A stretch of DNA of 64,000 bases from Oscillatoriaceae cyanobacterium M7585_C2015_266 (GTDB lineage Bacteria > Cyanobacteriota > Cyanobacteriia > Cyanobacteriales > Oscillatoriaceae). The DNA lies in the NCBI GenBank assembly GCA_015295835.1, contig DVEG01000020.1:331709-395708 (forward strand), written 5' to 3'. The stretch's first letter is position 1; every line of letters starts with the position of its first letter. A model generated the notes under the pieces. It searched no databases and was not told the DNA's origin. It saw only the letters and a program-made list of their open reading frames with translations. This document shows, piece after piece, positions 1 to 64,000 of this stretch. Position numbers and translations under genes: made by a program.

Positions 1-1289
1 CCCACCGACGCCGTACCACCACTACAAATAGCACGATTAATCCTTTGCACAGGCACCCCAGTTTCAGTAAGCAGAGCATTTAATTCACGATTGAGGCGTT
101 GCACGAAAGGCAGAAATACCCGACTTTCCAGCTCCCGACGTGAAAACACTAACCGTTGCGAACCAACTTCCAGCGCCAAGCGCTCTCGATATTGTAAACC
201 AACCTTCAAATACCGTGCCATTTCTAGCAGCGATGCAGCCTTAGAATTAGCACGGCAAAACTGCTGCAAGCGGTAGCGTTTTTCCAAATCCGGCTCGCCC
301 ACATGTGGCCAAATTTCTGGAGAATATAAGAATAAATCTGCCGCCTGCAAATTTTCTTCATAATTGAAATTTTGCTTTGGCAAACAGAGGAGCAGTTGAC
401 AGAGGATATCTTGCTCAAGGGCATCACCGGCATAGGGAAAACTTCTAAAAGTCAGATTGGAATAACAGAATTCTTGGGGATTTTCCGGCATAGAAGCAAT
501 CGCTAATTCCGTAGTCGTCGCCCCTGAGCAGACAACCAGCGTCACTCCCGGCAAATAAGAATTAAAAAAACTACTACTCCCCGGCAAACGCAGTGTACTA
601 CCATCTCCAGCCGGCAACACCGACAACAGTGCCGCTAGCGACTCTTCCACAAAAGCAATTTGCCCAGGATACTCCACCAGCCCAGCCGCCAGAATTGCCT
701 CTGCGAGATTAAAACAGTAGCTATCAGCCCACATTGCCGGGTAGTTGACAATCACCCCTGCCAATTGCCCCATTGCCGTACCCAGAGCCATCCGCTCTAG
801 CCCTTCTGCCGCCGCCCCCGATGTCAGCGTTACCAATAGAGCTTGCAAAGCAGAAAGCATCCAACTCAGAGGAATTGCCTCTTGCTCCGTATACTGCACA
901 ATTGGTTGCCAGCGTGTTATTTGAGCACCACCCCGGCAACCGATTAAACCAACTTTCAGATAAGGTTTAAAGCCACTCAACCACAACCCAGTTTCGCCAG
1001 TTTCGCCGTTGCCGGCATCTGCCCTCACTCTCCACTCTCCGTTTTCGGGATAGCGGTATACTGTTGTAGGCAAACGAAACCAACGTTCTATCGGACTTCC
1101 AGAAACCGATAATAATTCCGCCGCCCTCCAGTAAATAGGATACACCTCACCGCTTTCACGATTAAGCAAAGCAGCACTCAAGCCAGAAGTGCCAATATCG
1201 ATGCCCAGATACCAGATATTTTTACCTTTAGCTGTCTTTACATTTGCAGGGGGAGGAGTAGAAACATCAGACAACAATTCATTACTCAT
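1..1289 (-). CDS. Hsp70-like actin-fold (ASKHA) ATPase, C-terminus cut by window edge
   Basis: The frame is open from an ATG at 1289 to the window edge (about 429 residues), so the C-terminus is missing. Residues 28-36 (LGIDIGTSG) match the phosphate-1 loop of the Hsp70/sugar-kinase fold. A weaker phosphate-2-like stretch (VCSGATTTELA) lies near the middle, and a glycine pair close to the edge (CSGGTASVG) resembles the Hsp70 adenosine motif. The family therefore binds ATP, but chaperone activity is inferred only. It overlaps the stop of the upstream coiled-coil gene by 8 bases, so the two are probably co-translated and may work together. A FtsA- or sugar-kinase-like role is not excluded. Confidence 0.72.
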   Translation of the reverse strand, partial: MSNELLSDVSTPPPANVKTAKGKNIWYLGIDIGTSGLSAALLNRESGEVYPIYWRAAELLSVSGSPIERWFRLPTTVYRYPENGEWRVRADAGNGETGETGLWLSGFKPYLKVGLIGCRGGAQITRWQPIVQYTEQEAIPLSWMLSALQALLVTLTSGAAAEGLERMALGTAMGQLAGVIVNYPAMWADSYCFNLAEAILAAGLVEYPGQIAFVEESLAALLSVLPAGDGSTLRLPGSSSFFNSYLPGVTLVVCSGATTTELAIASMPENPQEFCYSNLTFRSFPYAGDALEQDILCQLLLCLPKQNFNYEENLQAADLFLYSPEIWPHVGEPDLEKRYRLQQFCRANSKAASLLEMARYLKVGLQYRERLALEVGSQRLVFSRRELESRVFLPFVQRLNRELNALLTETGVPVQRINRAICSGGTASV

Positions 1290-3930
1290 TCCTCTGCTCT
1301 GCGACTGAAGTTTTTTTTTCTGGAATTTCTGATTCTGGGGAAATTTCCGTTGTCGGAGTTTCTGCCCACAACTCAGCTAGGAGTTCGTCGAAATCAGCTG
1401 CCCCTGTTGCAGAAGTTAGTTCAGAGCTTGTCAGGGAAACATCGAAATCATCTACAACGATTTCTGTAATTTCAGATTCGGCTTTAGCGGCAGAAGCAGA
1501 AGATTCTGAATCCATGCTGGCAAAAAGTTGATCGAGAGTGGAAGTATTTTCAGAAGCGATCGCTTCTGCAACTGGCAGAGTAGGATTAGGATTCCAACTT
1601 TCCATTGCCTCTGCCTCCAGAGATTCTCTTGCCAACGGAATTGCTTCTATTAGAGAGGCAAAAGCTTCATCTAGAGTCATATTTGATGTCGTCTCTGCCG
1701 CTGGTGGTGACTGTGTTTGGGCGGGCGGATTAGAGGGTAATTCTTCTGTTTTAAGATTAAATTCATCTAGCCATGTTTCTGAGCTATCAAATGGTTGATT
1801 CTCTTCCGTTTGCCGAGTTTCGTTAGCAGGGGCAACAGAAAGTTCCTCACTTCTCCAGTCAAACAGCGTTATACTATCCCAATCTTCTGACGCTGAGCTT
1901 GTAGTTGGCTGCTCTGTTTGTGGCGCCCTCTCTTCTTTTATAGCAACATTGGCAGACGCCGACTGCCCTTGGGGGGGCACATTCCAATTTTCAAAACCTT
2001 CCAGAGCCGAAAGATCTTTAGTCAGTTGCTGCAAAGTATTGCTATCTATAGAAAGATCATCTCTTTGCTCCTCTGGCATTTCCACAATCGGCAACAAAAT
2101 TTCTTCTGGCGATGCTGGTGTATAGCTGTCTGAAGTCAAATCGTCTCCCAGTACAGCCTCGAAATCCGCAAGCGAGAAAATATCGGCATTACCAGAATTT
2201 GAGGATTGGGAGACTTGAGTATTAGGGGCTTCCTGGGAAGCATTTTCGGTAGGGGGTTCGCTTTCTGTTTCTGGGAATAAATTCTCTAGGGTGATTTGAG
2301 GCAATTCATTAGTTTCTTCTCCAAAAAGAAATTCTTCTAGAGATGGCGGCGCTATTTCTGTTGGTTTTATCTGTTTCTCTTCTATATTTCTGCTAGCAGG
2401 TTCAGCAAATCCGTCAAATAAGGTTTGCTCGAATATATCAAAGCCGCTGGCAGGAGGTTTAGAATCGGCTGGAGAACTTTCTATGCTTTGCCCTGTGCTT
2501 TCTTCTGCTGCAAATAGATTAGTATAAAATTCAGCAACACTATCTTCTTTTTCAACTTCAACAGCAAGAGTATTTGTAGTCGGGGCAGAGGCAGTTGCTG
2601 CAGAAGGTACTTGTGGTTCTGGCCATTCTGCCAGCAGAGCTAGCAAGTCTAGATTCTCTTTTTGTTTGGTTTCTGTTACCGCCGTACTTTCTTCTGATAT
2701 TACCGGCAAATTCATCAGCAATTCTAGAGTTTCGGCAGGAGGTGCTTCCTGTGTTTTAGGTGCTTCTGGCGTCTTTTGTTTCGCTAAATCACTTTTCTTA
2801 GATGCTGCTGATTTTCCTGCTGTTGGTTGTTTTTCGCTAGAGGAAAGTTCTTTTTTCGTAGTTATTTTAGAAGTAGCGGCAGGGCGTTTTTCTCCTGTGG
2901 TTGGCGGAGCTTGTTTAATATCCGGGGATTGTACTTTCTTTTCTTTAGCAGCCTCTAGTGGTTTTACTAATTCTGCCGCAGGTTCTAATTTTGCTCTGGG
3001 AATAGAGGCTTTTAGTAAGCCGGCGGCTTCTTGCCCAAGTTTTTGTGCTAGATGGCTTACTAACTGGGTAAATAACAGTTCGCTCTGCTGCCCCAAGCTG
3101 TGTATTTTCTCGATTCCTCGAGATAAGGATTCTTCATAGATTTGGATGTTTCGCTGTAAGGTTTCAAATCCTACGGCAAGGGTGGAGTCTAAGTTTTTTA
3201 ACATTTCATCTACTCGCACCTGCAACATCCGCAATTGTTCTAGCCGCTCTTGCCGATTCAGGGGTGTTAACCGCAGTTTGCCGTATGCTTCTGAAGGATC
3301 CCATATTGGCTTGTATTCCTGCTCCTCTTCTGGTGGCTTTGTTTCTGGTTTTCCAGTTAAGGATGGGGGGGCAAATTCTTCTTGGGCGAGAAATTGGTAT
3401 TCTATATTGGCTAATGTTTGCACTACCTGCTGCGTCAGAGTTTCTTGCAGGCAATTTTTAATGTTTTGTAAAAATTCTGTAATTATTTGTTGCTGGTAAG
3501 CTGCCTGTTGTGCCAGGGAATGCTGTTGTTGCCTTTGTATTTCTAGCTGCCGAATTTCCCTGAGCAGGGAATCCCGCTCTTGTTGTAGAGCTTGTATATC
3601 TGTCAGTAAGGGCTGTATGAGCGTACTCCGCAGCGTTTTTATTTCTTCCTCAACCGCCTGCATGAGTAAATCTGATGTCGTCTGCTGGCTTTCTGGCTCT
3701 TCTGTGAGTGAGTGCGCTCCTGTAATGGAGTCGCTCTCGCCGCGCTCTTTCTGGGAAATTGCCGCTTTTATCTCTATCTGCTGCGCTTCCAGATAGGCGC
3801 GTATTCGCTCTAAAACCCGCCGCGATTCTCTGGAGGCTTCTCCCATCCATGGCAAACGGGGAATGGGCTGTTGTAACACCCCGTCTATTTCGGCGATTAG
3901 TGCTTCTATTTGCTCCAGATGAGAACTCAC
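1282..3930 (-). CDS. Long acidic coiled-coil/low-complexity protein, unknown function
   Basis: About 882 residues. The N-terminal third is Gln/Glu/Arg/Leu-rich and predicted to form coiled coils. A Lys/Ala/Pro/Thr-rich linker follows, and the last ~500 residues are very acidic (Glu/Ser/Thr/Pro), with recurring short hydrophobic-acidic segments such as LFxE and FDELL. No enzyme motif is visible. I prefer the GTG at 3930 because AGAGG lies 7 bases upstream; the frame also opens at a GTG at 3981. No signal peptide or membrane segment is seen. The overlap with the downstream Hsp70-like gene suggests a functional pair, perhaps scaffold and ATPase, which is inference. Confidence 0.75.
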   Translation of the reverse strand: MSSHLEQIEALIAEIDGVLQQPIPRLPWMGEASRESRRVLERIRAYLEAQQIEIKAAISQKERGESDSITGAHSLTEEPESQQTTSDLLMQAVEEEIKTLRSTLIQPLLTDIQALQQERDSLLREIRQLEIQRQQQHSLAQQAAYQQQIITEFLQNIKNCLQETLTQQVVQTLANIEYQFLAQEEFAPPSLTGKPETKPPEEEQEYKPIWDPSEAYGKLRLTPLNRQERLEQLRMLQVRVDEMLKNLDSTLAVGFETLQRNIQIYEESLSRGIEKIHSLGQQSELLFTQLVSHLAQKLGQEAAGLLKASIPRAKLEPAAELVKPLEAAKEKKVQSPDIKQAPPTTGEKRPAATSKITTKKELSSSEKQPTAGKSAASKKSDLAKQKTPEAPKTQEAPPAETLELLMNLPVISEESTAVTETKQKENLDLLALLAEWPEPQVPSAATASAPTTNTLAVEVEKEDSVAEFYTNLFAAEESTGQSIESSPADSKPPASGFDIFEQTLFDGFAEPASRNIEEKQIKPTEIAPPSLEEFLFGEETNELPQITLENLFPETESEPPTENASQEAPNTQVSQSSNSGNADIFSLADFEAVLGDDLTSDSYTPASPEEILLPIVEMPEEQRDDLSIDSNTLQQLTKDLSALEGFENWNVPPQGQSASANVAIKEERAPQTEQPTTSSASEDWDSITLFDWRSEELSVAPANETRQTEENQPFDSSETWLDEFNLKTEELPSNPPAQTQSPPAAETTSNMTLDEAFASLIEAIPLARESLEAEAMESWNPNPTLPVAEAIASENTSTLDQLFASMDSESSASAAKAESEITEIVVDDFDVSLTSSELTSATGAADFDELLAELWAETPTTEISPESEIPEKKTSVAEQRNE

Positions 3931-4827
3931 GATCAAACCTCTGGCTAGAACGAATGCAGGTGGTTGGGACTTTCTGAACACTGTCTTTTGTGTCCATTAT
4001 TCCCTCTATTATCCTATTTTTTCTCTTCGGTTGCTGCTTTAGTTAGATTCTGTCTGTAAACATACCTCGCTCCCGCCTACCTACAGCTATATATAATTTT
4101 TGCTTTAGATTTGTCTTTATGGGACAGTGTTTAACATATGCATGCTAAGGTTTTTTTAAATGCCTTAATTATTGTATTATAGCAAACTTAATATTTTTTA
4201 AGCTATAATTTTTTATTAATGATGTTTTTAAAGCAAAAAGTTTTTGTTATGATGGCCTTGGTTTCTGTGGTAGTTCGGGCATTTTTAACGGTTGAGTATG
4301 TCAATTTTTCCGATTAAATGCTAGTCGGCAGGGAATTTGGGAAATAAGGAGATGGTAAAATATCCTCTGGAGAAAATTTCTTAAAACTCTGTTTTTCTCC
4401 TAAAAATCCCTTTTCTTCGGGAGGGACTATTTTTTAGGAAAGAATAGAGGTAGTTGGAAATTAAAATATTGTGCAAAAACACAGAAAAATTATCAATACA
4501 TTTATTTTTTCAGAAACGAAATGCTGATAAAATGGAACCGACGAAAAAGCTGGGGTGCATAATTGCTTCTAGCTTGCGGGTGAGAAACCAAACTGACTCG
4601 TGCTTGGGCAAAACGAGCGCAGTACGGGCAGCGATCGCAAGGCTACTCCAGTTTTGAGTGCCCTCGCAGTCTGTTATTCTTCTTTCCAAATTTTCAATTC
4701 CAGTATAATATCCTCTTTATAACTAGTTTCTATAAATACAATCAAGAATGGGATAAAGGTTTACAATATAAACTCTACACTCTAGAACAAAATCCATCCT
4801 CAAAACCATTAATGAGAAGATGGCCAC
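3931..4827. other. Intergenic region, no supported gene
   Basis: About 900 AT-rich bases between divergent genes, so it should hold the promoters of both the acidic coiled-coil gene and the Crp-type regulator. I see no gene with a ribosome-binding site and family resemblance. One HIP1 octamer lies near 4630. A weak CCC/GGG hairpin around 4408-4427 is followed by T-rich sequence but is too short to call. Confidence 0.5.
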
Positions 4828-5535
4828 ATGGAAGACCGATACAATCCCCGCGATTCCCAAATTAGTGCCGAGCAGTTGATTCGATTAACTCCTTTTTTTT
4901 CGGGTTTGCCAGAGGATATCGTCGAAAAAGCAACTGCCCACATGGTAAGCCGCCACCACCCAGCCAACCAAGTAATCTTACTGGAAAACGACTGGGGCAG
5001 TTCCGTTTACTTTATTTTAGATGGTTGGGTGAAGATACGCACCTACAACCTCGATGGCAAGGAAGTAACCCTAAATATCCTGGGAAAAGGAGAACTATTT
5101 GGCGAAATGGCGGCTCTGGATGAAGTGCCACGCTCAACGGATGTAATTACCCTAGCGCCAACGACAATCGGCAATTTGCCAGCACAAGATTTCGTTCATC
5201 TAATTCACACAGAACCGTTAGCGGGAATTCGCTTAGCGCAATTAATGGCACGACGTCTACGTCAAGTCAACCGCCGCCTGCGATTACGAGAATCAGATAG
5301 CACCTCAAGAGTAGCCGATATCCTCTTATTTTTAGCTGAGGGACAAGGCAAAAAATCTGAAAAGGGAGTTGAAATTCCCAACTTACCCCACCGGGAATTG
5401 AGCAGTCTTAGCGGATTAGCGCGAGAAACAGTAACAAGAGTACTCAGCAAGCTAGAGAAAAAAGGATTAATTCAAAGAGATCGAGATGTCCTATGTATTC
5501 CCGACTTGCACGCCCTTGAGCGCCTTTTAGTATAA
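4828..5535 (+). CDS. Crp/Fnr-family transcriptional regulator
   Basis: 235 residues, the usual length for the family. An N-terminal cyclic-nucleotide-binding beta-roll (about 20-135) contains GELFGEMAALDEVPRST, which keeps the Glu and the Arg-Ser pair that contact cAMP in Crp. A dimerisation helix (about 140-165) precedes a Crp-type winged helix whose recognition region reads GLARETVTRVLSKLEKKG. It probably binds a cyclic nucleotide and regulates transcription; no cysteine cluster of Fnr type is present. A universal stress protein gene follows 27 bases downstream on the same strand and may be co-transcribed. Targets cannot be read from the sequence. Confidence 0.93.
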   Translation: MEDRYNPRDSQISAEQLIRLTPFFSGLPEDIVEKATAHMVSRHHPANQVILLENDWGSSVYFILDGWVKIRTYNLDGKEVTLNILGKGELFGEMAALDEVPRSTDVITLAPTTIGNLPAQDFVHLIHTEPLAGIRLAQLMARRLRQVNRRLRLRESDSTSRVADILLFLAEGQGKKSEKGVEIPNLPHRELSSLSGLARETVTRVLSKLEKKGLIQRDRDVLCIPDLHALERLLV

Positions 5536-5562
5536 CAAATAGCGCTTATACACAATAAAGCT

Positions 5563-6069
5563 ATGGGTGGCGAGAAAATATTCGTCGCCTTAGATAACTC
5601 AGAAACACGCCAAGTAGCCTTCAACGCCGCCTTAGAGTTAGCGCAGTTAAAAAGGGCGACTTTAATGCTGTATCACTGTATCAGCGACGATAAATTAGCC
5701 GAATCTATAGTAACGATGCCTGTAGAGCTGGGGTTGTCGCCAGAACTTCTCGCTCCCACATTTGAAATCATTAGCGAAAGAACACCAAAACAACTAGAAC
5801 AAGCGCGCACCATGCTCGCCCAATCTTGTCAAGCTGCTACTCGTTTAGGATTGAGGGCAGAATTTGATGTCGGCATGGGGGAAGCAGGGGAGTGTATTTG
5901 TCAAGCAGCAAAGGCTTGGAAAGCAGATACAATCGTAATCGGACGCCGAGGTAGAACCGGATTGGCAGAAGCACTCTTGGGAAGTGTTAGCAATTATGTT
6001 GTTCACCACGCGCCTTGTTGGGTGCTAGTAATTCCATTAACAAGCGAAATGCATGTTTTAGATGTTTGA
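5563..6069 (+). CDS. Universal stress protein (UspA family)
   Basis: 168 residues, one Usp domain. The N-terminal strand (KIFVALDNSE) and the C-terminal ATP-loop GRRGRTGLAEALLGSVS fit the ATP-binding subfamily (G-2x-G-9x-G-S). It is cytoplasmic, probably a dimer; the exact role of Usp proteins varies and is not determined here. It sits closely behind the Crp-type regulator, so shared transcription under stress or energy limitation is a reasonable inference. Confidence 0.9.
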   Translation: MGGEKIFVALDNSETRQVAFNAALELAQLKRATLMLYHCISDDKLAESIVTMPVELGLSPELLAPTFEIISERTPKQLEQARTMLAQSCQAATRLGLRAEFDVGMGEAGECICQAAKAWKADTIVIGRRGRTGLAEALLGSVSNYVVHHAPCWVLVIPLTSEMHVLDV

Positions 6070-6120
6070 GAGGTTGCGGATGTGGGAAAGTTAAACTAAG
6101 TTTATGCCGCTTTTTTGATC

Positions 6121-6882
6121 ATGAACCATTCCCGCGATGCTGATAACGAGTTTGCTAAGCCAAATCGCCTTGAAGATGCTGCTGAGGCTTCTGAGTCGAA
6201 TACAGATGAAAATCAAATTCCCTCTACAGATGGCGAAGAGTCAGACTCTCAGCCCAGTATCCAGCATGCTGCTCCCTTAATGATGGTAGAAACGGCTTTT
6301 TTAGCTAGCACTGCAAGCCTGATTTGGTTGATTAATTACTATTTTCCCTTGGGACCTGTTTTGCGCATCTTTTTTCCTGTACCTATCGCTTTAGTTTATC
6401 TGCGCTGGGGCAGGCGGGCTGCTTGGATGGCGGCGTTGGTATCTGGCTTGCTTTTGTCTGTGTTGATGGGACCTACTCGCAGTATCTTATTTGTTATTCC
6501 TTTTGGCTTACAAGGGGTACTGCTAGGCTGCCTCTGGCAACGTGGCGCAACTTGGGGCGTCTCGATTGTTTTGGGAACTTTATTGGGTTCGTTTGGTGTG
6601 TTTTTTCGCATTTGGCTATTGTCGATCTTGCTAGGGGAAGATCTCTGGATTTACTTAACTTCGCAAATTACTAGATTGATTGAATGGGGATTCGAGAAGT
6701 TGGGTTTGTTGTTACAGCCAACTCTGCTTTTGATACAAGCGATCGCTCTATTGATGGTACTATTAAACAATCTCCTTTATTTGTTCGCCGTCCATCTAGC
6801 TGCATATCTGCTACTTGAACGCTTAGGCAATCCGATTCCCCCTCCCCCTCCCTGGGTAAGGTTTCTCGTCGACGAAGATTAA
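6121..6882 (+). CDS. DUF2232 multi-pass membrane protein
   Basis: About 253 residues from the ATG at 6121; a TTG two codons upstream is also possible. The first ~60 residues are acidic and hydrophilic. They are followed by roughly six hydrophobic segments with LIWLINYYFPLGPVLRIFFP and GPTRSILFVIPFGL, which I recognise as the cyanobacterial DUF2232 (YybS-like) pattern. It is an inner or thylakoid membrane protein of unknown function; some YybS relatives are grouped with ECF-type substrate-binding components, so small-molecule transport is possible but not shown. It ends 22 bases before a convergent gene. Confidence 0.8.
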   Translation: MNHSRDADNEFAKPNRLEDAAEASESNTDENQIPSTDGEESDSQPSIQHAAPLMMVETAFLASTASLIWLINYYFPLGPVLRIFFPVPIALVYLRWGRRAAWMAALVSGLLLSVLMGPTRSILFVIPFGLQGVLLGCLWQRGATWGVSIVLGTLLGSFGVFFRIWLLSILLGEDLWIYLTSQITRLIEWGFEKLGLLLQPTLLLIQAIALLMVLLNNLLYLFAVHLAAYLLLERLGNPIPPPPPWVRFLVDED

Positions 6883-6904
6883 TAGCAGAATTATATAAAT
6901 CGGT

Positions 6905-7465
6905 TTAGGCAGTAGTCGCAAGTTGCATTAGATTTCGGTTTTTTTGTTTAATGGCTATAAGTACTTTTTCAATTTCACTAGAGTAGGCTTCGTATAGGCG
7001 TCGCTGTTGCCAGAATAGTTGTTCTATTTCTTTTAGGGTTTGTAAGTTTTCGCACTGGTTGATTTTATTGATTAGCCAATTAGCCCAGCGGTGACAGCTT
7101 TTTTGTCGGGCAAAATATGCTTCTTTTTGTCTTAGTGCCCTTTTTATTATTTCTCCCGATTCCGGCGCGTAACGGTAGCGCTTTAACCCGTTGCATATGG
7201 CTTGTCGTAAATATGGCCATGTTTTGGCGCAAGCCCAAGTAGCGAGCGCTCTCACTATCCACTTTATACTCGTTTCTAATTGCCAAAATCCTACAAATCT
7301 TCCCCCTTTACCGCTTACACTCGCTAGAATTCGCCCTTTAAATTCCCGCCATTTTATTATTTTATCTGCCGTTACTTTAATTGCCTTTGCTAGCTCCGCT
7401 AGAGATAAGGCTTTTGTTAATGCACTCAAATCTATCGCAATTTCCCAAGTAAAAGTCTTTTTCAT
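6905..7465 (-). CDS. Hypothetical basic helical protein
   Basis: 186 residues from the ATG at 7465, chosen because a strong GAGGAGG lies 5 bases upstream. The sequence is rich in Lys, Arg, Trp and Ala and mostly helical, with no signal peptide or transmembrane segment. I recognise no family. The mid-section (about 60-110) has aromatic-rich helices and the C-terminus is coiled-coil-like. It converges with the DUF2232 gene and has no evident partner. Confidence 0.6.
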   Translation of the reverse strand: MKKTFTWEIAIDLSALTKALSLAELAKAIKVTADKIIKWREFKGRILASVSGKGGRFVGFWQLETSIKWIVRALATWACAKTWPYLRQAICNGLKRYRYAPESGEIIKRALRQKEAYFARQKSCHRWANWLINKINQCENLQTLKEIEQLFWQQRRLYEAYSSEIEKVLIAIKQKNRNLMQLATTA

Positions 7466-7576
7466 AGCACCCTCCTCTTCTCTCACTTTATTTTTGATTT
7501 ATTTTTCGGTATTATTTCTACTTGCTCCCCAAGGCTTTATTGAGAAGACAGTGTTTTTATACCAAACGAGGCTAGC

Positions 7577-7597
7577 GTATCACAGGGACGGTGATAC
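7577..7597. promoter_or_regulatory. Perfect 7-bp palindrome with 7-base spacer
   Basis: GTATCAC and GTGATAC face each other with a 7-base spacer, in the region between two divergent genes. The geometry suits a dimeric repressor or activator site. No regulator is adjacent, so ownership is unknown. It has no T-tract and does not look like a terminator. Confidence 0.4.
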
Positions 7598-7702
7598 TGT
7601 CAAGGGGTTTTAAAAGAAAAAGTGAAAAGTTTTTGAGACCTCGGCTTAGTTCTAAAGTCAACCTGTAGTATCGTACTCAAAAGACTTTGGGAGGATAGAG
7701 GG

Positions 7703-8524
7703 TTGAAGATTGCGATCGTTGGTTGTGGGTATGTCGGGGGTGCGGTGGCACGGCAGTGGCATCAACAGGCTCATGAAGTTACTGCTACGACAACTACGCC
7801 CAAGCGAGTGGCAACACTACAGGAAGTTGCTACACGAGTAATTGTGGCGCGCGGGGATGATAAAGTTGCGCTTCAGGAAGCGGTGCAAAATCAAGAGATA
7901 GTACTGTTGAGTGTCGGGGCTAAGAGCTCAAATCTATATGAGGAAACTTATCTGACGACAGCAAAAAATTTAGTAGCGGCAATAAAAGAGGCTGCAAGCG
8001 TTAAGCAGTTGATTTATACCAGTTCCTGTACTGTCTACGGGGATAAAAATAATCAGTGGGTGGATGAAGAAACGCCGCTAGCACCGATGACGAAAAACGG
8101 GGAGATTTTAGCTGAGACGGAGCAGGTGCTGTTGCAGGCGGCAAGTGAAAATTTACGGGTTTGTATTCTCCGCTTGGCAGGAATTTATGGTCCAGGCAGG
8201 GAATTGACGAAAATTTTCCAAAATGTTTTCGGTACGGTTCGTCCGGGTAGTGGCGATTATTTTACAAATTGGATTCACTTGGATGATATTGTCGGGGCTT
8301 TGGAGTTTGTACGCTCTCGTCAGTTGCAAGGAATTTACAATCTTGCAGATGATGAATGTCTCACGGGAAAAGAATTGTTAGATCGTTTGAGTGATCGCTA
8401 TGGGTTACCAAAAGTGATGTGGGATGCTTCATTGCAGTCTTCTCGCCCTTACAAGGCGCGCATATCTAATGCCAAAATTAAAAAGGCGGGTTATAAATTA
8501 ATTCACCCGCAGATACAGCTATAA
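7703..8524 (+). CDS. NAD(P)-dependent epimerase/dehydratase (extended SDR, YeeZ-like)
   Basis: 273 residues from a TTG start preceded by GGGAGGATAGAGGG, a strong ribosome-binding site; the frame begins directly with the Rossmann strand KIAIVGCGYVGGAVA (nucleotide loop GxGxxG). SSCTVYG carries the Ser region and IYGPGR the usual epimerase signature; WIHLDDIVGAL is the second-half motif. No standard YxxxK is evident, as in several atypical SDRs. The protein is soluble. The substrate is unknown; nucleotide sugars are the commonest in this superfamily. Confidence 0.88.
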   Translation: MKIAIVGCGYVGGAVARQWHQQAHEVTATTTTPKRVATLQEVATRVIVARGDDKVALQEAVQNQEIVLLSVGAKSSNLYEETYLTTAKNLVAAIKEAASVKQLIYTSSCTVYGDKNNQWVDEETPLAPMTKNGEILAETEQVLLQAASENLRVCILRLAGIYGPGRELTKIFQNVFGTVRPGSGDYFTNWIHLDDIVGALEFVRSRQLQGIYNLADDECLTGKELLDRLSDRYGLPKVMWDASLQSSRPYKARISNAKIKKAGYKLIHPQIQL

Positions 8525-8569
8525 ATCCGTGGGCATATATTTTTCTCAACTTACTTCCCCCTTGCCCTT

Positions 8570-8818
8570 TTAGAAAGGAACATCACCAAAAGGTGGCTCA
8601 TCGTCGTCAGGATCATAAGAGATAATCTCCGGTTTGCCCGTTCTTTCTGGGGAACCTTTCTGACGAGCTATCCACCGCTTCGCCTGCTTTATAGCATCCC
8701 GTTCGGAGATGGCATCTAGGATAATAACCCGATGATTGCCCTTTTCATCCCAGATGTCAACGCAGTAAACTTGCTGGGCTTTGATAATCCAGCCATTGTA
8801 AATTTCTGGCGAGTTCAT
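8570..8818 (-). CDS. Small hypothetical protein, cyanobacterial type
   Basis: 82 residues from the ATG at 8818, favoured because GCGGAG lies about 9 bases upstream; ATG 8824 and TTG 8833 are alternatives. The sequence reads as a compact beta-beta-alpha unit (WIIKAQQVYCVDIW, then a RVIILDAISERDAIKQAKRW helix) followed by an acidic tail. I recognise no named family. It converges with the SDR gene. Confidence 0.6.
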   Translation of the reverse strand: MNSPEIYNGWIIKAQQVYCVDIWDEKGNHRVIILDAISERDAIKQAKRWIARQKGSPERTGKPEIISYDPDDDEPPFGDVPF

Positions 8819-8949
8819 AGCCATACTCCGCAACTTTTTGACGAGCTTTTATGCTCACCCTAACACGTTCGCTCTACCAATCGCGAATTTTGTTGCAATT
8901 TATATAGTATTTTTTGGAAATAAGCTCTTTTAGTTTAGGATTTATCCCC

Positions 8950-9672
8950 GTGAAACAATTAATACGACTACCAATTCTTAGATTATACCACGCGCGACTG
9001 GTTTTGTCAATAGTTTTTTTAATTTTATTTACTTTATGGGTGGCAAATCCAGCGCTCGCGACAAGTTTATATGAAATGCCGACGTTGCAAGCTGGGGATC
9101 AGACTTGGGTAATCGATAAAGATGAGGTTCTCAGCCGTGCGACGGAAGGGCAAATCAGCAAGGCTCTGGAAAAGCTCGCCGAAAAAACCGGCAATGAAGT
9201 GCGGTTCGTAACTATACACCGCCTAGACTACGGTGAAACTACGCAAAGCTTTACGGATAAGCTGTTTGAAAAATGGTTTCCCACTCCAGAAGCACAAGCT
9301 AATCAAACCTTGCTAGTACTAGATACGATGACTAATACAGCAGGTATCCGCACAGGCGAAAAAGTTAAAACCTTGCTCAGCGATGCGCTCGCCTCTAGCG
9401 TTGCCAATGAAACCTTGCTGGTACCTCTCAAACAAGGAGACAAATACAATCAGGCATTTCTTGATGCCTGCGCTCGCCTTGTTGCCGTACTTTCAGGTCA
9501 ACCAGATCCCGGAGCCCCGCAAATTGCGGAAACCCTGAATGTGGAAAGCACTTTTAAATCCTCCGAAGAGACTGATCGCAATTCTTCCGCCGTTATTGTA
9601 ATCGTATTATTAATTGCCGCTACCGTCATCCCGATGGTGACATATTTTTGGTATCAAGGGTTTTCAAATTAG
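8950..9672 (+). CDS. psb32: Photosystem II repair protein Psb32 (TPM domain)
   Basis: About 240 residues from the GTG at 8950 (AGGA 9 bases upstream); a TTG at 8914 would add 12 residues before the signal. A signal peptide ends near ANPALA. The TPM domain follows (about 30-180), with WVIDKDEVLS and EVRFVTIHRLDYGET matching Psb32. A single transmembrane helix near the C-terminus (VIVIVLLIAATVIPMVTYFW) anchors it on the thylakoid lumen or periplasmic side. Known Psb32 protects photosystem II and speeds its repair after photodamage. The assignment rests on recognised family sequence; a generic TPM protein is the alternative. Confidence 0.85.
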   Translation: MKQLIRLPILRLYHARLVLSIVFLILFTLWVANPALATSLYEMPTLQAGDQTWVIDKDEVLSRATEGQISKALEKLAEKTGNEVRFVTIHRLDYGETTQSFTDKLFEKWFPTPEAQANQTLLVLDTMTNTAGIRTGEKVKTLLSDALASSVANETLLVPLKQGDKYNQAFLDACARLVAVLSGQPDPGAPQIAETLNVESTFKSSEETDRNSSAVIVIVLLIAATVIPMVTYFWYQGFSN

Positions 9673-9708
9673 CTCCAGAGGTAGCGCGAAGACTTCTCGA
9701 TTGGCTCT

Positions 9709-9774
9709 GGATAATGGGGAATTACTTTGCGCAAACATGTATAAATTCCCCATTCTCCCTATTCGCCATTATCC
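9709..9774. terminator. Inverted repeats between convergent genes, likely bidirectional terminator
   Basis: AATGGGGAATT (9713-9723) pairs perfectly with AATTCCCCATT (9744-9754). GGATAATGG (9709-9717) can alternatively pair with CCATTATCC (9766-9774). The element lies between the ends of psb32 and the DUF4346 gene. No long T-run follows, so it may instead be a dispersed repeat. Confidence 0.5.
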
Positions 9775-9793
9775 ATATTAAATTAAATTTTAA

Positions 9794-10177
9794 TCAATCT
9801 TGAACATACTCTAGATTATTCACAAGAGCCAATTCAGCTCGCACAAATTCCCGCCCTAGATAAGCTGCGTGACTGAGCTGTGTCACAGGGCAGGGTTGAG
9901 TTTCCTCAAAAATTTTCACGCAAAGTTCTTTGGCGGTTCTAGCTGAAAACAGAGTAGTATGGGTGCGTTCTACTTTACCTTTAGCCGGAATCACTTTGCC
10001 GGTTTCTGGATCAACTGCCAAACCGCGCTCATCAATAACATTGGTGAAATGCTTTGCACAAATTAAATTTGACTGGCGATCAATATAGATAATAAAATAG
10101 CCACCGGGGTCGAGGTCGATGTGACGTTGGGAAAGTTTTTCGTCAATCTCTGCTATGTTTTCTAACGTTTGAGACAT
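9794..10177 (-). CDS. DUF4346 domain protein
   Basis: 127 residues. LDPGGYFIIYIDRQSNLICA, then GLAVDPETGKVI and the C-terminal LSHAAYLGREFVRAE, match my knowledge of DUF4346, a domain found alone in cyanobacteria or fused to dihydropteroate-synthase-like proteins. It is soluble, and its function is not established. It converges with psb32 across an inverted repeat, and is on the same strand as lysC about 170 bases away; no link between them is evident. Confidence 0.75.
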   Translation of the reverse strand: MSQTLENIAEIDEKLSQRHIDLDPGGYFIIYIDRQSNLICAKHFTNVIDERGLAVDPETGKVIPAKGKVERTHTTLFSARTAKELCVKIFEETQPCPVTQLSHAAYLGREFVRAELALVNNLEYVQD

Positions 10178-10349
10178 ATTCGTAAAGTTAAATCTACTTC
10201 CAGACTAATAGAGTTTGCCGACGCTTGACAAACTTTTTTGTTATAGCGTTTGCTGCGCGCGCTTTTTAGTAATTATAGTATAATAAAAGCAACGGTATTA
10301 CCGCTGCCTTGTAAACAATTAACTTTAGGATGAGAATCAACCGCAGATA

Positions 10350-12155
10350 TCAAGCGGGAACCTCGATTTTTTTGCTGCCAGCCAAGCCGAAAGCGGCATG
10401 AATGGCTTGCAAAGCTGTCACACCTTGAGATTCATCTACCACACAGGTGATTTTAATTTCGGAAGTGGCAATCATTTGAATGTTGATTTTGTGTTGGGCA
10501 AGAGCTTCAAACATGCGGGCAGCAACGCCGGGGTGATTAACCATTCCCGAACCAACAACACTGACTTTGGCGATCGCAGTATCCATAATTACTTCACCGC
10601 ACCCCAACTTTGACGCCAATTCTGCTAGTAATTGACGAGCGTCAATAGCATCGGGGCGAGCAACGGTAAAAGCAATATCCCGCCGAGGTACACCACCTTC
10701 TATACGACAACGTTGTGATTGAATAATTGTATCAACGCTAATATTCTTCTCAGCCAGAAGCCCGAACAACTTAGCAGCTATACCTGGACGATCGGGAATA
10801 CTGCGAATAGCAATACGGGCTTGATTCATATCGAGAGCAACCCCACGTACTGGCGGCGCAGCAGCAGATGACTTGTTTTCTTCTACCAAAGGAAGTGAAT
10901 TATCAATCTCGAAAGTTTTGCACAGAGCAGCAATAGCGCGATCGCAATCATCAGCATCCACCACGCAGCTCACCTTCACCTCAGAAGTAGAAATCATCTG
11001 AATATTCACCCCGGCTTCTCCCAGAGCAGCAAACATTTGCGCCGCTACTCCAGCTCGCCCTATCATCCCCGCCCCGGCAATACTAACTTTAGCAATTTCC
11101 TTATCAACCATCACCTCCGGCTCGCCCACTGCCGGCGGATTATTACCCAAGGTAGGGAGAATCGCCGCCGCTACTGCCTCGGCTTGATTAATTGAACTCT
11201 TGCTAACCGTAAAAGCAATATCATTAGTTTGGTTTTCATGAATTGACTGAATAATCAAATCAACATCTAGATTTTGCCGCCCAATTTCACCAAATAAACG
11301 CGCGGCAACCCCTGGGCGATCCGGTACACGCAGTAAAGCAACTTTTGCTTGATCAGTATCAAATTCTACCGCATCGACAGCACGAACTATTTCCAACCCT
11401 TCCACTGGGCGAGGAGTACGAACCGGAGAAACTACCTTTGTGCCGGGCTCATCTGTCCAACTCGAACGCACTATCAAGGGAACTCCATAATTACGAGCAA
11501 TCTCTACAGAGCGGGGGTGCAGCACCTTCGCTCCAAGGCTTGCTAATTCCAGCATTTCGTCGCAAGTAATTTCTTCCATTAACTGAGCATCGGGTACAAG
11601 GCGGGGATCGGCGGTTAAAATCCCTGGCACGTCGGTGTAAATTTCGCATAAATCGGCACGCAAGGCAGCTGCTAGGGCTACTGCAGAAGTATCAGAACCA
11701 CCACGCCCAAGAGTGGTAATTTCTAAATCCTCACCAGTAATACCCTGGAATCCAGCAACTACTACTACTTTTCCTGCGTTAAGATGCTTCTGTATCCTTT
11801 CGGTTTCAATACGGAGAATACGGGCACGAGTGTGCTCTGCTTCTGTAACTATACCAACTTGCGCACCAGTCAGGGATATTGCCGGTTGCCCTAATTCTTG
11901 TAACGCCATGCTTACAAGGGCAATTGTCACTTGTTCGCCGGTGGAAAGAAGCATATCCATTTCCCGCCGTGAGGGATTGGGGGAAATTTCTTTTGCTAAT
12001 TTCACTAGCTCGTCTGTGGTTTTGCCCATTGCTGAAACTACTACGACTAGCTCGTTGCCGGCTTTGACTGTATTGACTACTCTCTTGGCAACGGCTTGAA
12101 TACGTTCTACTGTGCCAACTGAGGTGCCGCCATATTTTTGTACTATTAGTGCCAT
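10350..12155 (-). CDS. lysC: Aspartate kinase with four ACT domains
   Basis: 601 residues, the long cyanobacterial form. It catalyses ATP-dependent phosphorylation of L-aspartate, the first step to Lys, Thr, Met and Ile. The N-terminus ([13 protein letters not shown]) is the kinase signature, and the amino-acid kinase domain spans about 1-245, with the [22 protein letters not shown] substrate/ATP region shown here in part. Four ACT domains follow in two pairs (about 265-415 and 440-600), each pair containing a [11 protein letters not shown]- or IRSIPDRPG-type strand and an [15 protein letters not shown]-type strand. They probably mediate feedback by Lys and/or Thr. The gene stands alone, with no biosynthetic partner adjacent. 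Confidence 0.97.
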
Positions 12156-12389
12156 AATTTTTCTCTCTTTAATCTTTCTTTTCCTGGAAACGGGTGCTGC
12201 CCGTCATATAATCTACTGCTTACTAACGCAGCTGGTGCAAAACAGGTAAGCTGGGATTTGGGGTTTGGGGGATTGTAGGTTGGCTTGTTTATTGACGGGT
12301 TACAGGGGAGCTGATAAAGTTATGTATATATTAATAATATGGTGAAGTTGGTGAGACAATAAATTAGTGCTTTTCTGGGAAAATAAATA

Positions 12390-13895
12390 ATGGTACAAGT
12401 TCCTGCTCCACTTTCTGAAATAAAAAATTTAAACTCTGTGGCAGATTTGGCTGCTATGGCGATCGCATTGATTCGTAAAGCTGGTTGCGAATACGGAGAT
12501 ATCCGCTTGTGTTCATACCGCTACCAAAATTTAAGAGCACGCGATCACTCTTTGGAACTACTCTCGGATAATATTAATTCAGGATTTGGAGTGCGGGTAC
12601 TACTAAATGGGGCTTGGGGATTCGCTGCTAGCCCCCACAAAACTCCAGAAGAAATTGTACGAATTGTCGATAAAGCAGTAGAAATTGCTAAGGGAAGTCG
12701 CCTCAGTCAAAAAAACCGAGTGCAGTTAGTTCCGGTTGAAGCCTACCGCGATAATTATGTAACTCCAATTGAAATCGAACCGTTTGAAATAGCGATCGCC
12801 GAAAAAGCTGAACTGCTTCTTACTATCAATGATCGTCTTTTATCCTATAGCAAGAAAGGGATAAAAAAAGCTAACTCTTTTATTTATTTAAGCCGCGAAG
12901 AGAAAACTTTTGCCTCAACGGAAGGGTCCCTAATAGAACAAACTTTATATCGCAGTTATGCAGGATATAACTGTACGGCAGTTGCTAATGGCGACGTTCA
13001 AAGTCGCAGTTATGAAAGAGCGCCACTAAATCTCGGTTATGAAAATGTAAACGCGCAGGATTTATTAAGTCAAATTGAAAGGGTGGCAGAAGAAGCAATA
13101 GAAAAAGTAAAGGCACCAAAAGGCAAATATGGCTGCAGCACGCTGATATTAAAACCAACAAATCTGTGGCTGACAATTCATGAATCTGTAGGGCACCCTA
13201 CGGAACTAGATAGAGTTTTAGGATATGAAGCAAATTTTGCGGGCACTAGCTTTGCAACTCCTGATAAATTAAGAAAACTGCGATATGCCGCTCCTTGGAT
13301 AAATTTTAAATGCGATCGCACTCAACCAGGAGGGCGTGCTACAGTTGGATACGATGACGAGGGAGTAAAATCTCAAGAGTGGTACGTCGTTAAAGACGGT
13401 ATTTTAGTAGATTATCTCACGGATCGCGAAACTGCCTACCGAATAGGGCGCGGTAGCAGCAATGGCTGTTCATTTGCTGACAGTTGGGGAAGTATACCGA
13501 TAGTGCGTATTCCCAATTTAGGATTAGAACCGGGAGCGGAAGGAGGCAGTAATACTGCTACATTAGAAGAAATGATTGCTGATACCGAAGACGGGATTTT
13601 AATTGATGGAATTGGTAGTTATTCTATTGATCAGCAGCGGCGGAATTTTCAATTTGGTGGTGATGCATTTTGGAAAATTAAAAAAGGCAAAATAGTAGGA
13701 ATGCTCAAAGATATTGTATATCACAGTATGACTACGGATTTTTGGAATAGTGTAGACGCGATCGCTCCGGCATCAGAACTACAACAGTGGGGGACTAATA
13801 TGTGTGGGAAAGGTGAACCAATGCAAATAGCTCAAATGACACACGCCTGTGTGCCCGTACGAGTGCGTAATATTGAAATTGGGGTAGCATCGTAA
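12390..13895 (+). CDS. tldD: TldD family metalloprotease subunit
   Basis: 501 residues, full length. HESVGHPTELD is the zinc-binding HExxxH-type motif of TldD, placed centrally as expected. In other bacteria TldD forms a heterodimer with TldE (PmbA) and degrades unfolded or leader peptides, for example in the maturation of ribosomal peptides such as microcin B17. The tldE gene follows 27 bases downstream on the same strand, so the pair is an operon. No RiPP precursor or maturation enzyme is evident within the window. Confidence 0.95.
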   Translation: MVQVPAPLSEIKNLNSVADLAAMAIALIRKAGCEYGDIRLCSYRYQNLRARDHSLELLSDNINSGFGVRVLLNGAWGFAASPHKTPEEIVRIVDKAVEIAKGSRLSQKNRVQLVPVEAYRDNYVTPIEIEPFEIAIAEKAELLLTINDRLLSYSKKGIKKANSFIYLSREEKTFASTEGSLIEQTLYRSYAGYNCTAVANGDVQSRSYERAPLNLGYENVNAQDLLSQIERVAEEAIEKVKAPKGKYGCSTLILKPTNLWLTIHESVGHPTELDRVLGYEANFAGTSFATPDKLRKLRYAAPWINFKCDRTQPGGRATVGYDDEGVKSQEWYVVKDGILVDYLTDRETAYRIGRGSSNGCSFADSWGSIPIVRIPNLGLEPGAEGGSNTATLEEMIADTEDGILIDGIGSYSIDQQRRNFQFGGDAFWKIKKGKIVGMLKDIVYHSMTTDFWNSVDAIAPASELQQWGTNMCGKGEPMQIAQMTHACVPVRVRNIEIGVAS

Positions 13896-13922
13896 AAAAA
13901 TAGGTAAAATGGAGTAGAAAAA

Positions 13923-15269
13923 GTGACAATAGCAACAGCACAAACAATTATAAGCGAAGAGGAAGCGCTATCAATAATAGAGTCAGTAATAAAACAATCG
14001 GCAGCGGAAGGAGTATTTGTAAGTATCAGCGCAGGAGAAGAAAATATAAGCCGTTTTTCAGAAAATCAAATCAGCCAAAATGTAAGCAAAAAACAGCTAA
14101 GATTGACTGTAACCAGTAATTTTGGCAATCGGCAAGCATCAGCTTCAACTACAGAAATAAATGCAGAAGCGATCGCAGAAACCGTACGGCGCTCAGAAGA
14201 ATTAGCCCGCATTGCACCAGAAGATCCAGAATGGATGCCGCTGTTAGAGCCGCAAAACTACGAGCAACGTAAGCCAGGTTTCGATGCAGCAACGGCAACT
14301 CTTTCCCCACTTGTAAGAGGAGAAATAGTAAAAAAAGTATGCGATCGCAGTGCAAAAGCAGGGGTTAAAGGGTGCGGTACTTTCAGCACAGAGATATCTC
14401 TACAAGCAATAGGAAATTCCCTCGGTTTGAGAGCAAGCGAGCGCACTACAAAAGCCGATTTCAGTTTTACTGCCCGTCTAGAAGACGGTTCAAGTTGGGA
14501 TCACCGCACCGCTATCTCAACAGAAGAATTACCCATAGAAGAAATAACAGAACAACAGATAGAAAAAGCCCTCGCATCTCGCCACCCCAGAGAAATCTCC
14601 CCCGGCACATATCCAGTCATTTTATCAGGCGCTGCTTTCGCAGAATTACTTTCATGGGTAGTGTGGAATCTCGACGCCAGAGCAGCAGACGAAGGGCGCT
14701 CTTTCATGTCACGTATCGATGCAACAGGCTCCCCTGTAGGCAATCGCCTCGGAGAGCAAATGTTCAGCCCTTTAGTACAACTGCAGCGCTATCCAGCTCA
14801 TCCCTTACTCCAATCTAGTACCTTTTTTAGCGACGGGCTTAGTAACTATTATTTAGAAATAATCAAGAACGGCATTCCTCAAACCCTGTATTATAGCCGT
14901 TACTGGGGTAAAAACAAGGGGTTTGCCCCAACCGGTATTCTGTCTCCAATTGTTATGATAGGTTCAGATAAAAATTTATCGCAACTAATTGCCGAGACAG
15001 AGCGGGCAATTTTAATAAGCCGAGCTTGGTATGTTCGCTACGTAAATCCTCGTACCCTAGAGGTAACAGGAATGACACGCGACGGTACATTTTGGATTGA
15101 AGATGGCGCGATCGCATTTCCGATTAAAAACTTACGCTTTAATCAAGTATTACCCGATATGCTCCGCGACATAGACGCCCTAGGCACCCCACAGCGTTTC
15201 GGCAACAACGTCGTGCCGGAAGTACGAGTGCGAGCATTCAACTTCACAAGCCTCACCGACAGCATTTAA
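13923..15269 (+). CDS. tldE: TldE/PmbA-family protease partner
   Basis: 448 residues from a GTG start. It shares the TldD/PmbA fold but lacks the HExxxH zinc motif, as expected for the non-catalytic TldE half. The C-terminal region (GMTRDGTFWIEDGAIAFPIK) is typical of PmbA. Its place immediately after tldD supports a heterodimeric cytoplasmic protease. It converges with the dacB-like gene, with only 16 bases between the stops. Confidence 0.93.
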   Translation: MTIATAQTIISEEEALSIIESVIKQSAAEGVFVSISAGEENISRFSENQISQNVSKKQLRLTVTSNFGNRQASASTTEINAEAIAETVRRSEELARIAPEDPEWMPLLEPQNYEQRKPGFDAATATLSPLVRGEIVKKVCDRSAKAGVKGCGTFSTEISLQAIGNSLGLRASERTTKADFSFTARLEDGSSWDHRTAISTEELPIEEITEQQIEKALASRHPREISPGTYPVILSGAAFAELLSWVVWNLDARAADEGRSFMSRIDATGSPVGNRLGEQMFSPLVQLQRYPAHPLLQSSTFFSDGLSNYYLEIIKNGIPQTLYYSRYWGKNKGFAPTGILSPIVMIGSDKNLSQLIAETERAILISRAWYVRYVNPRTLEVTGMTRDGTFWIEDGAIAFPIKNLRFNQVLPDMLRDIDALGTPQRFGNNVVPEVRVRAFNFTSLTDSI

Positions 15270-15285
15270 ACCCTTTTCCACCACA

Positions 15286-16710
15286 TCAACACCGCCGCAA
15301 GCGAGTAAGCAACAAAACAATTTCATCAATCGCTTGACGCTGGGCAGAAGCTGGCTGGCTACTGTGATTGAGCATAATACTAAACACCAGAGGTTGATAA
15401 TCAGGAGGATTAACATACCCCGACAAAGTAGAAACTCCTGTCATACTGCCTGTCTTAGCTTGTACAATACCTGCGCCAAAACGACGGGGGGCAGGCAAAG
15501 AAGCACGGTAAATTTCCCCTACTGGCGTAGAAGCCATCCCCCGCAAAGTTTGTACAAGCGCTTCCGGGCTAATAAGATTATGGCGCGAAAGCCCAGAGCC
15601 GTCGGCTAGAATATAGCTGTCTGGAGTCACCCCCAATTGCCTTAAAGTATATTTAAGAACATTTAAACCAGCAGCGGCAGTATCAGCTTCTGCCTTATCA
15701 GCAGCAAGCAAGCGCAGTAATACCTCAGCAAACAAATTATTACTTTCTTGATTTGTTTGCTTTACCAATTCCGAAAGCGGCGGTGACTCCACTGCTGCTA
15801 ATTCCATCTCACCCAGATTATTAATACTACTCATACTCACACTCGCCTGCTCAACAGAGATTCCCTCTGCCGCTAAAGCTTCTCGAAATCCCTGTAAAAA
15901 TCGCTCTGCCGGAGCGATAACTGCAACGTAAACCGGCTCGGATTGCGAATCAACCCGCAATTGCCCACTAATACGGATTATCGGCTTGGCAAAATCCCGC
16001 CCTACTTTCACAAATTCCTCTGCATCAGCACTAACGGTTTGCGAATTATTCTCAATCTGCCAGTTGGCCGCTTCTTTGGGATTTACCCAGGTTACGTCTA
16101 AGGGTTGCCCAACTGCTCGCGGCGACAATATCAAATCAATTGAATTTTGATTGAGAATAAGACTGTTGACGGCAGTGCCATAACCAGCTTGGATATCTTC
16201 CCACTCCCAATTAGGGTTAACCTGATTGCCACGAAAATAACTATCTTCAGCAATCAATTTCTTGACTCTGGTAATTCCTTTGCTCCGCAGTTGTTTGGCA
16301 AGAGCGATAAGCTGAGCATCTGTTAAAGTGGGATCTCCTCGCCCCACTACCCGCAACTCTTCTCTATTTGGAAAACTGTAAACTGAAGTGCGAATGCGAA
16401 AAGAGGAGCCAAGTTTTTGTAGGGCAGCGGCAGTGGTGAGTAGTTTTGTCACTGAGGCAGGGGTAAAATAGCGCTCGCTTTCTCGACTGTAAAGTGGGCG
16501 CTCACTCCTGGAAAGGGTTTCTACGAGAATACCCCAGCGCTCTCGCCGGAATTGATGACGAGATACTATCGCATCAATCGCTTCCCCTAACTGTATCGCA
16601 CAAATTCCTTCTTTTATCGGTGTTGTTTGCGCCCCACTTGTCAACTGCCACCCCAAAATTAGCAGGAAGTTGATTGCTTGAGTAATTTTTACTATCCATT
16701 TCCAAGTCAT
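15286..16710 (-). CDS. dacB: D-alanyl-D-alanine carboxypeptidase/endopeptidase (PBP4, peptidase S13)
   Basis: 474 residues. An N-terminal hydrophobic segment ending near GAQT acts as a signal peptide. All three penicillin-binding motifs are present: SVTK (nucleophile Ser about residue 88), SNN in QESNNLFAEVLLR, and KTGS (about 418), in the S13 arrangement with the long insertion between the first two. It trims or cleaves peptidoglycan cross-bridges in the periplasm. Monocistronic; divergent from the neighbouring fused methyltransferase gene by about 85 bases. Confidence 0.94.
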   Translation of the reverse strand: MTWKWIVKITQAINFLLILGWQLTSGAQTTPIKEGICAIQLGEAIDAIVSRHQFRRERWGILVETLSRSERPLYSRESERYFTPASVTKLLTTAAALQKLGSSFRIRTSVYSFPNREELRVVGRGDPTLTDAQLIALAKQLRSKGITRVKKLIAEDSYFRGNQVNPNWEWEDIQAGYGTAVNSLILNQNSIDLILSPRAVGQPLDVTWVNPKEAANWQIENNSQTVSADAEEFVKVGRDFAKPIIRISGQLRVDSQSEPVYVAVIAPAERFLQGFREALAAEGISVEQASVSMSSINNLGEMELAAVESPPLSELVKQTNQESNNLFAEVLLRLLAADKAEADTAAAGLNVLKYTLRQLGVTPDSYILADGSGLSRHNLISPEALVQTLRGMASTPVGEIYRASLPAPRRFGAGIVQAKTGSMTGVSTLSGYVNPPDYQPLVFSIMLNHSSQPASAQRQAIDEIVLLLTRLRRC

Positions 16711-16795
16711 AATCCAACTCTATCAGGCAACAACAGTCGTTTTATAGTATGCAGAAACTTGTCTAGCTGTCGATGTTTGTCAAGTTGATACTGTT

Positions 16796-19468
16796 ATGTT
16801 GGCTCTCAATTCTTTTACTCTTGAGCACTTATCTCGTCTGCAGCGTCTTGCCACTGCAGCAGGTATCTTAAACTATACTGATTTTTGGAATTATGGCAGC
16901 AATACTCTGCAAGAGCCTGTAGCGGTTGTTAACTTGGGCTATTTGCTGGAAACTCTCGATTCTCCCGATGAGCGCCGTGCTACCCTCCTTGATGCTTGGA
17001 AATATACTACAAAAGTTCTGATAGTTGCCGCCAGAGTTTTAATTAATAATTGTAATAATGGGCAAATTATTGATGCAGATGGGTTTGTTACTCGCCCCAA
17101 TCCTTGTGAAACTTACTTCACTCATGCTAGTTTTAAAGCGTATATTGATGAAATTCTCGGTGTTGATGCTATTCCTGCTGCCATTGGTGTATATTTTGTT
17201 TTTCGCCATGCAATCGATGCCGAAAGTTTTCGTTTTGCTCAGGGGCAATACTCTTCTTGCGAAGTTGCTACGCCAAGGCGCCACAATTCTGATGATATTC
17301 TAATTTATATTGCACTATATCGTCCTAAATTTTTACAATTCCCCCCTCACCTTCAAACTGAAATTATTAATTATTTTGGGAGTTGGGAACGAGCTTATGA
17401 ACTTGCTGAACAACTGCTCTATCAGCTAGAAAAACCAGAAGTGATCGCTCGCTATTGTCAACAAAGTGCCATTGGCAAAAAACTTCCCAAAGCCCTTTAC
17501 GTTCACGTCTCAGCACTCAAACACCTCCACCCCCTGCTTCGCCTATATGAACGTCGCGCTCGTTGTGATTTTGGGCAAATTGATAAAGCTGTAATTGTTA
17601 AATTAAGCATAGAAAAACCAAAAGTTTCTTACTTATTTTACCCTAATTTTGATACCGAACCCCACCCGGTTTTGCAAGCTAGTATACAGATTGATTGGCG
17701 CGCTGGCATAATTAGCTGTCGCACTTATGATAAGTGCGAAAATCCGCCTATTTTACACCGCAAAGATGCTTTCGTCGCCCCCGACTATCCCAATTACGAA
17801 CTTTTTGCCAAACTGACACGCCAAGAGGAAGAATTAGGGCTTTTAAATACCACGCGGCGGATTGGCACGCGCCAGGGATGGCAACAATGTCTAGATTATT
17901 ACGGCGTAGAAATAGAAGGGCATCAAGTCAGGTTGCGTCTTGATGCTTTAGGTAATTGGCTGCCAAAAATAGAACGTCACAAAGCGGCTATTATTCGTAA
18001 CGATTTATCCCGCCCGGTGCGCTTAGCTTTAGAATTTGGTTTATTCACTCCAAATAGTACGTTTTTTGATTACGGTTGTGGTTATGGCGGCGATTTTAAA
18101 CGCATTGGCGAAAAGGGTTATGTAAGCGCTGGTTGGGATCCTTATTATTTTCCTGAAAATCCTTGTATTCCTGCTGATATTGTTAATCTTGGCTATGTGA
18201 TTAATGTTATTGAAGATAAGGAAGAACGCCGAGAAGCTTTGTTGAAGGCTTGGCAACTTACCCGCAAAGTTTTGTTGGTGGCGGCTATGGTGATTATTGA
18301 TAATCCTGGCAATGAGTTATTAGCTTACGGAGATGGGGTAATTACCCGTCGTAATACTTTTCAGAAATATTACGATCAGGAGGAACTAAAATTTTATATC
18401 GAAGAGGTTTTAGGGGTTGAAGCGAGCGCGGCTGGTTTAGGAATTTATTTTGTTTTTCGAGATAAAACTGAAGCGGAAACTTTTCGAGCTTCTCGCTTTC
18501 GTTCGCGCGCAATTACTCCCAAAGTCAAAAAGCCAACCAAAAGCTTTGAAGAGTGTCGAGAATTGTTGATGCCTTTAATGGCATTTGTTAGCGATCGCGG
18601 GCGCTTACCTGTCAAAGGCGAACTTGCTTCTGAACCAGCTATCAAAGCAGAAATCGGCAGTCTTCGCCGCGCTTTTGAGATAATCTTACAAGCAACTGAG
18701 CGCCAAGAATGGGAATCTATTGTGGAAAAACGCCGCCAAGATTTACTTGTTTATTTAGCTCTAGCAAAATTCAATCGTTTTCCCAAATTTAGCACATTAT
18801 CTACAGAAATTAAAAATGATATTAAAAATTTTTTTGGCAGTTACAAGCAAGCCTGTAAGTTAGTAGAAGAAATTCTCTTCAGTTTGGGGGATCTTAGTAT
18901 AATTAGAGAGCGCGCCCGCAACAGCAAAATTGGCTTACTATTACCAACCGCTCTTTGCATTCATATCTCCGCTTTAGAATTACTTGATCCCTTATTAAGA
19001 ATTTATGAAGGTTGCGCCAGCCGTACTATTGGGCGCATGGAAGAAGCGACGATAATAAAAATATACACCAATCAACCCAAAATTGCCTATCTATTTTATC
19101 CTGATTTCGACACCGATCCCCATCCGGCTTTGCACACAAGTATGGAAATTGACTTAAGAAACTTGCATGTCAGTTATCGAGATTTTGAGAACTCTGACGA
19201 TCCGCCCTTATTGCATTGTAAAGATGCCTGTGTAGCTCCCGACTATCCGCTTTATAAGAAATTTGCCCTACTCACATCTCAGGAGAAAAAATGGGGACTT
19301 CTTAACAATTTCCGGGCGATTAAAACTCGCAAAGGTTGGCTGAAGTGTTTGCAAGAGAATTGTGCAGAAATTCGCAACTACCGGGTTTATTGGCGTAAGG
19401 ATGCTGATCCCTACCGTGTTAAATTATTACGAGCTGCTCGGCGACGCAATATTTGCAAGCCAGAATAA
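16796..19468 (+). CDS. Tandem fusion of two DNA-phosphorothioation-associated methyltransferase-like units
   Basis: 890 residues, about twice the usual ~480-500 of this family (TIGR04096-type, recognised by sequence). The second copy (about 392-890) is complete: RHKAAIIRNDLSRP, FDYGCGYGGD (SAM motif I), GWDPYYFPEN, VNLGYVINVIEDKEER, then a C-terminal region with YLFYPDFDTDPHPAL and CVAPDYPLYKKF. The first copy (about 1-385) repeats the same blocks (VNLGYLLETLDSPDER, YLFYPNFDTEPHPVL, FVAPDYPNYELF) but has lost about 25 residues covering SAM motif I, so it should be catalytically inactive. The family occurs beside dnd sulfur-modification genes, yet none lie here. Target and activity are unproven. 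Confidence 0.85.
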   Translation: MLALNSFTLEHLSRLQRLATAAGILNYTDFWNYGSNTLQEPVAVVNLGYLLETLDSPDERRATLLDAWKYTTKVLIVAARVLINNCNNGQIIDADGFVTRPNPCETYFTHASFKAYIDEILGVDAIPAAIGVYFVFRHAIDAESFRFAQGQYSSCEVATPRRHNSDDILIYIALYRPKFLQFPPHLQTEIINYFGSWERAYELAEQLLYQLEKPEVIARYCQQSAIGKKLPKALYVHVSALKHLHPLLRLYERRARCDFGQIDKAVIVKLSIEKPKVSYLFYPNFDTEPHPVLQASIQIDWRAGIISCRTYDKCENPPILHRKDAFVAPDYPNYELFAKLTRQEEELGLLNTTRRIGTRQGWQQCLDYYGVEIEGHQVRLRLDALGNWLPKIERHKAAIIRNDLSRPVRLALEFGLFTPNSTFFDYGCGYGGDFKRIGEKGYVSAGWDPYYFPENPCIPADIVNLGYVINVIEDKEERREALLKAWQLTRKVLLVAAMVIIDNPGNELLAYGDGVITRRNTFQKYYDQEELKFYIEEVLGVEASAAGLGIYFVFRDKTEAETFRASRFRSRAITPKVKKPTKSFEECRELLMPLMAFVSDRGRLPVKGELASEPAIKAEIGSLRRAFEIILQATERQEWESIVEKRRQDLLVYLALAKFNRFPKFSTLSTEIKNDIKNFFGSYKQACKLVEEILFSLGDLSIIRERARNSKIGLLLPTALCIHISALELLDPLLRIYEGCASRTIGRMEEATIIKIYTNQPKIAYLFYPDFDTDPHPALHTSMEIDLRNLHVSYRDFENSDDPPLLHCKDACVAPDYPLYKKFALLTSQEKKWGLLNNFRAIKTRKGWLKCLQENCAEIRNYRVYWRKDADPYRVKLLRAARRRNICKPE

Positions 19469-19484
19469 GAGCGCAGAAAAATAG

Positions 19485-20411
19485 TTATTGCAAACAGTGA
19501 TATAAAATTTCTTTCCAGCGCAGCACATCAATTGAGAAAATTACGGTAGCGTTTGGGGGTTTTTGCAACACTCTCAGTTGATCAACTACGGTAGCTCCGC
19601 GCGTCAGGGAGCTGGTGACTTCGATATCGACAAAATATTCACCTTTGCGGGTGACGATATCAGGTGCAATCGCCACAGCCATTGCCACCGGATCAGCTAA
19701 AGTCAAACCGGATGCTTGTTCAAGTTTAATACTAGCATTTAATGCTGTTGTATTGCACTCCATTGCAAATCGTGCGAGCGGAGTACCCAAATTAACAATT
19801 TTTTCGATTTCCCAGGGTTGTAATGCTGCTTCAGCGCGGCTTAATTCCCAGCCGATCATTTCAATTGGCATACCGCTATGAAATACAATTTTAGCGGCTT
19901 CGGGGTCTACCCAAATATTATATTCAGCAGCGGGAGTGACGTTGCCTACTGTATTAGCAGCGCCGCCCATAATTACGCAGCGATGTACGAGGGAGGCAAT
20001 TTCTGGAGCCCGCAGTAAAGCAGTAGCAATATTAGTTAGAGGTCCCAATGTTACAAGAGTAATTTCGCCGGGATTAGCTTTAATAATCTCTGTGATTGCA
20101 TCTACTGCATGTTTAGTTTCTGGCTGGCGAATAGGGGCGGGATAGTGCATATTTCCCATGCCATCTTCGCCGTGAAAGTAGTAAGCATAAAAGTTTTCTC
20201 TTAGTAGAGGTTTGCCGCACCCAATGTATACAGGAGTGGAAGCATTACACATTTGTAGGGTGTATAGGGCGTTTTTCGTTGCCTGCTCGACGGGCACGTT
20301 GCCGTTGACGATTGTTACTGCTTCGACGCGAATATCAGCCCATCGGTGCGCCATAATCAGCGCCACGGCGTCGTCAGATGCGGTATCGGTATCGATGAGA
20401 AATTTACGCAT
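19485..20411 (-). CDS. Nucleoside hydrolase (IUNH family)
   Basis: 308 residues from the ATG at 20411 (TTG 20417 possible). The Ca2+/ribose-binding N-terminus DTDTASDDAVAL fits the family's DxDxxxDD signature. Family members hydrolyse nucleosides to ribose and base. The C-terminal motif is LTLADPVAMAV, keeping the Asp, whereas many members have His-Asp there; this may alter base specificity. It is divergent, about 70 bases from the ureidoglycolate lyase-like gene, suggesting shared purine/ureide salvage. It is soluble, with no signal peptide. Confidence 0.9.
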   Translation of the reverse strand: MRKFLIDTDTASDDAVALIMAHRWADIRVEAVTIVNGNVPVEQATKNALYTLQMCNASTPVYIGCGKPLLRENFYAYYFHGEDGMGNMHYPAPIRQPETKHAVDAITEIIKANPGEITLVTLGPLTNIATALLRAPEIASLVHRCVIMGGAANTVGNVTPAAEYNIWVDPEAAKIVFHSGMPIEMIGWELSRAEAALQPWEIEKIVNLGTPLARFAMECNTTALNASIKLEQASGLTLADPVAMAVAIAPDIVTRKGEYFVDIEVTSSLTRGATVVDQLRVLQKPPNATVIFSIDVLRWKEILYHCLQ

Positions 20412-20482
20412 AGTCAAGTTAGAAAATCTGTAAATATTTTATACTTAAGTTTGTCAATTCGTTGCTACACAATCATACAATT

Positions 20483-20974
20483 ATGAGTCAAACAAAGATA
20501 GTCAAACAATTACAGGCACAATTTATAACGCCAGAAACATTTAAGCCTTATGGGCAGGTTATCTACGCGAGTCAAGACGGCAAGCCTTTCGATGCGGATG
20601 ATGCTCAATTGGTGTTACAAAATGGTATTCCTCGTTTTTATATTATGCACTTAGTTGCCAAAGGTCGAAAATTTCACAAGATTACGCGTCACCTCAAATG
20701 CACGCAATGTTTGGGTTCTCTGGAGGGGAAAGAATGGTTTATGGGTGTGGCGGCGCCGACAGATAGTCTAAAACCTCGTTTAGAGGATATTACAGCTTTT
20801 AGAATTCCGGGGAATTGTTTTATTAAGTTAGAGGTGGGGACTTGGCATGCCGGGCCATATTTTGACCATGATTTTGTCGATTTTTACAATTTGGAACTGA
20901 GCGATACGAATATTAATGATCATGATACTTGTGATTTACTGACGACTTATAATGTAGAGTTTGAAATTGTTTGA
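20483..20974 (+). CDS. Ureidoglycolate lyase-like protein
   Basis: 163 residues from the ATG at 20483; an upstream TTG would add 7. The cupin-like fold is suggested by FKPYGQVIYAS, the central CTQCLGSLEGKEWFMGVAAP, and GTWHAGPYFDHDFVDFYNLE; the last fits the His-containing active-site strand of the ureidoglycolate lyase family (AllA-like, ureidoglycolate to glyoxylate and urea). Its neighbours, a nucleoside hydrolase and an AtzE-type amidase, fit purine/ureide nitrogen recovery. Substrate identity is inferred from family and context. Confidence 0.82.
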   Translation: MSQTKIVKQLQAQFITPETFKPYGQVIYASQDGKPFDADDAQLVLQNGIPRFYIMHLVAKGRKFHKITRHLKCTQCLGSLEGKEWFMGVAAPTDSLKPRLEDITAFRIPGNCFIKLEVGTWHAGPYFDHDFVDFYNLELSDTNINDHDTCDLLTTYNVEFEIV

Positions 20975-21005
20975 AGGGGGAATTGTGGAGGGGGAAGTTA
21001 TGAGG

Positions 21006-22409
21006 TTAGGTTGCTATTTCTACGACGGGTGCTGATATAATCCCGCGTTCTTCTAGTACTGATGCAACGCGCAGGATGGAAGCTTCGTTGTAGGGTGCGG
21101 CGATGAGTTGCACGCCTAAAGGTAGTTTGCCGGGGCGTTGAATTGGTACGGATAAAACCGGTAATCCGATGAAAGAGAGGGGTTGTGTAAATAATCCTAA
21201 ATGAGGGCGAACAAGGATTTCAGTGCCGTCTAATATAATTTTTTGTTTACCGATAGCAGGGGCGGCGCAAGGAGTAGTAGGTGCTAAAATTAAATCGACT
21301 TTTTGAAAGATTTCGCGGAGGCACTCGCGATACCAGCGACGAAATCGCTGCGCCTGAATATACCAAGAAGCGGGTATGATTGCGCCGGCTAAAAAGCGAT
21401 CGCGTGTGGCCAAATCAAAATCCTGTGGGCGGGAGCGCAATTTTTGTAAATGTAAATTTGCCCCCTCGCTAGCGGTAATTACGAATGCTGCCGCTCTAGC
21501 CCTATGTGCTTCTGGTATTTCGATATACTGTGTCACCCCCAGGGCACGAGCCACGGTTTCCACTGCCTCCAAGGCAGCAGTTTCGGCACTTTTTGTGAAA
21601 TAACCGCCTGCAATAGCGATACGCACGTCGCTAATATCTGGCTTTATTTGCGGCATGACAGGTTCAATGGGGCGCTTGGTACATACTGGATCGCGCTCGT
21701 CTGCTCCTTGCAAAATATCAAAAGCGGCGATAATATCTCGGACTGAGCGGGCTAATGGCCCAATGTGGTCCAAACTGCTGCAAAACAGGGCTGCACCTGC
21801 CCGTGACAAACGCCCGTAAGTCGGTTTAAACCCGTACACGCCGCACAGTGCCGCCGGCACGCGGATTGAGCCATTGGTATCTGAGCCGAGTGTAAGCGGC
21901 ACTAATCCTGCTGCAACTGCCGCTGCCGAACCGCCGGAGGAACCGCCGGCGATATGATTTAAATTGTGGGGATTGTGGGTAGTGCCGTAGTGGGCATTTT
22001 CGGTGACGAATCCGTAGGCATATTCGTCCATATTTAGTGCCCCAATGAGTATGGCTCCGGCTTGTTTGAGTCGGGCTACTGCGGTGGCGTCTTGGGTTGC
22101 GGGTGGGTTTTCGGCATTGATTTTGGAGCCGGCAAGGGTGGTAATTCCGGCTATATCAAATAAGTTTTTGACGGCAAAGGGAACGCCAGCAAGGAAACCA
22201 GGATCTTCTCCAGATGCGATCGCTGTCTCGATTTTTTCGGCTGAAGCTATTGCCGTCTCTGCTGTTACTGTCGTAAAACAATTAAGGATTTTATCTTGGG
22301 CAGCAATTCTTTCTAAAGTCGCTGATATGACTGTTTTAGCGCTGATTTGCCCTGCTCTAATGGCAGTGGCTATTGAGAGGGCATCGGCTTTTTTTAAATC
22401 TATGATCAT
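21006..22409 (-). CDS. atzE: AtzE-family amidohydrolase (amidase signature enzyme)
   Basis: 467 residues. The Lys-Ser-Ser triad of amidase-signature enzymes is visible: Lys in GVPFAVKNLFDI and the serines in GGSSGGSAAAVA, with the nucleophile region GSDTNGSIRVPA. The overlap of 4 bases with a DUF4089 (AtzG-like) gene separates it from GatA and points to AtzE, which with AtzG deaminates 1-carboxybiuret and possibly other ureido compounds. The partner lyase and nucleoside hydrolase suggest nitrogen scavenging. No allophanate hydrolase is in the window, so the pathway end is missing here. Confidence 0.85.
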   Translation of the reverse strand: MIIDLKKADALSIATAIRAGQISAKTVISATLERIAAQDKILNCFTTVTAETAIASAEKIETAIASGEDPGFLAGVPFAVKNLFDIAGITTLAGSKINAENPPATQDATAVARLKQAGAILIGALNMDEYAYGFVTENAHYGTTHNPHNLNHIAGGSSGGSAAAVAAGLVPLTLGSDTNGSIRVPAALCGVYGFKPTYGRLSRAGAALFCSSLDHIGPLARSVRDIIAAFDILQGADERDPVCTKRPIEPVMPQIKPDISDVRIAIAGGYFTKSAETAALEAVETVARALGVTQYIEIPEAHRARAAAFVITASEGANLHLQKLRSRPQDFDLATRDRFLAGAIIPASWYIQAQRFRRWYRECLREIFQKVDLILAPTTPCAAPAIGKQKIILDGTEILVRPHLGLFTQPLSFIGLPVLSVPIQRPGKLPLGVQLIAAPYNEASILRVASVLEERGIISAPVVEIAT

Positions 22410-22594
22410 GGTTCAAATATGGGTGCCGCTTCGATTTCTTCTGGCAGTGGGAATTCTAGAAAAAGTTTAGCGAGCGCTTCGATTCTGGCAAAATTTTCTA
22501 CAACCCCCTGGCTGTATTCTGGAGTCAGGGGTAACTTCATTAAAATGGCCATTGTCTCCACGTATTCTGTCAATTCGACTTTCTTTTCTTCCAT
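22406..22594 (-). CDS. atzG: AtzG-like DUF4089 small subunit
   Basis: 62 residues, with a GGGGAG ribosome-binding site just before the ATG. The helical sequence with LPLTPEYSQGVVENFARIEAL and a C-terminal FPLPEEIEAAPIFEP matches DUF4089, the small subunit that resembles GatC and stabilises the AtzE amidase. Its stop overlaps the start of atzE (ATGA), so the two are translationally coupled. The role is by analogy with the AtzEG heterotetramer. Confidence 0.85.
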   Translation of the reverse strand: MEEKKVELTEYVETMAILMKLPLTPEYSQGVVENFARIEALAKLFLEFPLPEEIEAAPIFEP

Positions 22595-22666
22595 TTCTCC
22601 CCTTACTCCTCAATTTTTTTTGATTCTAAACCTTAAGCGCTCGCCTTTATAGAATAACTCCCCTTA

Positions 22667-22864
22667 TCAGTCATCTGGAATTTGCCAGCAAGATATGTGT
22701 TCTACATCATAACTGCCGCAAGTACAAGCTGCCTCAAAAGAAGAGTCTACCCATTCTTTCCCGCACTTCCGGCAGTGGCAAAATATATTGTTACGGTTTG
22801 CTTCTTTTATTTTTAACTGCCATTCGCGTATGACAATTTTTTGTTCCTCAGGAAGTTCTGCCAT
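22667..22864 (-). CDS. Small zinc-ribbon-like protein
   Basis: 65 residues from the ATG at 22864. Two Cys pairs, CRKCG and CTCGS, with an upstream His-Cys (FCHCRKC), suggest a zinc ribbon. The N-terminus is a short amphipathic helix. Function unknown; it could belong with the amidase pair just downstream on the same strand, though the gap is about 70 bases. No family name is claimed. Confidence 0.6.
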   Translation of the reverse strand: MAELPEEQKIVIREWQLKIKEANRNNIFCHCRKCGKEWVDSSFEAACTCGSYDVEHISCWQIPDD

Positions 22865-23008
22865 TATCAACACCAAAAGCCAATATACTGATTAAATTCC
22901 CTTATATTTTACCAGGCTGACTAAATTCTCTTCTAATATTCTAGAGCAGGAACTTACAAAATGGAACACAGTTATTCAGGAAAACGATATATAGAAGAGA
23001 TGGCGGTA

Positions 23009-23168
23009 TTTGTAGCAAGCCCGCCTGGCATTACTACAGTGATGCGGCGCGTTTAGGATTTTTATGCTGGAAATTGTGGGGTTGTATTGGGAAGTAGCGG
23101 GAGATTTAGAGGAAGCGCGCTCGCATCTTACCGAGGCAGTCGAGTTCTATCTAGACGATTATATGTGA
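23009..23168 (+). pseudogene. Possible TPR-protein remnant
   Basis: Two frames read like pieces of one helical repeat protein. One encodes HYYSDAARLGFL (to about 23056). Another starts at ATG 23064 and gives GLYWEVAGDLEEARSHLTEA, with TPR spacing, and stops at 23166-23168. Neither piece has a good start or length. I infer a decayed fragment; chance similarity is possible. Confidence 0.3.
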
Positions 23169-23312
23169 CATCTAGCGATGGTTCATCTTTAAATACCGCC
23201 AATCTAATTTATAGAGCCAAAACCAAGCTGAACAGTTATTGGCCAAAAACTACATATACTGTAAGGACATCTTTACCATAGTGCAAGCGCAAGCAAAAAT
23301 CAAATGCAACTT

Positions 23313-23486
23313 TTATCGCTCCGCCAGATTCTCCTCAGACTCGGTAGAAGCATTAAGTTTTGAGGGAGATGGAATTGGTTCAGCTTGCTCTTCTTGCTCC
23401 GTCTTTACTACAATCCATCGCCCCGTTTCGGGATCCCGATATGCGTTGAAGGGATTTTTACGTAATAGCCTCTTGTTAGTCAACAT
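23313..23486 (-). CDS. Small conserved-looking protein, 57 residues
   Basis: An ATG at 23486 has GAGGAG 9 bases upstream, an excellent ribosome-binding site. The N-terminal half (RKNPFNAYRDPETGRWIVV) looks like a folded beta-rich unit, and the C-terminal half is acidic, Pro/Ser/Glu-rich and probably disordered. No signal peptide or membrane segment. Function unknown. It is well separated from neighbours, with a long leader on the side of argJ. Confidence 0.65.
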   Translation of the reverse strand: MLTNKRLLRKNPFNAYRDPETGRWIVVKTEQEEQAEPIPSPSKLNASTESEENLAER

Positions 23487-24162
23487 TTCTGCCCGCTCCT
23501 CTCTATTTTTAGCAATTATCCTAGAGTTTTTAAAAATTTTGTAAAGTGACTGCTACGAAAAACCTATGTGATTTTCGTCAACAATTTCTAGAGATCTGCG
23601 TCATATTCAGCCTCAATTCACCATCCTCAACCCCCTGCGCTGGATACCTAGGGGTAAAAACCCCTTTCACCCTCTGTAAGGTATGCGGCAAATTCTCTAT
23701 GGGTTTATTTCTGGCAGGGAAATAATCTCTGCTGACATTACCACTTTTTCGCTATTTTTCTATAATCTACTGACAAAATAGCTTAGCATTTTTGTTGCTT
23801 TGGTCTTTGCCGCTAATTATTTATTTTGTTTTGGCGGTTTTAAGCATTGGCTTGACAGGGATTATTGCTCTTACGAGTGAACTGATAGCTTTAAGTATAT
23901 AATTGCGGTTTTATTTGAGAAAATTTTTATAAAATTTTCTCAAAACCGTATGATTAGCAGTGTCGCTGATTGCACCACAGATGCCTGTGATTTCCTAAGA
24001 CTTTGAAAGTGATATGTGAGGACCATTTAAAGTGATCGGCGTCTCGACAAAAACAGATCAAAAGCAGTGGTAGGATGCGATCGCAGTCACGGGGTAGGGG
24101 AGGAAAGACCGATTATTGATATAATTGCCAAAGTCATCAGGCTTGTGCAAGTGAGAGAAGTT
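23487..24162. other. Intergenic region with one possible 36-codon membrane ORF
   Basis: It holds the promoters of argJ and of the small 57-residue gene. On the + strand a TTG at 23795 opens a 36-residue frame to 23902 reading as one hydrophobic helix (LPLIIYFVLAVLSIGLTGII). It has no ribosome-binding site, but a TATAAT lies at 23761-23766. I do not assign it to a known small photosynthetic subunit. Otherwise nothing is supported. Confidence 0.35.
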
Positions 24163-25452
24163 ATGACAGATTGGCAGATAGTAACCGGGGGAGTGACAGC
24201 ACCTAAAGGATACAAGGCGGCAGGGATAGTAGCGGGGCTGAAACCTTCGGGGGCACCAGATTTAGCGCTGATTGTTTCTGATGTAGAGGCGATCGCAGCA
24301 GGAGTATTCACGACTTCCGTAGTGAGAGCAGCTTGCGTGGATTACTGTAGACAGCGCCTACAAGCCAAAGCCAGCGCCAGAGCAATTCTTTGCAATTCAG
24401 GTCAAGCCAACGCGGCAACGGGGCAACAAGGCTGGGCAGATGCGCTCGAGAGTGCCGAGCTGTTAGCAAAAGCGATGAATATTTCTCCAGAATCCATACT
24501 GCTGGCGTCCACAGGAGTAATCGGAGAGAGAATAAAAATGGAAGCGCTGCGGGCGGGTATACCCAAAGTCGTGGCGGCGCTTTCAGAAACAGGGAGTGAG
24601 GCAGCGGCTCAAGCAATCTGCACGACGGATTTAGTGACAAAATCGATCGCCTTGGAAACCTATTTTGGGGAGCGCCCGGTGCGGATAGGCGGCATCTGCA
24701 AAGGTTCTGGGATGATACACCCGAATATGGCGACAATGCTTGCCTTTATCACCTGCGACGCAGCCGTATCCCCAAACCTTTGGCAAGAGATGCTAGTGCG
24801 CGCCGCTGATCAAAGTTTCAATCAAATTACTGTTGACGGCGATACAAGTACTAACGATACCCTCATAGCCTTAGCCAATGGGCAATCCCGCACGCCAGCA
24901 ATTATCGAAAGGGGGCTGGAAGCTGAAAAGTTGGAAAAAATGTTAACGGCAGTTTGTCAGTATTTGGCAAAAGCGATCGCTCGCGACGGCGAAGGTGCTA
25001 CCTGTCTAATCGAAGTGCAAGTTACGGGAGCCCCCGACGATGCTGCCGCCCGCAAGATTGCTAGAACGATTGTCTCTTCAAACCTAGTTAAATCTGCAAT
25101 TTTCGGGCGCGATCCCAACTGGGGGCGAATTGCCGCTGCGGCTGGGCGCGCTGGCGTACCTTTCGAGCAAGAAAACCTGCGCATTCAGTTAGGGGATTTC
25201 CTACTGATGGAAAATGGCCAACCTCTACCCTTTGAGCGGGCAGCGGCGAGTGCTTATTTAAAGCAGGCTGCGGAAAAACCTGCAAAGGAAGGGGAATCAC
25301 TCCCCCTGATTCGCCCTCCCTCACCTACTGATTTCTCAAAACAAACTGTGGCGATCGCCGTCAGTGTTGGTAATGGCCCCGGTTCTGGCACGGCGTGGGG
25401 ATGTGACCTCAGCTATGATTATGTCAAGATTAACGCCGAATACACCACTTAA
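24163..25452 (+). CDS. argJ: Bifunctional ornithine acetyltransferase/N-acetylglutamate synthase
   Basis: 429 residues from the ATG at 24163 (GAGAG just upstream); the frame extends farther 5' without family similarity. It recycles the acetyl group from N-acetylornithine to glutamate in arginine synthesis. Present are LCNSGQANAATG and the autoprocessing site GMIHPNMATMLAF, where cleavage before the Thr (about residue 190) yields alpha and beta chains with Thr as nucleophile. The C-terminal GSGTAWGCDLSYDYVKINA is typical. Monocistronic, with a hairpin directly after the stop. Confidence 0.96.
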   Translation: MTDWQIVTGGVTAPKGYKAAGIVAGLKPSGAPDLALIVSDVEAIAAGVFTTSVVRAACVDYCRQRLQAKASARAILCNSGQANAATGQQGWADALESAELLAKAMNISPESILLASTGVIGERIKMEALRAGIPKVVAALSETGSEAAAQAICTTDLVTKSIALETYFGERPVRIGGICKGSGMIHPNMATMLAFITCDAAVSPNLWQEMLVRAADQSFNQITVDGDTSTNDTLIALANGQSRTPAIIERGLEAEKLEKMLTAVCQYLAKAIARDGEGATCLIEVQVTGAPDDAAARKIARTIVSSNLVKSAIFGRDPNWGRIAAAAGRAGVPFEQENLRIQLGDFLLMENGQPLPFERAAASAYLKQAAEKPAKEGESLPLIRPPSPTDFSKQTVAIAVSVGNGPGSGTAWGCDLSYDYVKINAEYTT

Positions 25453-25478
25453 CTATTTTGCCGCCGCAGCAAAAATAG
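25453..25478 (+). terminator. Hairpin at the argJ stop
   Basis: CTATTTTGC pairs with GCAAAAATAG with one bulged A and a short CGCC-type loop, beginning 1 base after the argJ stop. The T-tract is weak, so termination is probable, not certain. Confidence 0.5.
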
Positions 25479-25617
25479 AATCGACTTAATCCGCCCTATT
25501 TTACTATTCAGCTTTTTGCTTCCTAATTTATTGGGGGAATAAAAATTCTGGTAGATAGCAGCTTTAGCAGAATTGCGAATATCCTAGAATGGGTAAAATT
25601 CCTTGAGCACCACTTCC

Positions 25618-25800
25618 ATGACAACCAACAAACGCGGACGCCCAGCCACCGGCAAAGGGCCAAAGCTATACATACCCCTAGGAAAAGTCAAAGCCGTCAA
25701 AATCCTAAAAGTAATCCCTGACGAAAAAATGCCGCTGGTAGAAGCTATGCTTGAAGCCCTGGCAGAGCAGGCAAAAATGAAAAAATCCCAAAAGCCTTGA
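25618..25800 (+). CDS. Small basic protein with AT-hook-like start
   Basis: 60 residues from the ATG at 25618 (TTG 25603 possible). The N-terminus TTNKRGRPATGKG resembles an AT-hook (RGRP) and could contact DNA; the remainder is a helix-rich, Lys-rich segment. No clear ribosome-binding site. Function unknown. A SWIM zinc-finger gene follows on the same strand about 140 bases on, after short direct repeats. Confidence 0.5.
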   Translation: MTTNKRGRPATGKGPKLYIPLGKVKAVKILKVIPDEKMPLVEAMLEALAEQAKMKKSQKP

Positions 25801-25886
25801 CTTTTATTTAGTACACCCCTTAAAATAAGAAAAGCACAAAAAGAGCGCCGCAACACCAAGTGAGGCGGCACTCCTGAGCAAAAAAA

Positions 25887-25928
25887 GCTAGAAAAGCTAA
25901 AGTTGCTAAAAGTTGCTAAAGTAGCTAA
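25887..25928 (+). repeat. Short tandem GCTAAA-type repeats
   Basis: Five GCTA-containing units of about 6-10 bases (variants of AGTTGCTAAA) lie just upstream of the SWIM-protein start. They could influence its translation or be a slippage-prone spacer. No family is recognised. Confidence 0.6.
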
Positions 25929-25940
25929 GGGTTTTATAAC

Positions 25941-26567
25941 ATGGCAAACGAAGATCAACAAGCAGTTTCAGAAATTCTCTTCCCTCAGCCTACCGAAGAG
26001 CAGTGCCAAAGACGCTCTAGACGCCTGCCCAACAGAGGCAAGCAGTGCATTAACAAGCCCTTAGTAAATTGCCAAATCCTGCGCATCGAACGGATAGGGA
26101 TTACCCAAAGGGGCAATACACCTTATATCGTTTACCATACAGAATACGGACGGTGCTGCACTTTTATCTCGCGGCAATATTTTTGGCAGTCGTTGCTAAA
26201 CCTCTGCGGCATTAAAAACCAAGGTATAAAACGCATCACCGCCTATGGGATTAGAGAATCGAGCATAACAGTGTTAGAAGAAAAGACTCGCTACAGTTTT
26301 CCCGCAGCTGAAATGCGCGCATTTCTAGCACGGCAAAATCAGATGGCGCTAGAGCGGTTGACAGTTGATATAGTAGAAGAGAAAATATTAGTCAGCAATC
26401 CCGTCAGCCAACAAGTGCATGAGGTAACGAGTCAAGGCTGCAACTGTAACGACAGAATTGGCAATCCCTGTATTTGTAAGCACCGCATAGCCGCTTACTT
26501 GTACCTACGCGGGCTGGGATGGGGTTGTTTACAGGATTATTTTAGGCTGGGTAGGGGTAATGGCTAG
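25941..26567 (+). CDS. SWIM-type zinc-finger protein
   Basis: 208 residues. The C-terminal third contains GCNCN followed by CICKHRIAAYLYLR, fitting the SWIM zinc finger (CxC...CxH), a DNA- or protein-binding module. The N-terminal part is Lys/Arg-rich, with no recognised catalytic domain; SWIM proteins in bacteria are sometimes partners of SWI2/SNF2 helicases, but no helicase is here. The ATG at 25941 has no strong ribosome-binding site. A WG-repeat gene follows on the same strand. Confidence 0.75.
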   Translation: MANEDQQAVSEILFPQPTEEQCQRRSRRLPNRGKQCINKPLVNCQILRIERIGITQRGNTPYIVYHTEYGRCCTFISRQYFWQSLLNLCGIKNQGIKRITAYGIRESSITVLEEKTRYSFPAAEMRAFLARQNQMALERLTVDIVEEKILVSNPVSQQVHEVTSQGCNCNDRIGNPCICKHRIAAYLYLRGLGWGCLQDYFRLGRGNG

Positions 26568-26610
26568 TGGATGAGCGAAATGAAATGAATAAAAATCATA
26601 AAAACTAACC

Positions 26611-27168
26611 ATGACCTATTTTTTATCACTACTGAGAGCACCACTGAAGGCAATTTTAATCACAGTGGCACTGTTGGCGGCTGTAACAGTATGCATATTA
26701 TCGGAAACGCAATCGAATAGAGCGCAAGCACAAGGCACAAATAATGCGATCGCAGTGCCGTTGCAATTCGAAGAGGCGGAAAAATTTTCCGAAGGATTAG
26801 CAGCAGTAAAGATAGACAAAAAATGGGGTTATATCAATCAAAATGGCGAGAGTGTAATTCCACCGCAATTTAAAAAAGTAAAACCTTTTTCTCAAGGGCT
26901 GGCAGCGGTAAAAATAGAAGGGAAATGGGGATACATCTCGAAAAAAGGAAATAGAGTGATCGCACCACAATTTGACGAAGCAGATTCATTTTTCCAAGGG
27001 TTAGCACGAGTAAAAATAAACGGCAAATACGGCTACATTAACAAGCAGGGGCAATTTATCATCCCAGCACAATTTGACGAAGCAGAAAAAACTTGGCACT
27101 TTGCCGAAGGATTGGCGCGGGTAAAAATTGGCGAAAAGTGGGGATACATTCGCAATCCCTTAAAATAA
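26611..27168 (+). CDS. WG-repeat (KWG) protein with signal peptide
   Basis: 185 residues. A hydrophobic N-terminal segment (about 8-35) ending near RAQAQG looks like a signal peptide. Four WG (beta-propeller-like) repeats follow, each with F..GLA.VKI..K(W/Y)GYI(N/S)..G and IPPQF- or IAPQF-type units. The function of WG-repeat proteins is not established; they are usually predicted extracytoplasmic. The stop is followed by the exporter genes about 90 bases downstream, which may be coincidental. Confidence 0.85.
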   Translation: MTYFLSLLRAPLKAILITVALLAAVTVCILSETQSNRAQAQGTNNAIAVPLQFEEAEKFSEGLAAVKIDKKWGYINQNGESVIPPQFKKVKPFSQGLAAVKIEGKWGYISKKGNRVIAPQFDEADSFFQGLARVKINGKYGYINKQGQFIIPAQFDEAEKTWHFAEGLARVKIGEKWGYIRNPLK

Positions 27169-27255
27169 AATATTTTAGGTAAGACTCCAACCTACTCTCT
27201 AGAATAATCTGAAATTAATATAGTAAAATGATTGTGGTGTTGGTGTCGTCATAAA

Positions 27256-28239
27256 ATGACTATTATTAAGGTTGAAAACCTAAGTAAAGTATATCCGGTT
27301 GCCGTCAAAGAACCGGGAATAAAGGGGACACTGCGCCACTTCCTGCGCCGCACTTACCGCGAGATTAAAGCAGTAAAAGGAGTTTCCTTTCAAATAGAAC
27401 CAGGTGAAGTCGTGGGGTTTTTAGGACCAAATGGCGCAGGCAAAACCACAACACTAAAAATGCTCGCAGGTTTAATTCACCCATCAAGCGGTAGCGTATG
27501 GGTGTGCGATCGCATCCCCTACCGTCGCGAGGCATCCTTTTTGCAAAAAATTACCCTCGTCATGGGACAAAAACAGCAACTTATTTGGGACTTGCCCGCC
27601 CTCGACTCTCTAAGAATCAACGCCGCCGTTTACGGTATCTCTGACAGAGAATATCAGCAACGCGTGGGAGAACTAACGGAAATGCTCTCCCTAGAAGGAA
27701 AACTCAAACAACCCGTGCGCAAACTCTCCCTCGGCGAACGCATGAAAGCCGAATTGATGGCAGCGCTGCTACACCGCCCGCAAGTATTATTTTTAGACGA
27801 ACCCACTCTCGGACTTGATATCAATGCACAGGTAAGCGTACGAGAATTTTTGCGTGAATACAACCAGCGCTATCATGCGACTGTGCTATTAACCAGCCAC
27901 TACATGGCAGACATCACTGCCCTATGCCAAAGAGTAATCTTAATCTACGGCGGTGAACTTATTTACGACGGCAGTTTGGATGGATTACTAGAGCGATTTT
28001 CCCCCTACCGCGAGGTGCAAATAAAATTCTCCCGCCCACTGCCCAAAACGCAATTAACAGTCTACGGCGAAGTCGAATCACTCGAAGGGCAGTCAGCAAG
28101 GTTGTTAGTGCGGCGGGAGGCGCTCACAAGTACTGTTGCCAAGATTCTAGCAGAATTAGAAGTTGTGGATTTAACTGTCACCGAGCCGCCAATTGAAGAA
28201 GTAATCGCTCGAGTATTTCGTACAGGTGTTGTTTCCTGA
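27256..28239 (+). CDS. ABC-2 exporter ATP-binding protein
   Basis: About 327 residues from the ATG at 27256; an upstream GTG would add 8. Walker A GPNGAGKTT, the signature LSLGERMKAEL and Walker B VLFLDEPT are intact. A COG4586-like N-terminal region precedes the P-loop, and the C-terminal ~90 residues form an extra domain common in this group. Two permease genes follow directly, so it energises an ABC-2 type exporter of unknown substrate (antibiotic, lipid or glycan export are all possible). No link to neighbouring biosynthesis is visible. Confidence 0.93.
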   Translation: MTIIKVENLSKVYPVAVKEPGIKGTLRHFLRRTYREIKAVKGVSFQIEPGEVVGFLGPNGAGKTTTLKMLAGLIHPSSGSVWVCDRIPYRREASFLQKITLVMGQKQQLIWDLPALDSLRINAAVYGISDREYQQRVGELTEMLSLEGKLKQPVRKLSLGERMKAELMAALLHRPQVLFLDEPTLGLDINAQVSVREFLREYNQRYHATVLLTSHYMADITALCQRVILIYGGELIYDGSLDGLLERFSPYREVQIKFSRPLPKTQLTVYGEVESLEGQSARLLVRREALTSTVAKILAELEVVDLTVTEPPIEEVIARVFRTGVVS

Positions 28240-28269
28240 TTAGGCGCATTTCTAAAATCGAAAATCAAT

Positions 28270-29058
28270 ATGAATCGAATTATTAAAATTGCTAAAGCTC
28301 TGCTGGTAACTTACTATGCTTACATGCTAGAATACAGAGCAGAACTACTTTTGTGGGCACTTTCTGGCTGCTTGCCTTTCATCCTTATGGGTATTTGGAT
28401 GCAAGCGGCTGAGGGGGGAGGATTTGAACTGGAACCGATACAATTTGCCCGTTATTTTCTGGCGGCGTATGTGGTGCGGCAATTTAATGTTGTTTGGGTA
28501 ATTTGGGAATTTGAAAAAGAAGTCGTGGAAGGAAAATTATCCCCCCGCTTGCTACAGCCGATAGATCCGGTTTGGCACCACTTTGCCTCGCATGTTTCTG
28601 AAAGGTTTGCACGTCTGCCATTTATTCTGGGATTAGTTATATTCTTTTTTGTGCTTTATCCGCAGGCGTTTTGGTTGCCTAGCTTGGGTAATTTTATTAT
28701 ATTTTTGTTAGTTGTGATAGTGGCTTTTTCTCTGCGCTTTCTTATCCAGTATACATTTGCAATGTTTGCTTTTTGGATAGAACGAGCAACGGCAATTGAA
28801 CAATTTTGGTTTTTGGTTTATTTATTTTTATCCGGTTTGATTGCCCCTTTGGAAGTGTTTCCGCCCGCTGTGCGCGAGGTGGTGCTGTGGACGCCATTTC
28901 CCTATATGGTACATTTTCCTGCCGCTTTGCTAGTTGGATTGCCTGTTGATGTGGGGCGCGGATTTTTAATGATGTTGGGTTGGGGGGCATTGTTTTTTAT
29001 CTTTAATCGCTGGCTGTGGCGACGCGGTTTGAGGCATTATTCGGGAATGGGAGCCTGA
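28270..29058 (+). CDS. ABC-2 exporter permease 1 (COG4587-like)
   Basis: 262 residues, mostly hydrophobic with about six transmembrane segments. The central loop (FEKEVVEGKLSPRLLQPIDP) matches ABC-2 permeases of the COG4587 type that pair with a COG3694-type partner. It lies 30 bases after the ATPase gene. It forms half of the membrane channel; substrate unknown. Confidence 0.85.
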   Translation: MNRIIKIAKALLVTYYAYMLEYRAELLLWALSGCLPFILMGIWMQAAEGGGFELEPIQFARYFLAAYVVRQFNVVWVIWEFEKEVVEGKLSPRLLQPIDPVWHHFASHVSERFARLPFILGLVIFFFVLYPQAFWLPSLGNFIIFLLVVIVAFSLRFLIQYTFAMFAFWIERATAIEQFWFLVYLFLSGLIAPLEVFPPAVREVVLWTPFPYMVHFPAALLVGLPVDVGRGFLMMLGWGALFFIFNRWLWRRGLRHYSGMGA

Positions 29059-29066
29059 AGGGCAAT

Positions 29067-29849
29067 ATGATAAAATATCTGAAAGTTCTCAAATTATTTT
29101 GGAGTACTGCGATCGCATCTGAGTTGGAATACCGCGTCAACTTTCTCATCTCCACCCTTACCAGTCTAGGAAATCTCGGCGGCAGTGTTTTCGGACTCTT
29201 CCTCTTCTATGGTAATAATTATAACTTCGCAGGGTGGAAGTGGGAAGAATCTCTAATAGTACTGGGGGTTTTTACTTTGCTGCAGGGTGTCTCTACTACC
29301 CTCTTCGTCCCTAATCTTAACCGTATTGTTACGCATGTTCAAGAAGGCACGCTTGATTTCTTACTTCTTAAACCTATTAGCTCTCAATTCTGGCTTTCTA
29401 CTCGCAGTATTTCCCCATGGGGATTGCCTGATTTAATTTTCGGAAGTTTGATTATTGGTTACGCTGGCAATAAACTCGGTTTGGCAATCACAGACTATTT
29501 GCTCAGTGCTCTACCACTGCTATTTGGCATGCTTATTCTTTATAGTCTTTGGTTTATGCTGGGAGCCACCAGTATTTGGTTTATCAAAATATACAATGTC
29601 ACGGAAGTACTCAGAGGTTTGCTGGAAGCGGGTCGCTATCCGCTAGTGGCTTATCCGGCAGCCTACCGCTTCTTTTTTACTTTTATTGTTCCGGTGGCGT
29701 TTATCACTACGGTTCCCGCTGAGACAATGCTAAGGCGGGTTCATCTGAATTGGATAGGTGGTGCTGGGGTACTGGCGATCGCTCTTTTATTTGCTTCCCA
29801 CGCTTTCTGGCGATTTGCTCTTTGCTTCTATACTAGTGCTTCTAGTTAG
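29067..29849 (+). CDS. ABC-2 exporter permease 2 (COG3694-like)
   Basis: About 260 residues from the ATG at 29067, which has GAAGGG upstream; the frame extends farther 5' inside the previous gene. About six transmembrane segments and an IVTHVQEGTLDFLLLKPIS loop resemble COG3694 permeases. Eight bases after the first permease, so an ATPase-permease-permease operon is clear. Probably heterodimerises with the preceding permease. Confidence 0.85.
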   Translation: MIKYLKVLKLFWSTAIASELEYRVNFLISTLTSLGNLGGSVFGLFLFYGNNYNFAGWKWEESLIVLGVFTLLQGVSTTLFVPNLNRIVTHVQEGTLDFLLLKPISSQFWLSTRSISPWGLPDLIFGSLIIGYAGNKLGLAITDYLLSALPLLFGMLILYSLWFMLGATSIWFIKIYNVTEVLRGLLEAGRYPLVAYPAAYRFFFTFIVPVAFITTVPAETMLRRVHLNWIGGAGVLAIALLFASHAFWRFALCFYTSASS

Positions 29850-29926
29850 TGCTTAACGCTATGCTGGGCGATCGCTTTAGACGATTATTAGTGCGATCGC
29901 CTCTACAATTAAAATATTAATCTATT

Positions 29927-30331
29927 CTAAGATTTCTTGATATCACGGGCCATTTTGCGGAAGACATCCATACTTCTGTCTGGACGACGGCGCTCCGAGC
30001 TAGTGGCACTCATTTGCACATTCATTTCAGATACAAAGGTAGAGCTGACGTTAGAAACGGACTTTTCAGAAGTTGATTTTTTCTCTATTGAAGAGATCAT
30101 TTCTACGCGCTCTACGTTTTCTTTCTTGCCTCCTGCCACTTTAGGAAATGACTTCTTTATAGTTCTGGCGGCGCGCATATAATTAATGTCACCGAGGGTT
30201 TTAGCTTCGTCGGCATCGAGATAGAAGGAGCCAGTATTATTGGCGGGTGCGACTGGTTTTTCAGGCTTTAGTGCTGCTGGGGCTGTTGCTTTTGGCTTGG
30301 AACCGAAGATATTTCTAATGAATCCGGTCAT
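29927..30331 (-). CDS. Cyanobacterial conserved hypothetical protein
   Basis: 134 residues. The N-terminal TGFIRNIFGSKPK and the central FYLDADEAKTLGDINYMR resemble a family I know from cyanobacteria but cannot name. It is largely hydrophilic and Ser/Lys-rich with no signal or membrane segment, and the C-terminus is helical and basic. It is monocistronic, convergent with the exporter operon. Confidence 0.65.
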   Translation of the reverse strand: MTGFIRNIFGSKPKATAPAALKPEKPVAPANNTGSFYLDADEAKTLGDINYMRAARTIKKSFPKVAGGKKENVERVEMISSIEKKSTSEKSVSNVSSTFVSEMNVQMSATSSERRRPDRSMDVFRKMARDIKKS

Positions 30332-30460
30332 AGTTTTTTCTTTCCTTGGGGTGATTTTTTGTTACGCTCTGTTAAATTTTATCAGATTTGGGTTTTTTGG
30401 GGTGAGGGTGAATCGCAAAAAGCGATCGCCCTCAATAAAGTTACCTTAGAAACGAGAAAA

Positions 30461-32428
<1,968 letters not shown>

Positions 32429-33050
32429 CGTTGTTTTGGTATATGTCGTTACTGTGCTACATTATTTTTGCTCCAAATATGCCCCTGATAATCTTAAGTT
32501 TTTTAAAGTAGCGGTTAAATTAATTATTTTTAATTTTTTCTTGATTTTTTACTAAAATCAATATGAAATCAAATTTGGAAGAATTACAAGTAGGCGCTTT
32601 CACAGATATTTTATCCTTAGAACCGAGAAGTGGAGCAGCAAGCTCAGAGGGGCTGGTTAAATTATTGACTCTTGCACCGAGGAAGAGACTATTGCCAATT
32701 TGTGGATTTTGGTGAGAGAATAAAAAATAGCACCCTCGAACCATTGGAGGGTTGGCCGCAATTGCTAACTTATGCGTTTAAAAACTTAGAACAGCAATTG
32801 TTAGTGTGGCGTTTAGTAACGAATGGGCTGCGCTTTCAGTTTGTCTGTAATATCTGCAAATTACAAACGACTCAGTTGCAATTGGTATAAGCAGGATTTT
32901 TGCTCACATAATATAAATGGGCAGAAATTAAAGCGCAAACATACGCAAACCTAATGATTTAATCTCATTTAATCTCACCAGTTCGCCAAGAAGCGGGGTA
33001 ACAGAATATAATAAAGGGCAAGTGTATTTTGTAAGTGGGAGGCTACTCTC
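32429..33050. other. Intergenic region with weak coding remnants
   Basis: A 50-codon frame opens at ATG 32563 and stops at 32715. The adjacent frame then reads LEPLEGWPQLLTYAFKNLEQ and ends at 32890. The pieces may belong to one decayed gene, but I recognise no family and see no good ribosome-binding site. A direct repeat TTTAATCTCA occurs twice near 32958-32977. The rest should contain the promoters of acs and of the NB-ARC gene. Confidence 0.35.
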
Positions 33051-34652
33051 GTGATTCCCGCAATTCCCCAAGACGCCCTGCAAGAGTTAGTGGCTGCTCG
33101 CGGTGTATCGGATGCGGAGCTGGAGGCACTGCTACTGGCTTTGGAAGGTGAATCTACAGCCGCGATCGCATCCAAACTGGGTATCAGCAATATCGCTGTG
33201 CGCAAACGGCTAGGCGAAGTGTACAGAAAATTTAATATAACTGGTAGAGGACCTGGCAAGTTAGCCGAACTCAAGCATTTGCTGCTGACAATTCACCAAA
33301 ATAAGCAGGAAAATGGCGATGCTTATGCGGAGCAACCGACAAAATCAACAGGGGCAAGCCTTCGCAGCCGCCAGGATTGGGGTGAAGCCCCGGAAATTTC
33401 AGTATTCTATGGGCGCGCTAGAGAAATCGCCTCCCTTGAGCAGTGGATAATTAAAGATCGCTGTCGGTTAGTAGCACTGTTAGGTTTGGCAGGAATTGGC
33501 AAAACTACTCTGGCGGTGCAATTGGCTAAGCAAATTCAAGAAGAATTTGAGTTCGTTGTTTGGCGAAGTCTGCGTTCAGGGCTATCTTTAGAAGACTTGC
33601 TCTCTCAACTTAATCAGATTTTTTCTACTTCAAAAAAAGCCGCTCCAACTGAAGATATCAATACACGACTGTCGCGGCTCATCGAACACTTGCGCAAGCA
33701 CCGCTGTCTATTAATCCTGGACGATTTCGAGACGCTTCTCAGCCCGGAAGAACTGGCAGGTAAGTATCGTAGGGAATACGAAAATTACCGGGAATTGGTC
33801 CGGCGAATAGCAGAAGCCAATCACAATAGTTGTTTGATGTTAATTTCTTCAGAAAAACCTGCAGAGTTAGCTTTGCTCGAAGGCGAAAAAGTGTGTTCGC
33901 TACAGGTTCTCGGCTCTAAAGAAGTAGGGCTTGCTATTTTTCAAGAAAAACGCTTGTATGGGCAAGAGTATTGGAATCTTCTCATTGAGCGCTATGGCGG
34001 CCACGCCCTAGCTCTAAAAATTGTTGCTAGCACTATTAAAGAACTTTGCAATGGTCAGGTGGGGGAATTTCTCAAAAATTCTTTATTTATAGGCGATATT
34101 CGCTATTTGCTGGATTTTCAGTTTGAGCGTCTGTCAGAGTCAGAAAAAGAAATTATGTATTGGCTGGCAATTGAGGGACAACCAATGGCGATCGCTACTT
34201 TGAAAGAAAATATCCTCCTGCCTATCTCCCAAGCCGATTTGCTGAAAAATATTGCCTCTCTTGATCGGCGATCGCTTATTGAAAAACAAGTCGAACGTGG
34301 AAATACCCTTTTTACCCTCATCCCGGTAATTTCAAAATACATCACCGAACGGTTTGTCGAGCTAGTTTGCGAAGAAATACTCGATTTTATCACCAATCAA
34401 AAACTCGAAAATCTAAAACTCTTCAGAAGCCACCTGATCAGCAGCTCGAAAACAGCTCAGTCGCGCTCTATACTTCAGCGATTAAAAAACAAACTGTCAC
34501 CTACATTGATGCGATACGGATGCGATGAATTAGTAAAAACACTCAAGCAAATTTTGTCTAAATTAACAGAAAAAACACACCTAGAGGTTGGTTATGCTTC
34601 TACCAATCTAAAAACATTAATCTCTGAACTGAAAGACGATTTAATTCCGTGA
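33051..34652 (+). CDS. NB-ARC (STAND) ATPase with N-terminal helix-turn-helix, no sensor repeats
   Basis: 533 residues. An N-terminal helix-turn-helix of the kind common in cyanobacterial NB-ARC proteins (about 15-75, with AIASKLGISNIAVRKRLGEVY) precedes P-loop LAGIGKTT (about 145) and Walker B LLILDDFE (about 220). The RNBS-B segment is LISSEKP, without the usual Arg, and the GxP region is GGHALALK, without Pro. A winged-helix segment follows, then HLEVGYASTNL, the point where homologues usually go on into WD40 or other repeats. Here it stops. It overlaps the following kinase start by 4 bases. Function, possibly signalling or defence, is inferred. Confidence 0.85.
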   Translation: MIPAIPQDALQELVAARGVSDAELEALLLALEGESTAAIASKLGISNIAVRKRLGEVYRKFNITGRGPGKLAELKHLLLTIHQNKQENGDAYAEQPTKSTGASLRSRQDWGEAPEISVFYGRAREIASLEQWIIKDRCRLVALLGLAGIGKTTLAVQLAKQIQEEFEFVVWRSLRSGLSLEDLLSQLNQIFSTSKKAAPTEDINTRLSRLIEHLRKHRCLLILDDFETLLSPEELAGKYRREYENYRELVRRIAEANHNSCLMLISSEKPAELALLEGEKVCSLQVLGSKEVGLAIFQEKRLYGQEYWNLLIERYGGHALALKIVASTIKELCNGQVGEFLKNSLFIGDIRYLLDFQFERLSESEKEIMYWLAIEGQPMAIATLKENILLPISQADLLKNIASLDRRSLIEKQVERGNTLFTLIPVISKYITERFVELVCEEILDFITNQKLENLKLFRSHLISSSKTAQSRSILQRLKNKLSPTLMRYGCDELVKTLKQILSKLTEKTHLEVGYASTNLKTLISELKDDLIP

Positions 34653-35548
34653 GTTACTGTATCAATCCCCAGTGTAACTATCGGGAAAATCCGGAAAATT
34701 TAATGCAGTGTCAGAATTGTGGAGCCAGCTTGGTAATATGCGATCGCTATCGGCTTATCAAACCACTGCGACAACTTTCTCCTGCCCACCCGACTGAAAT
34801 TTTTGAAGTCAGAGATTGGCATACCTGCTTGAATACTTGGGGAACTTTTAAAGTGCTGAAAGTACTAAAATATAACAACAACCCCGAATTAGTACGCTTG
34901 TTTGAGCAGGAAGCGCGGGTGTTGATATTTCTGAGACATCCGGGAATCCCTAAAGTAGAGCCTGATGGTTACTTTACTGTGGCTCTTCCTAACAATAGTA
35001 GGAGAATGCGCTGTTTAGTCATGGAAAAAATAGAGGGAGAAACATTAGCAGACTTTATCAACAAAAACCAAACAATTTCTTGCGAATCTGCACTAAAATG
35101 GTTGCGACAACTGACAGAAATATTACAGCAATTGCACCGTCACGACATAGTGCATAGAGATATCAAACCAGCAAATATTATTCTAGCAAAAAATAACAGA
35201 TTAGTATTAATAGATTTTGGCACGGTAGGAATAGATTCTTGGAAAGCAACGCCGGTAGGTTCTATCGGCTACGCCGCCCCAGAGCAACTTAGTGGCAAAG
35301 CTGTGCTACAATCAGATTTTTTTGCACTGGGGAGAACTTTTGTGCATTTACTCACAGGCATTTCACCGATGGATTTTCCCACCTGTGCAAAAACTGGCAA
35401 ACTACTTTGGCAAAACAAAGTCAATGCCAATATTCCCCAAAAATTGAAAGAATTGATTGACGACTTAATGGCACCATTACCACAGCAACGCCCCGAAAAT
35501 GCAGCCAGTATATTACAACGTATAGACACTCTGTTACAACATATCTAA
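34649..35548 (+). CDS. Zinc-ribbon Ser/Thr protein kinase
   Basis: 299 residues from a GTG start overlapping the NB-ARC stop (GTGA). The N-terminal CINPQC...QCQNCG is a four-Cys zinc ribbon seen in cyanobacterial kinases. The kinase domain (about 28-290) has FKVLKVL (Lys), HRDIKPANII (catalytic loop, about 167), IDFGT (about 188) and AAPEQLSG. The glycine loop is weak. No transmembrane segment or C-terminal sensor is present, so it is a cytoplasmic kinase. Overlap suggests it works with the NB-ARC protein, perhaps as effector or regulator. Confidence 0.92.
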   Translation: MSYCINPQCNYRENPENLMQCQNCGASLVICDRYRLIKPLRQLSPAHPTEIFEVRDWHTCLNTWGTFKVLKVLKYNNNPELVRLFEQEARVLIFLRHPGIPKVEPDGYFTVALPNNSRRMRCLVMEKIEGETLADFINKNQTISCESALKWLRQLTEILQQLHRHDIVHRDIKPANIILAKNNRLVLIDFGTVGIDSWKATPVGSIGYAAPEQLSGKAVLQSDFFALGRTFVHLLTGISPMDFPTCAKTGKLLWQNKVNANIPQKLKELIDDLMAPLPQQRPENAASILQRIDTLLQHI

Positions 35549-35598
35549 AAATAGACTAAATAGGGATGTCGCACATTTGAAAGACGCAGACACTGAAA

Positions 35599-35640
35599 AA
35601 CCCAGTTTCTTACAAGAAGAAACCAGGTTCTCTCTTTTTT
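35599..35640. terminator. Imperfect hairpin with T-run between convergent genes
   Basis: AACCCAGTTTCTT (35599-35611) pairs imperfectly with AAGAAACCAGGTT (35617-35629) and is followed by CTCTCTTTTTT. It sits between the kinase stop and the glpK remnant end. The left arm is shared with the perfect hairpin at 48626-48657. Confidence 0.6.
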
Positions 35641-35657
35641 AAAAACCGCTATAACAA

Positions 35658-37154
35658 TCAATCAACCCAATTTTTTGCCCTTTCTACCGCTTTTAGCCAA
35701 GTACTAAAATTCGCCTGCGCTGCTGTAGCACCTTCTCCCGGCTCAAAAATTCTGTCAATCTTGCGGCTGGCAACAATTGTGTTATAATCATCCCAAAAAC
35801 CAACAACTAAACCAGCACCAAAAGCAGCCCCTTGAGCGGTAACATCGAGGATGGCAGGGCGCTCGACAGGAATGCCGAGAATGTCGGCTTGGAATTGCAT
35901 TAAAAAGTTATTTTCAGAAGCCCCACCGTCAACTTTTAAAACGGTAACCGGAGTGTCACTATCTTTATTTATCGCTTCAACTACTTCTTTCACTTGATAA
36001 GCGATTGCTTCTAGCACCGCCTTGACAATATGTTCTCGCTTTACTCCCCCGGTAATTCCCAAAAAATGCACCGCGAGCATTCATATCCCAGTGCGGAGCA
36101 CCCAATCCGTTTAGGGCAGGCACAAAGTAAACGCCATTAGTATTAGCTACCTGACAAGCGCTCGCTTCAGTTTCATCTGCAGTATTAATCAATTTTAACC
36201 CATCTCTCAGCCACTGAATACAAGCACCCGTTGTAAATATCGCTCCCTCTAAAGCATAGTATACTTTCTCTGGTTGTGTCCACCCTACAGTTGCAATAAG
36301 TTTATGACGCGATCGCGTTAATTTCTGCCCCGTCTGAGAAATTAAAAAACACCCCGTGCCATATGTACATTTCATCATTCCTGGGCGTTCGCACCCGTGG
36401 GCAAATAGTGCCGCTTGCTGCTCACCAAATATCGCCGCAATCAGAATTTCTGCCCCTAATAAATTCGCATCTGTAGTGCCAAAAATCCCCAGACTGTGCT
36501 GAATTTGAGGCAATATTTGCGCCGGAATCCCGAATAAATCCAAAAGTGCTGCATCCCACTCCAGGGTTTCCAAATTCATTAGCATCGTACGGCTAGCATT
36601 ACTATAATCAGTGGCGTGAACCCGCCCACCCGTGAGATTCCACAGCACCCAAGTATCTACCGTACCTGCAATAATATTATCAAAATTAATATCCGGTGAG
36701 AACAGCCGCACCCAATCTAGCAGCCTTTAGTAGCGGAAAAATAAGCATCCAGCACTAATCCCGTGCGGTTTTGTATTTCCTCTGTATAACCTTTTTCTGC
36801 TAATTCCCGACACATCGGTGCCGTGCGACGAGCAAGCCAAACAATCGCATTGTGCAAAGGTTTACCAGTGGTTTTATCCCAAAGCAAACAAGTTTCTCGC
36901 TGTACTGTTAAACCAATTGCTGCTATTTGTTTAGCTAAAATTCCCGCTGTTTTGAAGATTTGCTGAATACAGGTAAGTGTGTCTTGCCAAATTTGAACAG
37001 GATCGTGTTCTACCCAACCCGGTTGGGGATAGTACTGAGTTAACTCTTTGTAAGCTTGGGCTGCGATCGCTCCAGAATGATCAAACAGAATCGCCCGGTT
37101 GCCGGTAGTGCCAATATCTAGCCCTAAAATATATTCAGGTGTATAGTTACTCAT
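35658..37154 (-). pseudogene. glpK: Glycerol kinase pseudogene, two frameshifts
   Basis: Three frames together give a full-length GlpK. The N-terminal part starts at ATG 37154 with GLDIGTTGNRAILFD and runs to DAYFSATK, then breaks at about 36725/36726, where about 7 bases are missing before a W-L-L-D-W-V continuation. The second part runs to MNARGAFFG, where a 1-base insertion (near 36055-36066, GGGAATT for GGGATT) shifts the frame; the third part runs through VDGGASENNFLMQF to the stop. Catalytic-site changes also appear: GEQQAALF replaces GDQQAALF (the Asp is the base in GlpK), and VWLARRTA replaces VWQ.RRT. Inactive by inference, unless the frameshifts are sequencing errors. Confidence 0.85.
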
Positions 37155-37396
37155 AAAAATGCAAAATTTTCTACTTTGATGGCTTTTACCGCTTATTGTC
37201 TCATGGAAGATCGTATTTTTTCCTTTGGTGTGCATTTAAACTTTTATCGACTCTTAATTTCAAAAAAAATAATTCTTTAGATAACATTCCCAAACATTCC
37301 CTTTTTTTAATTAAAAATTAAATTTTGTTTAATTTATGTAGTTATAATAAGAGAAAGAAAAGGTAAATTTATAATTAGGTTGAAAGTTTATATAAT

Positions 37397-38287
37397 ATGA
37401 AGCGGCGTGAATGGCTCGGATATTTCCTATTATTTATCGCTGGCTGTACAGTAGTAAATAGCGGCCTTCAAGGCGAATCGTATAATTTGGCTGGAAATGA
37501 ACCAGAAAAGCTGCGATTGGCAGTAACAGAGGTGAAAGGAATCGAACAGTTAGAACGGGATTATGGAGAATTTCGGATAGCCCTAGAACAGATAAGCGAT
37601 CGCAAAATAGAATTTTTACCAGTTAACAACTATATAGAATCGGCAGTAGCCCTAAACTCAGATAAAGTGGATTTAGTGCTGACAGGACCTTCGGAATATG
37701 TAGTCATAAGAGCACGAACAAATGCTATACCCATCATCGCTATTACCCGCCCGAATTACCGCTCGGTTATTGCAGTCAACGCGCAAAGTGCGATCGCATC
37801 AGTAGCGGATTTAAAAGGCAAAACAATTGCTTTATGGGATGTAGGATCGACCAGTGGCCATATTGGTCCTATAAGCTTGTTAAGCAATGCAGGCTTAAAT
37901 CCAAAGTCTGATCTTAAAATCCTGATGTTACGAGAAAAAGGATTGCCAGCATTAAAAAATGGCTCTGTCGATGCTTGGGGAGGCTCGATGATTAAATACA
38001 AAAAATTTCTCTTAGATGAAAGTTTGTCAGAGAATCAGTTTCGGTTGATAGCAACAGGGCCATTACTTCCTAGCGATGTGTTAGTTGCCAGTAGTAAAAT
38101 AACTCCTAAGTTTGTAGAAATGCTTCGCGATCGCCTACTTAAAAATCAGGATAAACTGATCAAAAGTCTTTTAGCCGTTGAGGAAGGAAAGTATAAAGGC
38201 TCTACCCTGGTAACTGCTAATGATGCTGATTATAACATGATTCGCGAATTTTATAAAGCCATCGGCGAGGGCGATTTTATCAATTAG
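37397..38287 (+). CDS. PhnD-like periplasmic binding lipoprotein
   Basis: 296 residues. FIAGC near residue 16 is a lipobox, so it is probably a lipoprotein. The rest is a type-2 periplasmic binding protein of the PhnD/phosphonate-like family (TGPSEYVVIRAR, VADLKGKTIALWDVGSTSGH, PSDVLVASSKI). No permease or ATPase for phosphonate follows, so it may act as a sensor rather than in transport; the next gene encodes a membrane histidine kinase. A -10-like TATAAT lies at 37343-37348, about 50 bases upstream. Confidence 0.85.
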   Translation: MKRREWLGYFLLFIAGCTVVNSGLQGESYNLAGNEPEKLRLAVTEVKGIEQLERDYGEFRIALEQISDRKIEFLPVNNYIESAVALNSDKVDLVLTGPSEYVVIRARTNAIPIIAITRPNYRSVIAVNAQSAIASVADLKGKTIALWDVGSTSGHIGPISLLSNAGLNPKSDLKILMLREKGLPALKNGSVDAWGGSMIKYKKFLLDESLSENQFRLIATGPLLPSDVLVASSKITPKFVEMLRDRLLKNQDKLIKSLLAVEEGKYKGSTLVTANDADYNMIREFYKAIGEGDFIN

Positions 38288-38577
38288 CAGCTTCAGACTA
38301 GAAAAGCTAGGCGCTTAATTTTTTTTTATCCTTTTTTTAAACTTATCTTAAATAAAAAAAATTAGATTTTTTTAAGATTGAGCAGGCAAAAAAGTAATTA
38401 TATTGATAGACAGAAAAAATATATAGAATATTACGATTTGCATCAGGGATTGGGAGCGTAACATTTTTGTAGTACGCCAGGTTTGAAAAGCACGGAGTAC
38501 CCAACGCGGAAACTTTGAATTTAAAAATTTAAAAAATATTTACAATGGACGGGGTATTTGTAGTACAGGAGTTTTGT

Positions 38578-40475
38578 ATGTTATTTCGAGATTCTAGCCA
38601 TGCTCTAGAAAAAAGCCACGCCACAGAGAAGCAGTTGATTCTCTACAGCCCAATCAAGCAGTCAAAACGCCTGTTGTCGTTTTGGCTGAGACGCCTTATT
38701 AGTGGATGGAGTATTGCTAAAAAAATTAATTATGGTTATTCTCTAGCAATTGGAATAGGAGCTTTGGGAACAATCATCGGGCTACTCGTTGGAGATTATT
38801 GCCAAAAACAAGCCGAATGGCAGCTTTGGATTACCGACAAACAGCAGCATCTGATAATGGAATTAAAAAATGCCATGCTGGAAGTGCGAGCGCATCCGCA
38901 GCGTCTGCTTACTGTTTTAGGAGATTCTATTTGGTTTAATTACGAAATTGCCAAATTTTATGAAGATCTAAATCAGATAGAAAAAATTCTCATAGAAATC
39001 GAAAATTTCATCGATAAATATCCTAATTACTTGGCAGTAATGCCGGAGAGTTTAAGCAAATATTAAAAGCTTACCAAAACAATTCTAGAAACTACAAACA
39101 GCTAATCGAATCCCTCTGGCAGCGACTCAACCCCTCCTCATTGAAAGCCGAGGAAATTCCAGCCGCACAAAATTTCCTATTTATGTCTGTCAAAGAAAAA
39201 AAAGCTATTGAGATAAATATTAAGTTCGAACTACTTTCAGAGCGTTTAAAACGGATAATGCTTACTGCTGAAACCCAAAATACACAAGCCAAGGCTGCAC
39301 TAGAGCAAGCAGAAGTTTTACGAATTGGTTTTACAGTAGTGAGTATACTGCTTTCAACAGCAATTGCGATCGCTATAGGTTTTTATACCACTCGCGCAAT
39401 CACTCATCCAATTTTATCCCTCAGTAAAGTTGCTCAACAAATCACCGAGCAATCTAATTTTAATCTCACCGCTCCTGTTTTTAGCAAAGATGAAGTAGGA
39501 TTACTTGCCAACTCCATTAATCAACTGGTGACATGGGTTAAAAAATATATCCAAGAATTAGAACTAGCTCGCTATAATTTAGAGCAGCGAGTTGAAGAAC
39601 GAACTCAGGAACTTAACCGTAAAATTCAGGAATTAAAACAAACTCAAGCTCAACTTATTCAAAGTGAAAAAATGTCCAGTTTGGGACAGTTAGTCGCTGG
39701 AATCGCCCATGAAATAAACAACCCTATAAGCTTCATATATGGAAACGTGCAATATGCCAACCAATACATAGAAGATCTCCTCGATTTGCTAAAGCTATAC
39801 CAGCATTATTACCCTGCTCCCGAAAAGGAAATTCAAGAAAAGATTGAAGAAATCGAGATAGAATTTTTACTTGAAGATCTACCCCGATTGCTGTATTCGA
39901 TAAAAATAGGAGCTGAACGCATCCGCAAAATTGTACTATCACTGCGAAACTTTTCCCGTTTGGATGAATCCGAACTGAAAACCGTTGATATTCGCGAAGG
40001 AATTGAAAACACACTGTTAATTCTAAATTCTCGGTTTAATCAGAATATAAATAATATTAAAGTAATTAAAAATTATGGAGAAATTCCATTGTTAGAGTGC
40101 TATCCTGCCGAGTTAAACCAAGTATTTATGAATCTTATAACCAATGCCATTGATGCCCTGGAATACTCAGACAATAGAAATGGCGAAAAAACGGAGAAAA
40201 AGCCAACGATTGTAATCAGTGTTCAAAAAATTGATAGCGATCGCGTTCGGATAGCAATTTGGAATAATGGCCCTGCCATTCCAGCAGAAATTATCGACAA
40301 GATTTTTGACCCATTTTTTACTACAAAGCCAGTGGGCAAAGGTACAGGATTAGGACTTTATATTTGCTATCAAATTATTGAAAAGCACGGTGGAAAAATT
40401 GAAGTTTCTTCTGACTCGAAGCAAGGCACAGAGTTTGCGGTAGTACTGCCTGTAAAACAGAAAATAACATATTAA
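38578..40475 (+). pseudogene. Membrane histidine kinase gene interrupted by one frameshift
   Basis: The ATG at 38578 has AGGAG 6 bases upstream. The first frame gives a transmembrane helix (about 55-75) and part of a periplasmic domain, stopping at 39064. The remainder continues in another frame from about 39046 (EFKQILKAY), with a second transmembrane helix, a HAMP region, a coiled coil, the H-box LVAGIAHEINNPISFIYGN, the N-box NLITNAIDAL and DPFFTTKPVGKGTGLGLYI. The single frameshift would separate sensor and catalytic halves. An ATG at 39141 could start the C-terminal piece alone. Upstream lies a PhnD-like lipoprotein that may be its ligand-binding partner. Confidence 0.75.
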
Positions 40476-40926
40476 ATTGTGCTACGATATAGTAAAGCAG
40501 CGCACCGCCACACGCAGATAGCATCAGTATGACTGCAATTTCCTGACTTCGGCGCTTGCTTTCAGTTTTTCTCGGCATGTAGGAAAGCCTAAATTCCTTC
40601 TAATTTTCAATTCTCAGTTTATAAGCGATCGCTCCCAGTAAAAGTACTAAAATTTATATATTCTGATTTTCCCCGTCGGCTGGGCTGTAAAGCCATAATA
40701 CGCCACACCTTGCCCCAGGAATATCGTTTCTGGAATTATCAGCAATTTTACGGATTGCATTGGCTGATTTTCTGTTAAAATAATTAATAGAGGTCAAAAT
40801 AAGTTTAAATTTTAAAATTTTTATTTTATATGCAAAAAAATCCTTACTGTCAACGAAGAATTTATCAATATCCTACATAAATATTACTTTGGTAACTATC
40901 GCCTCACTATAAATGCAGTTCACGCT
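40476..40926. other. Intergenic region, no supported gene
   Basis: About 450 bases with one HIP1 octamer near 40625 and AT-rich runs. It should contain the promoter of the TPS-CHAT gene. No gene or hairpin is strong enough to call. Confidence 0.45.
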
Positions 40927-43332
40927 ATGAAAACAGTCGCATTCACTATCAATACCTGGGGTATCGTTTTTGCCTTCTTAAGTATTTTGGCTACTCCCGC
41001 CACCGCACAAAAGCAAGCAATCACACCAGCTAATGACGGCACTGGGACCCTCGTCATTCCCCAAGGAAATCGCTTCGATATTACAGGCGGCACGACTTCG
41101 CGAGAGCGAGCTAATCTTTTTCACAGTTTTCAAAAATTCAACCTATCTGAAGGGCAAATCGCCAACTTTTTGTCTAATCCCAATATCCGCAATATTTTAG
41201 GCAGAGTAACCGGGGGCGAGGCTTCATATATTAATGGCTTAATTCAAGTAAGTGGTGGAAATTCTAACTTGTTTTTAATCAACCCTGCCGGGATAATTTT
41301 TGGCGCAGGTGCTAGCTTAAATGTACCCAGTTCTTTTACCGCGACAACAGCAACCAGGATCGGATTTAACGGCGGCTGGTTTAATGCTTTTGGCGCGAAT
41401 GATTATACTGCACTCGTCGGAAATCCTAATGTTTTTTCTTTTGATTTATCAAAACTAGGTTGGATAATCAATACCGCCAACTTATCTCTACAACCAAAAA
41501 ATAATCTCACTCTACTGGGCGGTATGGTTTTGAATTTAGGCACCCTATCGGCTCCGGGAGGAAATATTACTATCGCTGCCGTACGGGAGTCAAGTCTCGT
41601 CCGCATTTCTCAAACGGGGCATATCCTCAGTTTGGAAATAAAGCGGGAGGCATCAGATAGAGCATCTCTACCAGAATTGCTAACTGGGGGCAGTGTCGCT
41701 CATGCCAGCGGAGTACAAGTTAATACTGACGGCACGATAAACCTGACTACAACAGAGATGAATATGCCATATAAACCGGGTGTTGCGATCGCTTCCGGCA
41801 CCCTTGAGGCTACAGGCAGAAATATTAATATTTTAGGAGCAACAAGAAAAGCAAATGCCATTAACCCCAAAGCTGCAACCGTGACAATGGCACCGGAAAT
41901 CACTTTGAATACTGACAGGGGAAATATTTTAATTAACTCAATGAAGAATAATCCTGACGGGATTTTTTCCCCTCCACCACTTCAGCCCCCGCCGCCACCC
42001 CCGCCGACAGGAGCTCGAATTGGGCAGCAATTTGTGCAACTACAGAAGCAACCGCCACAACAAGTGACAGTGGTTAATAATACAGGAAATGTGGGGAATG
42101 TGCCTAATGTGCAAATAGCGATCGCCGAGTTGGAACAGCGGCGCCACCAAGAATTTAGCAATTATTTTGGCGCCAATCTTTCTAAATACTTCACGAATAC
42201 CACAAACGTTCGAGAGGCTCTAGTGGAAATTTACCATCAAACCAAAAACCGCTCGGCAATAGTTTACGTTACCGCGCTTCCCGACGAATTAGAACTAATA
42301 TTATATGCGGCAAAAACACACCCAATTCGCAAAACTATTCCGCAAGCCAAGCGCGACAAACTGATGAAAGTCGTGGCTGAGTTTCACTATAGCCTGACAG
42401 CACCCCACTACCGCACAACCACTAATTATTTGCAACCTGCTCAGCAGCTTTATCAGTGGTTGATTACCCCTATTGAAGAAGAGCTAAGAGCCAATTCTAT
42501 CGATACCATACTGTTTAGCATGGATGCGGGATTACGTAGTCTGCCTGTGGCAGCGCTGCACGATGGCCAACAGTTTCTCGTAGAAAAATACTCGCTTGCG
42601 TTGATTCCCAGTATTAGTTTAGTGGATAGTCGCTACAAATCTCTGGAAGATGCAAAAATACTGGCAATGGGCGCGAGTAATTTTTCCATCTTTGCTCCTA
42701 GTCTTTCTCCTTTGCCTGCCGTGCCAGTAGAACTATCTGCTATTACTCAGCAGCGAGAAGGAATTATTTTATTGAATGAAGAGTTTACTCTGAATAATCT
42801 CAAGTCGCAGCGCTCTAAATATCCCTTTGAGATTATTCATCTAGCAACTCACGGGGAGTTTAAACCGGGAGATATGAGCAAATCTTACATTCAATTGTGG
42901 AAGGAAAAGCTACAGTTAGATCAAATGCGCTCGCTCGGTTTTAACAATCCTCCTGTAGAATTGCTGGTACTCTCTGCTTGCCAAACCGCTGTCGGAGACG
43001 AACGCGCCGAATTGGGCTTTGCCGGTTTCGCTGTCGCCGCAGGCGTCAAAACTGCACTCGCTTCCCTCTGGTATGTCAGCGATGAAGGCACCTTAGCCCT
43101 GATGAGCGAATTTTACAGCCAACTCAAAAATGCCAAAATCAAAGCAGAAGCACTGCGTCAAGCTCAAGTAGCGATGAGCCGGGGCGAAGTTAAGGTTGAA
43201 GGGGGCTACTTGCGCAGCGTCGGTATCAAAGACAGGGTGCCACTTCCCCCAGAACTAGCCAACAAACTCATGATCAATCTATCTCATCCTTATTATTGGT
43301 CTGCTTTTACCATGATTGGCTCTCCTTGGTAA
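40927..43332 (+). CDS. Secreted TPS (hemagglutinin-type)-CHAT protease fusion
   Basis: 801 residues. A signal peptide ends near ATPATAQ. The TPS/hemagglutination activity domain follows (about 30-150, with LFLINPAGIIFGAGASLNVP), then a beta-helix-like stretch, a Pro-rich linker (about 343-360) and a C-terminal CHAT domain. The caspase-type dyad is visible: His in LATHGEF (about 640) and Cys in LSACQTAVG (about 684). TPS domains normally guide proteins through a TpsB porin, so the CHAT protease is probably outside the cell or on the surface. No TpsB gene is in the window. The substrate is unknown. Confidence 0.9.
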   Translation: MKTVAFTINTWGIVFAFLSILATPATAQKQAITPANDGTGTLVIPQGNRFDITGGTTSRERANLFHSFQKFNLSEGQIANFLSNPNIRNILGRVTGGEASYINGLIQVSGGNSNLFLINPAGIIFGAGASLNVPSSFTATTATRIGFNGGWFNAFGANDYTALVGNPNVFSFDLSKLGWIINTANLSLQPKNNLTLLGGMVLNLGTLSAPGGNITIAAVRESSLVRISQTGHILSLEIKREASDRASLPELLTGGSVAHASGVQVNTDGTINLTTTEMNMPYKPGVAIASGTLEATGRNINILGATRKANAINPKAATVTMAPEITLNTDRGNILINSMKNNPDGIFSPPPLQPPPPPPPTGARIGQQFVQLQKQPPQQVTVVNNTGNVGNVPNVQIAIAELEQRRHQEFSNYFGANLSKYFTNTTNVREALVEIYHQTKNRSAIVYVTALPDELELILYAAKTHPIRKTIPQAKRDKLMKVVAEFHYSLTAPHYRTTTNYLQPAQQLYQWLITPIEEELRANSIDTILFSMDAGLRSLPVAALHDGQQFLVEKYSLALIPSISLVDSRYKSLEDAKILAMGASNFSIFAPSLSPLPAVPVELSAITQQREGIILLNEEFTLNNLKSQRSKYPFEIIHLATHGEFKPGDMSKSYIQLWKEKLQLDQMRSLGFNNPPVELLVLSACQTAVGDERAELGFAGFAVAAGVKTALASLWYVSDEGTLALMSEFYSQLKNAKIKAEALRQAQVAMSRGEVKVEGGYLRSVGIKDRVPLPPELANKLMINLSHPYYWSAFTMIGSPW

Positions 43333-43444
43333 AGGCTTTCCTACGGCAAGCTTTTCTGCATAAAACTCGAAGCTTTTTCACCTTTTTGGGGAAACTTTAT
43401 CGTACAATTTTATCGGTCTATGTTATTAATTCTGGAGATTAGTT

Positions 43445-43759
43445 ATGGGCGCAGCAGTTGGTATGGTTGAAGTCTTAGGTCTTCCTCCTGCCCTAGCAGT
43501 GGCAGACGCAATGGTTAAAGCCGCCCGCGTTACCTTAGTTGGCTATGAAAAAGTAAGCAGCGCTCGCTATACAATTATTGTAAGGGGCGATGTGTCAGAA
43601 GTGCAAACCTCTGTAGCAGCTGGCGTTGATTCTATTAAGCAAGTCAATACAGAGCAGCAGTTGTTGCTTTCTTATCACGTCATCGCCCGTCCTCATGAAA
43701 ATGTCGAAACGGTTCTGCCTATCCACTATACCAGAGAAACTGAACAGTTTTGGGTTTAA
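43445..43759 (+). CDS. ccmK: Carboxysome shell protein, CcmK type
   Basis: 104 residues, a single BMC domain. [39 protein letters not shown] (pore loop KVSSAR) and a C-terminal [15 protein letters not shown] are typical of CcmK hexamers, closest by eye to the CcmK3/K4-type satellite paralogs; the exact paralog number cannot be fixed. It forms part of the beta-carboxysome shell. It is alone here, away from ccmLMNO. A conserved protein two genes later may be the carboxysome chaperone CcmS. Confidence 0.93.
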
Positions 43760-44110
43760 GGCAAAAAATTTGTCATCTCTAATCTCTAATCTCTAATAGA
43801 ATAGTTAATACCTAAAATAATTACCTGCTCGCAATTTTTAAGCAAAATTACAAGCAATTAGCAATTCTGAAAGGGATGCCGCACGAAACTTGCTAAAAGT
43901 AGAGTCAGGTTTCTCGAAACAGATGCAAATTGCTTACGCAACTTTCAGGCAGCGATCGCTCTCACGTCTGCCTGAAAGGATCAACAGTTCAGGCAAATCA
44001 ACTCTGGTAAACTACTAGACACCGACTAAACTTTCCAGTGTGGGCTTCCTACTTCCTACCTGTTAGTAGAGTATATTTAGTATATCTGGGTTCAGGTAAG
44101 AAAAATATAC
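43760..44110. other. Intergenic region with a long hairpin
   Basis: About 350 bases. TCTAATC-type units repeat at 43777-43800. A perfect 11-bp inverted repeat, CTTTCAGGCAG at 43942-43952 and CTGCCTGAAAG at 43968-43978, encloses a HIP1 octamer (43952-43959). It lacks a T-run, so I do not call it a terminator. No gene is seen. Confidence 0.6.
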
Positions 44111-44737
44111 ATGACTTTAACCTGCAAGCAACTTTTGCAAAAACATCATGAAGCGTGGCACGCCGCTACCGTGCATCCTTTTTTGGAACATTGTAAATTA
44201 GGAATAATTCAACCGCAGCAATTCAATACCTGGCTCTCGCAAGATTATCTATTTGTTGTCGAGTTCACGCGAATGCTGGCGCGAGTATTAATTGCTGCCC
44301 CTGTGCATCATTTTGAGCTTTTATTAGCAGGATTAAGCGCTATTAAGGATGAGTTGAATTGGTTTAAAGCAAAAGCAAGCGAACGCCAGATTTCCCTCGA
44401 CGTTCCCCAGCAGCCAACTTGCACAGAATACTGTCAATATATGTATAGCTTGGGAACACAACCCTATGCCGTTCAAGCAACCGCACTCTGGGCTATTGAA
44501 TTAGCATACAATCAAGGATGGCAATTACCAGGAGCTATGCCGGAACCTTATGCGGAATTTGCTTCTCGCTGGGGGAATCCGGAGTTTACAGAATATGTTA
44601 AATTACTAGAACAACAAGCAGATGAAGCTCTGTCAACGGCATCGCCAGAAATCGAACAGCAAGCTGAAGCAGCGTTTTTACAGGTGGCAAGATTAGAGAA
44701 AGATTTTTGGCAGATGGCTTTTAATGCTACACAATAG
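44111..44737 (+). CDS. TenA-family protein
   Basis: 208 residues, the all-helical TenA fold: HEAWHAATVHPFLEHCKLGII, QDYLFVVEFTRMLA, and ALWAIELAYNQGW in the usual order. Classical TenA (thiaminase II) uses a Cys nucleophile; I do not see the usual Cys in the expected central helix, so it may be the TenA_E type with Glu chemistry in thiamin or pyrimidine salvage. Alternatively it is a TenA-like haem-oxygenase-fold protein. A cyclophilin gene follows. Confidence 0.8.
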   Translation: MTLTCKQLLQKHHEAWHAATVHPFLEHCKLGIIQPQQFNTWLSQDYLFVVEFTRMLARVLIAAPVHHFELLLAGLSAIKDELNWFKAKASERQISLDVPQQPTCTEYCQYMYSLGTQPYAVQATALWAIELAYNQGWQLPGAMPEPYAEFASRWGNPEFTEYVKLLEQQADEALSTASPEIEQQAEAAFLQVARLEKDFWQMAFNATQ

Positions 44738-44848
44738 CCCCTATAAAAAAATTTCAAGAACCTTCAACAGGTATTTTGATATAAAATAAGAAAAGTTGGG
44801 CGATCGCTAATTATAAGCCCAGGAAAATATACTCAGGAAGAAAAAAGC

Positions 44849-45268
44849 ATGACCCGCGCTATAATGGAAACAGAAAAGGGCACGATTCACTTGGATTTAT
44901 TCGATCAGGATGCTCCCAATACGGTTAAAAACTTTGTAGAACTCTGTGAAAAAGGGTTTTACAATGGGCTAAAGTTTCACCGAGTTATTCCTAATTTCGT
45001 CATCCAAGGCGGCTGCCCTCTGGGAAATGGAACAGGAGGTCCCGGCTATACTATCAAGTGTGAAATTAATAAAAACAAGCATCTGGCAGGAAGTTTATCA
45101 ATGGCTCACCGAGGGCGCGATACGGGGGGCAGCCAATTCTTTATTTGTCACTCTCCCCAACCACATTTAGATGGAATTCACACCGTTTTCGGCAGAACTT
45201 CAGATATGGAAGTCGTCAACGCCATCCGTCAAGGCGACAAGATTATTTCCATTAAAATTGAACGCTAG
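44849..45268 (+). CDS. ppiB: Cyclophilin-type peptidyl-prolyl isomerase
   Basis: 139 residues. [30 protein letters not shown] and HTVFGRT are the cyclophilin core, including the catalytic Arg and Phe region. No signal peptide, so it is cytoplasmic. It catalyses proline isomerisation in protein folding. The ATG at 44849 is used; an in-frame ATG 15 bases later is possible. Upstream sequence has a HIP1 octamer. Confidence 0.94.
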
Positions 45269-45487
45269 TTGTAGTTAAACCCCTGCTCCCACAAAAATCG
45301 CAATGGTAAACTGTAGGAGTGGGGGCAATCGAGAAAATATCGATGATGCTATAAACGGAGGTAAATCGCGATCGCTCACCCCCTCTCCACTAGATTATAA
45401 TAAAGTACAGCAAGCTGGTAAAATAGGGCAGATAGGGCTTAGAGCCAGACAGTAAACAAAGTAAACAACAGCAAAAATTTCACTATA

Positions 45488-45937
45488 ATGTTTACAATTG
45501 GCAGTAAAGAACTGGAAACCGCAGAAAACCTATGGCGTCGTCAACTGGCACAGTTTGCCAGAGACAATCAGAAAGACTTAGCAGCCCTGTCTTGGGGATT
45601 GTGGCTAGAACGACAAAATAAAGAAGAAGCACTGGGAATCAACCTTAAACCTGTACCGCATTTCGTTTACTGTTCGAGACAGGCAGTCGAAGAATTGAAT
45701 AAAAAAGTTAATAATTATTTAGGGGAAGTTCTAGGAGTTATCGACAATCACAACCCGGAAAAAGAAGTGTTAATTATTGGAATTGGCGAGGGGCAATTAA
45801 AACTAATTCAGTTCCAGACTGAGCCTGCACCCCCAGTTTGTTTTCAACAAGTAGGAGCGGATGTCAATACCTTGCTTGAGCGCTTGGAAGAACGGCTGTC
45901 ACAGCAGATGAATGTTCTCAGCAATTCCAATAGATAA
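45488..45937 (+). CDS. Conserved cyanobacterial protein, possibly carboxysome chaperone CcmS
   Basis: 149 residues, soluble. The sequence LAALSWGLWLERQNKEEALG, HFVYCSRQAVEELN and a C-terminal CFQQVGADVNTLLERLEERL recall the family I remember as CcmS, a chaperone for beta-carboxysome shell protein CcmK1, but I am only moderately sure. The presence of a ccmK gene two genes upstream agrees with that. No domain or catalytic motif is evident. If it is not CcmS, it is an unnamed cyanobacterial family. Confidence 0.6.
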   Translation: MFTIGSKELETAENLWRRQLAQFARDNQKDLAALSWGLWLERQNKEEALGINLKPVPHFVYCSRQAVEELNKKVNNYLGEVLGVIDNHNPEKEVLIIGIGEGQLKLIQFQTEPAPPVCFQQVGADVNTLLERLEERLSQQMNVLSNSNR

Positions 45938-45948
45938 TTGATAATTGG

Positions 45949-45991
45949 TAATCGGTAATAGGAGAGACGAGAAATCGCCCATTACCGATTA
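45949..45991. terminator. Inverted repeat between convergent genes
   Basis: TAATCGGTAAT (45949-45959) and ATTACCGATTA (45981-45991) form an 11-bp stem with a 21-base loop between the stops of two convergent genes. The upstream sequence repeats GATAATTG. Probably a bidirectional terminator, or a dispersed repeat. Confidence 0.5.
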
Positions 45992-45995
45992 TATA

Positions 45996-46886
45996 TTATC
46001 GATTAGCAATAAAATCTAGAATGTGTCGAGCAGTAATTTGCGGTTTTTCCAGATGGGGAACATGACCACAATTGTCTATCCAGATTAATTTGCTATTGGC
46101 GAGCGCCTGCTTGAATTTCAGCGCATCAGCCGTACCCAAAATCCGATCTTCTTTTCCCCACAAAATCAAAGTCGGCTGTTCAATGCGGGATAGATTATCC
46201 TGAAACGAACCGTAACCGCCACTTTTTGTAAAAGCAATTAGCGCTTCACTCCAGCGGGGCGCTTTTAAATGTAATGCTGCACATAATTCTGCATCCGGGG
46301 AAACGAATTTCGGATCGTAGTAAGCTTTGAGGCTTATTTTCCGCCGCACCAGGGGATGGCGGAGAAATTCTACTGCTAAATAGTCGAGGGGAGGAAATAG
46401 GAATTTGCCAATCACTGGCGGTTTTGCCAAACCAGCGCTGTCAATTAGTACCAGCTTTTTAACGATTTCCGGGTACGAAAGCGTCAAATCGATCGCTGCT
46501 GCTCCTCCCATTGAAACTCCCACCCAAATTGCGGGTTTTTCGATTAGAGTTTTCCAGAAATAATAAAGGTGGGTTTTGATAGCTTTTGGGCTGAAAGGGA
46601 TTTCTGCTATCCGCTCTGTAAATCCAAAACCCAATAAATCAATTGCCCAAGTTTCGGTTTCGGCAGCCAGCAGCGGCAGTAGACGGCGAAACTCAAATGA
46701 GGAGCTGTCAAACCCGTGTAGCAATATGATGGGTATCTCCCCACTCCCCTGACGGGCAAAAGATGTGGAAATAGGGCGAGCGCTCATTGATGTCATAATT
46801 TCCTGACATTCTAGCCTCTCAGCAAAGCTAATCGAAGTAGATTCTGTAAGTTCACTAACTTCAGGTGGGAGGAAACTAGCAAACAT
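45996..46886 (-). CDS. Alpha/beta hydrolase
   Basis: 296 residues from the ATG at 46886, the start that leaves a normal N-terminus; the frame extends 40 residues farther. Motifs: HGFDSSSFEFR, the nucleophile elbow GVSMGGAAAID (Ser), the acid in WGKEDRIL and the His in GHVPH. The DLLGFGFTE strand fits hydrolases or acyltransferases of plant/cyanobacterial type. Substrate unknown; no partner gene is adjacent. Convergent with the CcmS-like gene. Confidence 0.88.
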   Translation of the reverse strand: MFASFLPPEVSELTESTSISFAERLECQEIMTSMSARPISTSFARQGSGEIPIILLHGFDSSSFEFRRLLPLLAAETETWAIDLLGFGFTERIAEIPFSPKAIKTHLYYFWKTLIEKPAIWVGVSMGGAAAIDLTLSYPEIVKKLVLIDSAGLAKPPVIGKFLFPPLDYLAVEFLRHPLVRRKISLKAYYDPKFVSPDAELCAALHLKAPRWSEALIAFTKSGGYGSFQDNLSRIEQPTLILWGKEDRILGTADALKFKQALANSKLIWIDNCGHVPHLEKPQITARHILDFIANR

Positions 46887-47098
46887 GCCTTTTAGAGCGT
46901 GGGGAACGGTACAGCATTTTACCAGTTTCTGTGTCAGAAATGGTGTATGGAAAAAAATAATTTTTTTAAACTGGCTAGAAAGCAACCTTATTTTATTTGT
47001 AAACAAAATTAATAAATATCTCCCTCTTAGGGATTGAAAATATTGCCAACTTGTAGAACCATATTACAGGAGATGAGAGTAAATAGAGGCAAAGACTT

Positions 47099-48610
47099 AT
47101 GCTTGCAACAGCTCCAGCTTCTACCCTACCAATTTTGCCAGACATTATAGATGGATTGCCAAATATTTCTGGTTGGGAAAAAGAAGTTCTTGCGGTAGTA
47201 AATCACAATAAACCAGTATATTTGCCTACAACAAATCTCCGTTTAGAAAATATAAATTCCTGCTTTGCAGTAGCCCTGCATATGCATCAACCGACGATTC
47301 CGGCAGGTGAAAACGGCGCTCTCATCAATAATCTACAGCACATGCTTGAATTTGGTAGCGATGAACACCGCTACAATGCAGGCGTTTTCGCATGGTGCTA
47401 CAGTCGGATTGCCGATTTCGTGCGGGAGCTGGTGGGCAATGGCTGTAATCCGCGCGTCATGCTAGATTATTCCGGTAATCTCCTCTGGGGATTGCGGCAA
47501 ATGGGGCGGAACGATATAATTGACAACCTCAAATCAATTACCTGCGATCCAACTTACCAACCCTATGTAGAATGGCTGGGCACGATGTGGAGTCATGCGG
47601 TGGTTCCCTCAACGCCGATTCCCGATATTAAACTTCACATTGTAGCATGGCAACATCACTTTGCCGCAATTTTTGGCTGGGATGCACTAGCTCGCGTCAA
47701 GGGCTTTTCTCCCCCAGAAATGCACCTGCCTAATCACCCTGATACCTGCTATGAATATGTTAAAGCTTTGAAAGAATGTGGCTATCGCTGGTTGTTAATT
47801 CAGGAGCATTCCGTAGAAACTCTCTCAGGGCAACCACTAGGCTATAAACATGTGCCGCATCGTCTAATTGCTCGCAATTCTAAGGGCGAAGAACTCAGCA
47901 TTACGGCTCTGATTAAAACTCAGGGATCGGATACGAAATTGGTTGCTCAAATGCAGCCTTATTATGAAGCTAAAGCTCAGTCGCGGCAGAAGTTAGGTGA
48001 TATTTCTATCCCGCCAATCGTCTCTCAAATTGGGGATGGAGAAAATGGCGGCGTGATGATGAACGAGTTTCCAGATGGCTATAAAAATGCTTTTTATGAT
48101 ATGCGCGCTAATGGCGGCGGCACGTCGGGAACTGTGGCAGTTAATGGGACAGAATATCTGGAATTGATTGAAGCCGCTGGGTGTAAACCTGAAGACTATC
48201 CAGCGTGTCAGCCAATTCAGCAGCATAAAATTTGGCAACGGGTTTCGCCAGAAAAAGCAACTCCAGAAGCGGTAGAAAAAGCGATCGCTGAATTGAAGCA
48301 AACTGATCATCACTTTCACATGGATGGCGCATCTTGGACAAATAACATCAGTTGGGTTCGCGGTTATGAAAATGTTCTTGAACCGATGAATAAATTAAGT
48401 GCGACTTTCCATGAAAAAATTGATCCTCTTTTGGCATCTTCCTCAGATAGCGATCGCATTACTCAGCAACACCGCTACCGGGAAGCTTTACTTTACAACC
48501 TACTTTTACAAACTAGTTGCTTCCGCTACTGGGGGCAAGGAGTTTGGACGGATTACGCTCGCACAATTTATGAGCGCGCCGAGGCGATTATTCGCTCCAA
48601 TTTTAATTAG
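47099..48610 (+). CDS. Glycoside hydrolase family 57 protein
   Basis: 503 residues. The N-terminal ALHMHQPTIPAGENG and the WLGTMWSHAVVPSTPI region resemble GH57 (alpha-amylase/branching-enzyme type), and the central IGDGENGGVMMNEFP fits the family's acidic active-site region. No signal peptide, so it likely acts on intracellular alpha-glucans such as glycogen. Exact specificity (amylase, branching, galactosidase) is not readable by eye. A perfect hairpin follows the stop. Confidence 0.85.
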   Translation: MLATAPASTLPILPDIIDGLPNISGWEKEVLAVVNHNKPVYLPTTNLRLENINSCFAVALHMHQPTIPAGENGALINNLQHMLEFGSDEHRYNAGVFAWCYSRIADFVRELVGNGCNPRVMLDYSGNLLWGLRQMGRNDIIDNLKSITCDPTYQPYVEWLGTMWSHAVVPSTPIPDIKLHIVAWQHHFAAIFGWDALARVKGFSPPEMHLPNHPDTCYEYVKALKECGYRWLLIQEHSVETLSGQPLGYKHVPHRLIARNSKGEELSITALIKTQGSDTKLVAQMQPYYEAKAQSRQKLGDISIPPIVSQIGDGENGGVMMNEFPDGYKNAFYDMRANGGGTSGTVAVNGTEYLELIEAAGCKPEDYPACQPIQQHKIWQRVSPEKATPEAVEKAIAELKQTDHHFHMDGASWTNNISWVRGYENVLEPMNKLSATFHEKIDPLLASSSDSDRITQQHRYREALLYNLLLQTSCFRYWGQGVWTDYARTIYERAEAIIRSNFN

Positions 48611-48625
48611 AAATTAGTATTCAAA

Positions 48626-48657
48626 AAACCCAGTTTCTATTTTCAGAAACTGGGTTT
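48626..48657 (+). terminator. Perfect 13-bp hairpin after GH57
   Basis: AAACCCAGTTTCT (48626-48638), loop ATTTTC, then AGAAACTGGGTTT (48645-48657). The T-tract is short. It shares its arm with the hairpin near 35.6 kb, so it may be a dispersed cyanobacterial repeat doing terminator duty. Confidence 0.7.
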
Positions 48658-49254
48658 CCTGTCTATTGTCACTCTCTTAAGTACGATAGTTTTCAGAGGT
48701 AAAATAGACATATGTCTTACTCTGAAAAGTGGGAAACAAAGACTATTGTAAGTTGAAAAACCTGCAATTATCGTAATTTCTCGTTAATTTTCTTAAAAAT
48801 TTCCTCAAAATCACAGTAGCGCAAGCTCTACTCACCTCACCTGACGGGAAGTGAGGGAAATTAGCAGATAAAACTTGACCTTCTCGAAAAAGTGAGATAT
48901 GATCATTGGCTAACAAAACTCACATATCTAAAGCAAGCTCACAGCCAGTAGACTACAGGCGAGGCGTTTACCGCTACTGTGCAATTTATCTTCTAACCAA
49001 ATTGGAACTTCAGTTCCAAGCAAGGCTAGAAGTAGGAGGGAACGCCCAGCCAAGCTAGGAGGGCTTTCCCGAGGACTTCCACCGATACGGTGCATTATCG
49101 TCCTCAAGACAAGAGACAATAGATTCGTTTCTACTCCAAGTCTTGCGCTCCTCGGCAATAAAAAGCTCACACGCGTGCTGTCTGTACTTGGGTTTTAGAT
49201 GTGGTTTGAAATATATAACCTCAATAGTCAAATATCCCAACATTCAAAAACGAT
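48658..49254. other. Intergenic region with clustered inverted repeats
   Basis: About 600 bases before the second NB-ARC gene. TTGGAACT/AGTTCCAA is an 8-bp hairpin at 49002-49019, and nearby GC-rich segments (49030-49085) can pair in several ways. Minus-strand frames here lack family resemblance. It may be the remains of an insertion-sequence end; I cannot show this. Confidence 0.4.
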
Positions 49255-50874
49255 ATGATTCCCCAAGACTTTCTCAAAGCAGTAGCAGCAGAGCGAAGCG
49301 TGTCTGACTCGGAAATTGAGGTACTTTCCCACGCCCTAGCCGGTGAATCAATCACAACGATCGCAACTAACCTAGATATTCGCCCAGAAGCAGTTCGCAA
49401 ACGGCTCGGTGAAGTTTATAAAAAATTTCACATTGGCGGTGCAGGACCTGGAAAATTAGCAAAATTGCAGCAAATTTTAGTGACAAAATATCAAGAACAC
49501 ACGCGGGGAGAATATTCCAACTCTTTATTACCTAATAGCGTTGAAAACACACCCGAAGAAATAATAGCAACGGCAGGAACTTTTCCGCGTCGACAAGACT
49601 GGGGCGAAGCACCGGATGTCTCGATTTTTTACGGGCGAACTAATGAACTGGCAACTCTAGAAGAGTGGATTGTAAAAGATAGTTGCCGCTTAGTGGCAAT
49701 ATTGGGTATGGTAGGAATTGGTAAAACCGCCCTCTCAGTACGCTGCTGCCACCAAATTAAGGAAGAATTTGATTATGTGATTTGGCGAAGTCTGCGTCAC
49801 GCTCCGCCTATCAAAGAACTTTTAGACAATCTGATTCAATTTTTATCTCACCGCCAAATTAGCTATCCACTCGCCGACATAAATGATAAAATATCACAAG
49901 TTATTTCTTTGTTCCGCAAATATCGCTGTCTGCTAGTTCTGGATAGTGTAGAAACTATTTTACAAAGTGGCGAATTGGCAGGGTGTTACCGCTCAGGCTA
50001 TGAAGGCTATGGCGATTTGTTCAAACGAATTGGAGAAGAACCTCACAATAGCTGTTTGATGCTTACCAGTTTGGAAAAGCCTAACGAAATCGCGATTATG
50101 GAAGGCAAAAATATGCCAGTTCGTTCTCTGGAGCTGGGTGACTTGCAGCGAGAAGAAGCTTGGGAAATTTTTCAATCTAAAGGATTGGCAGAAGAGGAAA
50201 AATGGGAACGGCTTATAGAACTCTACCGTGGTAATCCCCTGGCATTGAAAATAGTGGCAACGACAATTCGTGAGCTGTTTGGCGGAAAGGTTTCGGAATT
50301 TATTAAACAAGGTACTTTGGTGTTTGGAGATATCAGTACCCTTTTGGAAGGGCAATTTATGCGTTTGTCTCCGATAGAACAGGAAATTCTCTACTGGCTT
50401 GCGATCGCACGTAAGCCTGTCTCTCTGCCCGAATTGCGCGAAAATATGCTTCTGCCAATTTCTCAAAGAGAATTATTAGAAGCAGTGGCTTCCCTCGGAC
50501 GGCGATCGCTAATCGAAAAAATTCCCGGCAATGAAGCCGTTTTTTCTCTGCAACCCGCTGTCATGGAATATGTCACTAACCATTTTATCGAGCAAATATG
50601 CAACGAAATTCGTGAGGTTTTTAAAACCAAAAAACCTGAAAAATTCGTCTTGTTTAGAAGTCACGCAATTATTCAGCCTAAGGCAGATGAAAAAATAAAA
50701 GATGAACAAAAACGCTACCTGCTGACGCCAATTTTAGAACGCTTACGCCGCATTTTTAGAAGCGAAAGTAAAATAGAAGAATACCTCACTCAAATTCAAA
50801 CTTTGCTGCAAGTAGAACCTCCCCTCGAAGTCGGATATGCTAGTAATAATATTCAGACTCTCGGCATTCGGTAA
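49255..50874 (+). CDS. Second NB-ARC (STAND) ATPase, sensor-less paralog
   Basis: 539 residues, clearly paralogous to the protein at 33.0-34.7 kb: the same N-terminal helix-turn-helix (PEAVRKRLGEVYKKFHIGG), P-loop MVGIGKTALS (about 148), Walker B LLVLDSVETIL (about 226, with Ser after the Asp in place of the usual second acid), an LTSLEKP segment lacking the usual Arg, an intact GNPLALK region and the winged-helix unit. It ends at PLEVGYASNN, where the repeat domains of relatives usually begin. No kinase follows. Function inferred as signalling or defence only. Confidence 0.85.
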   Translation: MIPQDFLKAVAAERSVSDSEIEVLSHALAGESITTIATNLDIRPEAVRKRLGEVYKKFHIGGAGPGKLAKLQQILVTKYQEHTRGEYSNSLLPNSVENTPEEIIATAGTFPRRQDWGEAPDVSIFYGRTNELATLEEWIVKDSCRLVAILGMVGIGKTALSVRCCHQIKEEFDYVIWRSLRHAPPIKELLDNLIQFLSHRQISYPLADINDKISQVISLFRKYRCLLVLDSVETILQSGELAGCYRSGYEGYGDLFKRIGEEPHNSCLMLTSLEKPNEIAIMEGKNMPVRSLELGDLQREEAWEIFQSKGLAEEEKWERLIELYRGNPLALKIVATTIRELFGGKVSEFIKQGTLVFGDISTLLEGQFMRLSPIEQEILYWLAIARKPVSLPELRENMLLPISQRELLEAVASLGRRSLIEKIPGNEAVFSLQPAVMEYVTNHFIEQICNEIREVFKTKKPEKFVLFRSHAIIQPKADEKIKDEQKRYLLTPILERLRRIFRSESKIEEYLTQIQTLLQVEPPLEVGYASNNIQTLGIR

Positions 50875-51009
50875 TAATTAACAAAATTGTGTTTAAACAT
50901 AATATATAGCGCTGCTACACTCTGTAGAGCGCTGTTTTTTTTAGCTCAGAATAAAATAGGAGCGCTACGCCTACGCCCCTATTATAATGAGGGAAAAAGT
51001 GAGAGTAAC

Positions 51010-53031
51010 TTATTTTACCGATACAATAACTGCTTTGCTTTCACTTGCCATTCGATTAACAGCACATAGAGCATAGTTTCCCGGTTGTACACTAACAGAA
51101 ACGGTTGTCGCCGGTAGTACTTGCATTAACGCCCAGCGAGCGCCATTTTGTTGATAAAGCGTCCAAGAACGAATCTCTCCACTCGCAGTATTCCAAACAA
51201 TATTTCTATCTTTCACCACTACTCCAGTCGGGGGCGCAGGAGGGGTAGTATTCAACCATGTCATCTGTGGCACTAGTGCCGGAGTTGTATAAATAGAAGC
51301 TTTAAAATTATCGAAAATCCCCTCGCGATTTTCATTAAAAGACTTCATGCTGTAGAAAATATTCCCCAAAGCCAGTTTTTCTTTGAAAGAGCGCGTAATT
51401 TGCACCTGGCGAGCAATCTCGTCAAATGTCCAACTTTTCCCATCCAATAATGAAATATTATTCCCAATATAAAAGTGCCGCCCCTTGGGATTATTTTCTA
51501 CCCACCATTTGAGCAAAACCGGATAACTCTGTGCTGGCGGCTCGATACGCCAGTATAGTTGCGGTGCAAAATAATCAACCCATCCCTCTGCTAACCACTT
51601 TTTTGAGTCTAAATAAAGTTGCTCATAGGCATCTAATCCACGAATTCCAGGCGGTTGCCCAGGACGATATATACCAAAAGGACTGATACCAAATTTAACA
51701 TATGGTTTGATAGAACGAATCCCTTTGGCTAGACGCTCTACTAATTGATTAAGATTTTGCCGCCGCCAGTCGTTTAAAGATAACGTACCGCCACTTGCTT
51801 TATAAGCAGCATAAGTGGCACTATCAGGAAATGGTAGATTGGCTATAGGATAAGGATAAAAATAGTCATCTAAATGCACTCCGTCTATATCGTAGCGACG
51901 CACAACGTCAAGAATGACGTTGTATGTCCAATCCTGAACTACTTTTGCTCCCGGATCCATCCATAGTTGATTGCCGTATTGTTTAACGAATTCAGGATAA
52001 GTGGCGGCAATGTGAGGTTTGACGTTGGCGGAACCACTTAATTTGCTTTTAGCGCGGTAGGGATTAAACCAAGCGTGTAATTCAATATTGCGCTTGTGAC
52101 ATTCTGTAATAACAAATTCTAGTGGATCGTAGTATGGTTCTGGTGGCTTACCCTGGGTTCCTGTTAACCACGCACTCCACGGTTCTAATTCTGAAGCATA
52201 GAGGGCGTCGCCTTCTGGTCGTACCTGAAATATTAGGGCGTTGAAATTTAAAGATTGTAGGCGATCGAGAATTTGAATCATTTCGGCTTTCTGTATTTCT
52301 ACCGGTAGTGCGGGTTTAGATGGCCAGTCTCTATTCCAGACGGTTGCTACCCAAACACCACGAAATTCTCGAATGTGATTGATATTAGTTGTCGAAATTA
52401 TTCCTGGTGGTGTTATAACTGCAGGGGGAATAACAATATAACTCGATTGAATATTAGGAACTTGTCCTAAATAAGCTAAAGCTTGATAGACAAAGGCAGC
52501 AACTTCACCCCGGGTGGCAATTTGGTTGGGTTTGAGTAATTTTAAATTGGGATAGTTGACGACCATTTTTGCGTCAATTGCGATCGCTAGCTTATCTATT
52601 GCATAGCTAGGTATTTCTTTGGTATCATGAAAAAGACTCGATAAGGCGGATTTGAGAACTGTAATGCGATCGGAAGTTATCCCCAAACCACTAACCAAAG
52701 AAATTAATACTTGTATCCGAGAGATTGACTCATCGGGATAAAAGCGCCCATCGGGATAACCAGATAAAAATTCTGTCTCGTAAGCCTTTTTAATCGCTGA
52801 CGCTGCCCAATGATTAGCAGGAACATCGATAAACGGAGAATACTGCCGCTTTATCGGTTTTTGAAAAGCTTTTCCAAGTAAAGCAGCAAACTGAGCACGA
52901 CTCATGGGCTGATTGGGTTGAAAAGTCCCGTTAGGAAAGCCGCTGATAATCTTACGTTCCACCAAAGCTTGAATGAAGGGACGTGCCCAATTATTTTTAA
53001 TATCGGAGAATTTAACCGGGTTCGATACCAT
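51010..53031 (-). CDS. SLH domains fused to GHL10 (DUF187) glycoside hydrolase
   Basis: 673 residues. Three S-layer-homology domains occupy about residues 1-190 (FSDIKNNWARPFIQAL and FIDVPANHWAASAIKKA). A GHL10-type TIM barrel follows (about 220-560: FRGVWVATVWNRDWPS, HAWFNPYR, DGVHLDDYFYPYP), and a beta-rich C-terminal domain. SLH domains attach proteins to the cell surface, so the hydrolase should act on wall or sheath glycans, but no signal peptide is visible at the start. Start ATG at 53031. Confidence 0.9.
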   Translation of the reverse strand: MVSNPVKFSDIKNNWARPFIQALVERKIISGFPNGTFQPNQPMSRAQFAALLGKAFQKPIKRQYSPFIDVPANHWAASAIKKAYETEFLSGYPDGRFYPDESISRIQVLISLVSGLGITSDRITVLKSALSSLFHDTKEIPSYAIDKLAIAIDAKMVVNYPNLKLLKPNQIATRGEVAAFVYQALAYLGQVPNIQSSYIVIPPAVITPPGIISTTNINHIREFRGVWVATVWNRDWPSKPALPVEIQKAEMIQILDRLQSLNFNALIFQVRPEGDALYASELEPWSAWLTGTQGKPPEPYYDPLEFVITECHKRNIELHAWFNPYRAKSKLSGSANVKPHIAATYPEFVKQYGNQLWMDPGAKVVQDWTYNVILDVVRRYDIDGVHLDDYFYPYPIANLPFPDSATYAAYKASGGTLSLNDWRRQNLNQLVERLAKGIRSIKPYVKFGISPFGIYRPGQPPGIRGLDAYEQLYLDSKKWLAEGWVDYFAPQLYWRIEPPAQSYPVLLKWWVENNPKGRHFYIGNNISLLDGKSWTFDEIARQVQITRSFKEKLALGNIFYSMKSFNENREGIFDNFKASIYTTPALVPQMTWLNTTPPAPPTGVVVKDRNIVWNTASGEIRSWTLYQQNGARWALMQVLPATTVSVSVQPGNYALCAVNRMASESKAVIVSVK

Positions 53032-53623
53032 AGTCTACCTGAACCATAGAAGTTACTCACAGACTTCAGCCTTTTAGAGTGCCTCTCAGTCAGGATTATT
53101 ATTAGAGGCTGGCAATTTATTCTGTGCCATTACCTTATATACTGCTAAATTTTAGTAATTTTAAAATATTATCTTAAAATCGTATAATTTATCTACCTAA
53201 ATCGGGGTAAAATTACTGGCATAAAAATTAATTTTGGTATTTGGAAATTGAGCATTATTTTATAACATTACTTTATAAAAAAAATTTTTTTTATTTAAAA
53301 TTTTTATTTGTGCGCGATCACAACCTTAAAATAATTGACAAAATTTCTCATTTAACTAACGATTTTACGTCTTTTGACACCCCTTGATTTTTCTGGTGGT
53401 TTTTGGTATTTTAAAAATATATGCTATGATTAGATATTAACTACTTTTATATAGTAAAAAATATGCCCACTATACCAGGATAAACCAAAAGCATTGATTT
53501 GTCAAGGGCAAGAGATAGCCAATTTATAGCCAGAGGAAAGTTTTTTATTTGTGTCGATGCACGACTTTTTTAGCATAAGTATTTTTACTCATATTGACAA
53601 AAACAATTTAATGTGATATGGAG
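53032..53623. other. AT-rich intergenic region, no supported gene
   Basis: About 590 very AT-rich bases with long A/T runs (for example near 53278-53298). It probably holds the promoter of the SLH-hydrolase gene. I see no gene or clear hairpin. Confidence 0.45.
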
Positions 53624-54104
53624 CTAATCCACAAACCACTTAGCAGCAACCTTATTATGAGCAAGCCCATCTTTACGCCTGTGCTCACCAACACTCCAGC
53701 GAATCACCTCTCTGTCGCCTTTAGTATTAACTATAGTCATGAAATAATAAGAATCTTCTAAAAAAACCAAGCGCTCACCTTTAAAAGCAGCACTTACTGC
53801 TGAAGTATTCTGTGCATAAACAACGCCGTTTCTAATCCAAAGGATATCTGCATCAAGTGCATACTCATAATCTTTAATATCAATAACGATTCTGACTTTA
53901 TGCCCATTGCGAATAGCATCGATAAGCAGATTAACATTACCAGCAGTAGGCTTACCATATTCATCATGAGCATATATTAGTCGCCAACTACGCTTTTGCT
54001 TGATTTCACGTAGCTCTTGAAGAATAGCAGAAAGGATTGCAGGAAGAGATTGCCCGCCTAAAACAACATCATAAGCACGAGGGTGGTTAGAATGGTTATT
54101 CATT
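53624..54104 (-). CDS. Hypothetical protein with VLGGQ-type N-terminal module
   Basis: About 159 residues from the ATG at 54104 (TTG 54121 possible). The first ~30 residues (AYDVVLGGQSLPAILSAIL) resemble an N-terminal module I have seen ahead of pentapeptide-repeat and other domains in filamentous cyanobacteria. The rest is an alpha/beta unit with no recognised family; it is soluble. The glycosyltransferase gene is upstream on the same strand, about 110 bases away. Confidence 0.6.
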
Positions 54105-54212
54105 ACAGTGTTATCCAGCAAAACTTCTAATCGGCATTATATCTATTTATCTCTTGTGGATAATGGCACTCTTTTAAGCGATTAAAATCGCAATTTAAAG
54201 AGATTATGATTT

Positions 54213-55214
54213 TCAATGTTTTTGAAAACGCTTTTTAAGTTTATTTATTATTTCCTGTATCTTCAAGTTTGTCTTTCGAGTAAAAGTTAATTCCTTGATT
54301 GGCTTTAAATTATTTTTATCCCTGGTATCAAAAAAAATGTTAATATCTTTTAAAATCTTTGTCAAACGTTTAACAATATTTTCAGAGCGATATTCTTTTA
54401 AAACTTCCTCAGCAATAGTTAAAGGCTCTGAATCTTGTAAAGCTTTCAAAATCCGCAAGACATCATAGTCTTTAGAATACCCTGCAATTTTGTAGCAATT
54501 GAATACAGGATCTAAATAATCAGATAAGCCGCCATTAACACTAGAAAATACCTGACAGCCACATGCCAGTGCTTCCATCGGTTGTAAGCCAAATCCTTCA
54601 CTTACTCCCTGTAGCGCCCAATATTCAGCAGAATCATATAAGTAAATTTTTGCCCGATTAAAAAGTCTTGGTAAATCTTCTACATAAGAATCAATTACAC
54701 AAACTTTACAGTGTTTTTGTAACTCAGGTATTAATTCTTTTAAAAGATAACTTGAAGATTTGCGGTTTTGTACTAAAATATCTATGTCTCGCTGTAAATT
54801 TAGATTTTTAAATTCATCGGAAATTACATTCGGCAAATAATAAAGTAAAGAATGGGGAGATTTTTGCCCCCAATATCCTAAAGTATTTCGACTGACAGCA
54901 ATAATTGGAATGTGAGAAGAAAGTTGAAATCGGTAACCAGCGCTGTGAGCATGATATACTATATTATAAGGTTTGAGTTTAGCTGCTAGTCTGGGAATGT
55001 CAAATCCCCAACTAATAATAAAAATAATATCTTCTAAGTTTTTCTCTTTTAGCACGTCGTCTAAAAAAAGTGTGTCTTTCTCGCGTTGACGATAAGTTAC
55101 AATTTCTGCTCGACAAATCTGTTTGGCAAGGTTGAATGTTTTTAACTCTGCCCAAAGCCCTCCACAAGCAAAGTTTCCACTAATTCCGGGAATTAGAAAA
55201 TATAATTTTCTCAT
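54213..55214 (-). CDS. GT4-type glycosyltransferase
   Basis: 333 residues. The C-terminal half has GVSEGFGLQPMEALACGC, the E-x7-E nucleotide-sugar region of GT4 enzymes (Glu in EGFGLQPME), followed by a short Lys-rich tail. The N-terminal Rossmann half is normal. It probably transfers a sugar from a nucleotide donor to a glycan or lipid acceptor, cytoplasmic side of the membrane; acceptor unknown. No polysaccharide cluster surrounds it. Confidence 0.88.
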   Translation of the reverse strand: MRKLYFLIPGISGNFACGGLWAELKTFNLAKQICRAEIVTYRQREKDTLFLDDVLKEKNLEDIIFIISWGFDIPRLAAKLKPYNIVYHAHSAGYRFQLSSHIPIIAVSRNTLGYWGQKSPHSLLYYLPNVISDEFKNLNLQRDIDILVQNRKSSSYLLKELIPELQKHCKVCVIDSYVEDLPRLFNRAKIYLYDSAEYWALQGVSEGFGLQPMEALACGCQVFSSVNGGLSDYLDPVFNCYKIAGYSKDYDVLRILKALQDSEPLTIAEEVLKEYRSENIVKRLTKILKDINIFFDTRDKNNLKPIKELTFTRKTNLKIQEIINKLKKRFQKH

Positions 55215-55411
55215 GTCTCTCTTATATTTTACTACTATTATATTTTTTTATTCTAAATGACAAGTGTTAAACTGTAAATTTAAATTTTTTGTATTTTTAT
55301 TTACAGTTTTTAAAAACTCGATGGATGACTGTCAGAGTTTATTAAAAAATTTTTTCCTGAAGTCTATAGATGGCATCGTAAGGGGTAACTGTAAACATAA
55401 ATATTGTTAAT

Positions 55412-55762
55412 ATGGTTAAACAAATGTGCTGGTTGCCTAAACTGGGATCTTCTAATGGGCAAAAGATTTTACATTTACGAATATCTCCTAATCAGCCTTG
55501 GCAACCTTATACAGCTTTTCGTGAATATGCTGTGCCTGATTATAAAGTTTCCGGCGGCTCAAAAGGCTGGGCAACTTACCAAAAATTACGTAGTATTGGT
55601 TGGGAATTATTACCGAGTCAACAAGAAGAAACCACGGAGGGCACGGAGAGCACAGAGGGCATGGAGGGCATGGAGGGCATGGAGGGTGTAAAAACCACGG
55701 AGGGCACGGAGAGCAATGAGAAAGTTGACAATAAGAGCTGTTGCATGTTGAGCTACCTATGA
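55412..55762 (+). CDS. Hypothetical protein with in-frame tandem repeats
   Basis: 116 residues. The first ~70 (QKILHLRISPNQPWQPYTAF and SKGWATYQKLRSIGWELL) look folded. The rest is built from repeats (TTEGTES, three GME units, again TTEGTES) and a Cys-containing tail. The repeat part matches the dispersed GGAGGGCACGGAG-type cyanobacterial repeats, so an intergenic repeat appears to have been captured into the reading frame. Function unknown. Confidence 0.55.
   Translation: MVKQMCWLPKLGSSNGQKILHLRISPNQPWQPYTAFREYAVPDYKVSGGSKGWATYQKLRSIGWELLPSQQEETTEGTESTEGMEGMEGMEGVKTTEGTESNEKVDNKSCCMLSYL
55631..55715 (+). repeat. In-frame minisatellite-like repeat
   Basis: The unit ACCACGGAGGGCACGGAGAG occurs at 55631 and again at 55694, 63 bases (21 codons) apart; between them ATGGAGGGC repeats three times in frame. 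It is purine-rich and resembles the CACGGAGGACACGGAG class of repeats known in cyanobacterial genomes. Confidence 0.75.
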
Positions 55763-55828
55763 GCGCTTGAGATTAAAGCTTAAAGAGTGAGCGAGCGAGT
55801 AATAAAAACTCGCCCGCTTTTTCTTTGT

Positions 55829-57028
55829 TTATGGCGATGTCGTTGGTTTTTCTTCTTTGACACAATTAATCATTCGTAGAGTAGCTGCTGCTGCATAGTT
55901 ACGACGAGCTGCTTCATCTGGATAAAATTGATCCCCTGTTTCATTAAGAGGGGAAGCAACGGCACAGTAAGAAGACATCTGCTCAATTGTAGAGGCTGCC
56001 CAATGCTTTTTGATATCGGAGAAAATTTTAACTGGTAGGTTGGTATTTAGCTGTGGAGGTAGCCCTCTTAGGGTTTTACCAAATTCTGCTGCCCTCCGCA
56101 ATACTGCAATCATTTCCGCACGCGTCACTGGCTTGGTTGGGCGAAAAGTGCCGTCTTCATATCCTTTGATTAGGTTATTGTCTCGCGCAAATTGAATTTT
56201 GGCAGCACTCCAGCGCGAGGGTTCTACGTCAGGATAGGGGCGAGAGGTTGCTTGGGTGGGTATGGTGATGTTGACATTTGGTATTTTTTTAAGGGATTCT
56301 ACTACTAAGGATACTAGTTGTTCACGAGTTAAGGTTCCTTGAGGTTGAAAAGTGTTGTCAGCAAATCCGGCAACGAAACCAAGACTGACTGCTTGTTCTA
56401 TTTCTTTAGCGTAGATGTCTCCAGCGATATCTTTAAATGTAAAAGAGCCAGTGTTGCCGCTAATCGTACCTCCACTGCTACCAGTTATTGAGCTTATTGG
56501 TAAGTCGTTGGTAAAATAAGTGTGACCTAGGGTTTTGCCTTCGTAGGTTCTTTTGGTAAATCGCCAGCCTGGATTGAGAATGATTTTCATCGGTTCGCTG
56601 GAAATTCCATAGGTTCTGCCGATTTCAATTTGGGGGGCGTTTTGCTGAAAGGAATATCCGATGAGTACTATATCGTTTCCTTGTTGAACTAAGCGTAAGT
56701 TATACTGTAAACCAAGATCTTGATTTGCCATGCGGATAGAATAGCCGTTGCTATCCATTGCCCGCCCGCAAATGCCGGTAAAATCAAAAGTAGAAAATAA
56801 GGGATCTACAATTACTGGGTTGCTCCCACTTTCGCTCCAACATGGGCGGGTGTTTGATATCTGTTCGATTACGTATAGTTTGGGAAAGATGCCGCCGGGA
56901 ATGGCAATTGCTATGATTTTTGATTGATCGATTTCTTTTTGACCAAAAGTAACTGCGATCGCTGGATTGAAAACGGCAATTGTTGATAATGCTGCTGTTG
57001 CTAAAGCAGCTATCTTAAAAGTTTTCAT
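55829..57028 (-). CDS. DUF3747-SLH surface protein
   Basis: 399 residues from the ATG at 57028, chosen because it gives a normal signal peptide (MKTFK...AIAV); an earlier ATG adds 8 residues. DUF3747-like sequence occupies about 30-185 (ICGRAMDSNGYSIRMAN), then three SLH segments (about 200-390, with FADNTFQPQGTLTREQLVSL). It is probably exported and bound to the cell surface. The function of DUF3747 is not established. One of two SLH proteins in this region. Confidence 0.88.
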   Translation of the reverse strand: MKTFKIAALATAALSTIAVFNPAIAVTFGQKEIDQSKIIAIAIPGGIFPKLYVIEQISNTRPCWSESGSNPVIVDPLFSTFDFTGICGRAMDSNGYSIRMANQDLGLQYNLRLVQQGNDIVLIGYSFQQNAPQIEIGRTYGISSEPMKIILNPGWRFTKRTYEGKTLGHTYFTNDLPISSITGSSGGTISGNTGSFTFKDIAGDIYAKEIEQAVSLGFVAGFADNTFQPQGTLTREQLVSLVVESLKKIPNVNITIPTQATSRPYPDVEPSRWSAAKIQFARDNNLIKGYEDGTFRPTKPVTRAEMIAVLRRAAEFGKTLRGLPPQLNTNLPVKIFSDIKKHWAASTIEQMSSYCAVASPLNETGDQFYPDEAARRNYAAAATLRMINCVKEEKPTTSP

Positions 57029-57265
57029 GGCTTCACTTTGTTTGGCTGTCATATCTTGATATTTTTGAGGACGCAAGAAGCGGCTTTAAAGTGTCGTTAT
57101 AGCTCTTCACCTGTTGAAGTTGATAAACAGGCTATTCTAATAAAGTATCCGGAGTAAAGTAATTATCTTGACAGGTTCACTGTCATTGGCTATAATTGAT
57201 GTATCATAGTTCCGGTTTGCTTATTTAATTTTTTTAATTTTCTGGTGAGAATAAAAAAAACTAGA

Positions 57266-57697
57266 TTATTCGTCGAGGAATAAATCTAAGGGCAAGTGCC
57301 CGTAGGTACCATTAATTCCCCCTGGGCTTGCCGATTGACACGAAACTAGTACGCCACGATATTGTCCACTGTAGGAATCGGCGTAACATGAACCGGTGAG
57401 GGTATTATACTTGATATAAACAGCCCCGTCAATAGGAGCGATCGCTGCACGGTTGAGAGTGACTTTATAGCCTAAAGCTTTCAAGTAGCTTTCTGCCGCT
57501 AAAAAACCTTGCTCTAGATTATCGGCACAGATACCTAGAATCTGATAATCTGATAAATTACTCAGTAATATTATTGCTTGGCGGATAGTAGTTTTTTCCT
57601 CTACCGAATCAATAAATTTATTATTAGTGCAAATAAAAGCATTGAGAATTTTTTGGGCTTCAGCAGGAGTGAGGGTAGTTTGGTTTTGAGTTGACAT
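57266..57697 (-). CDS. DUF1824 family protein
   Basis: 143 residues. LGICADNLEQGFLAAESYLK, AVYIKYNT and the C-terminal RGVLVSCQSASPGGINGTYG with GHLPLDLFL are characteristic of DUF1824, a cyanobacterial/plastid-lineage family of unknown function. Soluble. It follows no operon partner. Confidence 0.92.
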   Translation of the reverse strand: MSTQNQTTLTPAEAQKILNAFICTNNKFIDSVEEKTTIRQAIILLSNLSDYQILGICADNLEQGFLAAESYLKALGYKVTLNRAAIAPIDGAVYIKYNTLTGSCYADSYSGQYRGVLVSCQSASPGGINGTYGHLPLDLFLDE

Positions 57698-57761
57698 AAT
57701 CTTTGACAGAAGTTTGAGAAGAATTTTACTACAGCCTAACTCCTGCGAAAATATCTATTTT

Positions 57762-58289
57762 TCACTCCAGAGTAGATTGCGTTATTTTTGCCTTACTTCG
57801 GCGAGTTTTTTTCGTTGTTTCCCGAGTAGTTAAGTCAGAGTCGCGCTCGCCAGCATTAGCAGACAGACGAAAACCCATTTGTTGCAAGTAATCCCAACCC
57901 CTTTGCATAGCGACAGGGCGATTAACTCGCTTAGCAATCCAATCAGCTACCTTGCGACTATTCCACAATCCCCCATCTGGTGCTGGTCCTTGCAGGGCTT
58001 GCCACAGTTCAGCCTGTTGCGCTTCATTAAGCAGAGGTTCCGCTCCTGGATTTTCATGCCGCTTATCTCCTAGCCCATCAGGTCCTAATTGATTATAACG
58101 GCGGACGATTTTACGAATCCAATCACAACAATAGCCTGTCACTGCTGCCACATCTTCAGTACGTTTTCCCTGTGCCAGCAGCCAGACAATATGATAGTGA
58201 CTACGTTCAACAGGATCTTTGGATTTGCGATAGCGAGCTTCAAGTTCTTCTGCACTCAGGTGCGGTTGGACATTAATGCGTTTAGGCAT
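57762..58289 (-). CDS. IS630-type helix-turn-helix protein, no transposase catalytic domain
   Basis: 175 residues. The helix-turn-helix and winged-helix part typical of IS630-family transposases is present (LAQGKRTEDVAAVTGYCCDW, RRYNQLGPDGLGDKRHENPG, GLWNSRKVADWIAKRVNRP, GWDYLQQMGFRLS). Where the DDE catalytic domain should follow, a short Lys/Arg/Thr-rich tail ends the protein. I infer a truncated element, or a domesticated DNA-binding protein. No clear terminal inverted repeats are identified. Confidence 0.7.
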   Translation of the reverse strand: MPKRINVQPHLSAEELEARYRKSKDPVERSHYHIVWLLAQGKRTEDVAAVTGYCCDWIRKIVRRYNQLGPDGLGDKRHENPGAEPLLNEAQQAELWQALQGPAPDGGLWNSRKVADWIAKRVNRPVAMQRGWDYLQQMGFRLSANAGERDSDLTTRETTKKTRRSKAKITQSTLE

Positions 58290-58450
58290 GGAGCATATTG
58301 CACTTCGGGCTTATCTAATGATAATATAATAGGAATTAATATAAACCATAGAGTGACAACTTTTATACTGGGCAGGGATGATTCTCAGTTTATTATTCCC
58401 AAAAATACCGCCGCTAATATTTAAAGCATTAAAAATGGAGTAGCTTTCTC

Positions 58451-59434
58451 ATGGTACTCATCCACATACCTAAACCCTGGGAAATCCCAGAGCGAGAAAT
58501 AACCCCCGAAACAATCTTTCTAAATCGGCGTCATTTCATCAAAAACCTAATTAGTGCCGGTATAAGTACTGCTTTACTACCCATCTTTGGCTGCGAGAAC
58601 AATCCAGAATCAACAATTACTCCAACTACTGGCACCCTCAAACTGGAGAGCGTCACTCCTAATCCTGCCTTTACAAAAATTGACAGAGCCATCACAGACG
58701 AATCCCTAGCCTCCCGCTATAACAACTTTTATGAGTTTGGCGCCACTAAATCCATCTGGAGAAAGGCACAAGCCCTGCCACTAGAAGACTGGAAAATAGA
58801 AGTTACCGGACTGGTAAAAAACCCCCGTACTTATGATTTAGATGACTTGCGAAAAAAATTTCCCTTAGAAGAGCGCATCTATCGGTTCCGGTGCGTAGAA
58901 ACCTGGGCAATGGTAGTGCCGTGGATTGGATTTCCTATGAAACTACTCTTGGAAGATGTTGACCCTACTTCCGCTGCTAAATTTGTTCGTTTCACTTCTT
59001 ATTATAATCCCAAAATCACTACAGGTCCCGGCTTGCATTTTGGTGACTTACCCTGGCCTTATACAGAAGGCCTACGGATTGAAGAAATGGCTAATGAATT
59101 GGCGTTTTTTGCCACTGGCATTTATGGTCATACTCTCCCGAAACAACACGGCGCGCCGATTCGTATGGTAATACCTTGGAAATATGGTTTTAAAGGTGCT
59201 AAGTCGATTGTCAAAATCGAATTTCTTGATTTCCAACCGGCTACATTTTGGAATACCCTTGTACCCAGCGAATATGATTTTGAAGCAAATGTTAATCCCA
59301 ATAAACCTCACCCCCGTTGGTCTCAGGCAACTGAACGTTTAATTGGTAAAGGCCCTTCTTTTTCCTGGGAAACACGCCCAACTCTTCCCTATAATGGCTA
59401 TGGAGAATATGTAGCCAAACTTTACACTCATTAA
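58451..59434 (+). CDS. msrP: Protein-methionine-sulfoxide reductase catalytic subunit MsrP (YedY)
   Basis: 327 residues. A twin-arginine motif NRRHFIKNL near residue 25 suggests Tat export. The molybdopterin Cys lies in RCVETWAMVVPW. GLHFGDLPWPYTEGL and GHTLPKQHGAPIRMVIPWKYG are the family's cofactor-binding blocks. It reduces methionine sulfoxides in periplasmic proteins. The usual membrane partner MsrQ is not adjacent, so electron supply is unresolved here. Confidence 0.93.
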   Translation: MVLIHIPKPWEIPEREITPETIFLNRRHFIKNLISAGISTALLPIFGCENNPESTITPTTGTLKLESVTPNPAFTKIDRAITDESLASRYNNFYEFGATKSIWRKAQALPLEDWKIEVTGLVKNPRTYDLDDLRKKFPLEERIYRFRCVETWAMVVPWIGFPMKLLLEDVDPTSAAKFVRFTSYYNPKITTGPGLHFGDLPWPYTEGLRIEEMANELAFFATGIYGHTLPKQHGAPIRMVIPWKYGFKGAKSIVKIEFLDFQPATFWNTLVPSEYDFEANVNPNKPHPRWSQATERLIGKGPSFSWETRPTLPYNGYGEYVAKLYTH

Positions 59435-59483
59435 TAGTCAGAACTTTAGTTATATTAAAAAGTCCTGACTACAATAAGTGAGC

Positions 59484-60056
59484 CTATCTGTTTCTGTTTT
59501 GGTTTTCAATGTCTATGAGTAGGACGTCTGCAGGTAATGTCGTCGCTTCAGATACTTTCTCAAACAAAGTCGCATTTTCATTTAAGGCTGTTGGTCTGGG
59601 TTGTCCAGGACTAGTGCCTTCTATCTGTAAACGCAATTTGCCATCCTTGGTGAATTCAAAAACAGTAAAAACGGTTGCTTTAGTGTTAACTTTTATGTCT
59701 AGATGCATCGGTTGCGATGCGGTATCGATCTGATACGCCATCTCTACTGCTGGGACTGGCTTTTCTTTTGTAGGCCAAACTATAAACAGTTTGCCTTCTG
59801 GGGTAAAGATAAATGTCAGTAATTCTTGTCCTGACGGATCTTTGGATTGCCATTGGCCCAGTATTTGCTGAAAAACTGTCGGGGTTGCTGGCGATTTTTC
59901 TGATTGTGCAATTACCGGCGCTGGCACTGCAAGTGGTTGTTGTGCTTTGACTGGTATCCAGCCCAGTAAGCTAATACAAAGGCTGGATGTGGTTAAGTAA
60001 TTTAGATGCAGTTGTTTGCTTGCATGGTTGCGCCGATTGAGAAGGTTGATGTTCAT
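59484..60056 (-). CDS. Exported hypothetical protein
   Basis: 190 residues. The N-terminus has basic residues and a hydrophobic stretch ending at VKAQQP, a probable signal peptide. The rest (GQWQSKDPSGQELLTFIFTP, GKLFIVWP) reads as a beta-sheet unit of lipocalin-like rhythm, but I recognise no family. Convergent with msrP, with about 50 bases between the stops. Confidence 0.6.
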   Translation of the reverse strand: MNINLLNRRNHASKQLHLNYLTTSSLCISLLGWIPVKAQQPLAVPAPVIAQSEKSPATPTVFQQILGQWQSKDPSGQELLTFIFTPEGKLFIVWPTKEKPVPAVEMAYQIDTASQPMHLDIKVNTKATVFTVFEFTKDGKLRLQIEGTSPGQPRPTALNENATLFEKVSEATTLPADVLLIDIENQNRNR

Positions 60057-60121
60057 GGTAAAAGAAGAGGAAGTTTTCTCAATCTTAGCAATTTTTGATT
60101 GCTCTGTCTACGAGCGCTTTT

Positions 60122-61405
60122 TCAAGATGTGTAATAATCCCTAGTTCCTTTAGCATTAACTGCTTCTCCCAGTCGATTTAATGCGTGAACATAAGCAGCA
60201 GTGCGCATAGAAACAGCAAGTTCTTGCGACAAATGCCAGATTTGCTGGGTTTCTTCTACCATTTTTTGCCGTAAACGACTGTTGACTTCTTCTAAACTCC
60301 AATACAGCCCACTGCGATTTTGTACCCATTCAAAATAACTAACTGTAACGCCGCCTGCATTGACTAAAATATCAGGAAAGACGTAAATTCCTTTTTGCTC
60401 CAGAATTTTGTCTGCTTCTGAAGTAGTCGGACCATTTGCTACTTCAAAGATCATTTTGGCTTTGATGTCGTTGACGTTTGCTTCAGTGATTTGATTTTCT
60501 AGAGCAGCTGGGATTAAAATATCTACGTCTAGGGTTAATAGTTCTTGGTTGCTGATATTTTCGTGTTCTCCTACATTGCAAACTGTATCTTGGCAGTAGA
60601 TGGCTTGAATTCCTTTATGAGATTGCTTGAAATGTCGGATGCTGGGAATGTCTAGCCCTTTTTTGGAATAGACTCCGCCTTGGGAATCACTGACGGCAAC
60701 TACTTTATAGCCTGCTTTGAAGAGCATTTCGGCAATGTGCGCTCCGGCATTTCCAAATCCTTGTACAGCTACGGTAGTTTCTTGAGGGATAAGATCAAAT
60801 TTTGCCGCGCTCGCTTCTATTGTGAAAAATGCTCCCATTGCAGTGGCAGTATCTCGCCCTAAACTTCCTCCTAGGGTAACCGGTTTGCCAGTGACGACGG
60901 CTGGGCAAAGTTTTCGTTTGATAATACTGTATTCATCCATCATCCAACCCATGATTGTCGGGTTGGTATAAACGTCTGGCGCAAGAATGTCTGTGTCGGG
61001 ACCTATGAAATCTGCGATCGCATCTATATAACCCCGACTTAATCTTTCTAATTCCAGTTTTGACAACTCTTTAGGATTAACAGTGACGCCTCCTTTAGCA
61101 CCACCAAAAGGTAGATTCATCACCGCACATTTAAATGTCATCCAAAATGCCAGTGATTGTACTTCATCTAAGGTGACATTAGGATGATACCTCACTCCCC
61201 CCTTCCCAGGTCCTCGTGTATCGTCATAGCGCACTCTATATCCTTGGAAAATGCGCAGCGAACCATTATCCATCCGCACTGGAATCGATACAATTAAACT
61301 TGTTTGCGGATATTTTAAGTGTTCCAGCGCCTCTTCTGAAATTGACACATATTTCATCGCCCGCGCCAGTCTTTTACTGGCGTCAGCAAATAATGATTCT
61401 GACAT
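60122..61405 (-). CDS. gdhA: Glu/Leu/Phe/Val dehydrogenase, probably glutamate dehydrogenase
   Basis: 427 residues. GKGGVRYHPNVTLDEVQSLA, MNLPFGGAKGGV (catalytic Lys region) and the Rossmann GFGNAGAHIAEML are intact. It interconverts glutamate and 2-oxoglutarate plus ammonium. Cyanobacteria mostly use GS-GOGAT, so this enzyme may serve catabolism or nitrogen-excess conditions. No NtcA-type site is evident immediately upstream, and no other nitrogen gene is adjacent. Confidence 0.93.
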   Translation of the reverse strand: MSESLFADASKRLARAMKYVSISEEALEHLKYPQTSLIVSIPVRMDNGSLRIFQGYRVRYDDTRGPGKGGVRYHPNVTLDEVQSLAFWMTFKCAVMNLPFGGAKGGVTVNPKELSKLELERLSRGYIDAIADFIGPDTDILAPDVYTNPTIMGWMMDEYSIIKRKLCPAVVTGKPVTLGGSLGRDTATAMGAFFTIEASAAKFDLIPQETTVAVQGFGNAGAHIAEMLFKAGYKVVAVSDSQGGVYSKKGLDIPSIRHFKQSHKGIQAIYCQDTVCNVGEHENISNQELLTLDVDILIPAALENQITEANVNDIKAKMIFEVANGPTTSEADKILEQKGIYVFPDILVNAGGVTVSYFEWVQNRSGLYWSLEEVNSRLRQKMVEETQQIWHLSQELAVSMRTAAYVHALNRLGEAVNAKGTRDYYTS

Positions 61406-62123
61406 GGCAATACTCTTCTCTTATTGGTTTACAGTTTCCTACACTTGGTCTTTTTATTGATCTATTAATCTGTTGCTTTCGCTACTAAATTTATATTAAC
61501 ACAAAATTTAAATTGTCAACTAAATTATGGAGATCAACAAAAAAATATATAAATTAGGGAAAACACTGATTAAATTGGCATATTCATATAATAAATACTG
61601 ACAGGATTTATATTTTATGTAATTTTACGAGTTTGCAGTTATAGTGAGAATTTTTTGTGCTATTATAGAAGTGACTATCGCTATTATGGGCTGACAAAAG
61701 ACGACGAGCAAGCTCTAGCATAAGCAGGCTTTGCTGGAAAGAGAAGTTTTGGTAAATTGTTAATATTAGTAATGTTCGGGGATTGGCAGAATTTCAGGGA
61801 TTTCTAAATAGTCAATTCCCAGGGGGTATCGAGGGGGAATTACCAGTGGGGGAGTTGTACCTCTGAGAGCGAGCGAAAAAAATAAACTTTGTAGTACTTA
61901 TATGTGCTGTTGTTGCGTTTATTTGTTATTTTGTTTTGAAGAGGGGTGCTGCAAGAATTGCGGATTAAACTATAGACTGAAGGTGGTGCATTCTTGATCA
62001 TTCTCGATTATTTAGCGAGAGCGCTTTCACCAGTAAGGGTTAAAGCAAGGGTTTATGCGCTTAATCACTTTTATGTGAATTTCATCCAACCCAATCAGAT
62101 ATAGTGCCGATTCAATTGCATTT
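61406..62123. other. Intergenic region, no supported gene
   Basis: About 720 bases between divergent genes. GCTATTAT occurs at 61659-61666 and 61680-61687, which may reflect promoter elements. G-rich stretches occur near 61820-61850. No gene or structured RNA is recognised. Confidence 0.45.
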
Positions 62124-62726
62124 ATGATACAACTCCTAGCGGCTCTGTCTGCATCGGCAGCAGGAGGAATGCGGATAGCCCTACCCCTTTTGTTAATAGG
62201 TTTATTGCAAGGCGAAAATCTTTGGTCCCAAGTGCCATTGTTATCTCAAATTCCGCCACCAGTAGTTGTGGGAGTGCTGGTGAGTTGGTCGTTATTTGAA
62301 TTATTTGCCTCGAAACAGCTTTTAGGGCAGCGCATTCTTCTAATCGTTCAGCTTATTTTCAGTCCGCTTGTCGGAGCGATCATAGCAATGGCGAGCGCGC
62401 AAATTACTTTTATAGAGGGTGATACTGACTTAAATATTCTGCTTTGGATTATCGGCATAGTCGGTGGTTTGTTAGCCCTTGTTCTCCAGCTTGTTCAAGC
62501 CGGATGGTTTTATCGACTGCGCGGTTTGCCGCTATGGGCGATTTTGGCTCAAGATTTACTCTGTGTTTGTCTGGTTTTCTTCGCTTTTGATGCTCCCAGA
62601 CAGGGTGGTTTGATTGCTCTACTTTTATTGTGGCTGGCAATTCGTAGTTCGCAGCAGTGGTACAACTGGTATGTGGAACAAGGGCCAGCAAGAAATCCCC
62701 GTCGCTCCAAAAGTGAGCCAGATTGA
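62124..62726 (+). CDS. DUF4126 membrane protein
   Basis: 200 residues, hydrophobic with about six transmembrane segments. SASAAGGMRIALPLLLIGLL and VQLIFSPLVGAIIAMASA match my knowledge of DUF4126, a family of unknown function. It is a cytoplasmic or thylakoid membrane protein. Convergent with hemH, about 220 bases between stops. Confidence 0.8.
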   Translation: MIQLLAALSASAAGGMRIALPLLLIGLLQGENLWSQVPLLSQIPPPVVVGVLVSWSLFELFASKQLLGQRILLIVQLIFSPLVGAIIAMASAQITFIEGDTDLNILLWIIGIVGGLLALVLQLVQAGWFYRLRGLPLWAILAQDLLCVCLVFFAFDAPRQGGLIALLLLWLAIRSSQQWYNWYVEQGPARNPRRSKSEPD

Positions 62727-62948
62727 GCGGTTGTAAGTAAAGTTTTGTTTCAATTAATAGAGATTTCAGGTGAAGGGCTGGAACTTCAGGCAGGGTAAGG
62801 GTTTGAGCCGAAAATTTCCAACCCTCGATTTTTACACCTACCGATTCATGTAAACTAAGTAACAACTGAGGCGACTTAGCTTAAGCGCTCGCCTGCTGAC
62901 AACACCCACACAGTAAAAAAATTGCAGTATATCTGAACCGTAATAAAA

Positions 62949-64000
62949 CTAAAGTAAGCCGACAAAGTGCAGAGGTCCACGACCGACGAGTAATTCCAGA
63001 ACCAAAGCCATAAAACCAATCATAGCCAAACGACCATTCCACACTTCTGCCGCTGTAGTCATACCCCATTCCCAGCGCTCTTGGGGATACATTTTTACCT
63101 TTTTAGGTGGGTGCACCACCTGCTCCAGTTTGAGGCTGGGGGCGTTGAGGGATTCTACCACCATTTCGGCTAAATCATTAATAAAAACAGGATGGGTATT
63201 CAAAGCCGGCACACGGTGGAAATTGCGAATGCCTGATTTTTCCGCCAGAGCCCGATATTCCATATCAATTTCTTGTAGTGTTTCGATATGTTCAGAAACA
63301 AAGCTGATAGGAACAACGAGCAAATCCTTTACTCCAGAAGCGGCGAGAGCAGGGATGGCATCTTCTGTGTAGGGTTTTAGCCATTCTACAGGTCCGACGC
63401 GACTTTGATAAGCCAAAGTGTAGGCATTGGGGCGGTTGAGAGTTTTCATGATTAGCTCGGCACACTTTTCGATCTCTTCTTGATAAGGATCGCCGGCTTC
63501 TTCTACGTAGCTGAGGGGAACACCGTGAGCACTAAAGAAAATGTGAACACTTTCAGGATTGGGGAATTGATCGAGTTCCTGGGCAATTAGCTGAGCCATT
63601 GCTTGCAGGTAGCCGGCTCGCTGATACCAGGAGGGGATGACGGTATATTCAATTTGTTGTAAAGCTGGATCTTGTTGCCAAAGTTTTTCTAGTAGTCGGA
63701 AACTAGAACCGCTAGTGCTGATAGAGAATTGTGGATAGAGGGGGAGGATGACGAGTTTTTCTATGCGATCGCGTTTAATACGAGCAACTGCCTCTTCAGT
63801 AAAAGGGTGCCAATAGCGCATCCCTATATAAACTTGTGCCTCAATACCCCTTTGCTGTAGGTTTTGTTGTAAAGCAGTAGCTTGTTCTTCCGTAATCCGG
63901 CGCAAGGGAGAGCCCCCACCAATATGGCGATAGTTCTCCTGAGACTTACGGGTTCTCATCGTGGCAATTATCCATGCCAGGGGTTTTTGCAGCCAGGGAA
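62949..64000 (-). CDS. hemH: Ferrochelatase with C-terminal chlorophyll-binding helix, N-terminus beyond window
   Basis: About 350 residues visible; the frame is open through the right edge (PWLQKPLAW before [12 protein letters not shown]), so the N-terminus is outside. It inserts iron into protoporphyrin IX to make haem. [20 protein letters not shown] carries the catalytic His, and [16 protein letters not shown] follows. After the catalytic part a linker leads to [20 protein letters not shown], the CAB-like helix typical of cyanobacterial and plastid ferrochelatases. Membrane-associated by this helix. Confidence 0.96.

Follow-up and report, generated by a model that had tools for sequence, protein, structure and literature searches.

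A TIGR04096 gene of an Oscillatoriaceae cyanobacterium carries a methyltransferase-like copy lacking SAM motif I in front of a complete copy

Results

A two-copy gene of the TIGR04096 family

The DNA analysed here (the window) is a stretch of 64,000 nucleotides from Oscillatoriaceae cyanobacterium M7585_C2015_266, lying on the contig that we call C18. It harbors a gene whose product (P0001) is matched twice by the NCBIfam profile TIGR04096 (dnd_rel_methyl, DNA phosphorothioation-associated putative methyltransferase). Its main parts are the following:

16796..19468, + strand: whole gene, two-copy TIGR04096 protein of 890 residues (P0001), from the open reading frame and the profile match
16892..17242, + strand: methyltransferase remnant of copy 1, profile positions 61-178, 107.8 bits (C18:348600-348950)
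17276..17932, + strand: second helical repeat and C-module of copy 1, profile positions 254-476, 219.6 bits (C18:348984-349640)
17966..19396, + strand: copy 2, a complete family member, profile positions 1-478, 692.4 bits (C18:349674-351104)

Both copies lie in a single open frame with no internal stop, and the profile search of the 3.98-Mb genome found no other TIGR04096 gene. The curated cut-off of 150 bits is exceeded by P0001 (1016.5 bits with TIGR04096.1) and by each of its halves (329.7 bits for the first and 669.1 for the second). The two halves, which the preliminary description of this DNA had taken for two copies of one family, do align: BLASTP returned 45% identity over 222 columns (E 7e-63) and 45% over a further 109 columns (E 2e-29), a sequence likeness that is far beyond chance. 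That description also held that the whole family is present twice, which is true of the two profile matches and of the complete copy 2 and not of copy 1, where profile positions 1-60 and 179-253 are missing. The matching blocks, given as 390-430 residues apart, are in fact spaced by 418 (45/463) and 486 (279/765) residues, since some 70 residues are also missing from the middle of copy 1.

A sequence artefact was ruled out, the architecture being common to seven genomes. A promoter and terminator scan found 11 promoter-like sites, against 7.0 ± 2.1 in shuffled sequences, and none of them lies on the + strand ahead of the gene start.

Loss of SAM motif I in copy 1

Genes of this kind are called long type in the following, that is, a methyltransferase piece with a gap at motif I, then a C-module, then a complete copy. 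They were found in seven genomes: that of the window, Oscillatoria princeps RMCB-10, Oscillatoria sp. PCC 10802, Oscillatoriaceae M33_DOE_052, Laspinema sp. D2d, Laspinema olomoucense D3b, and Phormidium pseudopriestleyi FRX01. The features that bear on SAM binding are:

16883..16927, + strand: residues 30-44 of copy 1, residual strand 1 and junction, without motif I, helix A, and strand 2
18065..18094, + strand: SAM motif I of copy 2, FDYGCGYGGD, residues 424-433 (DYGCGxG pattern)
18131..18148, + strand: GWDPYY after strand 2 of copy 2, residues 446-451, with a conservation of 93% or more among 120 complete copies

The junction was placed by an alignment with three relatives, by the motif positions being gapped in all seven long-type first copies, and by the strands of the structural model. 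The DYGCGxG pattern occurs in 120 out of 120 complete copies, a set from which L066, L067, L094, L095, the duplicates L036, L088, and L089, and matches below 400 bits were left out, and which still contains some genomes fetched from two collections; GxGxG occurs in none of the seven long-type first copies. The whole GWDPYY of copy 2 corresponds to a gap in each of the seven, as do C428, G429, G431, G441, G446, W447, D448, P449, Y450, and Y451. A pattern search of P0001 found a sole GxGxG, at residue 427, and no GxG anywhere in copy 1, which ruled out a displaced SAM motif there.

The AlphaFold2 model of P0001 has a mean pLDDT of 87.3 and a pTM of 0.55, which does not fix the arrangement of the halves; the methyltransferase remnant of copy 1 was modelled with good local confidence. 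In copy 2, the model shows a strand (422-425), a helix (432-439), and two further strands (443-447 and 460-466). The corresponding strand of copy 1 (30-32) runs directly into the strand 42-48; therefore, helix A and strand 2 are gone as well. The absence of SAM motif I from the first copy, as first proposed, agrees with all these data (profile positions 1-60 missing, ten conserved positions gapped in 7/7 genes, GxGxG in 0/7), and the picture of a catalytic-looking unit behind a pseudo-methyltransferase without a SAM site is likewise upheld by the profile matches, the gaps at the motif positions, and the absent GxGxG.

Methyltransferase fold, helical repeats, and C-module

Residues 388-557 align with class I methyltransferases, the top match being 7bgg (VIA Z 12.7, rmsd 3.1, 146 aligned). 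The list of fold matches includes TehB (tellurite resistance), Trm9 (tRNA), and small-molecule methyltransferases; with the model of all 890 residues, no DNA methyltransferase is named among the best 50 of 563 Foldseek matches nor among the best 50 VIA matches of the 1000 chains compared. Furthermore, neither P0001 nor the first 185 residues of any of the 120 complete copies contain [DNS]PP[YFW], the motif IV of DNA amino-methyltransferases (m6A/m4C), and the PCQ of DNA cytosine-5 methyltransferases, searched as the strict string, is absent from P0001. With both motifs absent, P0001 does not have the look of a standard DNA base methyltransferase.

Two further parts of copy 2 follow the methyltransferase domain:

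18563..18895, + strand: two helical repeats resembling PF18780 HNH_repeat, residues ~590-700, with bounds that we read from the sequence
18893..19465, + strand: C-module, the stretch modelled alone (AlphaFold2 pLDDT 94.7, pTM 0.87)

PF18780 matches 15 of 49 family members at E 1 or better (best 1.3e-7). In P0001 it reaches 18.5 bits, against a gathering cut-off of 26, at residues 188-204 of copy 1; the repeats may bind DNA, judging from this likeness, which in P0001 stays below the cut-off. The C-module alone has no clear relative of known structure (best PDB Foldseek E 0.56, best VIA Z 3.3), which is not proof of a new fold, and a single strong match in BFVD (A0A516LL04_1, E 1.5e-6). The sequence search of the PDB gave one match at E 0.13, that of PHROGs only E 0.11, and PADLOC has no family for P0001.

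Architectures and ancestry

Thirty-nine genes, which we selected from a survey of the phylum, comprised two of the long type (the window gene and G229), 25 with a partial N-terminal copy of the C-terminal part (the common form), 11 single genes, and one divergent one. Of the best 80 of 125 relatives from a scan of genome contigs, six were long-type and 74 had a shorter N-terminal copy; these relatives were ranked by likeness to the query, and the counts are not frequencies. The eight genomes of the organism's own family held three long-type genes, one with a short N-terminal copy, three single genes, and one fragment, the last in a genome that is 66% complete. The middle repeats of copy 1 (positions 178-254) are kept in five of the seven long-type genes and are absent from that of the window and that of M33_DOE_052. 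The N-terminal extra C-module is also present in Proteobacteria. According to these sequences, most family members seen here bear an extra C-terminal module at the N-terminus, and the fusion is not unique to the window.

Phylogenetic trees were built on sequences of our own selection (66, 46, 75, and 47 rows). The seven long-type first copies form one clade (100/98) in the 46-row tree of whole copies; by parsimony, their shared motif-I gap would represent one event. In the 75-row tree of C-modules, a split (97/95) parts the C-terminal modules from all the N-terminal ones. The C-terminal side holds 27 modules from fused and 12 from cyanobacterial single genes; the N-terminal side holds seven long-type, 20 common-type, and seven proteobacterial or phage modules together with two actinobacterial single genes. 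Constraining the C-modules of the long-type first copies to a single clade with the remaining N-terminal ones gave no worse a fit than the free tree (p 0.53). Holding the long-type first copies together with their own second copies was not rejected for the C-modules (p 0.17), and for the methyltransferase-repeat part it cost 4.25 log units (p 0.26). A recent local duplication would therefore be compatible with the trees, as would either order of events: a doublet of old date whose first methyltransferase was lost, or the later acquisition of that piece.

Selection on the two copies

The dN/dS ratios (Nei-Gojobori, 300 bootstraps) were obtained for one Oscillatoria pair and for three Laspinema-type pairs, the latter drawn from the same three sequences and hence not independent. 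For the methyltransferase piece of copy 1, the Oscillatoria pair gave 0.69 (bootstrap 0.39-1.56), an ambiguous value that would be compatible with no constraint, and the Laspinema-type pairs gave 0.27, 0.14, and 0.14 (upper bounds 0.45, 0.22, and 0.22). The values for the methyltransferase of copy 2 were 0.28 in Oscillatoria and 0.07, 0.07, and 0.08 in the Laspinema-type pairs. The dead piece is thus under purifying selection in one lineage, constrained two to four times less than the live copy, and perhaps unconstrained in another. The copy 1 repeats gave 0.47 (Oscillatoria) and 0.26, 0.27, and 0.15 (Laspinema-type), and the copy 1 C-module 0.20 and 0.12, 0.14, and 0.16, respectively; in two of the four pairs, the dead piece is at least as constrained as this C-module. 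Family-conserved residues are kept in the long-type first copies at 191 of 320 letters (60%) in positions 61-178, at 127 of 168 (76%) in the repeats, and at 221 of 259 (85%) in the C-module.

Link to the dnd genes

The preliminary description had stated that no dnd genes are near, which could be taken to suggest the lack of a dnd link. No dnd gene was found adjoining the window gene, as stated. The genome-wide search, however, revealed on contig C7, thus unlinked to C18, dndC (720 bits), dndD (682 bits), and dndE (133 bits), all above their curated cut-offs, as well as a DGQHR/DndB-like gene (17.8 bits with the DndB model, whose cut-off is 328). Moreover, dndC, dndD, and dndE precede five of the seven long-type genes at a distance of ~6 kb or less, and a sixth has dndC ~9 kb away. 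The suggested lack of a link is therefore not supported.

We then considered the presence of these genes in 386 genomes of the phylum. TIGR04096 was over its cut-off in 104 and dndC in 94 of them; 92 harbored both, 12 TIGR04096 only, two dndC only (G233 and G360), and 280 neither (Fisher p 1e-72). The corresponding numbers within the order were 91, 5, 2, and 7 (p 1e-6). The genomes being related, both p values are too small, and nine genomes with TIGR04096 matches below the cut-off were counted as lacking it. In three of the 12 TIGR04096-only genomes (G011, G060, and G170), a weak dndC-like match (130-136 bits) lies no further than ~2.5 kb away. At the genome level, the link of TIGR04096 to Dnd is strong.

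The distance to dndC differs with the form of the gene: it is 10 kb or less for 19 of 25 single genes and for four of 67 fused ones, open frames shorter than 580 codons being taken as single. For the unlinked fused genes, a clustering of 45 loci retrieved no conserved neighbor beyond dnd genes and likely synteny. Plasmid records place the fused form next to dndBCDE in Pseudoalteromonas; in Methylobacterium and Azospirillum it immediately follows SspG and SspH. Falsirhodobacter has a confirmed SspG near it, together with a neighbor that has an FtsK domain. The SspH search of the window's own genome gave a single match, of 212.7 bits, in a frame of 659 codons and confined to positions 1409-1741 of 1766; this search also gives matches in eight of 14 control genomes, and may detect a generic ATPase. 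The family member on pSYSM of Synechocystis PCC 6803 is placed ~2 kb from a cysteine desulfurase gene.

A free C-module in a jumbo phage

A scan of viral contigs yielded 80 pattern stretches, with no relative among them. The uncultured jumbo phage LR745208.1 (485 kb) encodes a 190-residue ORF made up solely of the C-module (tblastn E 6e-9, 26% identity; 86 bits against a profile built without the phage sequence). The high score obtained with a profile containing the phage sequence was circular and was discarded. About 0.4 kb further, a 225-residue ORF weakly resembles the methyltransferase domain (12.3 bits, against 9.5 for the best unrelated ORF at the loci examined; hhalign probability 80.5%), and may be regarded as a lead only.

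Discussion

P0001 is a real pseudoenzyme-enzyme fusion in a known, uncharacterised family of putative methyltransferases, and one of a series of architectures in cyanobacteria. It shares with TIGR04096 the full profile in copy 2, motif I, and the presence of dnd in the genome, and differs from the profile, which describes one copy, in the SAM-less partial copy in front and in the unlinked dnd genes. Similarly, SGL_RS00125 (690 residues) of Synechocystis PCC 6803 pSYSM has an extra N-terminal C-module and one complete copy; unlike P0001, its N-terminal copy is without a methyltransferase piece. The other six long-type genes have the same motif-I gap as the window gene and, unlike it, lie near dndC. 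Outside the family, tandem protein arginine methyltransferases of the PRMT7 type join a live and a SAM-less core in one chain, forming an internal dimer; the combination of cores is alike, whereas the family is unrelated and the order of the halves is different.

In the phosphorothioation (PT) field, a parallel is offered by DndH, whose DAM domain is catalytically inactive (Rakesh et al. 2024, PMC10853773). Like P0001, it is linked to PT and has an eroded methyltransferase domain; that domain, however, is of the adenine-methylase type and joined to a nuclease and HerA/FtsK, with no doublet of one family, and the passages of that paper drawn on here mention neither TIGR04096 nor cyanobacteria. 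According to the dnd passages of Jian et al. 2021 (PMC8569181), dnd is enriched in Nostocales, dnd clusters occur only in Cyanobacteriales, and dndFGH is absent in cyanobacteria; those passages do not mention a methyltransferase. In our survey, one genome from a different order of the class (G193) has dndC over the cut-off. Searches for the family name, TIGR04096, dnd_rel_methyl, and "phosphorothioation-associated" among CC-licensed PMC papers retrieved only PMC8416521, where the Rhodococcus gene table lists the family gene directly after dndA-E, and no paper on the fusion was found in that collection. The literature search gave nothing on hybrids of PT and 6mA; the methyltransferase passages in PMC11662687 and PMC8092258 concern a comparison with R-M only. 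According to PMC6560206, Synechocystis PCC 6803 has five known DNA methyltransferases; pSYSM is not mentioned there.

Since the gene occurs with genes that put sulfur into DNA, it probably assists that DNA-marking system. The reading that we favor, with modest conviction, is that of a Dnd-accessory methyltransferase in which copy 2 catalyses and copy 1 is a pseudoenzyme holding a second C-module. In copy 2, helical repeats and the C-module would come after a class I SAM methyltransferase. One in-frame loss, common to the seven long-type genomes, would have taken motif I, helix A, and strand 2 from copy 1, which could then not bind SAM in the usual way; the rest of copy 1 would pack as a scaffold and present the second C-module. 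We assume that the repeats and both C-modules serve to bind DNA or Dnd proteins; one polypeptide could then direct a single active site to a two-part target at the sites where Dnd acts. The single deletion, the catalysis by copy 2, the DNA target, and the scaffold role are all deduced from the comparisons above. The distance from dndC counts against a Dnd-accessory role: 63 of the 67 fused genes, and the window gene, are not within 10 kb of it. So do the 12 of 104 TIGR04096 genomes in which no dndC exceeds the cut-off.

A less probable scenario, which nevertheless deserves weight, is that no old doublet existed and that the long type was born later from the common form, when a duplication or unequal exchange inserted a methyltransferase-repeat stretch ahead of it. 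The first copies cannot be placed from the methyltransferase-repeat part alone (pairing with their own second copies costs 4.25 log units, p 0.26), and the common form may be older, as N-terminal C-modules occur in Proteobacteria too. The C-modules speak against it, since those of the long-type first copies group with the N-terminal and not with the C-terminal modules (97/95), and their clade with the other N-terminal modules equals the free tree (p 0.53), but pairing with their own second copies is not rejected there either (p 0.17). It is rather doubtful that the methyltransferase piece of copy 1 is a decaying leftover beside a useful C-module, so that the gene works like the common N-terminal-C-module form. 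Such decay would fit the absence of the piece from the common form (25 of 39 genes; 74 of the best 80 likeness-ranked loci), the further loss of positions 179-253 in the window copy 1, the dN/dS of 0.69 in Oscillatoria, the retention of 60% of conserved residues versus 85% in the C-module, and the long end branches of the first copies of the window and L104 (0.75 and 0.85). It is hard to reconcile with ratios of 0.14-0.27 in the three Laspinema-type pairs, with upper bootstrap bounds not above 0.45, with frames that stay open in seven genomes, and with a remnant modelled with good local confidence.

The link to Dnd might also be accidental, the protein being a maintenance or tRNA/small-molecule methyltransferase that shares genomes with dnd merely by common descent. 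We consider this unlikely: family genes adjoin dnd or SspGH in several phyla, and only two of the 282 genomes without TIGR04096 over the cut-off have dndC, even though the fold list is led by small-molecule, TehB, and Trm9 methyltransferases, neither P0001 nor the first 185 residues of the 120 copies contain [DNS]PP[YFW], P0001 has no PCQ, and the window gene stands alone. Finally, it would be surprising, and we give it very little credence, if a non-DPPY methyltransferase placed a second mark on or beside phosphorothioate DNA, perhaps a methylated phosphorothioate sulfur or neighboring base, with two C-modules of little-known fold, one of them held by the pseudo-methyltransferase, reading a two-part target. 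If this were true, the free C-module and the methyltransferase-like gene of the phage would be a split version or a counter-measure.

Returning to the Dnd-accessory reading, a family that was named only from its neighbors accompanies dndC almost without exception across 386 genomes of the phylum, linked to it or not; therefore, cyanobacterial phosphorothioation probably has a methyltransferase partner outside the usual DndABCDE scheme. The seven long-type genes provide a series that runs from a doublet whose first half is dead to the common form, where only a spare C-module is left, so that domain deletion could test what the pseudo-methyltransferase does. The C-module, which occurs alone in a jumbo phage too, represents a clear target for structural and binding work.

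Fused and free-standing relatives of the family

On three alphaproteobacterial plasmids (loci L184, L188, and L191), each carrying a fused TIGR04096 methyltransferase gene, the phosphorothioation-linked restriction genes SspG and SspH were both confirmed in two, and SspG in the remaining one. An FtsK-domain gene immediately precedes the fused gene on all three. The common fused form, with an extra N-terminal copy of the family's C-terminal part (C-module), is also present in a laboratory strain, on plasmid pSYSM of Synechocystis PCC 6803; genes nearby encode a toxin-antitoxin pair, an HNH endonuclease, and a cysteine desulfurase.

L184:8001-9947, fused TIGR04096 gene
L188:7974-10013, fused TIGR04096 gene
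L191:7992-10001, fused TIGR04096 gene
L183:8947-11019, common fused form, pSYSM

In the uncultured jumbo phage LR745208.1, the C-module is a separate ORF, with two methyltransferase-type matches downstream.

L182:4977-5549, free-standing C-module ORF
L182:5991-6668, small ORF resembling a methyltransferase, some 0.4 kb past the C-module ORF
L182:8941-9567, stretch matching a family of phage DNA methyltransferases, beyond the latter

Two further loci: at the first, a protein has an N-terminus similar to the TIGR04096 methyltransferase (49 bits) and a C-terminal part that, by eye, looks like a HIT domain; at the second, the coding sequence is split between two frames that overlap, which suggests a frameshift.

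L094:7501-8355, 284-residue protein
L186:7992-9441, family member of Arthrobacter sp. StoSoilB13

Linkage to dndC within single genomes

Genome G197 (loci L046 and L047) harbors both forms: a single gene lying near the phosphorothioation gene dndC and a fused gene not linked to it. Moreover, a divergent dndC-like gene (130-136 bits) adjoins TIGR04096 at L057 (G011), L070 (G170), and L072 (G060), a pairing that perhaps represents another type of phosphorothioation.
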